A stretch of DNA of 64,000 nucleotides, from the NCBI RefSeq assembly GCF_000253115.1, contig NC_014145.1, positions 3,474,001 through 3,538,000 on the forward strand. The letters run 5' to 3'. Position numbers and translations under genes: made by a program. Under the pieces are notes generated by a model. The model saw only the letters and a program-made list of their open reading frames with translations. It ran no database searches and had not been told where the DNA came from. This document shows positions 1 through 64,000 of the stretch, piece after piece. Numbering within the stretch: position 1 is the stretch's first letter; each line of letters starts with the position of its first letter. This DNA comes from Thiomonas arsenitoxydans. GTDB taxonomy: Bacteria; Pseudomonadota; Gammaproteobacteria; Burkholderiales; Burkholderiaceae_C.

Positions 1-248
1 GCTGCGAGGTCTGCTGCAGACCAGGCCGCATGCGCGGCGCAGGCAGCCGGCAGTTCGCTGCGCGCAAGCGTGAGCTGCAACTGACCGCGCAGCCAGGCCA
101 GTGTCTGCGCTTCGTCGGTGACGAAGCCCGCGTCCACCGACGCTTCCAGCCCCTCGGAATAGCTGAACCCACCCACCGGCAAAGCGGGGGAGGACAGCCA
201 CATCATCGCGAGTTGCGGGGCGGGGCAGGCTTGCGGCTCAATGCCCAT
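1..248 (-). CDS. ureF: Urease accessory protein UreF (5' part, cut by window edge)
   Basis: UreF works with UreD and UreG in the complex that loads nickel and CO2 onto apo-urease. Only the first 82 or so codons are in the window. Reading leftward from ATG at 248, the protein passes through LSSPALPVGGFSYSEGLE (about residues 18-35), the hallmark N-terminal block of UreF, and continues with a helical stretch rich in Ala and Leu. The start overlaps the last 11 bases of ureE, so the two are translationally coupled. A second in-frame ATG pair at about 206 is possible, but it would begin only two residues before the conserved block. ureG would be expected to follow outside the window. Confidence 0.93.
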   Translation of the reverse strand, partial: MGIEPQACPAPQLAMMWLSSPALPVGGFSYSEGLEASVDAGFVTDEAQTLAWLRGQLQLTLARSELPAACAAHAAWSAADLA

Positions 249-792
249 GGGAATGATCGTGACCCTGCCCGTGATGGTCGTCGTGCGCATGCGCATGGCC
301 GTGCCCATGATCGTGCCCATGCTGCCCATGCCCGCCGCCCTCGCCATAGGCCCCGGCCTCGGGCTCGAACGGGGCCTCCATCTCGGTGACGATCAGGTGC
401 ATGCGGCGCAGCATGTCGGCCAGCACCGGGTCGGGCTCGAACTGCAGATAGTCGGCCTGCACTTCGAGCTGCACATGCCGGTTGCCCAGGTGATACGCGG
501 CGCGCGGCAGATCGGTGGCCGTGCCATGCGCCGGGCAGGCGCGCACTTGCAGCACGGCTTGCGGCGCGGCTTGCACACGGATCATTGAGCCGTCTTCAGC
601 CACCAGCAGGTCGCCGCCACGCAGCACCGTGCCGCGCGGCAAAAACACGGCGAGGTGACGACCGGCGCTGTCGTGCGCGTCAAAGCGGCTTTTGCTGCGC
701 GTGTCCCAATCGAGGCTGACTGTGGCGGCGCGCTGCACCAGCGCCGGGGCCAGGCCGCGCGCGGCGGGAAGATGTTTGTTGACGGTGAGCAT
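238..792 (-). CDS. ureE: Urease accessory protein UreE, nickel metallochaperone with long His-rich tail
   Basis: UreE delivers Ni(II) to the urease activation complex in the cytoplasm. The 184-residue protein begins MLTVNKHLPAA, typical of UreE, has the N-terminal peptide-binding-like domain to about residue 75, then the metal-binding domain containing HLGNRHVQLE and the segment around DPVLADMLRRMHL. From about residue 153 the tail is almost pure His, Gly and Asp (GHGQHGHDHGHGHAHAH), a nickel reservoir seen in some but not all UreE. It is separated from ureC by a broken lysE and a toxin-antitoxin pair facing the other way, so it is unlikely to be read from the ureABC promoter without interruption. 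The GTTTGCAGAAATTCGG region upstream shows no clear promoter. Confidence 0.96.
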   Translation of the reverse strand: MLTVNKHLPAARGLAPALVQRAATVSLDWDTRSKSRFDAHDSAGRHLAVFLPRGTVLRGGDLLVAEDGSMIRVQAAPQAVLQVRACPAHGTATDLPRAAYHLGNRHVQLEVQADYLQFEPDPVLADMLRRMHLIVTEMEAPFEPEAGAYGEGGGHGQHGHDHGHGHAHAHDDHHGQGHDHSHGH

Positions 793-853
793 GAGGATTC
801 GGAAGGGGAGGGTATGCAGAAACGGGTTTGCAGAAATTCGGGGCGCCGCCTAA

Positions 854-869
854 TATAACAACCGTTATA
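854..869. promoter_or_regulatory. Inverted repeat upstream of the abrB/doc pair, likely autoregulatory operator
   Basis: TATAAC-AACC-GTTATA is a perfect 6-bp inverted repeat with a 4-bp spacer, 40 bp upstream of the antitoxin start, in a locally AT-rich stretch that could also hold the -10 box. Toxin-antitoxin operons are commonly autoregulated through such palindromes by the antitoxin's DNA-binding domain. The operator role is inferred. Confidence 0.6.
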
Positions 870-908
870 ACTTCATCGTCCGACTGCACCAGTCGTCAGG
901 AGAACCGC

Positions 909-1136
909 ATGTCCGCCCTCAAACTCACCCAGATCGGCAATTCCGTTGGCGTCATTCTGCCCAAGGAACTCCTCGCCCGCCTCAAACTGGAAAAGGGCGA
1001 CACGGTGTTCGTCACCGAGGCGGCGAATGGCGCTGTGATGCTATCGCCCTACAGCGCCGAGTTCGAGTCGCAGATGCTTGCCGCACGCAGTGTGATGAAA
1101 AAGCGGCGCAACGTCCTGCGTGAACTGGCCAAATGA
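909..1136 (+). CDS. AbrB/MazE-type antitoxin
   Basis: This 75-residue protein has a SpoVT-AbrB swapped-hairpin fold: LKLTQIGNSVGVILPKELL (residues 4-22) followed by LKLEKGDTVFV. Such proteins bind DNA as dimers and use a disordered C-terminus to neutralise a toxin; here the C-terminus is basic (MKKRRNVLRELAK). I chose ATG at 909 over an upstream in-frame ATG at 828, because AGGAGA sits 7 nt before it and the conserved domain starts at once. Its stop overlaps the start of the Doc-type toxin by 4 bp, the usual antitoxin-first coupling. Confidence 0.9.
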   Translation: MSALKLTQIGNSVGVILPKELLARLKLEKGDTVFVTEAANGAVMLSPYSAEFESQMLAARSVMKKRRNVLRELAK

Positions 1137-1519
1137 GCCGCTGGATCTGGCTCGACCCTGCAGTACTGCAGGCCGTACATGAAGAGCAGTTGGCCGAGCA
1201 TGGCGGCGCCTCAGGCACGCGCGATACGGGGTTGTTTGAATCGGCGCTGGCGCGGCCGGAGAACCTGGCCGCCTACGGCGAGCCCGACGCCGCCGCGTTG
1301 GCCGCCGCATATGGCTGGGGGCTGGCGCGCAATCATCCTTTCGTCGATGGCAACAAGCGCACCGCCTTCGTCGCCGCCGAGTTGTTCCTGATGCTCAACG
1401 GCCATGAACTCGCCGCCGGCGATGCCGCCTGCGTGCTCACTATGCTCGCCGTCGCTTCTGGCGACATGGGCGAAGACGCGTTTGCCGCGTGGATACGGTC
1501 GCATCTGCTGCCGCGCTAA
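1133..1519 (+). CDS. doc: Fic/Doc-family toxin (Doc-like)
   Basis: Doc toxins are Fic-fold kinases that phosphorylate elongation factor Tu and arrest translation. This 128-residue protein has the short Doc architecture, with the Fic motif HPFVDGNKRTA near residues 68-78; the His and the anion-hole GNKR are intact, so it is probably active. The N-terminal block WLDPAVLQAVHEEQLAEHGG and the SGTRDTGLFESAL segment are standard for the family. It overlaps the AbrB-type antitoxin by 4 bp. The pair is inserted between ureC and ureE on the strand opposite to urease, which suggests horizontal arrival and later retention as an addictive module. Confidence 0.94.
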   Translation: MSRWIWLDPAVLQAVHEEQLAEHGGASGTRDTGLFESALARPENLAAYGEPDAAALAAAYGWGLARNHPFVDGNKRTAFVAAELFLMLNGHELAAGDAACVLTMLAVASGDMGEDAFAAWIRSHLLPR

Positions 1520-1605
1520 GCAATGGGATTGAGCACTCTATGTGGATGTCGGCAGCTGGAGATGACGCACCGATCAGTGGACGCAGGCAGTGTCCGCGAA
1601 CAAGC

Positions 1606-2249
1606 CTACCGACGCGCCTCAGTGGCCACGCGCACGGCCAAAGCGGCCAGCACCATCCCCTTCAGCCATCGTTGCACGGTGATCCACATTGGCCGCAGCT
1701 CCAGAAAGCTGGCAATCGAACCGGCCATGAGAACAATCAGCGCGTTCACCGCAAGGCTGATCACGATTTGTGTCATGCCCAGCGCCAACGACTGGCCGAG
1801 CACGGAGCCATGCGCAGGGTCGATGAACTGCGGCAGGAGCGACAGATACAAGACAGATACAAGACCGCAATCTTGGGGTTCAGCAGATTCGTGACAAAGC
1901 CCATGGCAAACAACTTGCGCGGCGGGTCCACAGGCAGATCGCGCATCTGAAACGGCGAGTGGCCTCCCGGCTTGACCGCTTGCCAGGCGAGATAAAGCAA
2001 ATACAGCGCGCCGCCAAAGCGCAGCGCGTCATACGCATAGGGCACCGCCAGCAACAGTGCCGTGATGCCGAATGCCGCGCACAGCATGTAAAACACGAAA
2101 CCCAGAGCCACTCCCCCCAAGGAGATGAGTCCAGCGCTGCGGCCTTGGGAGATCGAACGTGAAATGAGATAAATCATGTTCGGCCCGGGTGTCAGCACCA
2201 TGCCAAGAGCAACCAGGGCAAAGGTGAAGAAGTGAGTCAAGGTCGGCAT
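1606..2249 (-). pseudogene. LysE/RhtB-family amino-acid exporter, frameshifted by an 11-bp tandem duplication
   Basis: LysE/RhtB proteins are inner-membrane exporters of amino acids. The first reading frame (from ATG 2249) gives MPTLTHFFTFALVALGMVLTPGPNMIYL, split here as MPTLTHFFTFAL and GMVLTPGPNMIYL, with the family's TPGPNM motif, through to LLNPKIAVLYLS at about residue 133. It then runs off frame. The remaining C-terminal part (LLPQFIDP to the end) is in another frame. An 11-bp unit present twice at 1842-1863 accounts exactly for the shift: removing one copy restores an open frame of 210 residues, the normal family length. The product should be truncated within the transmembrane region. 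A sequencing or assembly artefact is possible. Confidence 0.88.
1842..1863. repeat. 11-bp direct tandem duplication that breaks lysE
   Basis: ACAGATACAAG occurs twice back to back (1842-1852 and 1853-1863). On the minus strand the codons for VLYLS are duplicated out of frame. Slipped-strand mispairing is the simplest origin. Because 11 is not a multiple of 3, the reading frame is lost. Confidence 0.9.
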
Positions 2250-2271
2250 TTCAATCTCTGTTTTGGGGAAG

Positions 2272-4010
<1,739 letters not shown>

Positions 4011-4011
<1 letters not shown>

Positions 4012-4316
4012 CACAGCGCTCCCATCACGTCTTGCCGGAAACCGATGACCACGCGCTCGCCCGCGAAGGCCACCAGCTCCACCGTGCGCTGCTGCCCCGG
4101 CTCGAAGCGCACCGCGGTGCCGCTGGCGATGTGCAGCCGCATGCCGCGCGCGGCTGCGCGGTCAAAGCGCAGCGCCGGATTGGTTTCCGCAAAGTGATAG
4201 TGCGAGCCGACCTGAATGGGCCGGTCGCCCGCGTTTTCCACCACCACGCTCAAGGTGGCGCGGCCGGGGTTGAGAGCGAGGTCGCCCTCGGCACAAAGGA
4301 TTTCTCCAGGAATCAT
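4011..4316 (-). CDS. ureB: Urease subunit beta
   Basis: Structural beta subunit of urease, 101 residues. It starts [19 protein letters not shown] and contains [20 protein letters not shown], the conserved core of the family, and closes with [13 protein letters not shown]. It lies between ureA (23-bp gap) and ureC (stop and start overlap), the standard ureABC order for a three-subunit bacterial urease. Confidence 0.97.
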
Positions 4317-4339
4317 TGAAACGCTCCAGATTGGGGGAT

Positions 4340-4642
4340 TCACGCAATGGGCTGGTGCACGGTCACGAGCTTGGTGCCGTCGGGGAAGGTGGCTTCCACC
4401 TGAATATCGGGGATGAGTTCGGCCACGCCGTCCATCACCTCGTCGCGGCTGAGCAAGGTGCGGCCAAAGCTCATCAACTCGGCCACGGTGCGGCCGTCGC
4501 GCGCGCCTTCCATCACTGCGGCGGTGATGTAGGCGATGGCCTCGGGTACGTTGAGCTTGAGGCCGCGCGCCTTGCGGCGCTCGGCCAGCAGCGCGGCGGT
4601 GAAGATCAGCAGCTTGTCTTTTTCGCGGGGGGTGAGGTCCAT
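4340..4642 (-). CDS. ureA: Urease subunit gamma
   Basis: Structural gamma subunit of urease, exactly 100 residues. The start [20 protein letters not shown] and the blocks [23 protein letters not shown] (about residues 28-50, written here as [12 protein letters not shown] and [12 protein letters not shown]) and [16 protein letters not shown] are diagnostic. Upstream in-frame codons exist but do not match the family. It is first in ureABC and divergent from urtA across a 343-bp region, so import and hydrolysis of urea can share control. Confidence 0.97.
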
Positions 4643-4716
4643 GGGGCGGCGGATGGAACGGGAATCGTGAGGTGAGCTTAACGCGAGGCCACATCGAAAG
4701 CGCAGGCTGGTGCTGC

Positions 4717-4732
4717 AGCAAAAAGCAGACCT
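4717..4732 (-). promoter_or_regulatory. Weak sigma54-like promoter candidate for ureABC
   Basis: On the minus strand AGGTCTG-CTTT-TTGCT has the GG and GC dinucleotides spaced by 10 bp and a perfect TTGCT -12 box, but the -24 box matches the consensus TGGCACG poorly. It is about 75 bp upstream of ureA. This is only a candidate. Confidence 0.3.
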
Positions 4733-4773
4733 GCCGCCCCTGCTGGAACGGTGCGGGTCTCCGTTTGCCCCGG

Positions 4774-4793
4774 TTTGGTGCGAACGCACCAAA
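4774..4793. promoter_or_regulatory. 20-bp palindrome in the ureA-urtA divergent region
   Basis: TTTGGTGCG and CGCACCAAA flank a central AA in a perfect 9-bp inverted repeat, about 40 bp upstream of the weak ureA promoter candidate and 130 bp upstream of the urtA -24 box. GGTGC and GCACC are the half-sites used by NtrC, but here they are in inverted order relative to the NtrC consensus (GCACC-N5-GGTGC), so the protein that binds is uncertain. Confidence 0.55.
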
Positions 4794-4921
4794 GACGATC
4801 GAGCTGATGCGCGCGGTGGTGCCTCAAAACAGATTGTGGGGCGCGTTCAGGCCCGCGCGGCGCAAGTTCGGGCCAAGTGTCATCGAACTGTCACCCCGTG
4901 CTGAGGGGGCAGACAAAACCG

Positions 4922-4937
4922 TGGCACGCGACTTGCA
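4922..4937 (+). promoter_or_regulatory. sigma54 (-24/-12) promoter of urtABCDE
   Basis: TGGCACG-CGAC-TTGCA is a perfect match to the sigma54 consensus TGGCACG-N4-TTGCW. Transcription should start near 4948, giving a leader of about 38 nt before the urtA start at 4986. It implies control by an enhancer-binding activator, most plausibly NtrC under nitrogen limitation. Confidence 0.9.
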
Positions 4938-4985
4938 CAACACAGCGTGTCGCACCCCACCACAACCTCTGGAGGAATTTCCAAC

Positions 4986-6227
4986 ATGGATCGTCGTACC
5001 GCACTCAAGACCGTTGGCGGCGCAGTTGCCGCAGCGGCGACCAGCACGCTGTCATTCCCCGCCATTGCTGCGAGCAAGAAACCGATCAAGGTCGGCATCC
5101 TGCATTCGCTCTCGGGCACCATGGCCATTTCCGAAACCGCGTTGAAGGACGTGGACCTGATGACCATTGCCGAGATCAATGCCGCAGGCGGCGTGGACGG
5201 CCACATGATCGAGCCCGTGGTGGTTGACCCCGCTTCGAACTGGCCGCTGTTCGCCGAGAAGGCGCGCCAGCTCATCAGTCAGGACAAGGTGGCGGCCATC
5301 TTCGGCTGCTGGACCTCGGTGTCGCGCAAGTCGGTGCTGCCCGTGCTCGACGAGCTCAACGGCCTGCTGTTCTATCCGGTGCAGTTTGAAGGCCAGGAGC
5401 AGAACAAGCATGTGGTCTACACGGGTGCTGCGCCCAACCAGCAAGCCATTCCGGCCACTGAATACCTCATGAGCAAAGACGGCGGCGGCGCCAAGCGCTT
5501 CTTCCTGCTGGGCACCGACTATGTGTACCCCCGCACAACCAACGCCATCCTGCGCGGCTTCCTGCACTCCAAGGGCGTGAAGGATGCGGACATCGCCGAG
5601 GTCTATACGCCGTTTGGCTTCAGCAACTATCAGAACATCGTGGCCGACATCAAGAAGTTCGCCTCGGCCGGCCCGACCTGCGTGATCTCCACCGTGAATG
5701 GCGATTCCAACGTTCCGTTCTACAAGGAGCTGGGCAACCAGGGCATCAAGGCCACCGACATTCCGGTGGTCGGCTTCTCCATCGCCGAGCAGGAAATTGC
5801 GGGCATGGACATCAAGCCCCTGGTCGGCCAGCTCACCGCGTGGAACTACTTCGAGAGTCTGAAAAATCCGCGCAATGCCAAGTTCGTCAAGTCGTGGCAA
5901 GACTGGGTGAAAAAGGAAAAGCTGAAAGACTATCCGGTCACCGACGACCCGATGGAAGCCTCCTACATCGGCATCCATCTGTGGAAGCAGGCCGTCGAGA
6001 AGGCCAAGTCCACCAAGACCGATGAAGTGCGCAAGGCACTGATCGGGCAGAAGTTCGCCGCCCCTGATGGCTATACCGTCGAAGTGCTGGAGAACCAGTA
6101 TCTGAGCAAGCCGGTGTTCATCGGCCAGATTAACGACAAGGCGCAGTTCGACGTGGTGTGGAAGTCCAAGGGTCTGGTCCCGGGCGAGTCCTGGAGCCCC
6201 TACATCCCCAGACCGAAAAACGCCTGA
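4986..6227 (+). CDS. urtA: Urea ABC transporter, periplasmic substrate-binding protein
   Basis: UrtA captures urea in the periplasm for the UrtBCDE importer. The 413-residue protein begins MDRRTALKTVGGAVAAAATS, a signal sequence ending near FPAIAA with a twin-arginine-like RR at residues 3-4. The mature protein opens with PIKVGILHSLSGTMAISE and holds the leucine-binding-protein-like fold (GCWTSVSRKSVLPVLDELN, then KFASAGPTCVISTVNGDSN). ATG 4986 has GGAGG 9 nt upstream. A longer open frame reaches back to 4947 but would start at the predicted transcription start, so 4986 is preferred. Confidence 0.96.
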   Translation: MDRRTALKTVGGAVAAAATSTLSFPAIAASKKPIKVGILHSLSGTMAISETALKDVDLMTIAEINAAGGVDGHMIEPVVVDPASNWPLFAEKARQLISQDKVAAIFGCWTSVSRKSVLPVLDELNGLLFYPVQFEGQEQNKHVVYTGAAPNQQAIPATEYLMSKDGGGAKRFFLLGTDYVYPRTTNAILRGFLHSKGVKDADIAEVYTPFGFSNYQNIVADIKKFASAGPTCVISTVNGDSNVPFYKELGNQGIKATDIPVVGFSIAEQEIAGMDIKPLVGQLTAWNYFESLKNPRNAKFVKSWQDWVKKEKLKDYPVTDDPMEASYIGIHLWKQAVEKAKSTKTDEVRKALIGQKFAAPDGYTVEVLENQYLSKPVFIGQINDKAQFDVVWKSKGLVPGESWSPYIPRPKNA

Positions 6228-6240
6228 TCGTTCGGCAACG

Positions 6241-6352
6241 CAAACACTCCCTCTCCCAACCTCCCCCACGCCGTGGGGAGGGGCAAATCACAGCGTATCG
6301 CGATGGTTTGCTCCCTCTCCGCTCGCGGGGAGGGTTGGGGTGGGGAGTCTTG
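6241..6352. repeat. G/C-rich imperfect inverted repeats between urtA and urtB
   Basis: The 158-bp space between urtA and urtB holds two hairpin-forming blocks, CCTCCCC...GGGGAGG (about 6261-6282) and CTCCCTCTCC...GGGGAGGG (about 6312-6336), bounded by CTCCCTCTCCC on the left and GGGTTGGGGTGGGGAG on the right, which are roughly complementary over the whole stretch. It looks like a dispersed extragenic palindromic repeat. In the mRNA it could stabilise the urtA part and keep the binding protein in excess of the permease; that role is inferred. Confidence 0.6.
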
Positions 6353-6385
6353 AAAGCATCGACCTTCCCTGTTTCTTTCACGACC

Positions 6386-8038
6386 ATGACCTCTACGCGC
6401 TCTCTGTGGGGCCGGCCCGGCGCATGGCTGCGCATGGCGTTCGGCCCGCTGTCGTTCGGTTTACTGCTCGGTTTGCTGCCCGGCCTGACGCCGCAGGCCC
6501 ATGCCCTCACCCCGCAGGAAGCGCTGGCCATTTCCAGCGGCGACACCGACGCCCGCATCGCCGCCCTGCACAAGGCCGTGGCCAAGCCCGATCCGCAACT
6601 TGCCGACTTTCTGCACAAGCTGCTCAACGGCGACGTGCAGATCGATGGCGACATGGTGCAAGTGCAAAAAGGCAACGACTGGATCGACCTGGCCACCGGC
6701 AAAGCCGTCACCCCCAGCGACAACGCGCAGGGCGTGGTCAACAACAACTATGTGCGTAAAGAGCTGCAGTCGGCCCGCGCCGCGCTCGATCTGTTTTCGC
6801 CGCAGCGCGCGCAGCGGCTCAAGGCCGTGCAGCAACTGCAGGACGATCCCACCTCGGTCGATCGCGGTCTGGTTGAACAGGCGCTGAAAACCGAGAAAGA
6901 CCCGGAGATCGTGCAGCGGCTGCAACTGCTGCACGCCGCCATTCTGCTCACCAGCGCCAGCGCCGCCGACCGTCTGGCCGCGGCCAAACAACTGGCGGCC
7001 AGCAACTACCCGGCGGTGCGCGCCCTGCTGCTCTCTCGGCTGGACAAGAAAGACGGCGCCTACATTGAGTCGTCTCCGCTGGTTCGCACGCAGATCGAAA
7101 AAAGCCTTTCTGAGATCGACAGCCGCCTGGCCTGGGGCGAGCGGCTGGGCACGCTGTTCTCGGGCATCAGCCTGGGCAGCATCCTGCTGCTGGCCGCGCT
7201 GGGCCTGGCCGTCACCTACGGCCTGATGGGCGTGATCAATATGGCGCAGGGCGAGTTCATCATGATCGGCGCCTACGCCACTTATGTGATGCAGAGCCTG
7301 TTCCAGCACTATCTGCCGGGCTATGTGCACTACGCGCTGATTGCTGCGGTGCCGTTCTCCTTCGTCGTGGCGGGGGGCATCGGCATGCTCATCGAGCGCA
7401 CCATCATCCGCCGCCTGTACGGGCGGCCGCTTGAAACCCTGCTGGCCACCTGGGGCATCAGCCTGGTGCTGATCCAGGCAGTGCGCAGCCTGTTCGGGCC
7501 GCAGAACGTGCAGGTGGACAACCCGCCGTGGATGTCGGGCGGATTCAACCTCATGGCCAATCTCATCCTGCCCTACAACCGCATGGTGATCATCGCCTTC
7601 ACCGTGGTGGTGCTACTGGGCATGTGGCTGCTCATCAGCCGCACGCGCCTGGGCTTGTTCGTGCGCGCGGTCACGCAGAACCGGCCTATGGCCTCCTGCG
7701 TGGGGGTGCGCATCGCGCGGGTGGACATGCTGGCCTTCGGCCTCGGCACCGGCATCGCGGGTCTGGCGGGTTGCGCGCTAAGCCAGATCGGCAACGTCAG
7801 CCCGGAGATGGGAACAGGCTACATCGTCGACTGCTTCATGGTGGTGGTGCTGGGCGGCGTGGGTCAGCTCACCGGCACGGTGGCTGCGGCCATGAGCCTG
7901 GGGGTGGCCAACACTCTGCTCGAAGGCGTGGCGGGCGCGGTGTTGGCGAAGATCGCGGTGCTGGTCGCCATCATCCTGTTCATTCAGAAGCGCCCGCAGG
8001 GCATGTTCGCCCTCAAGGGCCGCAGCGTGGAAAGCTGA
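6386..8038 (+). CDS. urtB: Urea ABC transporter permease UrtB
   Basis: Inner-membrane subunit of the urea importer, 550 residues. As in other UrtB, a signal-like segment (LSFGLLLGLLPGLTPQAHA) is followed by about 215 residues of Ala-rich soluble sequence and then a branched-chain amino-acid-type permease domain from about residue 255 (LGSILLLAALGLAVTYGLMG, MAQGEFIMIGAYATYVMQ, and the final MVVVLGGVGQLTGT). ATG 6386 opens directly onto the signal-like segment; the frame is open back to 6158, but that part would overlap urtA and the G/C-rich repeat. Confidence 0.94.
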   Translation: MTSTRSLWGRPGAWLRMAFGPLSFGLLLGLLPGLTPQAHALTPQEALAISSGDTDARIAALHKAVAKPDPQLADFLHKLLNGDVQIDGDMVQVQKGNDWIDLATGKAVTPSDNAQGVVNNNYVRKELQSARAALDLFSPQRAQRLKAVQQLQDDPTSVDRGLVEQALKTEKDPEIVQRLQLLHAAILLTSASAADRLAAAKQLAASNYPAVRALLLSRLDKKDGAYIESSPLVRTQIEKSLSEIDSRLAWGERLGTLFSGISLGSILLLAALGLAVTYGLMGVINMAQGEFIMIGAYATYVMQSLFQHYLPGYVHYALIAAVPFSFVVAGGIGMLIERTIIRRLYGRPLETLLATWGISLVLIQAVRSLFGPQNVQVDNPPWMSGGFNLMANLILPYNRMVIIAFTVVVLLGMWLLISRTRLGLFVRAVTQNRPMASCVGVRIARVDMLAFGLGTGIAGLAGCALSQIGNVSPEMGTGYIVDCFMVVVLGGVGQLTGTVAAAMSLGVANTLLEGVAGAVLAKIAVLVAIILFIQKRPQGMFALKGRSVES

Positions 8039-8044
8039 AATTCA

Positions 8045-9178
8045 ATGGCCGCCATCCTCAATGAATCCGGCACGCTGGTGCCACCACCGCGGGTGCAACT
8101 GCAGTCACCCACGGCCTTTCTGCCGCTGTGGGGCTGGGCTGCGCTGATCGGCTTTCTGCTGATCGCCGCCGTGCTGGTGCCGCTGCTGGCGCTGGCTCTG
8201 CCGCAGGGCAGCAGCCTGCATCTATCGCAATACTGGGTCGGGCTGTCGGGCAAGATTCTTTGCTACGCCATGGTGGCGCTGGCGATGGATCTGGTCTGGG
8301 GCTACGCCGGCATTCTGTCGCTGGGCCACGGCCTGTTCTTCGCTCTGGGCGGCTATGCCATGGGCATGTACCTCAACCGGGCGATGAATGCGGCCAGCGG
8401 CAATCTGCCCGACTTCATGCAGTTCATGCAGTGGACGCATTTCCCCTGGTACTGGGTGGGCACCGAACATTTTGCCTGGGCGCTGTTTCTCGCGGTGGCA
8501 GCTCCTGGCCTGCTGGCCTTCATATTCGGCTTCTTCGCCTTCCGCTCGCGCATCAAGGGGGTGTATTTCTCCATCATCACCCAGGCGCTCACCTATGCGG
8601 CCATGCTGCTGTTCTTCCGCAACGAAACCGGCTTCGGCGGCAATAACGGCCTCACCGACTTCAAGGTGCTGCTGGGCTTTCCCATGGGCACGGCGGGCAT
8701 GACGGTGTCGCTGTTCGTCGCCAGCAGCCTCACCTTGGTGTTGATGTTTCTGTTTTCGCGCTGGCTGGTGCGCAGCAAGTTCGGCCGCGTGCTCACCGCC
8801 GTGCGCGATGCAGAGAGTCGCGTGATGTTCTGCGGCTACAACCCGCTGTGGTTCAAGCTCGGAGTGTGGACGATTTCGGCCATGATGTGCGGCATTGCGG
8901 GAGCGCTGTATGCGCCGCAGGTGGGCATCATCAACCCCAGCGAAATGTCCACCTCCAACTCGATCGAGATCGCCATCTGGACGGCCATCGGCGGGCGCGG
9001 CACGCTCATCGGCCCCATCGTCGGCGCAGTGCTCGTGAACGTTGCCAAGAGCTGGCTGACCGTGGCCATGCCGCAAGTCTGGCTGTATGTGCTGGGCGGG
9101 CTGTTCATCGTGGTCACGCTGTATGCGCCATATGGCATCGTCGGCCTGCTCAAGCAGTGGAGGGCGCGCCGTGGCTAA
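8045..9178 (+). CDS. urtC: Urea ABC transporter permease UrtC
   Basis: Second membrane subunit of the urea importer, 377 residues, of the LivM type. There are about nine hydrophobic segments, with the family motifs MALAMDLVWGYAGILSLGHGL (as VALAMDLVWGYAGILSLGHG) and the cytoplasmic loop RVLTAVRDAESRVMFCGYNP that contacts the ATPases. It starts 6 bp after urtB and its end overlaps the GTG start of urtD. Confidence 0.95.
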   Translation: MAAILNESGTLVPPPRVQLQSPTAFLPLWGWAALIGFLLIAAVLVPLLALALPQGSSLHLSQYWVGLSGKILCYAMVALAMDLVWGYAGILSLGHGLFFALGGYAMGMYLNRAMNAASGNLPDFMQFMQWTHFPWYWVGTEHFAWALFLAVAAPGLLAFIFGFFAFRSRIKGVYFSIITQALTYAAMLLFFRNETGFGGNNGLTDFKVLLGFPMGTAGMTVSLFVASSLTLVLMFLFSRWLVRSKFGRVLTAVRDAESRVMFCGYNPLWFKLGVWTISAMMCGIAGALYAPQVGIINPSEMSTSNSIEIAIWTAIGGRGTLIGPIVGAVLVNVAKSWLTVAMPQVWLYVLGGLFIVVTLYAPYGIVGLLKQWRARRG

Positions 9179-10019
9179 TCTTGACTGGCGGGAGATCGTG
9201 TACCAGGAGCCGCAGCCCGAACTCAGCGGTGATGCCACCGCGGGCTACGGCCACGTCATGCAGCCCGGCGTGGATCTGAGCCACGGCGTAGCCCTTTATC
9301 TCGACGACATCAGCGTGAGCTTCGACGGCTTTCGCGCCCTCAACAAACTCAGCCTCTCGCTCGACGTGGGCGAGCTGCGCTGCATCATCGGACCCAATGG
9401 CGCGGGCAAGACCACCATGATGGACGTCATCACCGGCAAGACGCGGCCCGACTCGGGCACCGCCTTTTTCGGCCAGACCATCGACCTGCTCAAGCTGCGC
9501 GAGGCCGAGGTGGTGGCCGCCGGGGTAGGCCGCAAGTTCCAGAAGCCCACCGTGTTTGAAGACCTCAGCGTGCAGGACAACCTGGAGCTGGCCCTCAAGT
9601 CGGACAAGCGCGCGCGCAACACCCTGTTCTTCCGCCTGAGCGCGGCGCAGCGCCAGCGAGTAGAAGAAGTGTTGGAACAAATTCGCCTGCACGACCAGGC
9701 TGCACGCCGCGCCGGTGACCTGTCGCACGGCCAAAAGCAATGGCTGGAAATCGGCATGCTGCTGATGCTTGAACCGCAACTGCTGCTGCTTGACGAGCCC
9801 GTGGCCGGCATGACCGACTTTGAAACCGACCGCACCGCCGAACTGTTCATCTCACTGGCGGGTAATCACACCCTCATGGTGGTGGAGCACGACATGGAGT
9901 TCGTGCGCAAGATCGCCCACAAAGTCACCGTGCTGCACGAAGGCAGCGTGCTCGCCGAAGGCAGCCTGGAACAGGTACAGGCCAATGAGCGCGTGGTCGA
10001 GGTCTATCTTGGACGCTGA
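9171..10019 (+). CDS. urtD: Urea ABC transporter ATP-binding protein UrtD
   Basis: LivG-type ATPase of the urea importer, 282 residues. Walker A is GPNGAGKTT (about residues 74-82), the signature is LSHGQKQWLEIG and Walker B is LLLLDEPVAGM, with the H-loop in MVVEHDMEFV. I chose GTG 9171 because GGAGG lies 7 nt upstream and the frame gives VANLDWREIVYQEP, usual for UrtD. An earlier in-frame ATG would overlap urtC by more than 90 bp. The start overlaps the urtC stop by 8 bp. Confidence 0.94.
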   Translation: MANLDWREIVYQEPQPELSGDATAGYGHVMQPGVDLSHGVALYLDDISVSFDGFRALNKLSLSLDVGELRCIIGPNGAGKTTMMDVITGKTRPDSGTAFFGQTIDLLKLREAEVVAAGVGRKFQKPTVFEDLSVQDNLELALKSDKRARNTLFFRLSAAQRQRVEEVLEQIRLHDQAARRAGDLSHGQKQWLEIGMLLMLEPQLLLLDEPVAGMTDFETDRTAELFISLAGNHTLMVVEHDMEFVRKIAHKVTVLHEGSVLAEGSLEQVQANERVVEVYLGR

Positions 10020-10046
10020 ATCTGGACGCTGAACCAGCCACACACC

Positions 10047-10739
10047 ATGCTCAACATCGACACGGTCAACCAGTACTACGGCGGCAGCCACATCCTGCGC
10101 AACGTCAGCTTGCGTCTTGAAAAAGGTCAAGTGCTCACCCTGCTCGGCCGCAATGGTGTGGGCAAGACCACGCTGCTTAAATCCCTCATGGGGTTGGTGC
10201 CGATCAAGAGCGGCAGCATCACCCTCGATGCCGAACGCATTGACACCCTGCGCCCGGACGCCCGTGCCCGGCTGGGTATCGGCTATGTGCCGCAGGGCCG
10301 AGAAATTTTCCCCCGCCTCAGCGTCGAAGAAAACCTGCACATGGGCCTGGCCTACAAGCCCGGTGCCGCCACCGTGCCGCAAGAACTGTTCGAACTGTTC
10401 CCCGTGCTCAAGCAGATGCTGCACCGCCGTGGCGGCGACCTTTCCGGCGGCCAGCAACAACAGCTCGCCATCGCCCGGGCGCTGGCCGCAGGCCCCAAGC
10501 TTCTCATCCTCGACGAACCCACCGAAGGCATCCAGCCCTCGATCATCAAGGACATCGAGCGCGTCATCCGCATGCTTGCCCAGCGCGGTGACATGGCCAT
10601 TCTGCTCGTCGAGCAGTACTACGACTTCGCCAAATCACTGGCCGACACCTATTGCGTCATGTCGCGCGGCGAAATCATCAAGTCCGGCCAGGGCGCCGAT
10701 ATGGACGTTGACGGTGTCCGTGATCTGATCGCGGTTTGA
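10047..10739 (+). CDS. urtE: Urea ABC transporter ATP-binding protein UrtE
   Basis: LivF-type ATPase, 230 residues, partner of UrtD. Walker A GRNGVGKTT, signature LSGGQQQQLAIARAL and Walker B LLILDEPTEGIQP are all intact. NQYYGGSHILRNVSL near the N-terminus is the usual UrtE opening. It is the last urt gene and is followed by a 306-bp gap before ureD. Confidence 0.95.
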   Translation: MLNIDTVNQYYGGSHILRNVSLRLEKGQVLTLLGRNGVGKTTLLKSLMGLVPIKSGSITLDAERIDTLRPDARARLGIGYVPQGREIFPRLSVEENLHMGLAYKPGAATVPQELFELFPVLKQMLHRRGGDLSGGQQQQLAIARALAAGPKLLILDEPTEGIQPSIIKDIERVIRMLAQRGDMAILLVEQYYDFAKSLADTYCVMSRGEIIKSGQGADMDVDGVRDLIAV

Positions 10740-11045
10740 GGGTGTGCGACAGCCCACCGCACTACACGCGCATCGACCGAGCTGTGGGCTGGCCTGTCCA
10801 GCTCGCGTCCACTTTCAGCACAAGGGTGTGGATTACCGTGGTGCAGACGTCCACATAGCTCACTCGGTCTGACCGAGACCATCCTGAACGCGGCCTACTC
10901 TCTCCAGCCCTCAACGAGTGGGCGAAGGAGAAATGGTCTTTGAATTTTGCAGGGCCGACCAAGACATATCGGGTCTCTGTTACAAAGCCAATCTGCATTG
11001 TGTGATGCTGCTAGACGATATTGTTCGACTTTCTCCTGTTCATAC
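10740..11045. other. Intergenic region between urtE and ureD
   Basis: No convincing gene. Two palindromes are visible: CAGCCCAC (10750-10757) with GTGGGCTG (10784-10791), and CTCGGTC-T-GACCGAG (10863-10877). Neither is followed by a T-run, so neither is a clear intrinsic terminator. Short frames here have the look of coding debris but match nothing I recognise. A promoter for ureD may lie in the AT-richer part after about 10970. Confidence 0.5.
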
Positions 11046-11882
11046 ATGACGCCTTGGCACTCCCGCTTGCAATTGCGGTTCTCCGCCGAACCGGCGCGCA
11101 CGGTGCTGCGCCACCAACACGAGGGCGGCCTGCGCGCGCTGGCCAGCCACTATCCCGAAGACCCTCAAATCTGCCATCAGGTGCTGGTGCACCCGCCGGG
11201 CGGGTTGGTGGGCGGCGACATTCTGGACATCGACCTGTCGGTGCAAGAAGGCGCGCATGCGTTGGTCACCACGCCGGGGGCAGGACGTTTCTATCGCAGC
11301 ACCGGCGCGCCTGCGCGGCAGACCCTGGAAGCCCGGCTGGCGCCGGGCGCAAGGCTGGAATGGCTGCCGCTTGAGACCCTGGCCTACAACGACTGCCTGG
11401 GCGAGAACCGCAGCCGCTTTCACCTCGCGCCGGGCGCCGAGCTGATGGCCTGGGATCTGCTCGCGCTTGGTCTGCCTGCGGCAGACGCCGCGTTCCGCTC
11501 CGGCCGCTTCACCCAGCACATCGAGCTGCCCGGCATCTGGTTGGAGCGCGGTTGCATCGCGGGTGACGACGACGCGCTGCTGCATGGGCCGGGCGGTTTG
11601 CGCGGCCATACCGCGCTGGCCACCCTGTTCTTCGCCGCGGGCAGCCCGCTGGCCTCGCCACGCCGTGAGGCGCTGCTCGATGTGGCGCGGCAGGCGGCCG
11701 ATGACGCGCAGCAGGCCAGCGTACTTTTTGGCGCTACCGCACCGCATGCGCAGATCGTTGCCTTGCGGGTGCTCGGGCATCGCATCGAGCCGGTGGCGGC
11801 GCTGTGCCGCGCGGTGTGGGCTGCTTGGCGGCAGACGGGGTGGGGTGTGGAAGACTGCGCGCCGCGCGTTTGGTCGACTTGA
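11046..11882 (+). CDS. ureD: Urease accessory protein UreD
   Basis: UreD (UreH) is the scaffold that binds apo-urease and recruits UreF and UreG for nickel insertion. The 278-residue protein contains the hallmark LVHPPGGLVGGDILDIDLSV (about residues 43-62) and TTPGAGRFYRST, plus WLPLETLAYNDC. ATG 11046 lies close to the family start; earlier in-frame codons add unrelated residues. Unlike the other ure genes it is on the plus strand, downstream of urtABCDE. In related bacteria ureD normally precedes ureA, so the block has probably been inverted. Confidence 0.95.
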   Translation: MTPWHSRLQLRFSAEPARTVLRHQHEGGLRALASHYPEDPQICHQVLVHPPGGLVGGDILDIDLSVQEGAHALVTTPGAGRFYRSTGAPARQTLEARLAPGARLEWLPLETLAYNDCLGENRSRFHLAPGAELMAWDLLALGLPAADAAFRSGRFTQHIELPGIWLERGCIAGDDDALLHGPGGLRGHTALATLFFAAGSPLASPRREALLDVARQAADDAQQASVLFGATAPHAQIVALRVLGHRIEPVAALCRAVWAAWRQTGWGVEDCAPRVWST

Positions 11883-12038
11883 CAACCCGTTCAAGGTTGG
11901 CGCCGCGCGCAGGTCGTTTGCCATGGATGGGACGTAGGGAAAGAGAAATGCCCCGCCCCCCGGCCTAGGATCACCACAGCGGAAAAGGACACCGGGATCG
12001 TTTGTCGCTTAACGCATCCACATCTCCATGGAACCATA

Positions 12039-12060
12039 AAAAGACTATATTAAGTCTTTT
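12039..12060. promoter_or_regulatory. Inverted repeat upstream of the phd/parE pair, likely operator
   Basis: AAAAGACT and AGTCTTTT are perfect 8-bp arms around ATATTA, ending 19 bp before the antitoxin start. The position and AT-rich centre suit an operator overlapping the promoter, as in Phd/YefM autoregulation. Inferred. Confidence 0.65.
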
Positions 12061-12079
12061 CCAAGTCTGGAGCATAGCC

Positions 12080-12349
12080 ATGCGCTACTCGTCACAAATC
12101 AAGCCCATCAGCTATCTCAAAGCCAACGCGGCTGAGGTTTTAACGCGCCTCGCGCAGCAGCGTGAACCGATGGTCATCACCCAAAACGGCGAGGCCAAGG
12201 CGGTTCTGCAGGACGTCGCCTCGTTCGAAGAAACGCAAGAAACGCTGGCCCTGTTAAAAATCCTGGCGCTTGGAAATCAGGATGTCGTTGCTGGCAAGGT
12301 CACACCTGTAGCTGACGTCGTTTCCCGCCTTCGCGCCAAACGCGCCTGA
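12080..12349 (+). CDS. Phd/YefM-family antitoxin
   Basis: An 89-residue antitoxin. The N-terminal Phd fold is clear: MRYSSQIKPISYLKANAAEV, then VITQNGEAKAVLQDVASFEE, which binds DNA; the Lys/Arg-rich C-terminus would wrap the toxin. It starts 19 bp downstream of an 8-bp inverted repeat and ends 5 bp before the ParE-type toxin. Confidence 0.92.
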   Translation: MRYSSQIKPISYLKANAAEVLTRLAQQREPMVITQNGEAKAVLQDVASFEETQETLALLKILALGNQDVVAGKVTPVADVVSRLRAKRA

Positions 12350-12354
12350 GTCTG

Positions 12355-12696
12355 ATGGCCGACACGCCGACCCAGTTTGAAGTCCTGCTCACTGAGGGCG
12401 CGGAACAGGATTTGGAGGCCATCCACGATTACATCTCCGAACTGGATTGCGTCGCCAACGCCAATCAGGTGTTGGATGACTTGATGGGTGTTGTGCAGAG
12501 CCTGTCGAGATTCCCCGAACGCGGCAGCTATCCGAAAGAGCTACTCGGCCTTGGAATCAAGGAATACCGTCAGACCTTTCTCAAGCCGTACCGCGTGGTC
12601 TATCGTGTCACAGGCCGCCAGGTCATCATTTACCTGATAGCGGACGGACGCCGTGACCTGCAAACCGTGCTTGCTCGCCGCCTGTTGGGCGCTTGA
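12355..12696 (+). CDS. ParE/RelE-superfamily toxin
   Basis: A 113-residue toxin of the ParE/RelE fold. Family features are LLTEGAEQDLEAIHDYI at the N-terminus, LSRFPERGSYPKELLGLGIKEYRQTF in the middle (the FPERG...ELLGLGIKEYRQ segment) and a closing strand YRVVYRVTGRQVIIYLIADGRRD. ParE members poison gyrase and RelE members cut mRNA; the sequence here looks nearer ParE. The antitoxin is the gene immediately upstream. Confidence 0.9.
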   Translation: MADTPTQFEVLLTEGAEQDLEAIHDYISELDCVANANQVLDDLMGVVQSLSRFPERGSYPKELLGLGIKEYRQTFLKPYRVVYRVTGRQVIIYLIADGRRDLQTVLARRLLGA

Positions 12697-13248
12697 CCCG
12701 AAGATAGCAAACCGAGCCGACGCCCGTAAGCTCGACAGGCCAGTCCAAGCCGATTCCCGCTGATTTTGGCGTTGAAGTGAGGGCTGCCGCTTTAAGCTGC
12801 TCGCACCTGCTTGGGCGGGCAAGCGCATGCCGTCGTGGGTCACCCGGTCATGCTGACCAGAGACCCTGCGACAACAACGCCGCCACGGTGCGGGTGAGTT
12901 GATCGTCCGCCAACTGGCCCGTTAGCCGCTTTGGATGCGGCAGCCAATGTCATGACCGTGTCCATTCTGGTGAAGAATGGACCAAAGACGGCAATGACGC
13001 TGTGAGTCGCCGGGGATTTGGACGGTCGCCTCCGCTGTCGCGCTCTCGTGGACTGCCTGCCGTCCGCGCCCCGGTCAACGGCTGCCCACCAGCTCCACAG
13101 CGCCCATGATCGAAGCGGACTTCCTGTTCGTCGATGCCTGTTTCACCGCCGTCTTACGACGACGGCCAGTATCTTCCTCTGCGCAGCTCGCCGTGAAAGG
13201 TGAAGCGTTCAAAGGCCCCAGGCATCCGTTCAGCTTGCGCAGGGGTGT
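12697..13248. other. 552-bp stretch without a recognisable gene
   Basis: Short open frames on both strands look like GC-driven chance frames. I see no RNA gene, no clear promoter and no repeat. It separates the Phd/ParE pair from the J-domain-like gene, and may be debris from insertion of the toxin-antitoxin module. Confidence 0.45.
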
Positions 13249-14352
13249 TCATCGACGTCGGCGGCGGGGACTCAGCTCCTGGGCGAGGAAGTCTTCGAGC
13301 GCAGCCAATGCCTCCTCCCAGCTCTCCTCGGCCAGTGCTTGGCTGGAACGCTCTTGCTCACGCAGCCAGGATTTCATGAAGCGCACCTCGGCTTTGCGCG
13401 AAAGCACCGATTTCAGTTCGCCCTCGACCATCTCCAGGGCGTCGAGTTCCTGTTCGATCAGAGTGTCGATCGCGCGGGGATCGAGCTTCCCGGCGGATGC
13501 GGCGAAGGGCATGTTGATCCGCAGATCCTGCTCGATCAGGGTGATCTCATCCTCCAGGTCGGCAAGCTGGGCTTTGAGCGCCCGGACATAGTCCTTGATC
13601 TGCGCGTCGGCCAGAGACGAAAGGTGGGCGGCGTCGACCATGGCGATTTCAAGTTGCAGGCCGAGCAAGGCGAGGAGATCGCCGTTTTTGTAAGACTGAT
13701 TGGCGCGCTGCAGCAAGGCGGTCTTGCGCGCACGCTCTTCGGGGTCAGACTCGCGGTCAGGATGCAGCGCGCTGGCGAGTTTGCGGTAGATGATGCGCAG
13801 GGACGGGGTTTGGGCGTCTCGCGGCCGCTTCTCCACGTCGATCTGATGCCGTCGGTGAAATCCGGCGCTGTCGTCAGCCTCCGCATCGAAGCCATCGACC
13901 TCAGGCGCGTCGGCATCCTGAGCTTCAGCTTGACTGAACTCGTCGAAGCCAAACAGGTCACCCATCCCAGATTCGCGTTCCTCACGCGCCGGTGCACGCT
14001 GCCGGTTCAGGATCGCCTCGATATCCGCGTCGTGCTGAATGCTCAGGCAGGCATGCGCAAGTACCTCGATCATGGCGCGCAGGCGCTTGTGGTCAGTTTT
14101 GTTGTACCCGGGATCAGCTTGCATGACGTCCAGGGCCAGCAAGAGTTCTTTGCGCATCGCGTTGAGATTGCGCATCTTGGGGTCGATCTGCGCAGCCTGT
14201 GCCTGGGCCGCACGCTGCATCGCATCGTGCCATTGCTGAAGACGATTGCGGGCACGGTGGATCTTGCCGACCAGGGTGTTGAAAGCCTTTTGCTGTTTGC
14301 TCAGCGGCTTGCCAGAAACAGGGGGCTGCAGGGTGATCGCGGGGAAGGACAT
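13249..14352 (-). CDS. J-domain-like (DnaJ-type) protein of unknown partner
   Basis: A 367-residue, mostly helical, acidic protein. Residues about 190-240 resemble a J domain: LRIIYRKLASALHPDRESDP contains the HPD tripeptide that activates Hsp70, followed by RANQSYKNGDLLALLGLQLE. The N-terminal 100 residues and the C-terminal 130 residues are predicted coiled coil, rich in Ala, Glu and Lys. There are no zinc fingers, so it is not DnaJ itself. It ends with an RRRRR tail. Neighbours give no clue to the client. Similar stand-alone J-domain-like proteins are annotated only as molecular chaperone DnaJ. Confidence 0.75.
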   Translation of the reverse strand: MSFPAITLQPPVSGKPLSKQQKAFNTLVGKIHRARNRLQQWHDAMQRAAQAQAAQIDPKMRNLNAMRKELLLALDVMQADPGYNKTDHKRLRAMIEVLAHACLSIQHDADIEAILNRQRAPAREERESGMGDLFGFDEFSQAEAQDADAPEVDGFDAEADDSAGFHRRHQIDVEKRPRDAQTPSLRIIYRKLASALHPDRESDPEERARKTALLQRANQSYKNGDLLALLGLQLEIAMVDAAHLSSLADAQIKDYVRALKAQLADLEDEITLIEQDLRINMPFAASAGKLDPRAIDTLIEQELDALEMVEGELKSVLSRKAEVRFMKSWLREQERSSQALAEESWEEALAALEDFLAQELSPRRRRR

Positions 14353-14585
14353 GGGAACAATCGATTATGGCTGGGTGGCGTCGGCGGTCGTTCGAGGCGG
14401 TGGGCGACTTATCCAGAGCGTTGTCGACGCTTGCGGCGAACCGAGCAAGGCGGCGGACAAAGCGGCCTGATACTACCCGATGGCCTGCATGAACCGATGC
14501 GCATGGGTCGAACGATGGAATGGCCAGAGCCGCCAACCCCGCATCACTTTCAGAAGTGGGTCAATTTTCGTTCGGCACGAACACT

Positions 14586-14963
14586 TCAAACCGCTCCGGC
14601 TTCGGCCTGAATAGGTTGCGGCGGCTGTGCAGAGTCGTCGTCTGCCCGCAGGAAAGTGAGTAGCCCGAATGACGCCAAGGCCAGACCCGGCAGCACCAGA
14701 ACCAGCAGTGCCTCTCGCAAGGCCAGCCGTTCGGCCAGCCACCCTGCACCCAGCGCCAGGGTGGACTGCACGAGCAGCACCAACTGCGCGCCCCTCACAC
14801 TGATCGCCGCGGTCTCCTCGGGGCTGAATCGGCGAAGCCGCGCGGTGTAAGCGATGTTGAACACCATGCTCGAACAGGTGTGCGCTAGTGCAACCGCCGC
14901 AAGCACTAGCGCGAAGCTGTGCGTGGACATGACAAGCACGTAGTGTGAACAGACGCACATCAA
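14586..14963 (-). pseudogene. C-terminal remnant of an MFS transporter
   Basis: About 115 residues with four hydrophobic segments (FALVLAAVALAHTCSSMVFN, AAISVRGAQLVLLVQSTLA, EALLVLVLPGLALASFGLLT) and loop residues like those of MFS exporters of the EntS type. The N-terminal two-thirds of a normal 400-residue transporter is missing. The frame meets a TAG immediately before the IS boundary at 15001, and no matching N-terminal part is visible on the far side of the IS, so the gene was truncated by more than the simple insertion. Confidence 0.65.
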
Positions 14964-15004
14964 CCCGCGTTTCGCAGTGGGTTGTGCAGATCTTTCCTAA
15001 GAAT

Positions 15005-15508
15005 CTATCCGTAAATAATATTGACCTGGAGCGGCACCTTCCGGAACGCAATGATCGCTGCGGCGAGGTGGTTGAGCGCGACGAAACTGCGCTCGAGCTT
15101 CTCGTAGCGCACCAGCAGCTTGCGCAACCGGTTGAACCAGCTATGGCAGACCTCGACGACCCAACGTCGCGCCTTCTTCGTCGGGTCACGCCGCTTGATG
15201 TCTGCCTCTTTGCGGCGGCTGACGACGTGGGCGATGTTGTCATGCTTTTCGATGGTGCGAGCGTTGTCGGCACCGCGATAGCCGGCGTCTGCGCACAGGT
15301 GCTTGTGGCGCCGCGACGGTGGGCTCTCGCGCTTGACCATGATCGCGCTCAGCACCTCGTCCAGGCGCTTGCAGTCATTGATGTTCGCCCCGGTCACGAT
15401 GAGCAACAACGGGACGCCACGGCCGTCCACCAGCAGGTGACGCTTGCTCCCATTTTTTCCCCCGATCCGTCGGGTTTGGCCCGACGGATTGCTGTGCCAG
15501 CGGCGCAC
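15005..15508 (-). CDS. IS5-family transposase, second frame (orfB)
   Basis: Second half of the DDE transposase. It supplies GKNGSKRHLLVDGRGVPLLL, the catalytic Asp in LCADAGYRGADN and the Glu in WVVEVCHSWFNRLRKLLVRYEK (as VVEVCHSWFNRLRK). It overlaps orfA in another frame, with the shift at GGGGGAAAAAATGGG around 15452-15466. It is probably expressed as a fusion with orfA by frameshifting, since on its own it lacks the first catalytic Asp. Confidence 0.85.
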   Translation of the reverse strand: MRRWHSNPSGQTRRIGGKNGSKRHLLVDGRGVPLLLIVTGANINDCKRLDEVLSAIMVKRESPPSRRHKHLCADAGYRGADNARTIEKHDNIAHVVSRRKEADIKRRDPTKKARRWVVEVCHSWFNRLRKLLVRYEKLERSFVALNHLAAAIIAFRKVPLQVNIIYG

Positions 15509-15866
15509 GCGTCATCGCGCCGTCCACGCTCTGCCATCGCCACGCAATGCCTTGCATGTCGTCGTACTCGGCCAAGCCGGCCTTCCACAGCGCCTCGAAG
15601 AAACCTGCCTTTTCCCACTCCAGGAAGCGCTTGTGCACGGCGCTGGCACTGCCAAATCGCTCCTTGGGCAACGCCTTCCACTGACAGCCCGTGCGCAGCA
15701 CGTACACAATCGCCTCAAACACCTGCCGCGCTGGCTTCGGCGGTCGCCCCGCCCCGGGCCTGCGCTTATACACCCTGTCGACCGGCGCGACCCGCTGTGG
15801 AACCAAAGGCTCCGCCCGTTGCCAGAATGCATCCGTCACGACCCACGACTCCGCTCGCTTGGCCAA
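15375..15866 (-). CDS. IS5-family transposase, first frame (orfA)
   Basis: First half of the transposase, 163 residues in frame. The N-terminal domain has VTDAFWQRAEPLVPQR and RPGAGRPPKPARQVFEAIVY, the helix-turn-helix-like part of IS5 proteins, then SVDGAMTRAP with the first catalytic Asp. Past TDRGK the frame diverges into non-homologous residues. orfB continues the protein in the +1 frame after an A6 run, a typical slippery site. Confidence 0.85.
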   Translation of the reverse strand: MAKRAESWVVTDAFWQRAEPLVPQRVAPVDRVYKRRPGAGRPPKPARQVFEAIVYVLRTGCQWKALPKERFGSASAVHKRFLEWEKAGFFEALWKAGLAEYDDMQGIAWRWQSVDGAMTRAPLAQQSVGPNPTDRGKKWEQASPAGGRPWRPVVAHRDRGEHQ

Positions 15867-15997
15867 TGCATTGCTCCGACGCCGCGCATCTCGCGACTCG
15901 GAGTGCCATTTTATCTATTTACGGATAAGTTCTAAGTCGAACAGGGGTAAGGTTAATTCCCAAATAGCATTGGCCCGTTGATGGTTCTGCCTTACGT

Positions 15998-16822
15998 TCA
16001 AGCGGCCACATATTGACGCACATGTTCTTCAGCATGCACGGCATCCTCAGACCAGGACGAGTTATTGGGCGTGTGCAATAGCTGCACAGCTTCTTGCAAG
16101 GCTTCCCCAATGAGCATCACGCAAGGGGAGCCTACTTCCTTGGTTTGAATAGTTTTGCAGAGGTCGGCTAGACGGGTAGCGACGAGGCGCTCCTCTGTGC
16201 AACTGGCAGCCTGAACCAGCATCGCAGGTGTTTCGGGTGGAAGCCCCCCCTGCAGCAGTCCCGCTTCGATGGATGAGGCTTCGGCGACACCCATGTAAAT
16301 GGCTAGGGTCAGCCCTGATTTGGCAAGTGCTGCCCAGCGCAGTGGGCTGCCATCCGGTTGACGGTGGCCGGTGATGAATGCCACACCCGGTGCATGGTGT
16401 CGATGGGTAAGGGATGTGCGTGCTGCCGCTGCTGCCGCCACGCCGGCCGTGATGCCAGGAACGACCTCAACTTGGAGACCGACTGCGTGCAAGGCTGCAA
16501 TTTCTTCTCCTGCCCGACCAAAAACCAGTGGATCACCTCCTTTGAGGCGTACGACACGCTCACCACGAAGGGCCTCATACACCATGAGCCGCTCGATGAA
16601 GTCTTGCGGTGTGCTGGCACACCCGCCACGCTTGCCTACTGAAACGATGCGGCAGTCCGCCGCGAGATGTTTCAGACAGCCGGGATTGACCAGATCGTCG
16701 ACCAGGGCCACTGTGGCCCGCTGCAGCACGCGCGCTGCCTTGAGGGTGAGCAACTCCGGATCGCCCGGACCTGCGCCGACGAGGTGGACGGTGAATCGAG
16801 AAGGGTCAGCGGGGTTGGGCAT
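15998..16822 (-). CDS. cobA: Uroporphyrinogen-III C-methyltransferase
   Basis: CobA/SUMT uses two SAM molecules to turn uroporphyrinogen III into precorrin-2, the first step to siroheme and cobalamin. The 274-residue protein has VHLVGAGPGDPELLTLKAAR at the N-terminus, RLKGGDPLVFGRAGEE in the middle and VVPGITAGVAAAAAARTSL, all SUMT signatures. It overlaps ybiB by 17 bp and is the last gene of the nitrate operon. Siroheme is the cofactor of NirB in the same operon. No fused CysG oxidase/chelatase domain is present; a separate CbiX-type chelatase is at 27.7 kb. Confidence 0.95.
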   Translation of the reverse strand: MPNPADPSRFTVHLVGAGPGDPELLTLKAARVLQRATVALVDDLVNPGCLKHLAADCRIVSVGKRGGCASTPQDFIERLMVYEALRGERVVRLKGGDPLVFGRAGEEIAALHAVGLQVEVVPGITAGVAAAAAARTSLTHRHHAPGVAFITGHRQPDGSPLRWAALAKSGLTLAIYMGVAEASSIEAGLLQGGLPPETPAMLVQAASCTEERLVATRLADLCKTIQTKEVGSPCVMLIGEALQEAVQLLHTPNNSSWSEDAVHAEEHVRQYVAA

Positions 16823-17876
16823 GAGGGTCCTCCGCGCGTGAGCAGGTCAGTGGAGTGGCAATCGCTAACGCGTTGGCACCCGTGCTAGCGGGGGCCATGA
16901 TGGCCTCGCACATGTTGCGGATGCTGGCCATCTGTCGCGCCAAGGGCTCAGGCGGCAGCAAATAGCCGTCGAGCACGGCATGTGTCCAGTCCGCGCTGGC
17001 GTTCAGATCGAGTCCATCGGGCATATGCGGGCAAGGAATGAACGGCGCACCGGCAGGCCACTTTTGCACTGCGCCATCGGCATATAGGCTCAGACGCTCC
17101 GTGTCGCGGTTGGGATGGCCCACGGCCTCGCCCTCGCAGCCTCGAAGCAGCAAGGCGGGCTGCCGCAAGGCAAGCAAAACCTCTTGCATTAGCTGCGCAT
17201 ACTCCGGATGGGTGTAGGCCGTCACGAGCAGGCTGGGTGACTGCAAAGGATTGAGCATCTTGACTACGGAGTGACCGCCGTTGCGCACGCCGAGCACGTT
17301 GCGCCATTGCAGCAATCGGTGCAGCTCTGGGCTGAGGGTGTTCAGCGGCAGCAGCACGGCTTCGTTTTGTTCGAGCCACTGTTGCGCCTGCTCGACACCC
17401 GAGGCGACATGCATACCCAGCGCTTTCCATAGGGGTTCGGTGGGCAGGCGTCCGTGCTCAGTGGACGGGGCGTCAATCACCAGAACGGGAAAATCTTGTT
17501 CGCGCAGGAGTGCGGCGAGCAAGGGTACCTGGTTGGGCAGGCGGCGAGCGCCGTTCGCGCTGGGAATGACCACGACGGGACGCGCGGTGCGCACCACCAT
17601 GGGGGCGATGGTCTGCTGCACGGCCAGGGTGAAGCCTTCAAGTTCTTCGGCGCTCTCGCCCTTCATGCGCAAGGCCAGCAGGAGGCCGCCAATCTGGGCG
17701 TCAGAGACTTCACGCCGCAGCAGCCAGCCCATCAGAATGCGGGCTTGTTCGCGGCTCAGATTGCGGCTGCCGTCCGCGCCGCGACCGATGGTGCGCAACA
17801 TTGACAAAGCCTCGGGATTGAATCGGCCCGGGCCGGTCTCAAGTGCTATGGGAAGCTGGGAAGCGGGGTTGAACAT
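16806..17876 (-). CDS. ybiB: YbiB-like protein (anthranilate phosphoribosyltransferase fold)
   Basis: A 356-residue relative of TrpD. It keeps the N-terminal helical bundle (LSREQARILMGWLLRREVSD, RMKGESAEELEGF) and NVLGVRNGGHSVVKMLNP, but not the canonical TrpD phosphate-binding motif, as in TrpD2/YbiB, which binds nucleic acid and has no known enzymatic activity. It recurs in nitrate assimilation operons of beta-proteobacteria, where its job is unclear. Start ATG 17876 has AGGAGG 8 nt upstream; an earlier TTG (17906) lacks this. The stop overlaps cobA. Confidence 0.85.
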   Translation of the reverse strand: MFNPASQLPIALETGPGRFNPEALSMLRTIGRGADGSRNLSREQARILMGWLLRREVSDAQIGGLLLALRMKGESAEELEGFTLAVQQTIAPMVVRTARPVVVIPSANGARRLPNQVPLLAALLREQDFPVLVIDAPSTEHGRLPTEPLWKALGMHVASGVEQAQQWLEQNEAVLLPLNTLSPELHRLLQWRNVLGVRNGGHSVVKMLNPLQSPSLLVTAYTHPEYAQLMQEVLLALRQPALLLRGCEGEAVGHPNRDTERLSLYADGAVQKWPAGAPFIPCPHMPDGLDLNASADWTHAVLDGYLLPPEPLARQMASIRNMCEAIMAPASTGANALAIATPLTCSRAEDPHAQPR

Positions 17877-17909
17877 GGCGAGAACCTCCTGAAATGGATA
17901 CTGCAAGAA

Positions 17910-20765
17910 TCAGGCCGTGACCGGGCTGCCGCCGCGCACGATGCGGCGCAGCTCAGGGAGGCAGGAGCCGCAGTTGGTGCCGCACTTGAGTTGCTGCTGC
18001 AGCGTGGCAAGCTGCGCCTCGGCGTCGCCCTCCAGCGTGGGCAGCAGGGCGTCGATCTGGCTTTGCCAAACATCGAAACAGTTGCACACCTGGTGGCCGG
18101 GGCTGGGTAGATTGGCGGGAGGCGTGGTGGAGGGCAGCAGCAGCCAGCGGCCATAGGGCTTGGCACTGGCTTCGCTTTGCAGCAATTCGCGCAGCCAGCC
18201 TTGCGCCATCACGCTGTCGGCTGGGCCGCTGAGAAGCGCGGCGTCGATGCGCTCGCCCGCCAGTCGCACGGCACGGTGCACGCCGCGGCCAGGGTCGGCG
18301 TAGTGCAACGCGGCGCTTCTCTGCACACCGAAATGGGCTTCGATCCGCGCCAGCAACGCGGCAGCCGGCGCACCGCGCGCGGCGGCGCGCAGCAGCAGGC
18401 CGGTGCGGTCGCGGCCGAAGGGCACGCACAGGACGAAGGGCAGATCGGCCAGCTCCTGCATCAGCGTGGCGCGCAGCGCCTGGGCGCGGTGTTCGGGCAT
18501 CCAGCCGAAGGCGGCGAGGTGCCAGGGGAGATGGGCGGCCTCCACCCGCACCGCGCTGTGCTTGAGTTCGGGCTGGAAGGAATAGGGGTCGATGACGGGC
18601 AGGGTGAGGCCGTTGACGCCCAGCCGCGCCACGCCTTGGGCATTGCGCCCGCCAAGGTATTCCGCGCCCCAGTGCATGGCGATGAAGGCCTGGCCGGGGC
18701 GCACCGTGTCGGTGGCGCGTGCGGGCAGCACGATGTCGCCGCGGCGCGAGGCCACGCGCAGCAACTCGCCGTCGCTCAGACCTCGCCGGGCGAGATCGCT
18801 GGGGTGCAGGTCGATGCAGGGCTCGGGTGCATGGTTGAACAGGCGTGGCACCGAGCCGGTGCGGCTCATGCCATGCCACTGGTCGCGGAGGCGGCCGGTG
18901 GTCAGCGCCACGGGGTAGCGCGCGTCGCAGGGTTCGGCCACGGGTTTGAAGGCCTCGGCGAAGAATCTGGCGCGGCCATCTGCCGTGGGGAACTGGCCGT
19001 CGTCGTACAGCCGCGCTTTGCCGACGCTCGCACCGGCGGGGTAGGGCCACTGCTGCGGGCCGTCGCGCTCCAGCGTGGCCCACGACAGGCCGGTGATGTC
19101 GAGGTCGCGGCCTCGGGTGCTTTCGCGGTGCTCGTTCCAGACGGCTTCGGGCGTGGCGTAGGGGAAGAGCGTGAGCCTGCCGTTCAGCCGTGCAGGCAAG
19201 AGGGCTTCGAGCCGACGGGCGAAGTCCACCGCAATCTCCCAGTCGTCGCGCGCCTCGCCGGGGGCTTTGGTTGCGGCGCGCACGCGGCTGATGCGGCGCT
19301 CGGAGTTGGTCACCGTCCCAATCTTCTCGCCCCAGGTGGTGGCGGGCAGCAGTACGTCGGCATAAGGCACGGTGGCGGCTGTGGTGTAGGCCTCCTGCAC
19401 CACGACGAGTTCGGCGGTCTGCAGCGCGCGACGCACCAGCGCCTGGTCGGGCAGCGACTGGGCAGGGTTGGTGCAGGCGATCCACAGTGCCTTCACCTTG
19501 CCGTCGGCCGCGGCCTGGAACAACTCGACGGCGGTCTTGCCGCGCAGCGCCGGAACGTCGGCCACACCCCAAAGTTTGGCCACTTCGGCGCGGTGCGCCG
19601 GGTTGGCCAGATCACGATGCGCCGACAGCAGATTGGCCATGCCGCCCACTTCGCGCCCGCCCATGGCGTTGGGCTGGCCGGTGAGCGAAAACGGCCCTGC
19701 GCCCGGCTTGCCAATCTGGCCGCAGGCGAGGTGCAGATTGATGAGCCCGGCGTTCTTCGCCGTGCCGCTGCTTGACTGGTTGAGGCCTTGGCAGTACATG
19801 GAGAGCGTTGGCTGGCGCGTCTGCGGTGTCGCGTCCGGCGCGCCCAGCGCGAACCAGCGTGCGACGGTGACGATGTCCTCCGCCTTCAGCCCGCACAGAT
19901 TGGCAGCGGCCGCCGGGCTCATTTCCCGCACCCGCTCGCGCAGGGCCGCATAGCCGCTGGTGTGCGCTGCGATGTAGGCGGGGTCGACCAGGTCTTCCCA
20001 CACCATCACATGCAGCATGGCGTGGAACAGCGCGACGTCGGTGCCGGGCAACAACTGCAGGTGCAGATCGGCGAGTTCGGCGGTTTCGGTACGGCGCGGG
20101 TCGATGACGATGATGCGCATCTCGGGCCGCCTGGCCTTGGCCTTTTCGATGCGGCGAAAGGTGATGGGATGCGACCACGCCGCATTGCTGCCCGCCAGCA
20201 CCAGACAGGAGGCGTGGTCAATGTCGTCGTAGTTGCACGGCGGCGCGTCAGCCCCCAGCGTGACCTTGTAGCCGGCTACCGCGCTGCTCATGCACACGCG
20301 GGAATTGGTATCCACATTGTTGGTGCCGACCAGCCCCTTGGCCAGCTTGTTGAAAACGTAGTAGTCCTCGGTCAGCATCTGGCCGGAGATGTAGAAACCC
20401 ACGCTGTCGGGCCCATGCTCGGCGATGATGGCGGCGAAGCGCTGCGCGACATGGTCCAGCGCCTCGTCCCAACGCACCGCACGGCGTGGCGCATCGCGCT
20501 GCGTGCGCAGTTCGGGCCGCAGCGCGCGCACCTGCGGCAGCAACTCCGGCTTGGCGCTCAGGTGCAGCGCGCCGCCCTTGGTGCACAGCTTGCCGAAGTT
20601 GGCCGGATGATCCGGGTCGCCGCGCACACCCGTGATGCGCCCGCCCTCGGTCTTGATGAGCACACCACAGCCCACGCCGCAATACGGGCAGGTCGAGCGC
20701 ACCTCGCGCAGCGCGCCTTCGGGCATGATGGCGATGGAGCCTGCGGGCAGGTCGGCGGCGTTCAT
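17910..20765 (-). CDS. nasA: Assimilatory nitrate reductase, catalytic subunit with C-terminal [2Fe-2S] domain
   Basis: NasA reduces nitrate to nitrite in the cytoplasm. The 951-residue molybdopterin protein opens with the [4Fe-4S] motif CPYCGVGCGV (about residue 25), has GFYISGQMLTEDYYVFNKL and the Mo-ligating region TNSRVCMSSAVAGYKVTLG, and later SLTGQPNAMGGREVGG. The C-terminus carries a BFD-like [2Fe-2S] domain, CNCFDVWQSQ...CGTNCGSCLPE, an intramolecular electron relay found in one NasA subgroup. Its ATG overlaps the nirD stop (ATGA). No separate NasB/NasC electron-transfer gene is visible, so the donor must come from elsewhere. Confidence 0.95.
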   Translation of the reverse strand: MNAADLPAGSIAIMPEGALREVRSTCPYCGVGCGVLIKTEGGRITGVRGDPDHPANFGKLCTKGGALHLSAKPELLPQVRALRPELRTQRDAPRRAVRWDEALDHVAQRFAAIIAEHGPDSVGFYISGQMLTEDYYVFNKLAKGLVGTNNVDTNSRVCMSSAVAGYKVTLGADAPPCNYDDIDHASCLVLAGSNAAWSHPITFRRIEKAKARRPEMRIIVIDPRRTETAELADLHLQLLPGTDVALFHAMLHVMVWEDLVDPAYIAAHTSGYAALRERVREMSPAAAANLCGLKAEDIVTVARWFALGAPDATPQTRQPTLSMYCQGLNQSSSGTAKNAGLINLHLACGQIGKPGAGPFSLTGQPNAMGGREVGGMANLLSAHRDLANPAHRAEVAKLWGVADVPALRGKTAVELFQAAADGKVKALWIACTNPAQSLPDQALVRRALQTAELVVVQEAYTTAATVPYADVLLPATTWGEKIGTVTNSERRISRVRAATKAPGEARDDWEIAVDFARRLEALLPARLNGRLTLFPYATPEAVWNEHRESTRGRDLDITGLSWATLERDGPQQWPYPAGASVGKARLYDDGQFPTADGRARFFAEAFKPVAEPCDARYPVALTTGRLRDQWHGMSRTGSVPRLFNHAPEPCIDLHPSDLARRGLSDGELLRVASRRGDIVLPARATDTVRPGQAFIAMHWGAEYLGGRNAQGVARLGVNGLTLPVIDPYSFQPELKHSAVRVEAAHLPWHLAAFGWMPEHRAQALRATLMQELADLPFVLCVPFGRDRTGLLLRAAARGAPAAALLARIEAHFGVQRSAALHYADPGRGVHRAVRLAGERIDAALLSGPADSVMAQGWLRELLQSEASAKPYGRWLLLPSTTPPANLPSPGHQVCNCFDVWQSQIDALLPTLEGDAEAQLATLQQQLKCGTNCGSCLPELRRIVRGGSPVTA

Positions 20766-21154
20766 CAGTCCGCGCTCGCGCAGGCTGCGCCGTCACAGTG
20801 CGCCGCGTGCATTTCGGTAATTGACGCGTGCAACTGGTCGCTGCGCAGATAGACCTGTTCGCCCTCCACCTTCACCGCGAAGGCCGGAGTGCAGCCCTCG
20901 TCCGGCGCTTGCGCACGACCATCGTCGAGCCGGATGGTCCAGTTGTGTAGCGGGCAGGCGACCGATTCACCGAACACGATGCCCTGGCTCAGCGGGCCGC
21001 CCTTGTGCGGGCAGCGGTCGAGCAGGGCGTAGATGCGGTCGCTGGCGGTGCGGAACAGGGCGATGTCCACGCCGTCCGGGCGGCGCACGCGGCGTGCGCC
21101 CAGTGCGGGAATCTCGGACTGGGTGCAGACAGGAGTCCAGTGGCTGGTGCTCAT
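20765..21154 (-). CDS. nirD: Nitrite reductase small subunit NirD (Rieske-type)
   Basis: NirD is the small partner of NirB in the NADH-dependent assimilatory nitrite reductase. The 129-residue protein has a Rieske-like fold with CPHKGGPL (Cys-x-His) and CPLHNW (Cys-x2-His), so cluster ligands are present, unlike some NirD that have lost them. Its ATG overlaps the nirB stop and its own stop overlaps nasA, showing tight coupling. Confidence 0.95.
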   Translation of the reverse strand: MSTSHWTPVCTQSEIPALGARRVRRPDGVDIALFRTASDRIYALLDRCPHKGGPLSQGIVFGESVACPLHNWTIRLDDGRAQAPDEGCTPAFAVKVEGEQVYLRSDQLHASITEMHAAHCDGAACASAD

Positions 21155-23610
21155 GCCGGTTCTCCTTGTGCTGCGGCAACCGGCACGATGGGAATGAACT
21201 GCCGCGTATCCACTTGCGCCTTGTCGAACTCGAACCACGGGTCGGGCTCTCCCTGCAGCGCGAATTGCAGCCGCTCCCACAGAGCTTTGCGGCCCTCGGC
21301 GTCGGCCAGGATGCGCTGCTTCACAACGTCCAGGCCGACACGGGCGATGTAATGCACGGTGCGCTCCAGATACCAGCCTTCCTCGCGGTAAAGCTGGATG
21401 AAGGCGCCGGTGTACTCCAGCACTTCCTCCTGCGTCTTGAGCTTGACCAGGAACTGCGCGACTTCGGTCTTGATGCCGCCGTTGCCGCCCACATACATTT
21501 CCCAGCCGGAATCGACGCCGATGATGCCCACGTCCTTGATGCCGCTTTCCGCGCAGTTGCGTGGGCAGCCGCTCACGGCGAACTTCACCTTGTGCGGCGC
21601 GTACATGCGCCAGGTGGCGCGCTCCAGCAGTTTGCCCAGCGCCGTGCTGTCCTGCGTGCCGAAGCGGCACCACTCGCTGCCGACGCAGGTCTTCACCGTG
21701 CGCAGCGCCTTGGCGTAAGCGTGGCCGCTGGGCATGCCGATGTCGGTCCACACGGCTTGCAGGTCTTCCTTTTTCACGCCCAGCAGGTCGATGCGCTGGC
21801 CGCCGGTCACTTTCACCGTGGGGATGTTGTACTTGTCCACGGCGTCGGCGATGCGGCGCAACTCGGCGGCCGAAGTCTCGCCGCCCCACATGCGCGGAAT
21901 CACCGAATAAGTGCCGTTCTTCTGGATGTTGGCGTGGCTGCGCTCGTTGATGAAACGGCTTTGCGGGTCATCCTTGGCCTCGTGCGGCCAGGTGGAAATG
22001 AGGTAATAGTTCACCGCCGGGCGGCAGCTTGAGCAGCCATTGGGTGTGCGCCAGCCGAGCTTGGCGTACACGTCGGCAATGGTGAGCAGATGCTGTTCGC
22101 GGATGGCGTCGCGCACCTCCTGGTGGGTGGCGTCGGTGCAGCCACACAGCGCCTTTTTCTTCGGTGCGGCGGAGAAGTCGCCTCCCGCAGTGAACATCAG
22201 GATCTGCTCGACGAGCCCGGTGCAGGAGCCGCACGAGGCGCTGGCCTTGGTGTGCTTGCGCACTTCTTCCAGCGTGAACAGTCCCCTGTCCTTGATCGCC
22301 TTGACAATCGTGCCCTTGCACACGCCGTTGCAACCGCAGACCTCGTCGGTGTCGGCCATCAGCATGGCCTTGCTCTGGCCCTGATGGCCGGCATCACCCA
22401 GAGCGCCTTCGCCGAACATCAGCTTGTCGCGGATGTCATGCACCTTGCGGCCTTCGCGCAGCAGCTTGAAGTACCACGAGCCATCCACGGTGTCGCCGTA
22501 CAGGCAGGCGCCGACCAGCTTGTCGCCCTGAATCACCAGGCGCTTGTAAACGCCGGAAAACGGGTCGGACAGGACGATGTCTTCGCAGCCCTCGCCGCCC
22601 ATGAAGCTACCGGCCGAGAACAGGTCGATACCCGTGACCTTGAGTTTGGTGCTGATCTGGCTGCCGGTGTATCGACCTATGCCCATCTGCGCCAGGTGGT
22701 TGGCTGCCACCTTGGCCTGCTCGAACAGCGGCGCCACCAGGCCGTAGGCAATGCCGCGATGCGCGGCACATTCGCCCACGGCGTAAATGCGCGGGTCGGT
22801 GATGGTCTGCAGCGTGTCGCTCACGACGATGCCGCGATTGCAGTGAATGCCGGCCTTCTCCGCCAGCGCGGTGTTGGGGCGGATGCCTGCGGTCATCACC
22901 ACCAGATCGGCGGGAATCTCGCTGCCGTCCTTGAACCGCACGGCGCGCACCCGGCCTGATTCATTGCCCAGCAAGGCTTGCGTCTGCGCGCCGATGAGGA
23001 ACTTGAGACCGCGATCTTCAAGCGACTTCTGCAGCAGCTTGCCCGCCACATCGTCGAGTTGTCGCTCCATCAGCCACGGCATGATGTGCACCACGGTCAC
23101 GTCCATGCCGCGCAGCATCAGACCGTTGGCCGCTTCCAGCCCCAGCAGGCCGCCGCCAATGACCACCGCGTGCCTGTGCGTCTTCGCGGTCTCGATCATG
23201 GTTTCGGTGTCCTTGATGTCGCGGTAGGCGATCACCCCGTCCAACTCCTTGCCCGGCACCGGCAGGATGAACGGCAGCGAGCCTGTGCCCAGCAGCAGCC
23301 GGTCGTAGGGGGCTTCGAGGCCTTCATCGGTGCGTACCACGCGCTTGATGCGATCGATTTGCACCACCGTCTTGCCGGTGTGCAGGGCGATGCCGTTGTC
23401 GGCATACCAGTCCAGCGGATTGAGGATGATCTGCTCGATGGTCTGCTCCCCGGCCAGCACGGGCGACAGTAGGATGCGGTTGTAGTTCGGGTGCGGCTCG
23501 CTGCCGAACACGGTGATGTCGTAGAGATCGGGCGCGAGCTTGAGCAGTTCTTCGAGCGCCCGCACCCCGGCCATGCCATTGCCGACGAGAACGAGTTTGG
23601 GTTTGTTCAT
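21151..23610 (-). CDS. nirB: Nitrite reductase (NADH) large subunit NirB
   Basis: NirB reduces nitrite to ammonium with FAD, [4Fe-4S] and siroheme. The 819-residue protein begins with the FAD domain (KLVLVGNGMAGVRALEELL), then a second nucleotide-binding GGGLLGLEAANGL. BFD-like [2Fe-2S] cysteines follow (CGCNGVCKGTI, CGSCTGLVEQ), and the siroheme site has TCVGSEWCRFG and CPRNCAESG. ATG 23610 begins the FAD motif directly; the frame is open for another 188 codons upstream, but those are antisense-like and overlap the ATPase gene. Gap to the preceding nrtD is 32 bp. Confidence 0.96.
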   Translation of the reverse strand: MNKPKLVLVGNGMAGVRALEELLKLAPDLYDITVFGSEPHPNYNRILLSPVLAGEQTIEQIILNPLDWYADNGIALHTGKTVVQIDRIKRVVRTDEGLEAPYDRLLLGTGSLPFILPVPGKELDGVIAYRDIKDTETMIETAKTHRHAVVIGGGLLGLEAANGLMLRGMDVTVVHIMPWLMERQLDDVAGKLLQKSLEDRGLKFLIGAQTQALLGNESGRVRAVRFKDGSEIPADLVVMTAGIRPNTALAEKAGIHCNRGIVVSDTLQTITDPRIYAVGECAAHRGIAYGLVAPLFEQAKVAANHLAQMGIGRYTGSQISTKLKVTGIDLFSAGSFMGGEGCEDIVLSDPFSGVYKRLVIQGDKLVGACLYGDTVDGSWYFKLLREGRKVHDIRDKLMFGEGALGDAGHQGQSKAMLMADTDEVCGCNGVCKGTIVKAIKDRGLFTLEEVRKHTKASASCGSCTGLVEQILMFTAGGDFSAAPKKKALCGCTDATHQEVRDAIREQHLLTIADVYAKLGWRTPNGCSSCRPAVNYYLISTWPHEAKDDPQSRFINERSHANIQKNGTYSVIPRMWGGETSAAELRRIADAVDKYNIPTVKVTGGQRIDLLGVKKEDLQAVWTDIGMPSGHAYAKALRTVKTCVGSEWCRFGTQDSTALGKLLERATWRMYAPHKVKFAVSGCPRNCAESGIKDVGIIGVDSGWEMYVGGNGGIKTEVAQFLVKLKTQEEVLEYTGAFIQLYREEGWYLERTVHYIARVGLDVVKQRILADAEGRKALWERLQFALQGEPDPWFEFDKAQVDTRQFIPIVPVAAAQGEPA

Positions 23611-23642
23611 GATGCGGAGTCCATTGGGTTGCGCGCTGCGTC

Positions 23643-24443
23643 TCAGGCTGCCTTGGCCTGCGGGTGCGCCTGGCGCTTGTAGAGAAACTCCAGCACCTGG
23701 GCGCGCAGATGGGCGTAGTGCGGGTCTTCGCTCAGAGCCAGACGTTCGCGCGGGCGCGGCAGATCGACCGTGAGAATTTCGCCGATGGTCGCGGCAGGGC
23801 CATTGGTCAGCATGACGATGCGGTCGGACAGCAGCACCGCCTCGTCCACGTCGTGCGTCACCATCACCACAGTGGCGCCGCTTTTCGCCACGATGCCTTG
23901 CAGCTCGTCCTGCAGCCGGGCACGGGTGAGGGCGTCGAGCGCGCCGAAAGGCTCGTCCATCAGCAGCAACTTGGGCTCCATCGCCAGAGCCCGGGCGATG
24001 CCGACGCGCTGCTTCATACCGCCGGAAATTTCGTGTGGATGTTTGTGTGCCGCGTGCGGCAGGCCAACGAGTTCCAAAGCAGACTGGGTGCGGGCCTTGA
24101 GTTGCGACTTGGTTTCGCTTGCGCCGAACACGCGCTCCACGCCGAGGTAGATGTTGCCGTAGCAGGTCATCCAAGGCAGCAGCGAGTGGTTTTGGAACAC
24201 CACGGCGCGGTCAGGGCCTGGCGCGTGAATTTCGCGGCCGTCGCACACCATCACGCCCGAGGATGGCAGCGTGAGTCCGGCGATGAGGTTGAGCAGGGTG
24301 CTCTTGCCGCAGCCGGAATGGCCGATCAGGCTGATGAACTCGCCCTTGGCGATGTCGAGGTTGATGCCCTTGAGCGCGTGGAAAGGACCGCGCGCGGTGT
24401 CGAACACCATTTCGACGTGTTGGATGATGATGAAATGTTCCAT
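23643..24443 (-). CDS. nrtD: Nitrate/nitrite ABC transporter ATP-binding protein
   Basis: A 266-residue ATPase of the NitT/TauT family that powers nitrate import. Walker A GHSGCGKST, signature ISGGMKQRVGIARAL, Walker B LLLMDEPFGALDALTRA and the H-loop VMVTHDVDEAVLLSD are intact. MEHFIIIQHVEMVFDTARGP is a typical NrtD/NasD opening; ATG 24443 is chosen for that reason. It lies between the permease and nirB, so uptake and reduction share one transcript. It could equally be named nasD in the Klebsiella scheme. Confidence 0.94.
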   Translation of the reverse strand: MEHFIIIQHVEMVFDTARGPFHALKGINLDIAKGEFISLIGHSGCGKSTLLNLIAGLTLPSSGVMVCDGREIHAPGPDRAVVFQNHSLLPWMTCYGNIYLGVERVFGASETKSQLKARTQSALELVGLPHAAHKHPHEISGGMKQRVGIARALAMEPKLLLMDEPFGALDALTRARLQDELQGIVAKSGATVVMVTHDVDEAVLLSDRIVMLTNGPAATIGEILTVDLPRPRERLALSEDPHYAHLRAQVLEFLYKRQAHPQAKAA

Positions 24444-24478
24444 GATGATGGCCTTTTGTGTTTTGCGTGATGGGAAGA

Positions 24479-25393
24479 TCAGCGCGCTTCGTCGTAGCTG
24501 AATCGCCGCGCAATCAGCATCAGCGCGCCTTCGAGCACCATGCCGGTGACGCCGATGACCAGAATGGCGATGATGATGTGGGCGAGGTTGAGGTTGTTCC
24601 ACTCGTTCCACAGCCAGAAGCCGATGCCGGTGCCGCCTGTCAGCATTTCAGCGGCGACGATCACCAGCCAGGCGGTGCCGACCGACAGCCGCACGCCGGT
24701 CATCATGTAGGGCATGACCGAGGGCAGCAGAATCTTGGTGAACACCTTCCAGGTGGAGAGGTCGAGCACGCGGGCCACGTTCAAATAATCCGCCGGAATG
24801 CGCTGCACGCCGATGGCGGTGTTGATCATCATCGGCCAGATGGAGCAGATGAAAATGGTGTAGATGGCCGCCGCCGGCGCATTGCTGAACACATACAGCC
24901 CGATGGGCAGCCAGGCCAGCGGCGACACCGGACGCAGCAGGCTGATGAGAGGCGAGAGCATGCGGTTCAAGAACTGCACGCGGCCAATGGCGAAACCCAG
25001 CGGAATGCCTACCAGCGCCGCCAGACCAAAGCCGTAGGCCACTCGCTGCAGCGAGGCCAGCAGGTTCCAGCCGATGCCCACATCGTTCGGTCCGTTGTCA
25101 TAAAAGGGATGCGCAAACACCTTCTGCGCCGACTGCCAGGTGACCAGCGGCGAGGGGAATTGCGCGCTGTGCTCGGCCGCCAGTTCCCACACCAGCAGCA
25201 GGAGTGCGAAGCCCATCAGCGGGGCGATGAGGCGCAGCGCGATTTGGCGGTTCTTCGCGCGTTGCCGCTCTGCCGGGCTCACGGTGCGTATGGCAGTTTG
25301 CTTTGTAGCGGCCGGGGGAGCTTCGGGTGAGGCGTCCTCCGTCGCAGAGGCTTCAAACGATCCGCCCGGGGCGGAAAAGACGGCAGTGTTCAT
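24479..25393 (-). CDS. nrtB: Nitrate/nitrite ABC transporter permease
   Basis: Inner-membrane subunit of the nitrate importer, 304 residues, with about six transmembrane segments after a 50-residue polar N-terminus. The EAA-like loop is ADYLNVARVLDLSTWKVFTK, and LRPVSPLAWLPIGLYVFSN is characteristic of NrtB. ATG 25393 has AGGAG 7 nt upstream; longer starts reach back to 25462 but would overlap nrtA. Confidence 0.94.
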   Translation of the reverse strand: MNTAVFSAPGGSFEASATEDASPEAPPAATKQTAIRTVSPAERQRAKNRQIALRLIAPLMGFALLLLVWELAAEHSAQFPSPLVTWQSAQKVFAHPFYDNGPNDVGIGWNLLASLQRVAYGFGLAALVGIPLGFAIGRVQFLNRMLSPLISLLRPVSPLAWLPIGLYVFSNAPAAAIYTIFICSIWPMMINTAIGVQRIPADYLNVARVLDLSTWKVFTKILLPSVMPYMMTGVRLSVGTAWLVIVAAEMLTGGTGIGFWLWNEWNNLNLAHIIIAILVIGVTGMVLEGALMLIARRFSYDEAR

Positions 25394-25424
25394 GCTGGAC
25401 TCCTGGTTCATTGCGTCGGCAAGG

Positions 25425-26705
25425 TCAAACGGCGAGATCGTTGACTTTGAAGCCGTGGGCATAGGCCTTGGGGTCCTTGCCGTCCCAGGTCACGCCGTCG
25501 ATCAGCTTGGAGGTGCGCAGCGTGGTGGCGGGCACCGGCACCTTCAGTTCGGTGGCGACTTCCTTGTACAGATCGACGCGGTTCACCGCCTTGGCCACGG
25601 CGAGATAGTCGGGGTCGGTCTTGATCAGTCCCCAGCGGCGGAACTGGGTGAGGAACCACATGCCGTCGGACAACCACGGGAAGTTGACCTGCCCGTCTTC
25701 ATAGAACGTCATCGGGTGCGCGTCGTGCCAGCTTTTGCCCAGGCCGTTGGTGTAGTTGCCAAGGATGCGCGGCAGGATGGTTGCCACCTGGGTGTTGACA
25801 TAGCCCGGCGCGGCGATGGTCTCGGCCATCTTGGTGCGGTTGGCATCCGAGGCGTCGATCCAGCGGCAGGTTTCGAGCACGGCGGCCATCACCGCCTTGG
25901 TGGTGTTGGGGTACTTTTCGACGAACTCGGCGGTGGTGCCCAGCACCTTCTCTGGATGGTCCACCCAGATTTCCTGCGAAGTCACCGCAGTGAAGCCGAT
26001 CTTCTGGTTGATAGCCACCGCGTTCCACGGCTCGCCTACGCAGAAGCCGTCCATGCTGCCCACCCGCATATTCGCCACCATCTGCGGCGGCGGCACGGTA
26101 ATCACCTTGTCGTCCTTCAGCGGGTTGATGCCGTAGGTCGCCAGCCAGTAATAAAGCCACATCGCATGCGTGCTGGTGGGGAAGGTCTGGGCGAAGGTGT
26201 AGGTGCGCTTTTTCTGCGCAATGGCCTTGGCCAGCGCCGGGCCGGTGGTGATGCCTTCCTTGGCCAGCGCGTCAGCCAGGGTGATGGCCTGGCCGTTGCG
26301 GTTCAGGCCCATGAGTATGGCCATGTCCTTCTTCGGCCCGCCGACGCCGAGCTGCACGCCATACGGCAGGCCGTAGAGCACATGCGCCATCTGGATGCCG
26401 CCGGTCACCAGGTTGTCGCGCACTGCGGCCCACGAGGCCTGCTTGCTTGGAATGATCTTGACGCCGTACTTCTTGTCGAAACCCAGCACCGCGGCCATGA
26501 CGATGGGCGCGCAATCAGTGAGGGGAATGAATCCGATCTTGACTTCTTCCATTTCAGGTTTTCCCAGAGTGGCGGCGCGCGCCGTGGGCTGCAGGCTGGG
26601 AAGAAGACCGGCAACAGCCACGGCGGCGCCTGACTTGATGAGGGTGCGGCGCAAGGGTTGTGCCGGGTCGTTGCTCGGAGGGGGGGCGTCTTGCTGTTTG
26701 CGCAT
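25425..26705 (-). CDS. nrtA: Nitrate/nitrite ABC transporter substrate-binding protein, Tat signal
   Basis: Periplasmic binding protein for nitrate, 426 residues. The N-terminus has a twin-arginine signal (LRRTLIKSGAAVAVAGLLPS, RR near residue 19). The mature part begins VKIGFIPLTDCAPIVMAAVL, the NrtA/NasF/NasS family start, and contains MRVGSMDGFCVGEPWNAVAI. The adjacency of permease, ATPase and reductases and the signal sequence argue for NrtA; the cytoplasmic sensor NasS looks similar but has no signal. ATG 26705 has AGGAA upstream. It is preceded by a leader with a terminator and a sigma54 promoter. Confidence 0.94.
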   Translation of the reverse strand: MRKQQDAPPPSNDPAQPLRRTLIKSGAAVAVAGLLPSLQPTARAATLGKPEMEEVKIGFIPLTDCAPIVMAAVLGFDKKYGVKIIPSKQASWAAVRDNLVTGGIQMAHVLYGLPYGVQLGVGGPKKDMAILMGLNRNGQAITLADALAKEGITTGPALAKAIAQKKRTYTFAQTFPTSTHAMWLYYWLATYGINPLKDDKVITVPPPQMVANMRVGSMDGFCVGEPWNAVAINQKIGFTAVTSQEIWVDHPEKVLGTTAEFVEKYPNTTKAVMAAVLETCRWIDASDANRTKMAETIAAPGYVNTQVATILPRILGNYTNGLGKSWHDAHPMTFYEDGQVNFPWLSDGMWFLTQFRRWGLIKTDPDYLAVAKAVNRVDLYKEVATELKVPVPATTLRTSKLIDGVTWDGKDPKAYAHGFKVNDLAV

Positions 26706-26728
26706 GGCAGTTCCTGAAATAGCGGGCG

Positions 26729-26774
26729 AAAAAAAGCCTTCGGGCGCTTCACACAAGGCGAAGCACACGAAGGC
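26729..26774 (-). terminator. Intrinsic terminator inside the nrtA leader (attenuator)
   Basis: On the minus strand GCCTTCG pairs with CGAAGGC (perfect 7 bp), an inner GCTTC pairs with GAAGC, and seven T follow. It ends 24 bp before the nrtA start and about 68 nt after the predicted transcription start. A strong terminator between promoter and first gene points to regulated antitermination. Confidence 0.85.
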
Positions 26775-26842
26775 ATCATTGCCGAGCTGAGCGGGGGAGA
26801 CTCCCGTTCAGTGGGTTCAACATAGACCGCCGTTGGCCTACA
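26772..26842 (-). ncRNA. nrtA leader with a candidate ANTAR-binding RNA element
   Basis: Leader RNA from the predicted start (about 26842) to the terminator. Directly before the terminator is GGC-AATGAT-GCC (26772-26783), a hairpin with a six-base loop that has A at position 1 and G at position 4, the pattern bound by ANTAR proteins. Its 3' arm GCC is also the first three bases of the terminator stem, so the two structures exclude each other. A possible first hairpin is CCC-ACTGAAC-GGG (26803-26815), whose loop is one base too long for the known rule. An ANTAR protein, NasT, is encoded 160 bp upstream. The antitermination role is inferred. Confidence 0.65.
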
Positions 26843-26852
26843 GCGCTATTTA

Positions 26853-26868
26853 AGCAATCAGCGTGCCA
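26853..26868 (-). promoter_or_regulatory. sigma54 promoter of the nrtABD-nirBD-nasA operon
   Basis: TGGCACG-CTGA-TTGCT on the minus strand is a perfect match to the sigma54 consensus. Transcription should begin near 26842, leaving a leader of about 137 nt before nrtA. Confidence 0.9.
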
Positions 26869-26953
26869 ACCCTCCACTCGGGAGAGATCAGAGGGAAGCT
26901 CCCCGCTGTATCAAATTAGGCTGGTCTTCGATGACGCAAAACTGTGCGTAACG

Positions 26954-26968
26954 GTTCCAGTCTGGTGC
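26954..26968 (-). promoter_or_regulatory. NtrC-like enhancer site upstream of the nrtA promoter
   Basis: On the minus strand GCACCA-GAC-TGGAAC matches the NtrC consensus GCACCA-N3-TGGTGC at 10 of 12 positions. It is about 86 bp upstream of the -24 box, the usual distance for an enhancer. Binding is inferred from sequence only. Confidence 0.55.
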
Positions 26969-27000
26969 GTGTGAGCACACAAAGCGCGCAGCCGCAAGGC

Positions 27001-27636
27001 TCAGATCAATCCGACGGTATCGAGAATGCGCTGGGCAACCTCGGAGAGCTTCAAGCCTTTTTCCATCGCCAGCTTGCGCATGCGGCTGAAGGCTTCTTCC
27101 TCGGTGCAGCCCTGGCGCTGCATCACAATGCCCTTGGCCCGCTCGATCAGCTTGCGCTCGGTGAGATGGGTGCGCGCCTGGCTCAGTTCCGCGCGCAAAC
27201 CCTGTTCGCGCTCGAACCGCGCCAGCGCCACCTCAATCACCGGCCTCACCCGGTTGGGCTTGAGGCCGTCCACGATATAGGCCGTCACCCCCGCCGTGAT
27301 GGCTAGTTGCGCAGTCTCGGTGTCGTCGTCATCGGTGAACAGCACGATGGGTCGGGGCGTGTCGCGCGAGGCCAGCACGACGTGCTCCAGCAGATCGCGC
27401 ACGCCAGACTCTGCATCCACAATCACCAGATCGGGCTTGAGCGCGGCAATGCGGTCGTCCAGGTCGGGTTTGGCCGGCAGAACGGCCACTACCTGGTAGC
27501 CCGCATCCAACAAGGCCTTTTCCAGCATCGCGCAACGCCCTGCCTGGCGCTCATGATTCGCCTGATCGTTCTCCGTCGCCAATGCGGGATCGGGGGAGAT
27601 GACAGCAACCGTCAGAGTGCTTAGTGGGTTGGGCAT
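27001..27636 (-). CDS. nasT: ANTAR-domain response regulator NasT
   Basis: NasT-type proteins bind leader RNA and prevent termination of nitrate-assimilation transcripts. The 211-residue protein has a receiver-like domain (LTVAVISPDPALATEN, KPDLVIVDAESGVRDLLEHV) and a C-terminal ANTAR domain, KLIERAKGIVMQRQGCTEEE followed by AFSRMRKLAMEKG and LSEVAQRILD. ATG 27636 begins MPNPLSTLTVAV. It is on the same strand and immediately upstream of the nrtA leader, its probable target. Its usual partner, the nitrate sensor NasS, is not in the window. Confidence 0.94.
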   Translation of the reverse strand: MPNPLSTLTVAVISPDPALATENDQANHERQAGRCAMLEKALLDAGYQVVAVLPAKPDLDDRIAALKPDLVIVDAESGVRDLLEHVVLASRDTPRPIVLFTDDDDTETAQLAITAGVTAYIVDGLKPNRVRPVIEVALARFEREQGLRAELSQARTHLTERKLIERAKGIVMQRQGCTEEEAFSRMRKLAMEKGLKLSEVAQRILDTVGLI

Positions 27637-27712
27637 ATCTCGATTCGAGCAAATTCCATGCCCCAAAGAGTTAGTTCGTTTTCCTGCGATTGATGACAAA
27701 TCTTGAGGCCAT

Positions 27713-28123
27713 TCAAGAATCAAGGGATGTCATGCTTTGCGTGGCATACGCAGCAAGTGCCGCAATCACTCCAGCATCTTCGCCCGCTGGCTGTGCGAGC
27801 ACGATTCGCAGCTTCGGATATCGCGCCCGCGCGGCTTGCACCACTTCTGGAATGTCGCGCCGGAGGTGGCCGCCTGCACCAAGGAAGAGGGGCGCGATGT
27901 GCACATACTCCGTGCCGTTTTGGCCCGCTTCCTCCAAGGCTTGTTGCAGGGAGGGTTGCATCGACTCCAGAAAAGCAAGGCGGACGGTCAGTTCGGGGTG
28001 GCGGGACTGCACCATGCCACAAACGGCCTCAAAGGGCAGAGCCCATTCGGCTAACCGGGAGCCATGGGCCAGCAAGACAAGTAACCTAGGTTCACTGTTC
28101 ATCGGTATGTAAGTTTGGGTCAT
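27713..28123 (-). CDS. cbiX: CbiX/SirB-like sirohydrochlorin chelatase
   Basis: Short class II chelatase of about 130-136 residues. RLLVLLAHGSRLAEWALPFE contains the conserved metal-site His in HGS, and IAPLFLGAGGHLRRDIPEVV contains the second His, as in CbiX-S and SirB. These insert Co or Fe into sirohydrochlorin. With CobA in the same neighbourhood and NirB needing siroheme, an iron chelatase (SirB) role is most likely, though an NAD-dependent precorrin-2 dehydrogenase is not seen. Start is uncertain: ATG 28123 or ATG 28102, neither with a good ribosome site. Confidence 0.85.
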   Translation of the reverse strand: MTQTYIPMNSEPRLLVLLAHGSRLAEWALPFEAVCGMVQSRHPELTVRLAFLESMQPSLQQALEEAGQNGTEYVHIAPLFLGAGGHLRRDIPEVVQAARARYPKLRIVLAQPAGEDAGVIAALAAYATQSMTSLDS

Positions 28124-28384
28124 GATTAGGGTGCTGGTGGTGCACCCCGGTATTGATCGGCCTGAGATTGTTCGACGCGATTTCGGGATGCGACGAGGCG
28201 AACTGCATATAACCGTTCGCTCTGCGGTCGCTGGGTACGTGCTTCAGAAGTGGAATGTAGATTGCAGTCTGGATAGGCGACTGGATCCGATGATCCATCG
28301 CTTGAGCTTGAAGAACATTGAATCACTGAAGGACTGCAAGAATGCGGCGATTGCGCCGGGATTTAGCAATCCGGTGGCCACTGG

Positions 28385-29371
28385 CTAGTGCCCTGTCCCG
28401 CTGATACGTGAGCAAAGTCGATGCAGCTTTTCGAGGATGGAGTCGGCAGTAGCGGTCCACTTGAATGGCTGGCAGTTCATGTTGTGGGCGGCGACGAAGT
28501 GGTCGATGCGTTGCACGAGTTGTTTGACGCTGGTGAACGAGCCGCGGCGAATGGCCTTGTCGGTGATCAGCGCGAAGAAGCGCTCGACCTGATTGAGCCA
28601 GGAGCTGTAGGTGGGGATGAAGTGCAGGTGCCAACGCGGTCGTGCTGCCAACCAGGCTTTGATCTTGGGATGGCTGTGGGTGGCGTAGTGGTCGCAGATG
28701 CATTGGATGTCCAGTTCGGCGGGCACGGCCTGGTCAATCTCGCGCAGGAAGGACAGGTATTCCTGGTGTCGGTGGCGCGGTTTGCACGCCGCCAGCACCG
28801 CGCCGTTGATCACGTTGAGCGCCGCAAACAACGTGGTTGTGCCATGGCGCTTGTAGTCGTGGGTGACCCCTTCGGCATAGCCGAACCCCATGGGCAGCAT
28901 CGGCTGGGTGCGCTCCAGCGCCTGACACTGGCTCTTTTCGTCCACGCAGATCACCAGCGCGTTGTCCGGCGGGCTCAGGTACAGGCCGACCACGTCGCGC
29001 AACTTCTCGATGAAGAAGGGGGCGTTGGACAACTTGAAGCTCTCGGTGCGATGGGGCTGCAGACCGAAGAGTTGGAAGTAGCGCGCGACGCTGCTCTTGG
29101 AGATGCCGGTCTCGGCGGCCACCGAGCGCACGCTCCAATGCGTCGAGCCGTTGACCGGTTTGGTGTGCAGCGTGGTCTTGATCAGGTGCGCAACGCGTTC
29201 ATCGTCGATCGAGCGCGGCTTGCCCGGCCGCACGTCGTCGTACAGCCCGGCGATGCGCCGCTCGATGAACCGCTTGCGCCATTTGCCCACTGTGGCCTGG
29301 GTCAGCTTCAAGCGCTCGGCAATGGCGCTGTTCGGTTCACCGTCCGCACTGCTCAGAGCCGCGGGCAGCAA
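28385..29371 (-). pseudogene. IS630-family transposase, N-terminally truncated
   Basis: About 328 residues of an IS630/Tc1-type transposase. It has NSAIAERLKLTQATVGKWRK (helix-turn-helix), RIAGLYDDVRPGKPRSIDDE, the catalytic region VICVDEKSQCQALERTQP and the closing IPTYSSWLNQVERFFALITD with the last acidic residue. The right end GTGCCCTGTCCCGCTGAT (from 28388) looks like the terminal repeat, but no matching repeat is found beyond the 5' end. The first 40-50 residues of the family are lacking; the frame opens with a TTG at 29371. The element was probably inserted into vapB and then lost one end. Confidence 0.8.
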
Positions 29372-29415
29372 GCGGCTGCGCGTCCGGAGTTTGTCGAGGC
29401 CGAAAGAGCTTGGTG

Positions 29416-29811
29416 ATGCTGCGATTTTTGCTGGACACCAACATCTGTATTTATCTGATGAAGGAACAGCCCGAGCCGGTCATTCGACGGTTTTCGGCTT
29501 GCAAGCCCGGCGAGGTTGGGGTCAGCTCGATTACTTGGGCTGAGTTGTGTTGCGGTTTGGAGGTGCATAACAGCCCGCCCGAGTTGACCGCGCTGTCGAA
29601 CAGCTTGGTCATCAAAGATTTCGACGTGCAAGCGGCGGCTTTTTTTGGAAATCTCTCCCGGCAGTTTCCAGCCAGAAAAAACAGCTTCGACCGCATGATC
29701 GCTGCGCATGCCATCTCCTTGGGGATCACGTTAGTGACCAACAACGCCGCCGATTTTGCGCTTTACGCCGATGCCGGGCTGGTCGTCGAGAACTGGACGA
29801 CTTCCGCCTGA
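29416..29811 (+). CDS. vapC: VapC-type PIN-domain toxin, antitoxin lost
   Basis: PIN-domain ribonuclease of 131 residues. The acidic catalytic residues are in place: LLDTNICIYLM (Asp), SSITWAELCCGLE (Glu), NSFDRMIAAHAI (Asp) and TNNAADF (Asp). ATG 29416 overlaps a TGA (29414-29416) that ends a short frame reading PEFVEAERAW, the kind of C-terminus seen in VapB antitoxins. The rest of vapB is replaced by the IS630 remnant. With the active site intact and no antitoxin here, either it is silent or another VapB protects the cell. Confidence 0.88.
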   Translation: MLRFLLDTNICIYLMKEQPEPVIRRFSACKPGEVGVSSITWAELCCGLEVHNSPPELTALSNSLVIKDFDVQAAAFFGNLSRQFPARKNSFDRMIAAHAISLGITLVTNNAADFALYADAGLVVENWTTSA

Positions 29812-30123
29812 CGAAAATATGGCTTCTTGTTGGTCGGCCCGCAAACCAAGATGCGATGTCCCTATCTACGCGTTGCGGACCGGGAAGCGCAAAGCAACAT
29901 CAGCGCTGCTGACTGCAACTGTATGACTGCGGCCGTCTGGGAGACGATCGCGCTCATCCGCGAGAAGTCGCGGTGGATTCCGATTCATACGAGCACTTGC
30001 CGACGTCGATCCGCAAGGGCGCCGGCACGAAGTCCGGCGTTTGCTTTCCAGGCATCTCTCCTCGACTTGCGCTACGCCACGGGTGAGCGCAATCACCAGC
30101 GCCAACGCAGTCACGCCGAAAAA
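29812..30123. other. 312-bp stretch without a recognisable gene
   Basis: Between vapC and the 3' end of the Tsx-like gene. Frames on both strands are short and match nothing I recognise. No obvious terminator follows the Tsx-like gene on the minus strand. Confidence 0.45.
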
Positions 30124-30990
30124 TCAAAAGTGATATTCCACACGCACCATGGGGGTACTGGCCTTGGCGCCCGGCACGGTAGATGCCGGGTTGCCAAACT
30201 TGTTGCGCCAATATTGATATTGCACCCCGGCCCAGAGTTTGTTGGGCACGCTGTAGAGCGCCTTGCCCACGTCATACATGATCTCGGTGGAGAGCAGCGT
30301 TTCCGGCGCGGTGCCGTAGCCTTTGGCGCCGATATGGTCGAAATAACCGCTCCACTTCCAGCTGCCGCCGGCAAACGGAATGCCCCAGTCCGCGGCCAGC
30401 ACGTAGGTGGTCTTGAAGCTCACATCGCCGCCTTGCGGATAAGGGTTAAAACCGTTGTGGTTGCTCTCCTTGTAAAGCTCCAGGCCGACCTTGGCGTAGC
30501 CCGGCACGTTCAGACCGAGCATGGGGCCGATACGGAATTTGCGCACGCGCGGCGCAAAGGTGGTGTTTTTGCTGGAATAGTCGAAGCCCATGCCGAGCAG
30601 GACATCGTTGATCGGCCCCCAATTGATCTTGTTGCCGCTGATTTGGGAGTAGGAGAAGGTGCGACGGTAGACCGCGTAGATCTCCTGCGCCCCCGCTGCA
30701 GCACAACTCGTGCCTGCCGCACAGGCTTCCGGGTCGGAAGAGTCGGACATCAGCACGTCCATATTGAAAAAGTTGGTGCCGAGCGAATCGCCGCTGGCAT
30801 AGGAAAAGCCGAGGATGCGCTTGGCGATGTCCTTGGGGTTTCCGGGCTCGGCAAATTGCGTGCCGTACTGGCCGTGAACCCAGGCATCGCTCCAGGTGGC
30901 GGCCTGGGCCGAAGTGCCTGCGGCACCCAAGCTCGCTGCGAGGATGGACGCGGCTGCGATGGTTTTTCCGGTGTTTCGACCTGTTTTCAT
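30124..30990 (-). CDS. Outer-membrane protein resembling nucleoside channel Tsx
   Basis: A 288-residue protein with a signal peptide (residues 1-30, ending SAQA), alternating beta strands and a C-terminal VRVEYHF, the terminal aromatic expected for outer-membrane insertion. Blocks such as WSDAWVHGQYGTQFAEPGNP, GPMLGLNVPGYAKVGLELYK and LSTEIMYDVGKALYSVPNKL recall the Tsx-like family, which conducts nucleosides and bases. It is downstream of an ABC importer and an oxygenase in a probable purine operon, which suits a purine-permeable channel. Substrate is inferred from context. Confidence 0.7.
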   Translation of the reverse strand: MKTGRNTGKTIAAASILAASLGAAGTSAQAATWSDAWVHGQYGTQFAEPGNPKDIAKRILGFSYASGDSLGTNFFNMDVLMSDSSDPEACAAGTSCAAAGAQEIYAVYRRTFSYSQISGNKINWGPINDVLLGMGFDYSSKNTTFAPRVRKFRIGPMLGLNVPGYAKVGLELYKESNHNGFNPYPQGGDVSFKTTYVLAADWGIPFAGGSWKWSGYFDHIGAKGYGTAPETLLSTEIMYDVGKALYSVPNKLWAGVQYQYWRNKFGNPASTVPGAKASTPMVRVEYHF

Positions 30991-31119
30991 GTTGTGTTCT
31001 CCCTGTCAAAAAGTTGTCAATCTGAGTGAACTGGAGCGATGTCCAGACGAGTTCCCCGGGTTGAAAAGCGGGTGGCGGATACCGCGCTGCAGAGGCGCGG
31101 TGAAAGTGGGGGCGCTGGA

Positions 31120-32025
31120 TCAGCCATAACTGGCGGCGAGCTTGTGCAGGATGTGGTCACGCGCGGTAATGGGCGCATACGCGGGTGGCTGTCCGACAGG
31201 CACGCAACCTGCCAGCGAAGACACCAGCACGGCGTCATCCGGATCGGAGAAAAAGGCGATGGAATAGCGGCTGCGCCACGGCTGCAGGGGACGCACGCGG
31301 TGCAAGGTGGAGCGAAAGCGGCCATTGCTCCAGCGCTCCAGCAAGTCGCCGGTGTTCACCACCACGGCGTCGGCGTCGGCCGGCACAGGCACCCAGGCCC
31401 CATCTGCCGCGCGCACTTCCAGTCCAGGATTGCCATCCTGCCACAGCAGGGTGAGGCTGCCGTAGTCGGTGTGCGCACCGGCGCCCGCGGCAAGATCTCC
31501 GCCATGCTGCGGCGGATAGTGCAGAAAGCGCAGGGTCTGGTTCTCTCCCCGGTGACGCTGCGCGAAATAGCCCGGCTGCAGTCCGAGCGCGAGGCCGATG
31601 GCGTCGAGCAGACCTTCCGCCAAGGCGCGTGCCGCGGCGAACAAGGCCAGGGCATCGTTGCGAAATGCAGAGCCGGGCCAGGCGGTGACATCGCTTGCTG
31701 AACGCAGCGCGTCACGCATGGTGAAGCTCTCCTTGCGATCAGCCGAGGCCAGCGGATCAAGCGCCTCTTGGCCTAGGGCAACATAGCCGTGGTTGCGCTG
31801 GATGTCGCGGTAGCGCAGCGTCTCCTTGTCTGCATCGGCCAAGGCGAAAAATCGCTTGCTGGAGGTGAAGGCGTTTTGCAGCAGGGCAGCATCCAAGCCG
31901 GTGTTGCGCAGGCACATGAAACCGCTGTCCTGCGCCGCGGCGCACAGCGCCTGGCCAAGCGCGCCGCGGTCGGCACCTGGGCGCATGCCGCCGCAATCAA
32001 TCAGGGGAATGGACGGGCCGGGCAT
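31120..32025 (-). CDS. 2-oxoglutarate/Fe(II) oxygenase, isopenicillin N synthase family
   Basis: A 301-residue enzyme with the two-domain layout of this family. The N-terminal part has SIPLIDCGGMRPGADRGALG and DSGFMCLRNTG. The iron ligands are HTDYGSLTLLW (His and Asp) and STLHRV (His), and RYSIAFF supplies the Arg-x-Ser that holds 2-oxoglutarate. NTGDLLERWSNGRFRSTLHR is the classic core. Substrate unknown. It sits between an ABC permease and a Tsx-like porin, opposite an operon with a Rieske oxygenase and an 8-oxoguanine-deaminase-type enzyme, so hydroxylation or demethylation of a purine is a reasonable guess. Confidence 0.85.
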   Translation of the reverse strand: MPGPSIPLIDCGGMRPGADRGALGQALCAAAQDSGFMCLRNTGLDAALLQNAFTSSKRFFALADADKETLRYRDIQRNHGYVALGQEALDPLASADRKESFTMRDALRSASDVTAWPGSAFRNDALALFAAARALAEGLLDAIGLALGLQPGYFAQRHRGENQTLRFLHYPPQHGGDLAAGAGAHTDYGSLTLLWQDGNPGLEVRAADGAWVPVPADADAVVVNTGDLLERWSNGRFRSTLHRVRPLQPWRSRYSIAFFSDPDDAVLVSSLAGCVPVGQPPAYAPITARDHILHKLAASYG

Positions 32026-32031
32026 GTCCGC

Positions 32032-32832
32032 TCAACGATCCATTGCACTCTCGTGCCAGTTCTTCAGCGCCAGCTTGGACAGCAGCACCATCAGCACGAA
32101 CAGCGCCACGCCGGCAAGGGTCAGCAGGATGAGCGCGGCAAACATCTCAGGAATCTGCAGGTTGTAGCCCGACTGCAGGATTTGATAAGCCAACCCCGAA
32201 CCCTGGCCGCCCGTACCCGCGACAAACTCGGCAACCACGGCGCCAATCAGCGCCAGGCCGCTGCTGATGCGCAGGCCGCCGAAAAAGTAGGGCAAGGCAC
32301 CAGGAATGCGCAACCGCACCAACCGCTGCCAACGCGAGGCGCGGTACAGGGTGAACAGGTTGTTGAGATTGCCGCTGACGCTGTTGAGACCCAGGGTGGT
32401 GTTGGAGATGATGGGAAAGATGGCGATGATGGTGGCGCACACCACTAGCGCCAGTTCAGTGTTCTTGATCCAGATGATGATCAACGGAGCAATCGCCACA
32501 ATGGGGGTGACCTGCAACATCACCGCATAAGGAAACAGGCTCATTTCCAGCCAGCGGCTCTGGGCGAACAGCAGTGCCGCCAGCGTGCCCAGCAGCGTGG
32601 CAGCAAGAAAGGCGAAGAAGGTGACTTTGAGGGTCATCAGCAGCGCGAAAAACAACGTGGGCGCATGCGCCACCAGCGCCTGCGCGATGAGCAGCGGGCC
32701 CGGCAGCAGGTAAGAGGGAATGTGGCCGACTTCGACCACCAGTTGCCAAATCAGCAGAAACAGCACGCCCACCCCCAGGGGAGCGGCGACGCGGAGAACG
32801 CGCGGTTGTTGAAGCAAGGCAGCTGGGGTCAT
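32032..32832 (-). CDS. ABC transporter permease, NitT/TauT type
   Basis: Inner-membrane permease of about 266 residues with six hydrophobic segments. It has VTPIVAIAPLIIIWIKNTEL and the coupling loop NNLFTLYRASRWQRLVRLRIP, with LRISSGLALIGAVVAEFVAG afterwards, typical of the SsuC/TauC/ThiX group. ATG 32832 is chosen; a TTG at 32862 is possible, and neither has a good ribosome site. It lies between two binding-protein genes and the oxygenase. Its ATPase is probably the one at 36.4 kb in the divergent operon. Confidence 0.88.
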   Translation of the reverse strand: MTPAALLQQPRVLRVAAPLGVGVLFLLIWQLVVEVGHIPSYLLPGPLLIAQALVAHAPTLFFALLMTLKVTFFAFLAATLLGTLAALLFAQSRWLEMSLFPYAVMLQVTPIVAIAPLIIIWIKNTELALVVCATIIAIFPIISNTTLGLNSVSGNLNNLFTLYRASRWQRLVRLRIPGALPYFFGGLRISSGLALIGAVVAEFVAGTGGQGSGLAYQILQSGYNLQIPEMFAALILLTLAGVALFVLMVLLSKLALKNWHESAMDR

Positions 32833-32880
32833 GGCGTTGCGGTGCAGGAGGTTGGCAGACAAGGCGCTCGATCGCGGGCT

Positions 32881-33885
32881 TCAGGAGCCGTCGGGTTTGC
32901 TGGGCAGGATGCGCAGTTCCTTGATGAACTGCATGTCGTAGGCCTTGCGGTAGTCGAAGTCGGCGGGCAGCATTTTGTTCTGCACCATGTAATCGAACAT
33001 GGCTTTCCAGCGCGCGTTCGTCATGGCACCAATGCCGAGCGTCTGCGCTTCGTCCCCTGTGACGATCTGGTACTTCTTCATCATGCGGATGGAGAAGTCG
33101 ATCTGCTCTGTGCTCTGCTTGGGGTTGGCCTCGGTGATGAGCTTGTCACCCGCGGCGGGGTCGGCCAGATACAACTTCCAGCCTTCGAGTGATGCCTTGA
33201 CGAAGGCGGCCACCCACTGCGGATGCTCCTTGATCAGCGCGGTGCGGGTGTCGATGGTTTTGCCGTAGGCCATCCAGCCGTCATCGGCCAGCAGGAAGAC
33301 CACGGGCTTCTCGCCACCTTTCTCGATGGCCAGCGGCTCGTTGCCGACATAGCCCTGCATGGACATGTCCTTGTCGTGCAGGAAGGGGGCGACACTGGCG
33401 TTGTAAGGCCGCTGCTGCGCCTTGGTGTAGCCAAACTTGCCCTCCAGCCACGGCCACCAAGTGGCGTTGGCGTACTGCGCCACCATGATGGGCTTGCCCT
33501 TGAGTTCGGCCAGCGACTTGATGCCCTGGTGCGCAATCAGCGCCTGGGGATCTCTCTGGAAGAACGCGGCCACTGTGGCGACCGGCGCACCGCGCTCGAC
33601 GGCCTGCATGGTCTGCATCGGATAGCCGGTGTAAAAGTCGCACGAACCGCTGGCGAGCAATTGCTGGCCGTTGATCTGCGGCCCGCCGGGCTGAATGCTC
33701 ACATCCAGCCCGGCCTTTTTGTAGAGGCCAAGCGCGAGCGCCTGATAGAAGCCGCCCTGCTCGGCTTGCGGAAACCAACTGGTGCAGAGTTTGAGCTTGG
33801 GCAACGCCTGAGCGCTGGCCGCAGGCAGGGATGCCAGCGCACCCAGGGAAATCAATGCGGCAGAGACGAGATGACGAATAGACAT
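32881..33885 (-). CDS. ABC substrate-binding protein, NMT1/THI5-like (copy 2)
   Basis: A 334-residue periplasmic protein with signal peptide (residues 1-25, ending ASAQA). The mature start KLKLCTSWFPQAEQGGFYQA and TWWPWLEGKFGYTKAQQRPY place it in the NMT1/THI5-like family, whose members bind pyrimidine- and purine-like ligands. It is a close paralogue of the gene just upstream: WFxQAExGGFYQALAxGLYKKAGLD and the C-terminal half align without gaps. Both precede a single permease gene. Confidence 0.9.
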   Translation of the reverse strand: MSIRHLVSAALISLGALASLPAASAQALPKLKLCTSWFPQAEQGGFYQALALGLYKKAGLDVSIQPGGPQINGQQLLASGSCDFYTGYPMQTMQAVERGAPVATVAAFFQRDPQALIAHQGIKSLAELKGKPIMVAQYANATWWPWLEGKFGYTKAQQRPYNASVAPFLHDKDMSMQGYVGNEPLAIEKGGEKPVVFLLADDGWMAYGKTIDTRTALIKEHPQWVAAFVKASLEGWKLYLADPAAGDKLITEANPKQSTEQIDFSIRMMKKYQIVTGDEAQTLGIGAMTNARWKAMFDYMVQNKMLPADFDYRKAYDMQFIKELRILPSKPDGS

Positions 33886-33918
33886 GATCGTGGAGACAAG
33901 GACAGAAAAAAAGCGGGG

Positions 33919-34926
33919 TTACTTGAGATCGGCCGCGTCGGGCAAGACCTTGATCGTCTTGATGAACTGGAGGTCGTAAACCTTGCGATAGTCGAAGCTG
34001 GCGGGCACCATCTTGTTGTGCACCATGAAGTCGAACATCTCTTTCCAGCGCGCATCGGTCATGGCGCCGATGCCGAGTTTGGACGCCTCCCCGCCGGTGA
34101 CGAGCTGGTACTTCTCCATCATGCTCAGGCCGAATGCGAGTTGTTCCGGCGTCTGTTTGGGGTCGGCTTCGACGATCAGCTTGTTACCTGCTGCGGGGTC
34201 GGCGAGATAGGACTTCCAGCCCTCGGCTGAAGCCTTGATGAAGGCCGCCACGACCTGGGGCTTCTTGTCGATCAAGCTGCGCGTGGTGTCGATGGTTTCG
34301 GCGTAGGCCGGCCACCCGTAGTCGGACAGCAGGAACACCACCGGCTTCTCCCCGCCTTTCTCGATCATCAGCGGCTCGGAGCCGACATAGCCCTGCTGCG
34401 AGAGATTCTTGTCCTGCAGAAACTGGGCGACGTTGAAGGTGTAGGGGCGCTGCTGCGACTGGGTGAAGCCGTACTTGTTTTCCAGCCAGGGCCACCAGGT
34501 GGTGTTGGCGTAAGAGGCCACGAGAATGGGCTTGCCTTTGAGGTCTGCCAGAGTCTTTACCCCCTGATGCGCGATGATCACGCTGGGATCTTTCTGGAAC
34601 ACCGCTGCAACCGTGACCACTGGCACGCCGCGCGAGGCGGCCACGATGTCCTGCACCGGATAGCCCATGTAGAAATCGCACGTACCGCCCGCGAGCAGCT
34701 GCAGGCCATTGACCTGCGGCCCGCCCATCTTGATGGTCACATCCAGACCGGCTTTCTTATAAAGCCCGTTGGCCAGCGCCTGGTAGAAGCCGCCGTGCTC
34801 AGCCTGCGCAAACCAGTTGGTGCAAAACCTGATTTTTTGTGGCGTCTGGGCCTGCGCACCTGCAAGACCGGACATTGCCAGGGCGGCGCCCAAGACCCAA
34901 CGCTGCCAACCGTGACCTCTTTCCAT
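33919..34926 (-). CDS. ABC substrate-binding protein, NMT1/THI5-like (copy 1)
   Basis: First gene of the operon, 335 residues, with a signal peptide ending SGLAGAQAQ. KIRFCTNWFAQAEHGGFYQA opens the mature domain; TWWPWLENKYGFTQSQQRPY and VYDLQFIKTIKVLP match copy 2. ATG 34926 (MERGHGWQRW) has AGGA 10 nt upstream and opens onto the signal sequence; an earlier in-frame ATG at 34980 lies in the predicted promoter. The sigma54 promoter at 34976-34991 leaves a leader of about 39 nt. Confidence 0.9.
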   Translation of the reverse strand: MERGHGWQRWVLGAALAMSGLAGAQAQTPQKIRFCTNWFAQAEHGGFYQALANGLYKKAGLDVTIKMGGPQVNGLQLLAGGTCDFYMGYPVQDIVAASRGVPVVTVAAVFQKDPSVIIAHQGVKTLADLKGKPILVASYANTTWWPWLENKYGFTQSQQRPYTFNVAQFLQDKNLSQQGYVGSEPLMIEKGGEKPVVFLLSDYGWPAYAETIDTTRSLIDKKPQVVAAFIKASAEGWKSYLADPAAGNKLIVEADPKQTPEQLAFGLSMMEKYQLVTGGEASKLGIGAMTDARWKEMFDFMVHNKMVPASFDYRKVYDLQFIKTIKVLPDAADLK

Positions 34927-34959
34927 TGCATCGATCCTTTTTTTGAAAATTGCCAAATG

Positions 34960-34969
34960 TTGTATGCAA
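34960..34969 (-). promoter_or_regulatory. TTG-N4-CAA operator at the purine importer promoter
   Basis: On the minus strand TTGCATACAA begins 6 nt after the end of the -12 box of the sigma54 promoter. The same motif, at nearly the same distance, occurs at two promoters near 61 kb next to a GntR/FCD regulator gene, whose family typically binds TTG/TGG-N4-CAA-like palindromes. It would cover the transcription start and so repress. Confidence 0.6.
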
Positions 34970-34975
34970 TGACGA

Positions 34976-34991
34976 TGCAAAACGTATGCCA
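34976..34991 (-). promoter_or_regulatory. sigma54 promoter of the purine importer operon
   Basis: TGGCATA-CGTT-TTGCA on the minus strand: invariant GG and GC with 10-bp spacing, perfect TTGCA. Predicted start near 34965, upstream of the copy 1 binding protein. Confidence 0.8.
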
Positions 34992-35141
34992 GGCAATTTC
35001 TTTAACTTGCAGAACTGGTGCGCAGATGTAACTGCCTGCCTGACATCGGCTGCATGCACCATGCGCGTGGGCATCCCGCATGGATTCAGTGCGCTGCGCA
35101 CCAGCGTTGTTCAACGGACCCGGCGTCAACCCGATCCGCCA

Positions 35142-35157
35142 TGGCATCCGAATTGCT
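35142..35157 (+). promoter_or_regulatory. sigma54 promoter of the Rieske oxygenase operon
   Basis: TGGCATC-CGAA-TTGCT on the plus strand: GG-N10-GC spacing correct, TTGCT perfect. Predicted start near 35168, giving a leader of about 113 nt. It is divergent from the promoter at 34976-34991. Confidence 0.75.
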
Positions 35158-35280
35158 AGATGCTATGCAGGAGTAGAAGCGGTCAGCGGCGATGCTGCGG
35201 GACATTGCTCCCCTGAGACCTCTGCCGCAAGACCGTTTGCAGGCCGGGCCTCATTTCCGCAACCTTTAAGAGGAGCCGCC

Positions 35281-36342
35281 ATGCTCGTTACACAACAACC
35301 CGTCCTGCGTCGTTTTTGGTATGCAATCATGCCTCTGCATGATCTCGAATCTGGACCAAAACCATTCACCCTGCTCGGCGAAAAACTGGTGCTGTGGAAG
35401 ACGCCCGACGGACAGCCTGCGGCATTGCGCGACCGCTGCTGCCACCGCACCGCGCAACTGTCCAAGGGCTTTGTCGATGCTGCAGGGTGCATCGTCTGTG
35501 GGTATCACGGCTGGACCTACGACTGCGGCGGCAACTGCGTACGCATCCCCCAGAACCCGGACATGGCCATACCCGCTGGAGCGCGGGTGGAGTCGTTTCA
35601 CTGCGCAGCGCGCTATGGCTATGCCTGGGTGGCATTGGAGAAGCCGCTGGCGCCCATCCCCGACTTTCCCGAAGAGGGCGCAGAAGGGTTTCGGCGCGTC
35701 TTCCAGTTTTACGAGCGTTGGGCCACCAGCCCGCTGCGCTTCATGGAGAACGCATTCGACAACTCGCACTTCAGCTATGTGCACAAGGCGAATTTCGGCA
35801 TCTTTGAGCAGCCCCAGCCCTCGAGTTACCGCATCGAGGCCACCGAAGACGGTTTCGAGGCCGAAACCCTGGTACCCATCCGCAATCCGGCAAGCGGTCA
35901 CCGCATTACCGGCAGTACCGGAGAATTCACCCAGCGTCACCTGCTCAACCGCTGGTGGCTGCCGTTCGTGCGGCGCTTCGGTTGCGTCTACCCGGAAAGC
36001 GGCCTGCATCACATCATCTACAACTGCGCCACGCCGATTGATGATGACCACATCATGCTGGCGCAATGGCTCTATCGCAATGACACCGAGGCGGACTGCA
36101 GCACACAGGAGTTGATTGCCTGGGATCGGCCCATCGTCGATGAAGACCGCGACATCCTGGAAGCCACCGACCCGGACGCCTGCGTCGATACGCGTCGTCG
36201 CATGGAGTTCCACATGCAATCCGACAAGCCGGGCCTGATGATGCGCAAGCGCCTGCTCGAACTCTTGCATGCGCATGGCGAGGAAGAAGTTTTCAGGTCT
36301 GCGGCGGTGAAGCACTTTCCCATCCAACCCATACCCTCCTGA
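35281..36342 (+). CDS. Rieske non-heme iron oxygenase, alpha subunit
   Basis: A 353-residue oxygenase of the vanillate O-demethylase/HpxD type. The N-terminal Rieske domain has RDRCCHRTAQLSKG (Cys-x-His) and CGYHGWTYDC (Cys-x2-His). The catalytic domain holds FMENAFDNSHFSYVHKANFG, whose SHFSYVH spacing fits the two-His part of the facial triad, with an acidic ligand probably in LEATDPD. ATG 35281 has AAGAGGAG upstream. No reductase gene is adjacent, so electrons must come from elsewhere. With the neighbouring 8-oxoguanine-deaminase-type enzyme, a purine oxidase or N-demethylase role is likely but unproven. Confidence 0.85.
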   Translation: MLVTQQPVLRRFWYAIMPLHDLESGPKPFTLLGEKLVLWKTPDGQPAALRDRCCHRTAQLSKGFVDAAGCIVCGYHGWTYDCGGNCVRIPQNPDMAIPAGARVESFHCAARYGYAWVALEKPLAPIPDFPEEGAEGFRRVFQFYERWATSPLRFMENAFDNSHFSYVHKANFGIFEQPQPSSYRIEATEDGFEAETLVPIRNPASGHRITGSTGEFTQRHLLNRWWLPFVRRFGCVYPESGLHHIIYNCATPIDDDHIMLAQWLYRNDTEADCSTQELIAWDRPIVDEDRDILEATDPDACVDTRRRMEFHMQSDKPGLMMRKRLLELLHAHGEEEVFRSAAVKHFPIQPIPS

Positions 36343-36356
36343 ACAGGGATGCCCAC

Positions 36357-37196
36357 ATGGACATGACCCTCACATCGACGCCCCCTGACTCGCAAGCCAC
36401 AACGCCGCTGGACCAGCCCGACGCGCTTACCGCGCTGTTCGCCAACCGGGTTGAGAAGACCTACCCCAACGGCACCCATGCCCTTGATGAGGTGCGCCTG
36501 CGTATCCAGCAGGGCGAGTTCGTGTCGCTGCTCGGACCTTCCGGCTGCGGCAAGAGCACGCTGTTGCGCATGTTCGCCGGGCTGGATACGCCGTCGGCCG
36601 GGCGCATTCTGTGGTGGGGCTCGGAAAAAATGGACGGCGCCGACGGCAAGCAGTCGTTGTCCATGGTGTTCCAGGAGCCCACGCTGATGCCCTGGGCGCG
36701 GGTGCGCGCAAATACCCGGCTGCCGCTCGACCTGCGCGGCACGCCGCGCGCAGAGGCCGATGCCCGCGTGACCGAGGCGTTGCAGATGGTGGGACTGGAC
36801 AAATTTGCCGATTCCTGGCCGCGCGAGCTGTCCGGCGGTATGCAGATGCGCGTGTCGCTGGCGCGGGCGCTGGTCACCCACCCCAGCCTGCTGCTGCTCG
36901 ACGAACCCTTCGGCGCGCTCGACGAGTTCACCCGCAACAAGCTCGACAGCGATGTGCGCAATCTGTGGGCGCAGCAGGCCATGACCGTCGCCTTCGTCAC
37001 GCACAGCATTTACGAGGCCGTCTTTCTCTCCACCCGCGTGGTGGTCATGGCCGCCCGGCCGGGCCGGGTGATTGCCGATGTGGCCATCGACGGCCCGGAG
37101 GTGCGCGACGAGGAATGGCGGGTCAGCGCGCCGTTTCTCGCCTACTGCCGACAACTCTCCGAGCTGCTCACTGCAGCCGCGCAGGGCAGAGTCTGA
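36357..37196 (+). CDS. ABC transporter ATP-binding protein, NitT/TauT type
   Basis: A 279-residue ATPase. Walker A GPSGCGKST, signature LSGGMQMRVSLARAL, Walker B LLLLDEPFGALDEFTRN and H-loop AFVTHSIYEAVFLS are intact. It starts 15 bp after the Rieske gene and ends directly against the deaminase start. No permease or binding protein is in this operon, so it most probably powers the permease and twin binding proteins of the divergent operon. Confidence 0.92.
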   Translation: MDMTLTSTPPDSQATTPLDQPDALTALFANRVEKTYPNGTHALDEVRLRIQQGEFVSLLGPSGCGKSTLLRMFAGLDTPSAGRILWWGSEKMDGADGKQSLSMVFQEPTLMPWARVRANTRLPLDLRGTPRAEADARVTEALQMVGLDKFADSWPRELSGGMQMRVSLARALVTHPSLLLLDEPFGALDEFTRNKLDSDVRNLWAQQAMTVAFVTHSIYEAVFLSTRVVVMAARPGRVIADVAIDGPEVRDEEWRVSAPFLAYCRQLSELLTAAAQGRV

Positions 37197-38654
37197 ATGA
37201 CCCCCGAATGGACCTCTCCTATGCAGCAACCCACTTCCCCTGACCTGCTCATCCGCGGCGCACAGGCACTCCTGACCGGCCTGCCTGGCGGCGCGGCGCG
37301 AAGCGCAGGTGCAGACGTGCGTGTTCGAAACGGCGTCATCAGCGCCGTCGGCACTCTCACGCCAGAACCGGGTGAACCCGTGCTCGACGCCAGCGGCTGC
37401 GTGATCTACCCCGCCTGGGTCAATACCCACCATCATCTGTTCCAGTCCTTGCTCAAGGGCGACCCGAAGGGCATCGACTGCACCCTCACCCCCTGGCTGG
37501 CCGCCGTGCCCTACCGCTACCGCGCCGCGTTCGATGCGCAGCGGTTTCGGCTGGCCGTGCGCATCGGCCTGGTGGAGCTTGCGCTCTCGGGCTGCGGCAC
37601 CGTGGCCGATCACAACTACCTCTACTGGCCCGACATGCCTTTCGACGGCTCGGCCATCGTGTTCGATGAGGCGGAGCAACTCGGGCTGCGCATGGTCTTG
37701 TGCCGCGGCGGACAGACCCGCACCCGGCAACTCGAAACCAGCCTGCCCAAGGTGCTGCAACCCGAAACACTGCAGGCCTATCTGGATGATCTGTCAAGGC
37801 TCCAACAACGCTATCACGACCCCGCGCCGCAGGCCATGCGCCGCGTCGTGGCCGCGCCCACCACGCCGCTGTTCTCCATGCTGCCGCAGGAATTGCGCGA
37901 CACCGCGGCGCACGCGCGCAGCCTGGGTCTGCGACTGCATTCGCATCTGTCGGAGACCGTCATCTATCAGCAGACCGCACAAACGCAGCACCAGCGCAGC
38001 CCCATCGATTTTGCCGCCAGCGTGGACTGGCTGGGCCCGGACGTGTGGTTCGCCCACCTGGTCAAGCTCGACCCTGAGGAGATCGACTTGCTCGGCCGCA
38101 CCGGCACCGGCATCGCCCACTGCCCGCAGAGCAATGGGCGGCTGGGCAGCGGCATTTCCCCCATCCGTGCGCTCGAAAATGCTGGCACACCCATTTCGTT
38201 AGCGGTGGATGGCGCCGCGTCAAATGAGGCTGCCGACATGCTCAACGAAGCGCATGTCGCCTGGCTGATGGCCCGCGCCCGGGGCGGCCACGCGGCACGG
38301 CCCGAATACGCCGGAGGGCGTGGTGAAACCGGCGCGGCGGATGCCACTGTGGAAGACGTGGTGCGCTGGGGTACGGCAGGCGGCGCACGCGTGCTGGGCC
38401 TGGACAGCGTGGGCACCCTACAACCGGGCATGGCCGCAGACATTGCCATCTACGTCCTGGATCAACCGCGTCACTTCGGCCTGCACGATCCTGCCATTGC
38501 CCCCGTGGCCAGCGGGGGCGCCAGCCTGCGCGCCCTGCTGGTCGGCGGCAAGGAGGTGGTGCGCAACGGCGTCATTCCCGGCCTGGACTTGGCCGAACTC
38601 GCCGCGCAGGCGCGCGCCGCCGTGCGCACCCTGCAGAGTCTGGCAACGCCTTGA
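37197..38654 (+). CDS. Amidohydrolase, 8-oxoguanine deaminase type
   Basis: A 485-residue member of the AtzA/TrzN-like amidohydrolases that resembles 8-oxoguanine deaminase, which forms urate and ammonia. Metal-site His are in VNTHHHLFQSLLKG, then LHSHLSETVIYQQ and VWFAHLVKLDPEEIDLLGRT; HCPQSNGRLGSGISPIR and LAVDGAASNEAADML (Asp ligand) are characteristic of this subgroup. ATG 37197 follows the ATPase stop directly; an in-frame ATG at 37221 is an alternative. Urate oxidation genes are not visible in the window. Other purine-deaminase specificities cannot be excluded. Confidence 0.82.
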   Translation: MTPEWTSPMQQPTSPDLLIRGAQALLTGLPGGAARSAGADVRVRNGVISAVGTLTPEPGEPVLDASGCVIYPAWVNTHHHLFQSLLKGDPKGIDCTLTPWLAAVPYRYRAAFDAQRFRLAVRIGLVELALSGCGTVADHNYLYWPDMPFDGSAIVFDEAEQLGLRMVLCRGGQTRTRQLETSLPKVLQPETLQAYLDDLSRLQQRYHDPAPQAMRRVVAAPTTPLFSMLPQELRDTAAHARSLGLRLHSHLSETVIYQQTAQTQHQRSPIDFAASVDWLGPDVWFAHLVKLDPEEIDLLGRTGTGIAHCPQSNGRLGSGISPIRALENAGTPISLAVDGAASNEAADMLNEAHVAWLMARARGGHAARPEYAGGRGETGAADATVEDVVRWGTAGGARVLGLDSVGTLQPGMAADIAIYVLDQPRHFGLHDPAIAPVASGGASLRALLVGGKEVVRNGVIPGLDLAELAAQARAAVRTLQSLATP

Positions 38655-38660
38655 GCCACC

Positions 38661-39262
38661 ATGCGCGTTCTCTTGCTGTATGCCCATCCGGTGGAGACTA
38701 GCTTCCATGCGGCGCTGCATGCCCGCATGGTGCAGGCGCTGCGCGCAGCAGGCCACGAAGTCGATGACTTCGACCTCTACGCCGAAGACTTCAACCCGGT
38801 GCTGTCGCGCGAGGAACGCTTGAATTACCGCGACACCACCCGCAACACCGCAGCCGTGGCCAGCTATGTGCAGCGCCTGCAACGGGCCGAAGCCCTCGTG
38901 CTGTGCTTCCCTACTTGGTGCTTCGGCCTGCCCGCCATCCTCAAGGGGTTTTTCGACCGGGTTCTGGTGCCTGGCGTGGCCTTCGACATCACCAACCCGG
39001 CAAAGGTGCGCCCCGGATTGACGCATCTCCGCCACATCGCCGCCATATCGCCGCCGTCGTCACCTACGGCCGCCCCCGGTGGATGGCCTGGGCCATGGGC
39101 GATCCTCCGCGCAAAGTCGTCACCCGCTATTTACGCGCGCTGTGCGGGCGCGGCGTGCGCATCCGCTACCACGCGCGCTATCACATGAATGTTGCCACCC
39201 GCGACCAGCTCGAACGGTTCGCGCTGCGCGTGGAAGACGCCATGCACAGGCTGCCGCGGTAG
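38661..39262 (+). pseudogene. NAD(P)H:quinone reductase (flavodoxin-like fold), frameshifted by an 11-bp duplication
   Basis: The first frame encodes MRVLLLYAHPVETSFHAALH, LVLCFPTWCFGLPAILKGFF and DRVLVPGVAFD, the NQO1/MdaB/KefF-type FMN-binding fold. After LRHIAA the frame is lost; the C-terminal part (VVTYGRPRWMAWAMGDPPRK onward to MHRLPR) is in another frame. CACATCGCCGC at 39033-39043 is followed by CATATCGCCGC at 39044-39054; removing one unit restores a 196-residue protein of normal family length. It could have been the electron-transfer partner of the Rieske oxygenase, but that is speculation. Confidence 0.87.
39033..39054. repeat. 11-bp near-perfect tandem duplication that breaks the quinone reductase
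   Basis: Two adjacent 11-bp units differing at one base (CACATCGCCGC, CATATCGCCGC). The unit length equals that of the duplication in lysE at 1842-1863. The single mismatch suggests that this one is older, or that a point change followed. Confidence 0.85.
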
Positions 39263-39264
39263 CG

Positions 39265-39280
39265 AAAACCCCCTCCGGGG
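39265..39280 (-). terminator. Short intrinsic terminator for the pyrimidine importer/TetR operon
   Basis: On the minus strand CCCC-GGAG-GGGG-TTTT forms a 4-bp GC stem followed by four T, 35 bp past the end of the amidohydrolase pseudogene and between two converging genes. The stem is short, so strength is doubtful. Confidence 0.4.
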
Positions 39281-39314
39281 CGCAGATGCAGACGCGGCAG
39301 GCCTGGGGGCGCTC

Positions 39315-40570
39315 TCAGGCCGTGCGCCAATGCACCGCAGCCGGTCGTCCTGGCAACTGCAGCTCGGCCACGGCGGGCTGCGTGCTGGCGATGATCTGGC
39401 CTGCGCGCAGCACCAGCAGGCGGGTGGCGCGCAGGCGGATGGCCTCGACTGGGTCACCTGCCTGCAGCAGCACCAGATCGGCGCGGCAGCCCACGTCCAG
39501 GCCGTAGCCCTCCAGCCCGAGAATGCGCGCCGGGGTGGTGGTCACTGCGTCGAAGCACTGGCGCATCGCCGCCTGCCCCGTCATCTGCGCCACATGCAGG
39601 CCCATGTGGGCGATTTCTAGCATGTCGCCGCTGCCGCCCGCGTACCACGGGTCCATCACGCAATCCTAGCCGAAGGCCACGGGCACACCCGCGGCCAGCA
39701 GCTCGGGCACGCGGGTCATGCCGCGGCGCTTGGGATAGGTGTCGTGGCGGCCTTGCAGGGTGATGTTGATCAGCGGGTTGGCGATGGCCGCCACGCCGCT
39801 CTCGGCCATCAGCGGCAGCAGCTTGCTGACGTAATAGTTGTCCATGCTGTGCATGGAGGTGAGGTGCGAGCCGACCACCCGTCCTTGCAGCCCAAGGCGC
39901 TGGGTGTGGAAGGCCAGGGTTTCGATGTGGCGACTCATCGGGTCGTCGGACTCGTCGCAATGCATGTCCACCGGCAGGCCGCGCGCGGCGGCGAGTTCGC
40001 ACAGCAGCTTCACGCTCTCTGCGCAGTCTGCCATGGTGCGCTCGAAATGCGGAATGCCGCCCACCACGTCCACGCCCAGGTCAAGCGCGCGCTGCAGGTT
40101 GCGCAGCGCGGTCGGTGAGCGCAGCACGCCGTCCTGCGGGAAGGCGACGAGCTGCAGGTCGAGGTAGGGCCTGACGTGCTCGCGCACTTGCAACAGGGCT
40201 TCGACCGCCAGCAGACGGTCGTCGCATACATCGACATGCGAGCGGATGGCGAGCAGGCCTTTGGCCACCGCCCAGTCGCAATAGGCCAGGGCGCGCTCGA
40301 TGAGAGCGTCTTGTGTGAGCTGCGGCTTCAACTCGCCCCACAGCGTAATGCCTTCGAGCAGGGTGCCGCTCTGATTGACGCGCGGCAGGCCGTAGCTCAG
40401 CGTGGAATCCATGTGGAAATGCGCGTCGACGAAGGGCGGGCTCAGCAGCTGCCCGGCGCAGTCGATCTCGCGTGCGGCTGGACCGCGACGATGCGCCCGG
40501 CTTCAATGCCGAGGTCGATGTCGGTGCGGCCATCGGGCAGAGTGCCGCGGCGAAGAATGAGATCGAGCAT
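39315..40570 (-). pseudogene. Cytosine-deaminase-like amidohydrolase with frameshift and in-frame amber codon
   Basis: Three pieces make up one metal-dependent amidohydrolase of the CodA type. From ATG 40570 the first frame reads MLDLILRRGTLPDGRTDIDL up to QPHA, then loses one base near 40474-40480. The next frame carries the metal His pair in FVDAHFHMDSTLSYG, DMHCDESDDPMSRHIETL and GSHLTSMHSMDNYY. It stops at a TAG (about 39668-39670) in AFG-stop-DCVMDPWY and continues in the same frame to the end at 39315. The Asp-containing DPWY block lies after the stop, so no active enzyme is expected. It is downstream of the TetR gene. Confidence 0.87.
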
Positions 40571-40628
40571 CAGGCGTGTTCCTGCGGCAAGGGCTGCATG
40601 AGCGCCGCAGAGTAGCGGCAGCGCGCGC

Positions 40629-41324
40629 TCATCGTAAGCCGCTGCCGCGCAGCACCATGTCGAGCACATGGCGGGTGGCGCGTTGTTGTTGCGCTGCGTC
40701 CATCTCGGGAGCGCCCAGCACGGCCTGCACCTGCACGGCGAAATCCGCATAGGTCTGGGTGGCGGCCCAGATGGTGAAGAACAGGTGGGTGCTGTCCACC
40801 GCGTGCATGCGGCCCTGGGCGATCCATTGATCGATCACCGCAGCCTTCTCGCGCACCAGCGGGTTGAGGGTGGTGGCGAGCATGTCGCCAATTTCAGGGG
40901 CGCCGTGCAGCAATTCGTTGGCGAACACCTTGGAGGCCAATGGACGCGCGAAGGCCATGCGCATTTTGTCGCGGATATAGGTCTCCAGCGCGGCGCGCGG
41001 GTCAGCCTCCAGAACGATGCCATGCACTGGAATCAGCCAGTCGTCTAGGATGCGCGCCAGCACCCTACGGTACAGGGCGCGCTTGTTGCCGAAGTAGTAG
41101 TGCAGATTGGCCTTGGGCAGGGCCGCCGCCTCGGCAATCGCAGCCATGGTGGCGCCGCCGAACCCAGCGCCCGCAAAAACGCGCTCGGCGGCGTCGAGGA
41201 TCAGCGCCTCGTTGGCTTCACGCATGAGCCCGCGCATCCGCTTCTTCCCGCTGGATGAGCCGCGCCCCGGCACCGAGCGCGCTACTGTCTCTGCGGTGCT
41301 GGCGGGTGCCAGGGCGGCGCTCAT
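40629..41324 (-). CDS. TetR-family regulator with RutR-like C-terminal domain
   Basis: A 231-residue regulator. The helix-turn-helix is at about residues 40-85: ILDAAERVFAGAGFGGATMA, AIAEAAALPKANLHYYFGNK. The C-terminal part (KVFANELLHGAPEIGDMLAT, VIDQWIAQGRMHAVDSTHLF) resembles RutR, which senses uracil. Two RutR-like operators (45386-45401, 50939-50954) lie at the promoters of the importer operon and the preT operon on either side, so this is the probable repressor of pyrimidine use. It starts 20 bp after the binding-protein gene and is likely cotranscribed, giving feedback. Confidence 0.87.
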   Translation of the reverse strand: MSAALAPASTAETVARSVPGRGSSSGKKRMRGLMREANEALILDAAERVFAGAGFGGATMAAIAEAAALPKANLHYYFGNKRALYRRVLARILDDWLIPVHGIVLEADPRAALETYIRDKMRMAFARPLASKVFANELLHGAPEIGDMLATTLNPLVREKAAVIDQWIAQGRMHAVDSTHLFFTIWAATQTYADFAVQVQAVLGAPEMDAAQQQRATRHVLDMVLRGSGLR

Positions 41325-41343
41325 GGGTGCAATGCCCGAGGGG

Positions 41344-42378
41344 TTACTTCGCCGGTGGCCAGGGCAGTTTGGCAGCGATGTCCCAGATCGCGTGGCTGTA
41401 CCCTGCCCTGCCGGGATCGGTCTTGATCACCGGATCGCTGCCGCCTGACAGCAGCACTTTGACCGTGCGCGCGTAGTCAGCCGGGTAGAGATAGCCGATC
41501 TTGGGGGTGTTGGCGTCGGTGATGAGTTCGGCCATGCTCTTCATCTGGCGCTCCTGCACGGCCACCGTGGCGCTGCCGCTGGCGTCCTGCGCCACCACGA
41601 TCTTGGCGGCTTCTTCAGGGTGCTTCACCGCGTAGTTCCACCCGGCGAAGGAGGCCTTGAGGAACTTGGCCATCTTCTCGTCGAAGGCCTTGTCCTTGAG
41701 CTTGGGGCCCATGACATAGAGCCCGTCTTCCAGCGTGGACACGCCTTCCTTCTGATAGGAGAACACCACCAGATCGCTGGGCTTCACCCCGGCGTCGATG
41801 ATCTGCCAGTACTCGTTGTAATTCATCGCCGAGATGCAGGCGGCCTGGTTCTGCAACAGCGGATCGACGTTGAAACCCTGCTTGAGCACGGTGATGTCCT
41901 TGCCCGGCTTGTAACCCAGTTTGCTCATCCAGTTGAAGAAGGGGTATTCATTGCCGCCGAACCAGACGCCCAGCGTCTTGCCTTTGAAGTCTTTCGGGCT
42001 GGTGACGCCGCTGGACTTCTTGCACACCAGCAGCAAGCCGGAATGGTTGAACACCTGGGCGATGTTGACCAGCGGTACGCCCTTCTCGCGCGAAGCCAGC
42101 GCGTCGGGCATCCAGTCCACCACCACGTCGGCGCCACCGCCAGCGATGACCTGTACTGGCGACACGTCCGGCCCGCCCGGCTTGATGGTCACGTCCAGAC
42201 CTTCGTCCTTGTAATAGCCCTTGGCCGCAGCCACGTAATACCCGGCGAACTGCGCCTGCGGCACCCACTTGAGCTGCAGCGTGACCTTGTTGTCCGCGGC
42301 GAGCGCGGCGTGGCTTGTGCCAAGGCCGATGAGGGCGGCGGCAGCCCAGTGGCGGATGTATCCAGACAGCAATTTCAT
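41344..42378 (-). CDS. ABC substrate-binding protein, NMT1/THI5-like (pyrimidine system)
   Basis: A 344-residue periplasmic protein with signal peptide (to ALAAD). The mature start KVTLQLKWVPQAQFAGYYVA, VVVDWMPDALASREKG and FGGNEYPFFNWMSKLGYKPG are NMT1/ThiY-like. ATG 42378 has AGGAG 8 nt upstream. The operon also encodes an ATPase and two permeases, next to the pyrimidine degradation genes, so it most likely binds a pyrimidine or dihydropyrimidine/hydantoin. Exact ligand unknown. Confidence 0.9.
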   Translation of the reverse strand: MKLLSGYIRHWAAAALIGLGTSHAALAADNKVTLQLKWVPQAQFAGYYVAAAKGYYKDEGLDVTIKPGGPDVSPVQVIAGGGADVVVDWMPDALASREKGVPLVNIAQVFNHSGLLLVCKKSSGVTSPKDFKGKTLGVWFGGNEYPFFNWMSKLGYKPGKDITVLKQGFNVDPLLQNQAACISAMNYNEYWQIIDAGVKPSDLVVFSYQKEGVSTLEDGLYVMGPKLKDKAFDEKMAKFLKASFAGWNYAVKHPEEAAKIVVAQDASGSATVAVQERQMKSMAELITDANTPKIGYLYPADYARTVKVLLSGGSDPVIKTDPGRAGYSHAIWDIAAKLPWPPAK

Positions 42379-42410
42379 GATGCGCTCCTTGCGAGGTGGG
42401 TGAAATGGGA

Positions 42411-43604
42411 TTAAGAAATTCCGGCAGCGCTGCGCACCGACGGATGCCAGAACGCGGCGCGGCGCTCCAGCAGTACCAGCGCGGCATATGCAACTGAGCC
42501 AGCCACCGAGGCGGCGGTGATCGCGGCCCAGACCAAGCCCATATTCATGCGCGCCGCCTCGGTAGAAATTCGAAAGCCCAGCCCGACCGTAGGCGAGCCG
42601 AAAAACTCGGCGACGATGGCGCCTATCAGCGCCAGGGTGGCGTTGATTTTGAGCGCCGTGATCATCTGCGGCACGGCAGACGGCAGCTTGAGCAGCCATA
42701 GGGTCTGGCGGTGGCTGGCGCCGTAGGTCTGCATCAGCTCGGCCTCCAGCGTGCCCGCTGCGCGAAGCCCGGCCAGGGTGGAAACCAGCATGGGGAAAAA
42801 GGTCATCAGCGCCACTACGGCGGCCTTGGATTCCCAGCCGAAGCCGAACCACATCACGGCAATAGGGGCGACGCCCACCAGCGGCACGGCGCTGGTCATG
42901 GAAGCGATAGGCAGCAGGCCGCGCTGCAGAAAACTGTGGCGGTCGATGGCGAGCGCCACGCCAAAGCCCAGGCCGCAGCCGATGAGCCATCCGGTCAGCG
43001 CCTCGCGCACCAGGGTCTGCATGGCATCTTGCACGAGCGTGCCCGCGCGCTCCACCAGCGAGGCCAGCACCCACTGCGGCGCGGGAAGAATGACGCGCGG
43101 CACATCGAATGCCGTCACGCCCAGTTGCCAGAACAGCAAGGCCCACAGGCCGAGGACTGCGGCGGCGGACTGTGCGTCCAGGCGCGAGCCGTCGAGATGC
43201 GCGCAGCGATGCACCGTGAGCAAACCGATCAGCCCCAGTGCGACGCAGCCCAGCCAGAAACCGCTGCCTGCCTGGACATCGCCCAGAGCCGGCGGCACGC
43301 CCAGCCACAGCAGCCCGGCAGAGAGCGCCAGCAGGGTGAGGCCATAGGTCATCCAGCGCCCGCTGGGCCAGAGCAGGCGCACGGCGGCGAGCAGCAACAG
43401 GCCCAGCGCAGCCAGCGCGCGCGGCTGCTGCGCGGCGTCGAGCACCAGAGCGCCTGGTGCATCGGCCAATAAGGGCATGGCGGCGCTCAGCGCAATGGCC
43501 AGCAGGGCGCACAGCGCCAGCACGCCGCCGGGGGCGCGGCGGCGCGGCGCCACTGCGCCACCCGCCAGCGAAGAAGGGCTAGCGGCCATGGCGATTGCGC
43601 TCAT
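42411..43604 (-). CDS. ABC permease with an extra N-terminal membrane region
   Basis: A 397-residue permease, about 130 residues longer than the usual 250-280. The C-terminal part is a normal NitT/TauT permease (VPLVGVAPIAVMWFGFGWES, loop MQTYGASHRQTLWLLKLPSA). The N-terminal part adds about four hydrophobic segments (LALCALLAIALSAAMPLLA, RALAALGLLLLAAVRLLWP, YGLTLLALSAGLLWLGVPP, FWLGCVALGLIGLLTV) with no motif I recognise. ATG 43604 overlaps the stop of the partner permease (ATGA). Confidence 0.9.
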   Translation of the reverse strand: MSAIAMAASPSSLAGGAVAPRRRAPGGVLALCALLAIALSAAMPLLADAPGALVLDAAQQPRALAALGLLLLAAVRLLWPSGRWMTYGLTLLALSAGLLWLGVPPALGDVQAGSGFWLGCVALGLIGLLTVHRCAHLDGSRLDAQSAAAVLGLWALLFWQLGVTAFDVPRVILPAPQWVLASLVERAGTLVQDAMQTLVREALTGWLIGCGLGFGVALAIDRHSFLQRGLLPIASMTSAVPLVGVAPIAVMWFGFGWESKAAVVALMTFFPMLVSTLAGLRAAGTLEAELMQTYGASHRQTLWLLKLPSAVPQMITALKINATLALIGAIVAEFFGSPTVGLGFRISTEAARMNMGLVWAAITAASVAGSVAYAALVLLERRAAFWHPSVRSAAGIS

Positions 43605-44536
43605 TGCACCCTCCCGCCGCGTTTGCGCAGCACCACACGCTCCAGCACCGCCACCGCCGCAGTCAGTCCCAGTCCCAACAGCGCGGCCATGACCAGCGCG
43701 GCCCACATCTGCAGGATGTTGCCGTAGTAAGACGCGGTGAGCAGGCGCGCGCCCAGGCCGCCCTGCGCGCCGGTGGACACCTCCGCCACCATCGCCCCCA
43801 CCAGCCCCGCGGCCACGGCGACTTTCAGCGCCGGAAACACATAGGGCAGCGCCGAGGGCATGCGCAGTAGCCAGAACGTCTGCCAGCGCGAGGCGGCATA
43901 GGTCTGCAGCAATTCGGTTTCAATGCGCTGCGGCGCGCGCAGGCCCTGCACCATGGCCACCGTCACCGGAAAGAAACAGAGATACATGGCGATGACCGCC
44001 TTGGGCAGCAGCCCGCTCAGCCCCAAGCTGCCAAGGATAATGAGCACGATAGGCGCTAACGCCAGCACCGGCACCGTCTGCGAGGCCACAACCCAGGGCA
44101 TCAGCGCCCGCTCGGGCGTGCGGGCATGCACCATCAGCGCCGCGAGCACCCAACCAAACAGGCCGCCGAGCACGAAGCCCAGCAGCGTGGCCTGCGCAGT
44201 GATCCAGGTCTGCAGCAGCAGGCTGCGCGGCGAGTCGACGGGCCAGTCGAACACGCCCTGCCACAGGGTGATGGCGATCTGGTGCGGCGCAGGCAGCACC
44301 GGGCGCGGCGTCGACCAGGTGGCCAGCAGCCAGTCGCTCCAGGTCCACGGCTTGTTCAGCGGCGCGAGCACTTGCTGCTCGGCACTGTGGCCGTTGAGCA
44401 GCACAGCCAGGCCATACCAGAGCAGCACCAGCACGGCGCCTACCGCCAGCACTGGCAAGGTCCTGCCCTGGGACGCGGGGCGTGCGCGCGCTGCGGGTTC
44501 ATGCGGCGCCAATCGGATCACGGGGATGGAGGCCAT
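43601..44536 (-). CDS. ABC permease, NitT/TauT type (pyrimidine system)
   Basis: A 311-residue permease. Hydrophobic segments include LPVLAVGAVLVLLWYGLAVL and LLGFVLGGLFGWVLAALMV; VVASQTVPVLALAPIVLII and the coupling loop LQTYAASRWQTFWLLRMPSA are family features. It partners the longer permease that follows, probably as a heterodimer. ATG 44536 is 8 bp downstream of the ATPase stop. Confidence 0.92.
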   Translation of the reverse strand: MASIPVIRLAPHEPAARARPASQGRTLPVLAVGAVLVLLWYGLAVLLNGHSAEQQVLAPLNKPWTWSDWLLATWSTPRPVLPAPHQIAITLWQGVFDWPVDSPRSLLLQTWITAQATLLGFVLGGLFGWVLAALMVHARTPERALMPWVVASQTVPVLALAPIVLIILGSLGLSGLLPKAVIAMYLCFFPVTVAMVQGLRAPQRIETELLQTYAASRWQTFWLLRMPSALPYVFPALKVAVAAGLVGAMVAEVSTGAQGGLGARLLTASYYGNILQMWAALVMAALLGLGLTAAVAVLERVVLRKRGGRVQ

Positions 44537-44543
44537 GTGTCGG

Positions 44544-45362
44544 TCAATGGTGGCCGTCGCTGAGCGCCTTGCGCACGGCCTGCACCAGCGCGGCATATTC
44601 CGGCGTGTCGCGCAGTTCCAGGGTGCGCTCGTCGGGCAGGGTGGACTCGATCACCTCGACGATGCGCCCGGGCCGAGGCGACATGACCACAATGCGGGTG
44701 GACAGGTACACCGCCTCGGCGATGGAGTGGGTGACGAACACCACGGTGCGGCGCTCGCGCTGCCACAGCGCCTGCAACTGGGCGTTGAGATCATCGCGGG
44801 TGATTTCGTCGAGCGCGCCGAAAGGCTCGTCCATCATCAGGATGCGCGGCTCGAAGGCCAGAGCGCGGGCGATGGACACGCGCTGCTGCATACCGCCGGA
44901 CAACTGCCAGGGATACTTGTTCTCGAAGGCGGCCAAGCCCACGCGCGCCAGGTGCTCACGCGCCACGCCGACAGCCTGCTCCTTGCGCATGCCCTGGATG
45001 CGCAGCGGCAGCATCACGTTAGCCAGCACCGTGCGCCAAGCGAACAGCGCCGGTGCCTGGAACACATAGCCGTAGGCGCGCGATTGCCGCGCGTCCCGGG
45101 GGCTCAGGCCGTTGACCCACACCTCGCCAGCGCTGATGGACTCCAGATCGGCAATGACCCGCAGCAGCGTGGTCTTGCCGCAGCCCGACGGACCGATGAG
45201 CGAGACGAACTCGCCCTGGCCGATGCGCAGATCAATGTCCTTGAGCGCCTGCACCGGCGCGTCGGCCGCTGCATACACCACGCTGGCGCCGCGCACCTCG
45301 ACGGCAGGTTTGATGGAGGCGGCGAGGCGCGATTTGGCGAACGGATCAATCAGGGCAGACAT
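44544..45362 (-). CDS. ABC transporter ATP-binding protein (pyrimidine system)
   Basis: A 272-residue ATPase, first gene of the importer operon. Walker A GPSGCGKTT, signature LSGGMQQRVSIARAL, Walker B ILMMDEPFGALDEITRDDL and H-loop VFVTHSIAEAVYLSTR are intact. It is preceded within 70 bp by a sigma54 promoter and a RutR-like operator. Confidence 0.94.
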   Translation of the reverse strand: MSALIDPFAKSRLAASIKPAVEVRGASVVYAAADAPVQALKDIDLRIGQGEFVSLIGPSGCGKTTLLRVIADLESISAGEVWVNGLSPRDARQSRAYGYVFQAPALFAWRTVLANVMLPLRIQGMRKEQAVGVAREHLARVGLAAFENKYPWQLSGGMQQRVSIARALAFEPRILMMDEPFGALDEITRDDLNAQLQALWQRERRTVVFVTHSIAEAVYLSTRIVVMSPRPGRIVEVIESTLPDERTLELRDTPEYAALVQAVRKALSDGHH

Positions 45363-45385
45363 GCGGAGGCGGCGAGAAGAACAAA

Positions 45386-45401
45386 TGGACCAAATGGTCA
45401 G
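45386..45401 (-). promoter_or_regulatory. RutR-like operator at the pyrimidine importer promoter
   Basis: TGGACCA-AA-TGGTCAG (plus-strand reading) matches the E. coli RutR consensus TTGACCA-N2-TGGTCAA at 12 of 14 defined positions. It begins 6 nt past the -12 box, so it covers the predicted start. The RutR-like TetR protein encoded in the same operon is the likely ligand-responsive repressor. Confidence 0.7.
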
Positions 45402-45407
45402 AACAGT

Positions 45408-45423
45408 TGCAAGGAGTGTGCCC
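45408..45423 (-). promoter_or_regulatory. sigma54 promoter of the pyrimidine importer operon
   Basis: GGGCACA-CTCC-TTGCA on the minus strand keeps the GG-N10-GC spacing and a perfect -12 box; two -24 bases differ from consensus. It overlaps the intergenic end of the carbamoylase gene. Predicted start near 45397. Confidence 0.7.
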
Positions 45424-45431
45424 GTGCCGCA

Positions 45432-46706
45432 TCACTGCACCACGCCCGCACGCTCGAGCATGGCGTGCAGCAGCACATTGGCCCCGGCGGTGATGTGCTC
45501 GGGCTTGGCGTCCTCGATCTCGTTGTGGCTGATACCGTCTTTGCAGGGGATGAAAATCATCCCGGCGGGGGCCAGGCGCGCGGCGTACACCGCGTCATGC
45601 CCGGCGCCGGAAACTGCAGGCATGTGCGAGTAGCCCAGTTGCGCGGCGGCACGCTGCACCGCGTTAATGCAGTCTGCGTGAAAGGCCTGTGCTGGATAGC
45701 TCGACACCAGGTCGATCTGGATGGACAGGCCGCTGTCATCGGCCAGCTTGCGGGCGTAGGCCTTGACCTCGTCGGCCATCTGGTTGACGGCGGCGTCGCT
45801 GCCGTTGCGCAGGTCGATGCTGAACTTCACTCGCCCCGGAATCACGTTGCGGCTGTTGGGATGAACCTGCACCATGCCCACGGTGCCGCGTCCGTGCGGC
45901 GCGTGGCGCAGGGCGCAGGCCACGACCTCCTGCATCAAGTGCGTGGCCACTTGCAACGCGTCCTTGCGCAGGGCCATCGGTGTCGGCCCGGCATGCGCCT
46001 CCATGCCAGTGACGGTGCAGTCGAACCAGCGGATGCCGAGCACGCCTTGCACTACGCCGATGGTCACCTCGGCATCTTCGAGCACCGGACCTTGTTCGAT
46101 GTGAGTCTCGAAGTAGGCGCCCAGGGGATGATCGCCCGGCTCCTGCTCACCGATATAGCCAATGCGCTCCAGTTCGCCCCGCACCGTCTTGCCCTCGGTG
46201 TCGGTGGCGGCGTAGGCGTGCTCCAGGGTGAAGGCCTTGGCGAACACGCCAGAGCCCATCATCACCGGCACGAAGCGCGAACCTTCCTCGTTGGTCCAGA
46301 ACGCCACCTCGATGGGCGCTTCGGTTTGAATGCCGTGGTCATTGAGCGTGCGCACCACCTCCAGCCCGGCGAGCACGCCGTAGTTGCCATCGAACTTGCC
46401 GCCTGTCGGCTGGGTGTCGATGTGGCTGCCGGTCATGATGGGCGGCAGCGCGTTGTTGCGGCCGGCGCGGCGCATGAAGCCGTTGCCGATCTTGTCGATG
46501 GTCACGCTCATGCCGGCCTCGCGCGCCCAGGCCAGCACCAGATCGCGGCCCTGTTTGTCGAGATCGGTCAGGGTGAGACGGCACACGCCGCCCTTGGGCG
46601 TGGCGCCAATCTGCGCCAGTTCCATGAGCGATTGCCACAGGCGCTCGCCATTGACGCGCAATACGGCGGCAGCGGTCTGCGACGGAAGATCAGTGCGGGT
46701 GTTCAT
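45432..46706 (-). CDS. hyuC: Zn-dependent N-carbamoyl-amino-acid / beta-ureidopropionase-type amidohydrolase
   Basis: A 424-residue M20-fold amidohydrolase. Metal and substrate motifs are GSHIDTQPTGGKFDGNYGVL, FWTNEEGSRFVPVMMGSGVF, YFETHIEQGPVLEDAEVTIG and SGAGHDAVYAA. It hydrolyses N-carbamoyl-beta-alanine (or N-carbamoyl amino acids) to the amino acid, CO2 and ammonia. It is last in the preT-preA-dihydropyrimidinase operon, which fits the third step of reductive uracil breakdown. L-carbamoylase specificity cannot be excluded from sequence alone. Confidence 0.92.
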   Translation of the reverse strand: MNTRTDLPSQTAAAVLRVNGERLWQSLMELAQIGATPKGGVCRLTLTDLDKQGRDLVLAWAREAGMSVTIDKIGNGFMRRAGRNNALPPIMTGSHIDTQPTGGKFDGNYGVLAGLEVVRTLNDHGIQTEAPIEVAFWTNEEGSRFVPVMMGSGVFAKAFTLEHAYAATDTEGKTVRGELERIGYIGEQEPGDHPLGAYFETHIEQGPVLEDAEVTIGVVQGVLGIRWFDCTVTGMEAHAGPTPMALRKDALQVATHLMQEVVACALRHAPHGRGTVGMVQVHPNSRNVIPGRVKFSIDLRNGSDAAVNQMADEVKAYARKLADDSGLSIQIDLVSSYPAQAFHADCINAVQRAAAQLGYSHMPAVSGAGHDAVYAARLAPAGMIFIPCKDGISHNEIEDAKPEHITAGANVLLHAMLERAGVVQ

Positions 46707-46734
46707 CAGGTCATCCTCCAGAGAAAGCGGAGCA

Positions 46735-49535
<2,801 letters not shown>

Positions 49536-49543
<8 letters not shown>

Positions 49544-50906
49544 GGGAAAGTCCTCGATGTTGGACGGCGGCAGCTCCCGCAGCGCTCAGTTGCGCGTGAA
49601 TGGAGTGCGCCGCGCGCTTGCCGTGTTCCACTGCCTCGACGGTAAGTTCCAGACCGCCAATGCAGTCTCCCCCCGCCCATACGCCGGGCAACGCCGTGCG
49701 GCCCTGCTCATCGGCAACGATGCGGCCCTGCGCCAGTTCCAGCCCGGCGTCGCGCAGCCAGGGGTTGCCCAGCGTCTGGCCGATGGCCTTGAGCACCATA
49801 TCGGCCTGCAGCATCTCGGTCTCACCCGTGGATGCCAGACGACCCTCGCGCAGCGTCTGGCGCGCGAGGCGCACCGCCTGCACCTTGCCCTGCGCGCCCA
49901 GAACTTCTTCCGGCGCCAGCCAGTGGCGGATGGTCACACCATGCGTCTGCGCCCAATCCTGCTCCTCCTTCGACGCGGACATGCTGGACGCGCCCCGGCG
50001 GTAGACAATGGTCACCTGCTCCGCCCCGAGCAGGCTGGCCTGCACGGCGGCGTCAACCGCCGTCATGCCGCCGCCGATGACCACCACGCGGCGGCCGATC
50101 GGGATCTGCTCCAGATGCCTGGCCTGCCGCAGCGCGGCGATGAAGTCCACCGCGTCGTCCACGCCATACAGCGTCTCGCCAGGAATGCCGAGCGTGTGCG
50201 TGTCGGCCAGGCCGATGGCGAGGAATACGGCGTCGAACTCCGCGCGCAAGGCCTGAAGTTGCAGCGCCGATTCAAGGCGCCAGCCGTTGTGCAGCGTGAT
50301 GCCGCCAATGCTCAGCAGCCAGGCCACCTCTTTCTGTGCGAAATCGCCTGTGGTCTTGTAGGCCGCCAGACCATATTCATTCAGGCCGCCGGGTTTGGCG
50401 CGCGCATCGAACATCTCCACGTCATAGCCCTGGCGCGCCAGCGTGTGGGCGCAGGCCAGGCCAGCAGGCCCGGCGCCAATCACGGCAACGCGCCGACCCA
50501 CAGGTGCCGCGCGTTGGAACACCTGCGGCCGCGGACTGCGCATCAAGGCATCGACCGCGTGGCGCTGCAGTCGGCCAATGGCCACGGGCACGCCCTGCTG
50601 GGTATTGCGCACGCAGACCTTTTCACAGAGGTCTTCGGTCGGACAGACTCGCGCGCACATGCCGCCCAGCGGGTTGGCGTCGAGTATGGCTTGCGCCGCG
50701 CCACGCAAATTGGCATCCGCAATGCGGCGGATGAAGGAGGGGATGTCGATCTGCGTCGGGCAGGCGCGGGCGCAGGGCGCATCAAAGCAATACAGGCAGC
50801 GCTCGGCTTCGAGCAGCGCCTGCGTCGCGGTCAGCGGCGGAACGGCATCGGCAAAGCGCGCGGCAAGTTCGGCGGCTTGCTCGGCGGGCAAAAGAAGAGA
50901 GGACAC
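49536..50906 (-). CDS. preT: NAD-dependent dihydropyrimidine dehydrogenase subunit PreT
   Basis: PreT takes electrons from NADH through FAD and Fe-S clusters to PreA. The 456-residue protein has CLYCFDAPCARACPTQIDIP and CARVCPTEDLCEKVC (cluster cysteines), VAVIGAGPAGLACAHTLARQ (FAD) and VVVIGGGMTAVDAAVQA (NADH). GTG 50906 is preferred: CGGAG is 8 nt upstream and the protein then begins MSSLLLPAEQ; a TTG at 50936 is the alternative. It is first in the operon, with sigma54 promoter and RutR-like operator just upstream. Confidence 0.94.
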
Positions 50907-50938
50907 GCTGACGACTCCGGCTGGCTTCAAGTTCAAAC

Positions 50939-50954
50939 CTGATCAAACGGTCAG
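50939..50954 (-). promoter_or_regulatory. RutR-like operator upstream of preT
   Basis: CTGATCA-AA-CGGTCAG is a near-perfect inverted repeat resembling TTGACCA-N2-TGGTCAA (10 of 14 defined positions). It lies just downstream of the predicted sigma54 start (about +4 to +19), a repressor position. It is weaker than the site at 45386 but has the same AA centre. Confidence 0.55.
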
Positions 50955-50968
50955 GATATTGAGCTTGA

Positions 50969-50984
50969 TGCAATCTGCGTGCCA
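50969..50984 (-). promoter_or_regulatory. sigma54 promoter of preT-preA-hydA-hyuC
   Basis: TGGCACG-CAGA-TTGCA on the minus strand is a perfect consensus match. Predicted start near 50958; leader of about 52 nt to GTG 50906. Confidence 0.88.
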
Positions 50985-51291
50985 ATGCGTACGCAATGTC
51001 CAGCCCTCGGCGGAACTCTGCCGGGTTGATCGCAGCAAGCCAGCACCTCACATCCATACGCTCGATTGCGGTGCGTGCATGCTGCCTGCCGGTGCAGGCG
51101 CACCAGCACATGACGCCCCATCAGGGCCAAGATGAGTCAGCTACTTGGCTCAAGTCGCCGGATGACCGGTTTGCGCTAATTCATGAACGACCTCGACGGC
51201 GTTGAACCCGGGTTGCCGTTCTGGAGACGCCGTGAAAGTTTCCAATGCGTATCGTGATTCGCACCTGCGGCACCTTTTGGCAAAGCAGCCA
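50985..51291. other. Intergenic region upstream of the preT promoter
   Basis: About 300 bp between the preT promoter and the 3' end of the amidohydrolase pseudogene. No gene recognised. It may hold the enhancer for the preT sigma54 promoter, but I see no good NtrC-type palindrome. No T-run terminator follows the pseudogene. Confidence 0.4.
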
Positions 51292-52823
51292 TCAGCAGCA
51301 ACCCAGAAAGGCCCTGCTCTCGTAGAACGGCCCTAAGTCTTCTGCCATCATCATGACAACTTCGCGCCAGCGTCCGCATTCGGCATGACTTCCAAGGCGC
51401 GAGCGCGCCTGCGCAAGAAGTTCGGCATAAAGAGCCGGCTCGTCGAGACTGAGAACCTTGCCCCGATGGACGATGGTCCGCCCATCAATGATGACCTGCT
51501 CGATGTGGCGCCCCTTGGCGCGTGCCAGCACGTAGTCCAGTGGGTCGATGTCGGAAAACAGGGCATCATCGTCCAGATCGGCGTGATCCAGAATCAACAA
51601 ATCCGCAGGGGCGCCTGGCGCGATGCGCCCCGCCAGGGATTCGCGCCCCGCATCGGGGCCGCGCACCACGCGGTCGCCATTCGCCGCAGCAAATGCCCAG
51701 AGCTGGGCCCGCGTCATGGTGACGTCATAACCCCAGCCGCGATGCAGCGCGTAGGCCAGGCGCATTTCGCGCAAGGCATCGTCGTCCTCATCCAGCGCCA
51801 TGCCATCCAGCCCCATCGCCACGCGGCAACCGGCACGCAACATCTCCGCGACTGGCGCCACGCCCGATTTCAAGCCGAGGTTGGAACTGGTGTTGACTGC
51901 TATGGTGACGCCCCGCTCGGCAAGAAGCGCCAATTCCTGCGGCCGCGCCCAGGTGCAATGCGCCAGCGTCAGGCGCGGGCTCAACAGACCGATAGCATCG
52001 AGATAGGTCAAGATGCCCTGTGGATAGGTGTGGTCGGCCCATTCGCGCTGGTAGCGGGTTTCGAGCAAATGCATGTGCACGGGACGCCCGGTGTCGCTCG
52101 ACGCCTGCGCGATGGACTGGAGCAACGCATCGCTGCACCACTGCACCCCGGTGGGGCCATACTGCACCGTGACATGCGAACCGTAGCCGCCTTGCGCCAC
52201 CATGTCCGCGACCGCGTCGACCAGCGCGAGCTGACCCGCAGGGTCTGGACTTGCATGCATGCCCAGGCGTTGCGCCACCAGGGACCGAATCTCAGGCCGC
52301 AGCGCGTTCAACGCGGCGTCATCACTGCTGTAGGCGATGCCCTGGCGGTCGCGCAAGACAATGGCGAAGCCGATGTGGATCCCAACGTCGCGCGCGGCGC
52401 GCGCAACAGCCTGCGCCTCGTCCACGTAGGACGAGAGCCCCTGAACACACGTGTAGTGCACCATCAACCGAGCCACCCCATGCCGCACCGCGCGTGCGAA
52501 ACAGGTGGCTGCGGACAGATAGGGGTCGACTCCTGGCACCAAACCGAGAAACGGCAACCAGCTCTCCAATGGTTGCTCGAACGCGCCGAGTGACGCGCTA
52601 CGGAAGGTGCGCGCAGGTCGTGTGCATTACTCAGCGCGGGCAGTACAAGCTTGCTGCAAGCCACGTCCTCTTGCTGTTGCGGCACGATGTCCTGAATCTT
52701 GCCCTGTGCGATGTGAATGCGCATGTGCGACTGTGCGTCCTCGCTTCCGGGCGAGGCTAGCAGCCAGCGACAATCCACCAGTGAGGCCAATTGATGCAAC
52801 GGTTCGTCGGCCATGCGCGTCAT
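51292..52823 (-). pseudogene. Amidohydrolase (AtzA/guanine-deaminase-like) frameshifted by a 1-nt loss
   Basis: The N-terminal part (from ATG 52823 or 52814: MADEPLHQLASLVDCRWLLA to LVLPALSNAHD) is in one frame and the rest (RTFRSASLGAFEQPLESWLP onward) in another. The junction GAC-CTGCGCGC near 52612-52628 becomes GAC-CAT-GCG-CGC, giving NAHDHARTFRS with the metal-binding His-x-His-like motif, if a single A is restored. The remainder has VHMHLLETRYQREWADHTYP, LTLAHCTWARPQELALLAER and MGLDGMALDEDDDALREMRL, so all other metal ligands are intact. Substrate unknown. It is last in the ureide operon. A single-base sequencing error must be considered. Confidence 0.82.
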
Positions 52824-52830
52824 CTCGCCG

Positions 52831-53520
52831 TCACGATACGCCGCGCAACACCGCATCAAGCTTGCAGGTCCAGCCGACGATGCCACCCTGCGCGGCGATC
52901 ATCTCCAGCGTGGCCTGCTTGAAATACGGGAAATAGCTGGCCGTGGCCTCTTCGACCAGGAGGCAGTCATAGCCCCGGTCGTTCGCCTCGCGCATGCTGG
53001 TCTGCACACAGACCTCGGTGGTCACGCCACCGAAGATCAGGTGGGTGATCGCACGGCGCTGCAGGATCTCCTGCAGTCCGGTGTCGTAGAACGCGCCCTT
53101 CCCGGGTTTGTCGAGCTCCACCTCGCCTGCGATAGGTTGCAGCGCATCGATGATGGCGTTACCCGGTTCACCGCGAACCAGAACGCGCCCCATCGGCCCC
53201 ATGTCGCCGATTCGCAGGCTGGGCTCGCCCCGGCAGCGCTTCGCGGGCGGGCAGTCGGACAGGTCGGGCGCATGCGACTCACGCGTGTGCACCACCAGCA
53301 AACCATACGTGCGCGCCCAAGCCAGCAGCCTGGCGGCGGGCTCCACCGCCTGCGCAAGTTGCCCGACGTCGTTGCCAAGGGTTTCGCCGAAGCCGCCGGG
53401 CTCGATGAAATCGCGCTGCATATCGATGAGCACCAGCGCCGTGTTGCGCAGATCGCAAGCGAACGGGCCGGGACGTGCCCGCACGCGCAGGGTCATCAGG
53501 GTCGTCTCGGACGCACTCAT
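52831..53520 (-). CDS. Isochorismatase-fold cysteine amidohydrolase (biuret/ureidoacrylate hydrolase type), copy 2
   Basis: A 229-residue hydrolase. Catalytic Asp in [17 protein letters not shown], Lys in [15 protein letters not shown] and Cys in [19 protein letters not shown] give the Asp-Lys-Cys triad of the family that includes biuret hydrolase, RutB and N-carbamoylsarcosine amidase. DCPPAKR and [16 protein letters not shown] match its neighbour, to which it is clearly paralogous. ATG 53520 overlaps the neighbour's stop (ATGA). Confidence 0.88.
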
Positions 53521-54200
53521 ACCTTCTCCCAGACTTGCAGCAAGGTGGCGGCATCGCTGACGGCGCCGAACACGCCACCCTGCATGGTGACCATCTTGAT
53601 CGCTGCTGCGTGATTTCCGGCGTCGGTTGCGCCGCAGCAGTCGGTGAGCAGCAGACATTCGAAGCCGCGGTCGTTTGCCTCGCGCATGGTGGTGTGCACA
53701 CACACGTCGGTGGTAATGCCGGTGAGCACCAGATTGCGGATGCCCCGCGTGTGCAGAATCAATTCCAGATCAGTGGCGCAGAAACTACCCTTGCCCGGCT
53801 TGTCGATGACAATCTCGCCCGGCAGCGGCGCCAGTTCGGGAATGATCTCCCAGCCAGGCTCTCCACGCACCAGAATCTTGCCGCAGGGCCCGGGGTCGCC
53901 GATGCCCGCACCGATGCGCTGGCTGCGCCAGCGTTTGTTGGCGGGAAGATCCGACAGGTCTGGACGATGTCCTTCGCGTGTGTGAATGATGGTGCAACCC
54001 ACGGCGCGCATCGCCGTGAGAACCTTGCGGATGGGCTCGATGGGCGCACGGGTCAGGGAGAGGTCGTAGCCCATGGCGTCGACATAGCCGCCGACGCCAC
54101 AGAAATCGGTTTGCATGTCGATGACCACCAGAGCCGTATTGCCGGGACGCAGGTCACCGTCGAAGGGCCAGGGATAGGGATGCGACGCGATTGACGGCAT
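53517..54200 (-). CDS. Isochorismatase-fold cysteine amidohydrolase (biuret/ureidoacrylate hydrolase type), copy 1
   Basis: A 227-residue hydrolase with Asp in [20 protein letters not shown], Lys in [19 protein letters not shown] and the nucleophile Cys in [20 protein letters not shown]. The [20 protein letters not shown] segment is typical of the ureidoacrylate/biuret-type branch. ATG 54200 overlaps the formamidase stop. Together with its paralogue downstream it could act on two successive ureides, or form a heteromer. Substrate not assignable from sequence. Confidence 0.88.
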
Positions 54201-55222
54201 CAGACCTCCGGCTCGAAAGGGTTGGGCTCGGGGCCGCGATAGCTTCGGCTTGGTGCGGCGAAACCACAGGGCGTGCCGTCGCGCACTTGGACTGTGCCAT
54301 CCCACGGCAGTTTGTAGCGCCCCGCGACCATGTCGTGCATGAAGGTGTAGGGGCAGTCCTGTGCCCCGCCCTGCACCGCAACGTAGCCGCGGTGATAGAG
54401 CTGGTAGGGATTGTTCTCCACGCCCCAGACCGCGCGCGCCTCGCGCACCAGATCCGGCCGTAGTTCGGCAGTGATGATCTCGTCGGGACGATTGCCGCCG
54501 ACGGTGATCACCGTCCCGTCGAAGTTGCAGAACATGCCCTCACCCATCGAATCGAAGTTGCCGTCACTGCCACAAAGACAGACGCTGGCGGTAATGGCGA
54601 GGTTCTGGAACGCATTAGCCTGGTTGGTAATCGTCCAGGCGTGGCGAATAGGCGCGGTGTAGCCGGCTGTGCGCAGAATGATTTCCGCTCCCTTGTAGGC
54701 TGCCTCGCGCGCCATTTCGGGAAACATGCCGTCGTGGCAGATGATCAGTCCGAGTTTGCAGCCCTTGGGACCGTCGCACACCGGGATGCCCACATTGCCG
54801 GGCTCCCAGGCTTCCACGGGAACCCAGGGGTGCAGCTTGCGGTAGTACAGCCTGATCTCCCCCTGATCATCGATGATCAGACCCGTGTTGTACGGATTGC
54901 CGTGCGGGTTGAACTCCATGATGGAGAAGCAGCCCCAGATCCGATGCGCCACACAAGAAGCCTTGAACGCAGTCACTTCCGGCCCATCCAGCGACACCAT
55001 CAACTCGGGCGCCGTGCTCATCGACAAGCCGTGCAGGGCGTACTCCGGGAACACGACGAGATCCATCGTGCCCAAGTTGCGCCGCGCCTTGCCGACCAGG
55101 GCACAGATGCGCTCAGCCTGCGCGGCGAGTTGCACGGGCGTCTCCACCACAGGCAGTTGCAATTGCACCAGGCCGACGACTACCCCATGCGGAGACTTGT
55201 TCAGACCGCCGAGTCCACTCAC
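54200..55222 (-). CDS. amiF: Formamidase (nitrilase fold)
   Basis: AmiF hydrolyses formamide to formate and ammonia. The 340-residue protein has the Glu-Lys-Cys triad: [28 protein letters not shown] and [20 protein letters not shown]. The opening [20 protein letters not shown] and [15 protein letters not shown] are AmiF-specific compared with general aliphatic amidase. GTG 55222 is preferred, with GGGAG 8 nt upstream; a TTG two codons earlier is possible. It follows the binding-protein gene by 56 bp in the same operon. Confidence 0.93.
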
Positions 55223-55278
55223 GTTCAATACTCCCTGCTTGGAGGATGCTGTTCAGACTATGCCGGGCGTGCAGGCAA

Positions 55279-56349
55279 TCACTTGGTATTGCCAATCACG
55301 CCCTTGACAAAGAAGTCCATCGACGCGATTTTGTCCGGGCTCAGGCTCTGCCCTTTGGCGGCCAGTACCGTGCCATCCTGCGCCTCGATCGGGCCGGCCC
55401 ACACATGCAGCTTGCCGTCCTCGATTTCCTTCTTCTTCGCTTCGATCAACGTGCGCGTGGCCGCTTCGACAGACGGCCCAAACGGCGCCAACTGGGTGGT
55501 TCCGGACTTCAGATTGCCGTGAATGGCCTCGGACTTCCAGGTACCGGCCTCGACCTGCTTGACCACGTCCGCCATGACCGGTCCCCAGTTCTCGACTACC
55601 CCGGTCAGCCAGCCCTGCGGATCGAACTTCATATCGTTGAAGTGGTAACCCACCACCTTGATGCCGCGCTTCTTCGCCGCCTCGATCACCGGAATCGGCG
55701 AGTCGACGTGCGACGCAACAACATCCACGCCTTGGTCGACCAGGGCATTCACCGAAGCCACGTCTTTGGCCGGATCGTTCCACGAGCCCGTGTAAACAAC
55801 GGTCACTGTCGCTTTGGGATTGACCGACTGCGCACCCAAAGCCAAGGCATTGATGTTCTGCAGCACTGGCGGAATCGGGTGCGCCGCTACAAAGCCGATC
55901 TTGCCGGTCTTGGTCGCCTTGCCCGCCGCGATGCCAGCCAGATACATGGCCTCGTAGGTTTCAGCGGAATAGGTGCCCAGGTTCGCGGCGCGCTTGTCGC
56001 CGTAGCAATGCATGAAAGTTACCTTGGGGTATTTCTTCGCCAATTCGAGTGCATACGACAGATAGCCATAACTCGTAGCGAAGATGATCTTGTCGCCGGC
56101 GCCGATCATGCGCTCCATCGCCTGGGTTACCTGCGCATTCTCGGGCACGTTTTCTAGGAAGTTGGTCTTCACGCCCGGCACATCTTTTTGCACATACAGC
56201 CGACCGGCGTTCTGCGCTTCGTTATAGCCGCCGTCGGTTTTGGCGCCGACGTAGACATAGCCCACGGCGATGTCGGCCAGGGCTGGTTGGGCTGAGAGGG
56301 TGGTGGCCAGACCGAGGGCTGCAGCTAGGGCGAGAAGACGAGATTTCAT
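55279..56349 (-). CDS. BMP-family ABC substrate-binding protein
   Basis: A 356-residue periplasmic protein with a signal peptide (residues 1-25, ending ALAD). ADIAVGYVYVGAKTDGGYNE and GDKIIFATSYGYLSYALELA place it in the BMP/PnrA-like family, whose members bind nucleosides, purines or related ring compounds. ATG 56349 has GGAGAA upstream. The operon supplies two permeases and a double ATPase. The neighbouring amide and ureide hydrolases suggest a nitrogen-rich ligand. Confidence 0.92.
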   Translation of the reverse strand: MKSRLLALAAALGLATTLSAQPALADIAVGYVYVGAKTDGGYNEAQNAGRLYVQKDVPGVKTNFLENVPENAQVTQAMERMIGAGDKIIFATSYGYLSYALELAKKYPKVTFMHCYGDKRAANLGTYSAETYEAMYLAGIAAGKATKTGKIGFVAAHPIPPVLQNINALALGAQSVNPKATVTVVYTGSWNDPAKDVASVNALVDQGVDVVASHVDSPIPVIEAAKKRGIKVVGYHFNDMKFDPQGWLTGVVENWGPVMADVVKQVEAGTWKSEAIHGNLKSGTTQLAPFGPSVEAATRTLIEAKKKEIEDGKLHVWAGPIEAQDGTVLAAKGQSLSPDKIASMDFFVKGVIGNTK

Positions 56350-56396
56350 GTTGTTCTCCAGTGCAAAGGGGACAAGAAAGTAGATGGAAGGACCAG

Positions 56397-57320
56397 TCAA
56401 GCCATGCCACGAAACACGCCGACGAGTTCTTGTGGCATGGACGTTCCGCGCTGGCTGGCCCGGTAGCTCAGCAGCAGAACAACGAGCGGCACCAGGTACG
56501 GCAAGGTGCCAAGCAGGTACGGTGAGATGTCGGCCCCCATGGACTGCAGCCGTAGCGCCAGCGCTTCCGACAGGCCGTAGATCAGCGCCACCGGCAGCGC
56601 CAGCCAGGGGTTCCAGCGTGCAACGATGACCAGACCGACAGCTAGGAGGCCGCGACCCGCCGTCATCTGCTCGACCCAGGTGCGGGTGTAGTCCACCGAC
56701 AGCGCCGCTCCCGCGAGTCCGGTGAACAAGCCGCCGGTAAGAATGCCCGCAATGCGCAGCGCGACGGGCTTCTTGCCCAACATACGCAATGCGTCGGCCG
56801 ACTCGCCAGTGGCGCGCCACACCAGGCCCCATTGCGTGCGGTAGAGAAACAGGCCGCAGAGCAGCACCAGAATCAGCGCCAGATACACGGTGGGCGTGAG
56901 CTGGCCGAGAAAGCTGCCAACGATGGGCAAGTGCCCCAGCCAGCCGTGCGCGAGGCTGTGAAAACCGGAAATCTGCTGTCCCACCAGTGGTGCGCCGTAG
57001 AACGCTGACAGGCCGTTGCCGAGAAAGAAAATGGCCAGCCCGCTTGCTATCTGGTTGACCCCCAATCCAAGGCAAAGCAGCGCGTGAACCGACGACAAGG
57101 CCATGCCTGCCAGCGCCCCCACCAGCATCCCCAACCAGGGGCTGCCACTGGCGTAGGTGACTGCAAAGCCTGCGGCGGCACCCACCAGCATCTGTCCCTC
57201 GACGCCTAGGTTGACGATACCGGTGCGCTGCGTCAGCATTTCGCCCAGCATCGCCAGCAACACCGGCGTGGCCATGAGCAAAGCGATGGACAAGAGCCCA
57301 AACCAGGCGGCAATGTTCAT
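56397..57320 (-). CDS. ABC permease of BMP-type importer (second)
   Basis: A 307-residue permease with about eight hydrophobic segments. TPVLLAMLGEMLTQRTGIVN, LGVEGQMLVGAAAGFAV and LGVNQIASGLAIFFLGNGLS are typical of the YufQ/NupQ-like permeases. It overlaps the first permease (stop and start share 4 bp) and precedes the binding protein. Confidence 0.92.
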   Translation of the reverse strand: MNIAAWFGLLSIALLMATPVLLAMLGEMLTQRTGIVNLGVEGQMLVGAAAGFAVTYASGSPWLGMLVGALAGMALSSVHALLCLGLGVNQIASGLAIFFLGNGLSAFYGAPLVGQQISGFHSLAHGWLGHLPIVGSFLGQLTPTVYLALILVLLCGLFLYRTQWGLVWRATGESADALRMLGKKPVALRIAGILTGGLFTGLAGAALSVDYTRTWVEQMTAGRGLLAVGLVIVARWNPWLALPVALIYGLSEALALRLQSMGADISPYLLGTLPYLVPLVVLLLSYRASQRGTSMPQELVGVFRGMA

Positions 57321-58363
57321 GCGACGCTCCTGTGTTTGGCGCGCCAGGCCCCCACGCCGAGCACGCTGATGAACAGCAACGCCTGCATCACCAAGGTGTT
57401 GGAAAACGGCAGTTGGGCGAAAAGCTGCAAGGCATCGCCCGAGGACAGCAACCCGCCCATGATCAACGCCAACGGAATGATGCGCAGAAAGTTTTGCCCC
57501 GCCAGCCAGGCGACCAGAAAGCCGATATAGCCGTAGCCAGACGAGATGTCGGGCTGCAGGTGAGTCTGCACATTGGCCGCCTGCACCCAGCCCGCAAGGC
57601 CGGCAAGACTGCCCGCCAGCGCCATGACGGCAATCGCATGGCGGGTGTAGGAGAGCCCGGCCATGCGCGCCACGCGCGGGTTGCTTCGAAGCAGCGACAA
57701 GCCCGTGCCCCAGCGGCTCTTTTCCACCAGCACATGCAGCACGATGGCGAGCAGCACAGCCAGCACCAGCGCCCAGTTACTGGACAGGGCGCCGAGATGC
57801 AAGGACGGAAACTTGGCAGCGTCAGGAAAGGCGATGGTGGCCGGCCAGCCGAGATTGGCCGCATCTTTCCACGGCCCATACACCGCGTATTCCACAATCT
57901 TGATGGCGATGTAGTTCATCAGGATGGTGACGATGGTTTCGTTCACGCCCAGCGCCGCACGCAGCACGCCGGGAATGGCGCCCCAAAGGGCGCCGCCCAG
58001 CAGCGCCAGCAGCAGTGCTGCGGGAAACAGTTCCCAGAAGGGTGCAGCCGTTATGGCCAGCACTACCGCGGTGCCGGTGAGCGCGCCGAAATACAACTGC
58101 CCTTCGGCCCCCACGGACACCAGGCCCATGCGCGCGGGCAAGGCCGTGGCCATGGCGCAAAACAGAATGGGGATGGTCTTGCTCAGCGTGGTGTTGGTGG
58201 AGAAGGCATTGCCGAACGCGCCCTGCACCATCTGACTGAAAATCTGCAACGGCGCATAGCCGTTGAGCTGGAAGAACACCGCCGCCAGCAACAGAAACAC
58301 GAGTGTTCCAGCCACCGGCACAAACGCCCGATCGACCCACGGCAGTGCCAGAAACGATTTCAT
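57317..58363 (-). CDS. ABC permease of BMP-type importer (first)
   Basis: A 348-residue permease of the YufP/NupP type. TIPILFCAMATALPARMGLV and SVGAEGQLYFGALTGTAVVL are conserved, and LGVNETIVTILMNYIAIKIV marks the family. It overlaps the ATPase gene by 4 bp. With the following gene it forms the membrane channel. Confidence 0.93.
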   Translation of the reverse strand: MKSFLALPWVDRAFVPVAGTLVFLLLAAVFFQLNGYAPLQIFSQMVQGAFGNAFSTNTTLSKTIPILFCAMATALPARMGLVSVGAEGQLYFGALTGTAVVLAITAAPFWELFPAALLLALLGGALWGAIPGVLRAALGVNETIVTILMNYIAIKIVEYAVYGPWKDAANLGWPATIAFPDAAKFPSLHLGALSSNWALVLAVLLAIVLHVLVEKSRWGTGLSLLRSNPRVARMAGLSYTRHAIAVMALAGSLAGLAGWVQAANVQTHLQPDISSGYGYIGFLVAWLAGQNFLRIIPLALIMGGLLSSGDALQLFAQLPFSNTLVMQALLFISVLGVGAWRAKHRSVA

Positions 58364-59844
58364 GCAGCCTCCCCATGCGTCATCAAATGGCCAAGGCGCA
58401 CGCGGTCGGCCTCCCCCGCGGTCAGCACCCCGGCAATGCGCCCGTGATACAGCACAGCAATTCGGTGGGCATAGCGCAGCAGGTCATCCAGGTCTTCGGA
58501 TATCCACAGGATCGCGGCGCCAGCAGCAGCTTGTCGGAACAGCTCGTCATACACCGCCTGCGTCGCATGCAGGTCCAACCCCATGGTGGGATAGCACGCG
58601 ACGATGAACTGGCGCGGCTCCGACAACTCGCGTGCGATCACCAGCTTCTGCAGATTGCCGCCCGACAGGCGACCCGACGCCAGGCCGCTCTGGCGTGGGC
58701 GCACGTCATAGCGCTCCATCAGCGCATCAGCGCGTGCATCCAGCTTGGCCCAGCGCGGAAACAGCGGCAAGCGCAGCAGGCCACGCAGCGCGAGATTCAG
58801 GCTGTTGCGCATCTCTGCTGCCACGGCGTTTTTCAGCGGATATTCCGGGATATAGCCCTGGCGCGCATCGTGCGGCTGGCGAGTGTCGCGGCTGTGAAGC
58901 ACTTCGCCGTCGAGCAGCACGTCGCCCTCTTGCAAGTTCACCATGCCGGTGGCTGCGTCTGCCAACAGATCCTGCCCATTGCCCGACACCCCAGCAACCC
59001 CCAGCACTTCGCCCGGGGCGATGTCGAGGTCAATGCCCTCCAGCGACAACGATTCCGTGCTGCAGCGCAAGTTGCGCAGGCTGATGCGCGCCACCGCACT
59101 GGCTGGCGGCGCGGTCTGCGCCACCGGCTTCAAGCTGGCATCACCCACCATCAGCGTCACCAGTTTGGCGGCGTCCATACCGCGCGCATCGGCCTGCGCC
59201 ACCAGTTTGCCCGCGCGCATGACCGCCACACGATGCGCACAGGCGCGCACGTCCTCCAATTTGTGGGTGATGAACACCACGCTGCGCCCGGTATCGGCCA
59301 GCTTGCGCACCACAGCGTGCAGACGCTGCACCTCTTCAGGGGCCAGGACCGATGTGGGTTCGTCGAGGATGATCAGACGGGCGTCAAGATTGAGCACCTT
59401 GACCAGTTCCACCTGCTGCCTCTGCCCCACCGACAACTCCGAAACCAATCGCTGCGGCGCCACCCCCGGAGCAAACTCGGCCAGCAGTCGCAAGACCTTG
59501 GCGGTATTGCCGCGGCCATGCCACAACGGTGCATCGGGATAGGCCAGCAGCAGGTTATCCAGTACCGTAAGCGCGGGAATGACGCTGAACTGCTGGAACA
59601 CCATGCCGATGCCCAGGGCCATGGCGTCGCGTGGTGAAGCAATGTCCACCTCTCGTCCGCCCAGCAGCACCTGCCCGCTGTCAGCGCGGTAGTAGCCATA
59701 AAGCACCTTCATCAGTGTGCTCTTGCCCGCGCCGTTCTCGCCGAGCAGCGCCAGCACTTCACCTTCGCCAATCTCAAGCGACACGGCATCATTGGCCTGC
59801 ACCGGGCCAAAGCGCTTGCTGATGTCGATGAGCTCGACTTTCAT
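58360..59844 (-). CDS. ABC ATP-binding protein, duplicated (BMP-type importer)
   Basis: A 494-residue protein with two nucleotide-binding halves. The first has Walker A GENGAGKST, signature LSVGQRQQVELVKVL and Walker B LIILDEPTSVLAPEE. In the second half Walker A is degenerate (GVSGNGQDL) and the signature is LSGGNLQKLVIAREL, the usual asymmetry in this group. It is the first gene of the transporter operon, 153 bp after the cyclo-ligase-like gene, and that gap shows no sigma54 promoter. Confidence 0.93.
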   Translation of the reverse strand: MKVELIDISKRFGPVQANDAVSLEIGEGEVLALLGENGAGKSTLMKVLYGYYRADSGQVLLGGREVDIASPRDAMALGIGMVFQQFSVIPALTVLDNLLLAYPDAPLWHGRGNTAKVLRLLAEFAPGVAPQRLVSELSVGQRQQVELVKVLNLDARLIILDEPTSVLAPEEVQRLHAVVRKLADTGRSVVFITHKLEDVRACAHRVAVMRAGKLVAQADARGMDAAKLVTLMVGDASLKPVAQTAPPASAVARISLRNLRCSTESLSLEGIDLDIAPGEVLGVAGVSGNGQDLLADAATGMVNLQEGDVLLDGEVLHSRDTRQPHDARQGYIPEYPLKNAVAAEMRNSLNLALRGLLRLPLFPRWAKLDARADALMERYDVRPRQSGLASGRLSGGNLQKLVIARELSEPRQFIVACYPTMGLDLHATQAVYDELFRQAAAGAAILWISEDLDDLLRYAHRIAVLYHGRIAGVLTAGEADRVRLGHLMTHGEAA

Positions 59845-59997
59845 TGCACGCGCCCGAACTCAACTGGCCGGCACGTCCAACTAGGCACACTCCCCCATCC
59901 GGACGTCCGACTCAACGGCTTAGGCTGAAAGTGACCCAGCCCGCTCACATTGACTTGAATAGTTATGCACATGATCTTTTCCTGCGAACCTCATGCC

Positions 59998-60831
59998 TCA
60001 AATGTCACGGTCACTGAGCCCCACTGAGCCCTTCGGCGCCCCACCCTGCTCGATCCGCCCGCGTAGTTCGCCGAGGAACGGAATGTCACGATATTGATCG
60101 GGTTCAACCTGATCCCAGGCCACCCCATGGGGCTGTGGATAGGGTGTGTCGGTCCGAATGCTTTCTTCCTCGGTGAAGACCCAGTCCAGCGCCGAATCGT
60201 GGCCGAGCATCACCAGACGCTGCGCTGCCACGACTTGGCAGGAATGCACCGTCGTGACGATTGGGGTGCCTGCAGACAGCTTGCCAAGTTCTCGGAAGAT
60301 GCCAAGTTCAAGGTCAGCGAAACCGCCGCCCTTGCCGGTGCGCCCACCGAGACGGGTTACCGCCACGCAGCCCACCACCACCAGATCGAGAGTCGGCAGT
60401 TCCTCGAACTGCACCGGCACGCCATGAGCCACGCCTCCCTGGGAGGTTGCGGCAAGCTCGAATGAGACCTGGCGCGCGGCAAGCTGCACCGGGTCGAGCA
60501 GTACAAAGGGATAGGGACGCTCCAACTCAGGAACCGGCATATAGAGTTGCTTGCCGGCGTAAAGCGCACGCAGGCGCAGAGGAATCTGTGGCGGGTCCGG
60601 GTTGCACTTGACCACCCCTGCGTCGCGCCACATAGGGGTGGCGGCTAGGCGCCAAGCGGCTCTGTCTGCGCCGACGAAATTCGGAATGCGGCTACGCACC
60701 GGCCCCACGCCAACCTCCATACGCTCAAGCGCGAACCAGATCTCGTCACGCAAGGCGTCTTTATCACGGTTGCGGCCCGCCCAGCGCGCCGTGTCGTCTA
60801 TTGATGCTGTGGATGCGATGCTTTCGGACAT
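59998..60831 (-). CDS. 5-formyltetrahydrofolate cyclo-ligase-like (MTHFS-domain) protein
   Basis: About 277 residues. The C-terminal two-thirds resembles 5-formyl-THF cyclo-ligase: LRALYAGKQLYMPVPELERP, VVVGCVAVTRLGGRTGKGGG (the phosphate-binding GKGGG) and GFADLELGIFRELGKL. The N-terminal ALRDEIWFALERMEVGVGPV matches MTHFS-domain proteins rather than housekeeping FAU. ATG 60831 is favoured, as AAGGA is 9 nt upstream; ATG 60840 has it at zero distance. It heads the ureide transporter cluster behind its own sigma54 promoter. A folate link to the formate made by formamidase is possible but not shown. Confidence 0.75.
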   Translation of the reverse strand: MSESIASTASIDDTARWAGRNRDKDALRDEIWFALERMEVGVGPVRSRIPNFVGADRAAWRLAATPMWRDAGVVKCNPDPPQIPLRLRALYAGKQLYMPVPELERPYPFVLLDPVQLAARQVSFELAATSQGGVAHGVPVQFEELPTLDLVVVGCVAVTRLGGRTGKGGGFADLELGIFRELGKLSAGTPIVTTVHSCQVVAAQRLVMLGHDSALDWVFTEEESIRTDTPYPQPHGVAWDQVEPDQYRDIPFLGELRGRIEQGGAPKGSVGLSDRDI

Positions 60832-61009
60832 ATTCGTCATTCCTTGGAAATACGCAAGCAGCTCTTTGCAGGATCGCCGACCTGCGTCGGCGATTGCGCT
60901 GGGCTTTGTCTGGCAGGTCTGGATTCACCATCCTTGAGCGCCAGACCGGGTGCAAATAGCCTTGCCTCCAGCCTCGAACTCAACCCACCCTGACAAGTCA
61001 ACCGCAACT

Positions 61010-61025
61010 ATCTTGTGCACAAGAT
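61010..61025 (-). promoter_or_regulatory. Perfect palindrome (TTG-N4-CAA core) at the cyclo-ligase-like promoter
   Basis: ATCTTGTG-CACAAGAT is a perfect 16-bp palindrome with core TTGTGCACAA (61013-61022), beginning 7 nt after the -12 box of the minus-strand sigma54 promoter and covering its start. It matches the operators at 34960 and 61162 in core and position. Confidence 0.7.
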
Positions 61026-61029
61026 GCCA

Positions 61030-61045
61030 TGCAAGATGTGTGCCA
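61030..61045 (-). promoter_or_regulatory. sigma54 promoter of the cyclo-ligase-like gene (and probably the transporter operon)
   Basis: TGGCACA-CATC-TTGCA on the minus strand matches the consensus except for one -24 base. Predicted start near 61019, with a leader of about 180-190 nt. Confidence 0.82.
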
Positions 61046-61138
61046 TTGCCCAGTAGCAACTGCGCGGTGCGTGAAGCAAACAGCACACTGCTGCTTCCCA
61101 GTTGACTGAGTAATTTTCCCAACCCGCTTCGGCCTGAT

Positions 61139-61154
61139 TGGCACATCCATTGCA
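61139..61154 (+). promoter_or_regulatory. sigma54 promoter of atzG-atzE-atzH-gntR
   Basis: TGGCACA-TCCA-TTGCA on the plus strand, same single deviation as the divergent promoter at 61030. Predicted start near 61165, with a leader of about 180 nt before atzG. Confidence 0.82.
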
Positions 61155-61172
61155 TATCATGATGCATACAAG
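61150..61172 (+). promoter_or_regulatory. TTG-N4-CAA type operator overlapping the atzG promoter
   Basis: ATGCATACAA (61162-61171) is the operator core, 7 nt after the -12 box; with the preceding TTGCATATCATG it forms an imperfect inverted repeat. Eight bases (GCATACAA) are identical to the operator at 34960-34969 on the minus strand. The GntR regulator encoded at the end of this operon is the likely binder. Confidence 0.62.
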
Positions 61173-61279
61173 TCTGGGGCTCGCTGTCATGCTCCGTCTG
61201 TCCAGCACCCACCCGAACCCAAACACAAGTTGGAATGCATTCCGTGGCAATTGGCGCCACACGGCAGCAGTGCGCAACG

Positions 61280-61306
61280 GGCACCGCACTGGTGCAAGTT
61301 GCACCA
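61280..61306 (+). promoter_or_regulatory. NtrC-like site and two mutually exclusive hairpins in the atzG leader
   Basis: GGCACC-GCACT-GGTGCA matches the NtrC consensus TGCACC-N5-GGTGCA at 11 of 12 positions. The same GGTGC can instead pair with the next GCACC (GGTGC-AAGTT-GCACC, 61291-61305). As DNA it may be an enhancer acting on the divergent sigma54 promoters; as RNA it can form only one of the two stems. Which of these matters cannot be told from the sequence. Confidence 0.45.
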
Positions 61307-61344
61307 AACCCGCCAGATCAATCCAGTCAACATTGAGGCAAACC

Positions 61345-61551
61345 ATGCAACACACACCGACACCCTCCGCCGACGCACCGTCCCACATCGACACGGTTCG
61401 ATGCGCCGCGACACAACTCGACCTCGTGCTCACGGACGATGCCCTGCAGCGCGTCGCCGACCAATGGGCTCGCCTGCAGACCATGGCCTCCGCGCTGACG
61501 CAAGAGCCTTTGGGCATTGCAGATGAGCCCGCGCCGGTCTTTACGCCCTGA
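61345..61551 (+). CDS. atzG: AtzG-like small subunit (DUF4089) of 1-carboxybiuret hydrolase
   Basis: A 68-residue protein without a catalytic domain. VRCAATQLDLVLTDDALQRV and the closing LGIADEPAPVFTP match the DUF4089 pattern (a short helical hairpin, then an extended tail ending EPAPVF), known from AtzG, the GatC-like partner needed to fold and stabilise AtzE. ATG 61345 has GAGG upstream. atzE follows after 50 bp, as in the cyanuric-acid plasmid clusters. Too short for domain calls by eye alone, so much of the confidence comes from context. Confidence 0.8.
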   Translation: MQHTPTPSADAPSHIDTVRCAATQLDLVLTDDALQRVADQWARLQTMASALTQEPLGIADEPAPVFTP

Positions 61552-61601
61552 ACCCTGTCACATAGCCCGACCCAACTGTCCTTCCGCCGAGAAGACCTTC
61601 C

Positions 61602-62981
61602 ATGACGACCTCCAATTCATCCCTTGCGCTGCAAGTCGCCGGCCCCCTGGCTCAGGCCATTGCCTCCGGTGAGATCTCCGCCTTGGAAGTAACCGAACAG
61701 GCCTTGGCGCGTATCGCCGCAGTTGATGGCGCCATCAACGCCTTCACCGCCATCACGGCGCAGCGCGCACGCGACGAAGCGCGCAGAATCGACGCCCTGC
61801 GTGCGCAAGGCGCCCCGTTGCCGCCACTGGCCGGCGTGCCCTATGCGGTAAAGAACCTGTTCGACATCTTCGGGCTAACCACGCTCGCCGGCTCGAAACT
61901 ACTGGCGACGCAGTCACCCGCCACAAACGACGCTGTGCTGGTGCAGCGCATGCAGGCCGCAGGCGCCGTCCTCGTAGGCGCGTTGAATATGGATGAATTC
62001 GCCTATGGCTTCACCACCGAAAACAGCCACTACGGACCGACGCGTAACCCGCATGACCCAACACGCAGCGCCGGTGGATCCTCGGGTGGAAGCGCCGCAG
62101 CGATTGCTGCGGGCATGGTGCCTCTCGCACTGGGTTCAGACACCAACGGTTCGATCCGCGTACCGTCCTCGCTATGCGGCATCTTCGGCATCAAGCCCAC
62201 GTTTGGCAGGCTGTCACGCAGTGGCAGCTACCCCTTCGTCTACAACCTCGACCACCTCGGCGCTTTCGCGCGCAGCGTGGACGACCTTGCCCTGTGCTAC
62301 GAAGCGCTTTGCGCGGGCGAACCGCCTCGATCTGAAGCCTTGCTGCGGCAGAGCGACACCCCTTTGCGCGTCGGTCAGCTCGGCGGCTATTTCGACGATC
62401 ACGCCGGACCCCAAGCGCGTGAGGCCGTAGGCATGGCCGCCGAGGCCCTCGGCGCACGCGACCCAGTGAACTGGGTTGGCGTGGAAGCCGCCCGTTCCGC
62501 AGCCTTCCTCATCACAGCAGCCGAAGGCGGGCAACTGCACCTGGACCATCTGCGCACCCAGTACGACCTGATGGAGCCCCTTTCACGCGACCGCCTCGCG
62601 GCCGGGTCCATGCTCCCCGCCGCCTGGTATGCACAGGCCCAGCGCGTACGTGCTCGCTTTCATGCCCGCGCTCTGGAACTTTTCAGTCGTTACGACCTGC
62701 TCATCGCTGCGGCGACGCCGGTCTCGGCACAGCCCCTGGACAGCGAGGGCTTCGAACTCGACGGCCGCATGCTGCCCACCCGCGCCAATATGGGTCTGCT
62801 CACCCAGCCCATTTCCTGCATTGGCCTGCCCGTGGTCGCCGCTCCGATCCGGCATGCCCCGGGAGCCATGCCTATCGGCGTGCAACTCATCGCCCCGCCC
62901 TGGCGCGAGGACATCGCCCTGCGTGCAGCGAAAATACTTGAATCTGCAGGCGTGGCCTTCGCCACCCCCGTTCCAATCTGA
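61602..62981 (+). CDS. atzE: AtzE-like amidase (1-carboxybiuret hydrolase)
   Basis: A 459-residue amidase-signature enzyme. The Ser-cisSer-Lys triad is visible: Lys in [20 protein letters not shown], cis-Ser in [20 protein letters not shown] and nucleophile Ser in [34 protein letters not shown] is a strong AtzE-like block compared with GatA. In Pseudomonas ADP AtzE deaminates 1-carboxybiuret to 1,3-dicarboxyurea together with AtzG. AtzG and AtzH neighbours support that assignment here; other ureide amides remain possible, since no cyanuric acid hydrolase (AtzD) is in the window. Confidence 0.88.
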
Positions 62982-63006
62982 CAGCACACCAACCGCCAAT
63001 CTCGAC

Positions 63007-63396
63007 ATGACCCCATCCGCGATCAACCTCCCCGACGTCCTGGCCGAAGTCGAGGACATGTTCGCTCGCTACGAACAGGCGCTGGTGAGCAACGACGTCG
63101 CCAGCCTTGACGCCCTGTTCTGGAATTCGCCGCATACCCTGCGCTATGGTGCAACCGAGAACCTCTATGGATTCGACGCCATCGCGGCGTTTCGGGCCCA
63201 ACGTCCGGGCCAAGGACTGGCGCGACGCATTCGCCACCGCTCCATTACCACCTTCGGCCGTGATTTTGCCGTGGCGAACGTTGAATTCGAACGCAGCAAC
63301 AGCCCGCGCGTCGGACGCCAAAGCCAGACCTGGGTGCGCTTTGAGCAAGGGTGGCGCGTGGTTGCCGCGCATGTGAGCTGGATGGACACATTATGA
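63007..63396 (+). CDS. atzH: AtzH-like protein (DUF3225, SnoaL-type fold)
   Basis: A 129-residue protein of the NTF2/SnoaL-like fold. [40 protein letters not shown] and [14 protein letters not shown], then [20 protein letters not shown] and [10 protein letters not shown] are the DUF3225 pattern. AtzH of Pseudomonas ADP converts 1,3-dicarboxyurea to allophanate with loss of CO2 and ammonia. It follows atzE by 25 bp and its stop overlaps the regulator start (ATGA), so the four genes are one unit. No allophanate hydrolase (AtzF/DUR2) is seen in the window. Confidence 0.87.
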
Positions 63397-64000
63397 CAAC
63401 TGCCGCAGCACGCACGAGCCACGTTGCAATCAAGGCCAAGCCCGCGCCCAAGGCGGCGTCGCGCGCAGAGGAAATCTACGCCCGCTTGCGCGAAGAAGTG
63501 TTTGAGTTTCACCTGTTACCCGGCCAGCGCTTCACGGAAACGGAGTTGGCCGAGCACTATGTCGTATCCCGCACCCCGGTGCGCGAAGCACTGCTGCGCT
63601 TGCAGGCTGAAGGGTTGGTACGCGGCTATTTCCGCAGCGGCTGGGAAGTCGTGCCGATCGACTTCGCTCGTTTCGACCATCTGTACGAATTGCGCAAGCT
63701 CGTTGAAGTGCACGCCGTTCGCAAGCTTTCCATGCGTGAACTGGCCACTGAAACGCAAACCATGCTGGATGCGCTGGCAGCATCCTGGATCGTGGACAAA
63801 TCGGCGCGTCTGAGTGATGCCCGAAAGATCTCATTGCTGGATGAGGCCTTCCATACCAATCTGGTGGCTGCCGCGGGCAACCCAGAGATTCTGCGCGTGC
63901 ATGCGGAAATCACCGATCGCATCCGCATCATCCGCCGCCTCGACTTCACCTATACCCATCGCGTCAGCACCACCTACGACGAGCATGCCGCCATCCTGCG
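63393..64000 (+). CDS. GntR-family regulator, FCD subfamily (3' part beyond window)
   Basis: At least 202 residues, open to the window end. After a 25-residue basic leader ([20 protein letters not shown]) comes the winged helix: [40 protein letters not shown]. The FCD ligand domain follows, with [40 protein letters not shown] and [16 protein letters not shown] proteins usually bind small carboxylic acids with a metal. The start overlaps atzH. It is the best candidate for the protein binding the three TTG-N4-CAA operators. Confidence 0.92.

Follow-up and report, generated by a model that had tools for sequence, protein, structure and literature searches.

Triuret degradation has been described in Herbaspirillum sp. 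BH-1 and Rhizobium leguminosarum 3841, where trtA, biuH and atzF form an operon (PMC7948467), and an excerpt of PMC12625717 proposes that BMP ABC genes accompany triuret loci in nitrifiers. Loci combining a BMP importer with BiuH and TrtA have been described before. A second relevant system is the cyanuric acid operon atzDGEHF of Pseudomonas sp. ADP (record NC_004956), in which carboxybiuret is the substrate of AtzE (PMC6219798). The occurrence of AtzGEH without AtzD, in Thiomonas among others, was noted in 2018, and atzG-atzE-atzH clusters were found to be far commoner than the cyanuric acid pathway, their role being left unstated (PMC6219798). The third system comprises the oxalurate (hpx) genes of Klebsiella and Serratia, whose HpxX, HpxY and HpxZ are homologous to AtzG, AtzE and AtzH. 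A link between triuret genes and AtzGEH is not stated in the literature cited here. Taken together, the published triuret operon, the BMP loci and AtzGEH without AtzD supersede the view, implied by an earlier, sequence-only reading, that the gene set described below has no precedent as a whole.

We analyzed this gene set in a stretch of 64,000 nucleotides of Thiomonas arsenitoxydans DNA (the window). Judged from sequence comparison, a triuret/biuret nitrogen-scavenging locus is its best explanation and one that we regard as probable. The genes most likely serve to take up and degrade triuret and biuret, two nitrogen-rich compounds related to urea. As shown in Table 1, a minus-strand row and a divergent plus-strand group were identified, and all the genes named in the sequence-only reading were found, with the profile scores of BiuH, AmiF, AtzE, AtzH and AtzG exceeding the curated cut-offs. 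Its statement that all genes but one are intact also holds for the genes listed, the broken one being the amidohydrolase.

Table 1. Genes of the locus in window positions, except AtzF, with start codons as chosen by us
Feature	Position	Strand	Profile or structure match
MTHFS-like protein, heads the minus-strand row	59998-60840	-	Pfam PF01812, 70.2 bits
ABC ATPase (BMP-type importer), 4-nt overlap with next gene	58360-59844	-	
ABC permease A	57317-58363	-	
ABC permease B	56397-57320	-	
BMP-family substrate-binding protein	55279-56349	-	PF02608
AmiF formamidase	54200-55228	-	NF009803, 542.8 (cut-off 406)
BiuH biuret hydrolase	53517-54200	-	NF050097, 424.5 (cut-off 370)
TrtA triuret hydrolase, 4-nt overlap with BiuH	52831-53520	-	Best PDB 6xix, 305 bits
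TRZ/ATZ-type metal amidohydrolase, frameshifted, end of the minus-strand row	~52823 to 51292	-	
AtzG-like subunit	61345-61551	+	PF13318, 43 bits (cut-off 24)
AtzE, predicted 1-carboxybiuret hydrolase	61602-62981	+	NF006631, 639.6 (cut-off 461); best PDB 6c62 (AtzE), 530 bits
AtzH, predicted dicarboxyurea decarboxylase	63007-63396	+	HpxZ/AtzH family, 208.1 (cut-off 135); best PDB 6bjt (AtzH), 162 bits
GntR-family regulator	63351 to past window end (64000)	+	PF00392 and PF07729, in the window part and in the full gene
AtzF (allophanate hydrolase), in a urea carboxylase operon	C2:3587929-3589599		

The row shares with the published triuret operon the arrangement of TrtA, BiuH and a BMP-type ABC importer, and allophanate is the meeting point in both. 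It differs in that AtzGEH is divergent and AtzF is encoded elsewhere, in the addition of AmiF, the MTHFS-like gene and the broken amidohydrolase, and in that TrtA is not followed by a small gene. In that place Paraburkholderia carries an AtzH-like gene and R. etli p42e a cupin gene, the latter behind a hydrolase taken for TrtA. Since a cupin fills this place in R. etli, we do not claim the AtzH-like gene of Paraburkholderia as TrtB. On the other side, the cluster continues beyond position 64000, where the sequence-only reading had ended it too early; the remainder of the GntR gene and an NMT1/SsuA-type ABC transporter belong to it. Immediately downstream, genes of a reductive pyrimidine pathway follow in the same orientation, and urease is encoded in the window.

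The two isochorismatase-type hydrolases match TrtA and BiuH by sequence, published specificity residues included. In a search of PDB sequences, the closest solved relative of the first was 6xix, with a score well above that of the biuret hydrolase 6xjm (305 versus 211 bits), and 6xix is TrtA (PMC7948467). Its alignment to 6xix, read by eye against the numbering of PMC7948467, revealed that the TrtA-type residues F35, N41, E160, Q202 and I205 are kept along with the Asp-Lys-Cys triad. The best PDB matches of the second were the group 6azo/5bk6/6azs/6azn-6azq, labelled "Putative amidase", of which 6AZQ is BiuH (PMC7948467), and the alignment placed the BiuH-type Y, Y, D and V at the discriminating positions. 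Because the two hydrolases match TrtA and BiuH, a substrate can be proposed: the assignments point to triuret/biuret, which supersedes the earlier view that the substrate cannot be named.

Among PDB sequences, AtzE and AtzH of the window are closest to the enzymes of the cyanuric acid pathway, and all the AtzH pocket residues checked (Tyr22, Arg46, Arg63, Arg66 and Arg73) are kept. A different affiliation is suggested by the NCBIfam label "HpxZ" on AtzH and by the 56% identity of AtzE to the Klebsiella hpx copy, which would fit AtzGEH being HpxXYZ, the module that handles oxalurate in purine breakdown, and standing beside a triuret operon by chance. The label does not discriminate, however, because the AtzH gene of pADP-1 is annotated "HpxZ" as well; "oxalurate catabolism protein HpxZ" is thus an unsafe name for AtzH-type genes. 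Moreover, no HpxW was found in this genome in a search that covered G000, G005 and G012 (completeness of the last, 83%) and that did detect the positive control G085. HpxW was present near AtzE in only 1 of 39 AtzE loci, and two hpx reference copies formed a long-branched clade of their own in both AtzE trees. All statements on HpxW rest on the Serratia protein; the Klebsiella query (HpxW_Kp) was a putative one, taken as the longest frame between two stops in a gap that carries no annotation. With HpxW not found and the HpxZ label uninformative, we rejected the oxalurate reading as very unlikely.

AtzG, AtzE and AtzH also belong to the same families as their counterparts in atzDGEHF, and together with BiuH, AtzF and the broken TRZ/ATZ-type amidohydrolase they could be what is left of a pathway for s-triazines (cyanuric acid) after the loss of AtzD. 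We consider this highly improbable. A protein query for AtzD found none in G000, G005 or G012 and detected all three positive controls (G120, G192 and G309), and at this locus TrtA replaces AtzD in the carboxybiuret-producing position. The triazine reading was rejected because AtzD was not found, in agreement with the earlier proposal of a ureide/amide nitrogen-scavenging locus rather than a cyanuric acid route. The absence of AtzD and AtzF from the window was likewise confirmed; AtzF occurs about 50 kb past the window, outside the cluster and any operon with AtzGEH, and AtzD was not found in the genome.

The reactions of the route that we propose have been published for the named relatives. 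The BMP-type ABC importer would bring in triuret and/or biuret; its binding protein is a predicted triuret/biuret receptor, and relatives of at least 35% identity occur in 68 of 80 named TrtA loci. TrtA would convert triuret into carboxybiuret and one ammonia, from which AtzGE would yield 1,3-dicarboxyurea and a second ammonia, and AtzH would decarboxylate dicarboxyurea to allophanate. A dicarboxyurea intermediate agrees with the sequence-only reading. Carboxybiuret decarboxylates spontaneously with a published half-life of ~20 min, and biuret spilled in this way would be turned into allophanate by BiuH. The route would end with AtzF, ~50 kb downstream with urea carboxylase, releasing ammonia from allophanate, and the urease encoded in the window could take up escaped urea. 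If this is true, AtzGEH lets an enzyme take over from the spontaneous reaction of carboxybiuret when triuret is degraded. Two points speak against the proposed route: with BiuH also present, AtzGE may be redundant, and AtzF is not part of the cluster here.

Divergent transcription of the triuret row and AtzGEH could also mean that these are nitrogen operons independent of each other, with only the intergenic region in common and with AtzGEH fed its own substrate via the downstream NMT1-type ABC transporter. We examined the pairing in 300 Burkholderiales genomes, our own included, with statistics that ignore kinship. AtzE was present in 39 genomes, TrtA in 45 and both in 26, against 5.9 expected (Fisher p 4e-16); counted by genus, the figures were 21, 30 and 16 of 135 (p 7e-9). 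The two genes were located on one contig with a gap of <15 kb in 16 of the 26 genomes with both, and their centres were at most 2.2 kb apart in 12. For L209 and L221, the TrtA distance in our locus listing is a cross-match to BiuH, and the true TrtA genes and their distances were determined separately. Three MAG loci (L048-L050) unite AtzE-AtzH, ABC-BiuH-TrtA and AtzF in a single cluster arranged as in the window, and the divergent TrtA-AtzE pairing recurs there and in G005 of the same genus. The gene set is kept together in other genomes. It counts against the triuret reading that TrtA was missing from the examined stretch of 23 of the 39 AtzE loci, some being cut by contig ends. In favor of separate operons, AtzF was present without TrtA, AtzD or HpxW in 13 of 39 AtzE loci, and in G161, G175, G260 and G273 AtzE was tied to an NMT1 transporter while the examined stretch held neither TrtA nor BiuH. 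Against them stand the co-occurrence of TrtA and AtzE, the 12 loci with closely spaced centres and the shared divergent pairing, and we consider two unconnected operons unlikely.

An AtzE tree was built from all 39 positive genomes of this even sample and 8 references, replacing an earlier one in which 47 of 55 AtzE rows came from TrtA-linked loci. The TrtA label required 10 changes on it, compared with a mean of 14.7 after shuffling, and 4 of 500 shuffles gave a number as small. The label is clustered yet far from forming one clade, and AtzE of the window does not fall into an exclusively TrtA-linked clade, which counts against the triuret reading.

The AtzGEH trio, widespread and known from herbicide breakdown, may normally serve triuret/biuret breakdown, and the TrtA link offers a concrete, testable answer to the role of its clusters. 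A bolder proposal, plausible to us but somewhat short of probable, is that the processing of carboxybiuret from TrtA is a main and possibly the original natural job of AtzGEH, borrowed by the atrazine/cyanuric acid operon. AtzH-type proteins would then be of two kinds: those linked to AtzE and carrying Arg66 would act on dicarboxyurea, and those of triuret clusters lacking both AtzE and Arg66 would act on carboxybiuret, so that carboxybiuret could be turned into allophanate by either of two interchangeable routes. 2OWP, an orphan structure, would be of the second kind, giving a solved structure without a function a candidate one. Arg66 was present in 63 of 64 AtzH-type proteins beside AtzE, the exception being L236, and lost in 43 of 43 from triuret clusters without AtzE. 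A cluster counted as lacking AtzE if the stretch covered, in some loci shortened by contig ends, contained no AtzE with an identity of at least 48% over a length of at least 300 residues. On the AtzH tree, which has few columns and an unsettled bootstrap, supported branches yield only 2 independent pairs of joint AtzE/Arg66 change, and 3 are obtained if every branch of the best tree is counted; the 2 agree in direction in every pairing and are too few for significance. An excerpt of PMC6219798 names five impaired AtzH variants, with neither Arg66Ala nor Arg66Lys among them; Arg66 hence seems dispensable for catalysis. This result and L236 count against an Arg66-based reading.

The formamidase and the MTHFS-like gene are recurrent passengers that the triuret scheme in the literature cited here does not explain. 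The best solved structures for AmiF are the formamidases 5g3o and 2dyu. AmiF was found in 7 of 16 AtzE loci with TrtA versus 0 of 23 without TrtA in the Burkholderiales sample, and it goes with TrtA as a side enzyme of TrtA/BiuH clusters. One may speculate that it handles formamide arising from the action of TrtA/BiuH on formylated analogues, e.g., formylurea. As to the amidohydrolase, the reading frame changes between its N-terminal and C-terminal parts, with the break between 52569 and 52614; its counterpart in the nearest sister genome (locus L047) is one open frame, and a 55% relative stands beside AtzD in G309.

These genes would have a larger part if the true substrate were a formyl-bearing or triazine/pyrimidine compound, with AmiF, the amidohydrolase and the MTHFS-like protein performing the first steps and TrtA and BiuH acting only on ring fragments. 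The distribution of AmiF, the AtzD neighborhood of the amidohydrolase relative, the adjoining pyrimidine genes and the plasmid-borne MTHFS-like relatives next to BMP importers are consistent with such a substrate. However, AmiF, the MTHFS-like protein and the amidohydrolase were not detected in the G005 cluster, no AtzD was found and the amidohydrolase of the window is itself broken, and we consider this substrate quite unlikely, a little more so than two unconnected operons. Formamidase and MTHFS-like genes do recur in such clusters, but they give no sign that the main substrate releases a formyl unit, the formamide-level C1 unit of the sequence-only reading.

The MTHFS-like protein, which recurs in a few such clusters, scored 24.7 against the true-MTHFS cut-off of 84.9 (TIGR02727), and a true MTHFS is encoded elsewhere in the genome (124.8 bits); on these two grounds we rejected a role in ordinary folate metabolism. 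We take it to be a COG0212-type paralogue of 5-formyl-THF cyclo-ligase, a label that agrees with its motifs. It shares with the thiamin-linked COG0212 paralogue membership of the 5-FTHF_cyc-lig family (PF01812) and a score below the true MTHFS cut-off, and differs in its place in a triuret gene row. That paralogue is tied to thiamin metabolism by Pribat 2011, as cited in an excerpt of PMC4120688. Relatives of the MTHFS-like protein adjoin BMP importers in plasmids, and one is located next to thiamin genes.

The two isochorismatase-type proteins of the locus were assigned by comparison with curated and structurally solved enzymes. The protein assigned as biuret hydrolase (BiuH) scored 424.5, above the curated BiuH cut-off of 370, and its nearest solved structures were those of the 6azo/6azq group, in which 6AZQ is described as the Rhizobium BiuH (PMC7948467). 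The protein assigned as triuret hydrolase (TrtA) fell below that cut-off (243.6 versus 370), and its closest solved relative was 6XIX, described as TrtA of Herbaspirillum BH-1 (PMC7948467), with 305 bits versus 211 for the best biuret hydrolase. The residues reported to separate the enzymes are F35, N41, E160, Q202, and I205 in TrtA and Y, Y, D, Q, and V in BiuH (PMC7948467); in alignments read by eye with that numbering, one of the two proteins carries the TrtA set and the other the BiuH set. Judged by homology, residues, and gene neighbourhood, the locus is a predicted variant of the triuret/biuret pathway, set apart by its AtzGEH branch.

The sequence-only reading had described a gene cluster joining AtzGEH to a formamidase (AmiF), two isochorismatase hydrolases, a cyclo-ligase-like (MTHFS-like) protein, and a BMP importer. 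This cluster was confirmed (see the table), and its divergent layout is repeated in G005, a 100% complete genome of the same genus, and in three MAG loci (L048 to L050). Overlaps of 1 to 4 nt between genes of the minus-strand row, at the ATPase/permease A, permease A/permease B, AmiF/BiuH, and BiuH/TrtA junctions, make co-transcription of the row likely. The best named TrtA match in the genome collection, from which records of the own genome were possibly excluded, came from a Thiomonas intermedia MAG (93% identity), whose locus (L047) and contig C128 of the same-genus genome G012 were treated as one. Reductive pyrimidine genes are present in G012 too and were not detected in 30 kb of sequence around the G005 cluster. 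In our genome, a span of 64 kb contains the triuret locus along with the urease and pyrimidine breakdown genes.

Positions of the genes of the triuret/biuret locus and of related genes
Feature	Position	Strand	Remarks
Window	C2:3474001-3538000		Own genome size, 3.79 Mb
Urease alpha	C2:3476275-3478002 (window 2275-4002)		953 bits
PreT, PreA, dihydropyrimidinase, carbamoylase	Window 45432-50936	Minus	Reductive pyrimidine breakdown; directly downstream of the minus-strand row
MTHFS-like, ABC ATPase, two permeases, BMP binding protein, AmiF, BiuH, TrtA, amidohydrolase		Minus	In this order
AtzG, AtzE, AtzH, GntR regulator		Plus	Divergent; GntR runs beyond the window end
GntR, NMT1/SsuA-type ABC transporter, alpha/beta hydrolase	L002:15352-19809		Past the window end; extend the AtzGEH row
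Allophanate hydrolase	C2:3587929-3589599		807 bits versus cut-off of 511
Paraburkholderia xenovorans AtzH-type protein	L099:10690-11058		No AtzE in locus; structural-genomics orphan Bxe_B1374, PDB 2OWP

Conservation was then read from the best 80 named TrtA loci, mostly of Burkholderiales and several shortened by contig ends, with at most 10 kb per side and with identity and length thresholds. BiuH was found in 73 of them, the BMP protein in 68, allophanate hydrolase (AtzF) in 38, AmiF in 28, AtzE in 26, an NMT1 binding protein in 12, the MTHFS-like protein in 2, and the amidohydrolase in 1. AmiF, the MTHFS-like gene, and the amidohydrolase were not detected in the clusters of G005 or L048 to L050, and AtzF adjoins GntR in the latter three. 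Since the layout is kept without those three genes, they seem to be accessory, with TrtA, BiuH, the importer, AtzE-AtzH, GntR, and AtzF as the apparent core. In loci L133, L134, L042, and L220, TrtA and AtzE share a cluster with a protein of about 527 aa, whose sole annotation in the first two is "regulator".

To avoid picking loci by TrtA, each protein was searched in one even sample of 300 Burkholderiales genomes including our own (E up to 1e-120 for AtzE and up to 1e-65 for TrtA, where BiuH-like second matches reached 1e-59 at best). AtzE occurred in 39 genomes, TrtA in 45, and both in 26 (Fisher p of 4e-16, genomes counted as independent); by genus, the numbers were 21, 30, and 16 of 135 (p of 7e-9, genera counted as independent). 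Of these 26 genomes, 16 (11 genera) had the two genes on one contig with a gap of <15 kb and the other 10 had them on different contigs; in 12 genomes, the gene centres were at most 2.2 kb apart. The neighbours of the 39 AtzE genes, counted in 38 loci plus the window on stretches of at most 20 kb (five loci being <15 kb), were TrtA in 16 cases, AtzD of the cyanuric acid operon in 3, the oxalurate pathway gene HpxW in 1, AtzF without any of these in 13, and none in 6, with BiuH at 1.3 kb in two of the last. AmiF was present in 7/16 AtzE loci with TrtA and in 0/23 others. Carboxybiuret is given as the product of both TrtA and AtzD (PMC7948467), which would explain the use of one AtzGEH module behind either enzyme.

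The window AtzG belongs to the Pfam AtzG-like family, and AtzE passes the AtzE family cut-offs, with AtzE 6c62 as the only PDB sequence matched at 1e-60. In a midpoint-rooted tree of 47 AtzE rows (39 from the even sample and 8 references), TrtA-, AtzD-, and AtzF-linked copies are intermixed; being linked to TrtA required 10 changes as a label versus a shuffled mean of 14.7, a value as low being reached in 4/500 shuffles. The AtzD-linked copies of pADP-1 and P. aeruginosa group together with one that is TrtA-linked (100/100), and the sister group of the two hpx references is a clade made up of TrtA- and AtzF-linked copies (96/93). The tree fits a single enzyme activity employed in several settings, whichever of these came first.

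The window AtzH is closest to that of Pseudomonas sp. ADP and keeps Tyr22, Arg46, Arg63, Arg66, and Arg73. The ADP gene is likewise annotated HpxZ, and the HpxZ model also catches the AtzH type that lacks AtzE in its locus (154.4 versus a cut-off of 135); the name was therefore rejected as evidence for oxalurate. Among 107 AtzH-type rows (105 different, a few sharing one genome), Tyr22, Arg46, Arg63, and Arg73 are invariant. Residue 66 is Arg in 63/64 rows with AtzE in the locus versus 0/43 without it (C 30, L 8, A 3, S 1, Q 1). All 43 AtzE-less rows come from loci with TrtA and BiuH, 33 being of Paraburkholderia/Caballeronia/Burkholderia/Cupriavidus type, eight from Variovorax, and two others; since these groups are few, so are the independent Arg66 changes. 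The P. xenovorans protein solved as 2OWP belongs to this type and lies in a TrtA cluster. Arg66 is described as one of the pocket residues around docked dicarboxyurea, and the published variants of this residue argue against its being essential for catalysis (PMC6219798). We infer that the split may follow charge, that is, the second carboxylate of dicarboxyurea versus the amide of carboxybiuret.

Beyond the window, the allophanate hydrolase gene belongs to a row that also encodes urea carboxylase and the two urea amidolyase associated proteins. AtzD and HpxW were not found in our genome, G005, or G012 (only 83% complete), with three control genomes positive for AtzD and one for HpxW.

As for the accessory genes, the family assignment of AmiF as a formamidase is clear. 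TrtA is listed with 0.3% activity on formylurea (Table 2, PMC7948467); this reaction should yield formamide and might account for the presence of AmiF. The MTHFS-like protein is rare and had our genome as its sole match among 300 genomes of the order (E up to 1e-20); at 1e-15, three of 398 genomes in the phylum matched, namely our own, G622 (57%), and G548 (35%). Of eight copies found with at least 56% identity, five lie in BiuH and/or TrtA loci (window, L047, L098, L203, and L205) and three in LysR-MTHFS-BMP-ABC rows without BiuH/TrtA, one beside thiamin genes. COG0212 proteins are linked to thiamin and are described as having no known function (PMC4120688). The amidohydrolase is broken in the window and a single open frame in the sister locus (L047). 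A 55% relative lies beside AtzD in genome G309, which suggests a triazine or a ring of that kind as a possible ancestral substrate.

AtzGEH clusters without AtzD have been noted, among them those of Thiomonas, in a context called "unique", and clusters of the Variovorax type that also contain amidases, ABC transporters, and AtzF; that report, which predates TrtA, considered such contexts to give little evidence of AtzH function (PMC6219798). AtzEG is named as an enzyme for the TrtA product in PMC7948467, without mention of its co-occurrence with TrtA, and trtA-biuH-atzF-trtB with BMP transporters has been proposed in nitrifiers (PMC12625717). In open-licence literature with few subscription papers, triuret plus dicarboxyurea returned only PMC7948467, and formamidase plus biuret hydrolase returned no paper.

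In a plasmid collection, BiuH relatives occurred on 178 records, of which 121 are from Rhizobium and others include 9 from Klebsiella, 7 from Enterobacter, and 3 from Citrobacter; 47 of the 178 are typed conjugative. An Allorhizobium pseudoryzae plasmid (L203) carries a triuret-type cluster in which the MTHFS-like gene directly follows TrtA and a ring-opening hydrolase of AtzD/barbiturase-like type separates BiuH from the ABC ATPase.
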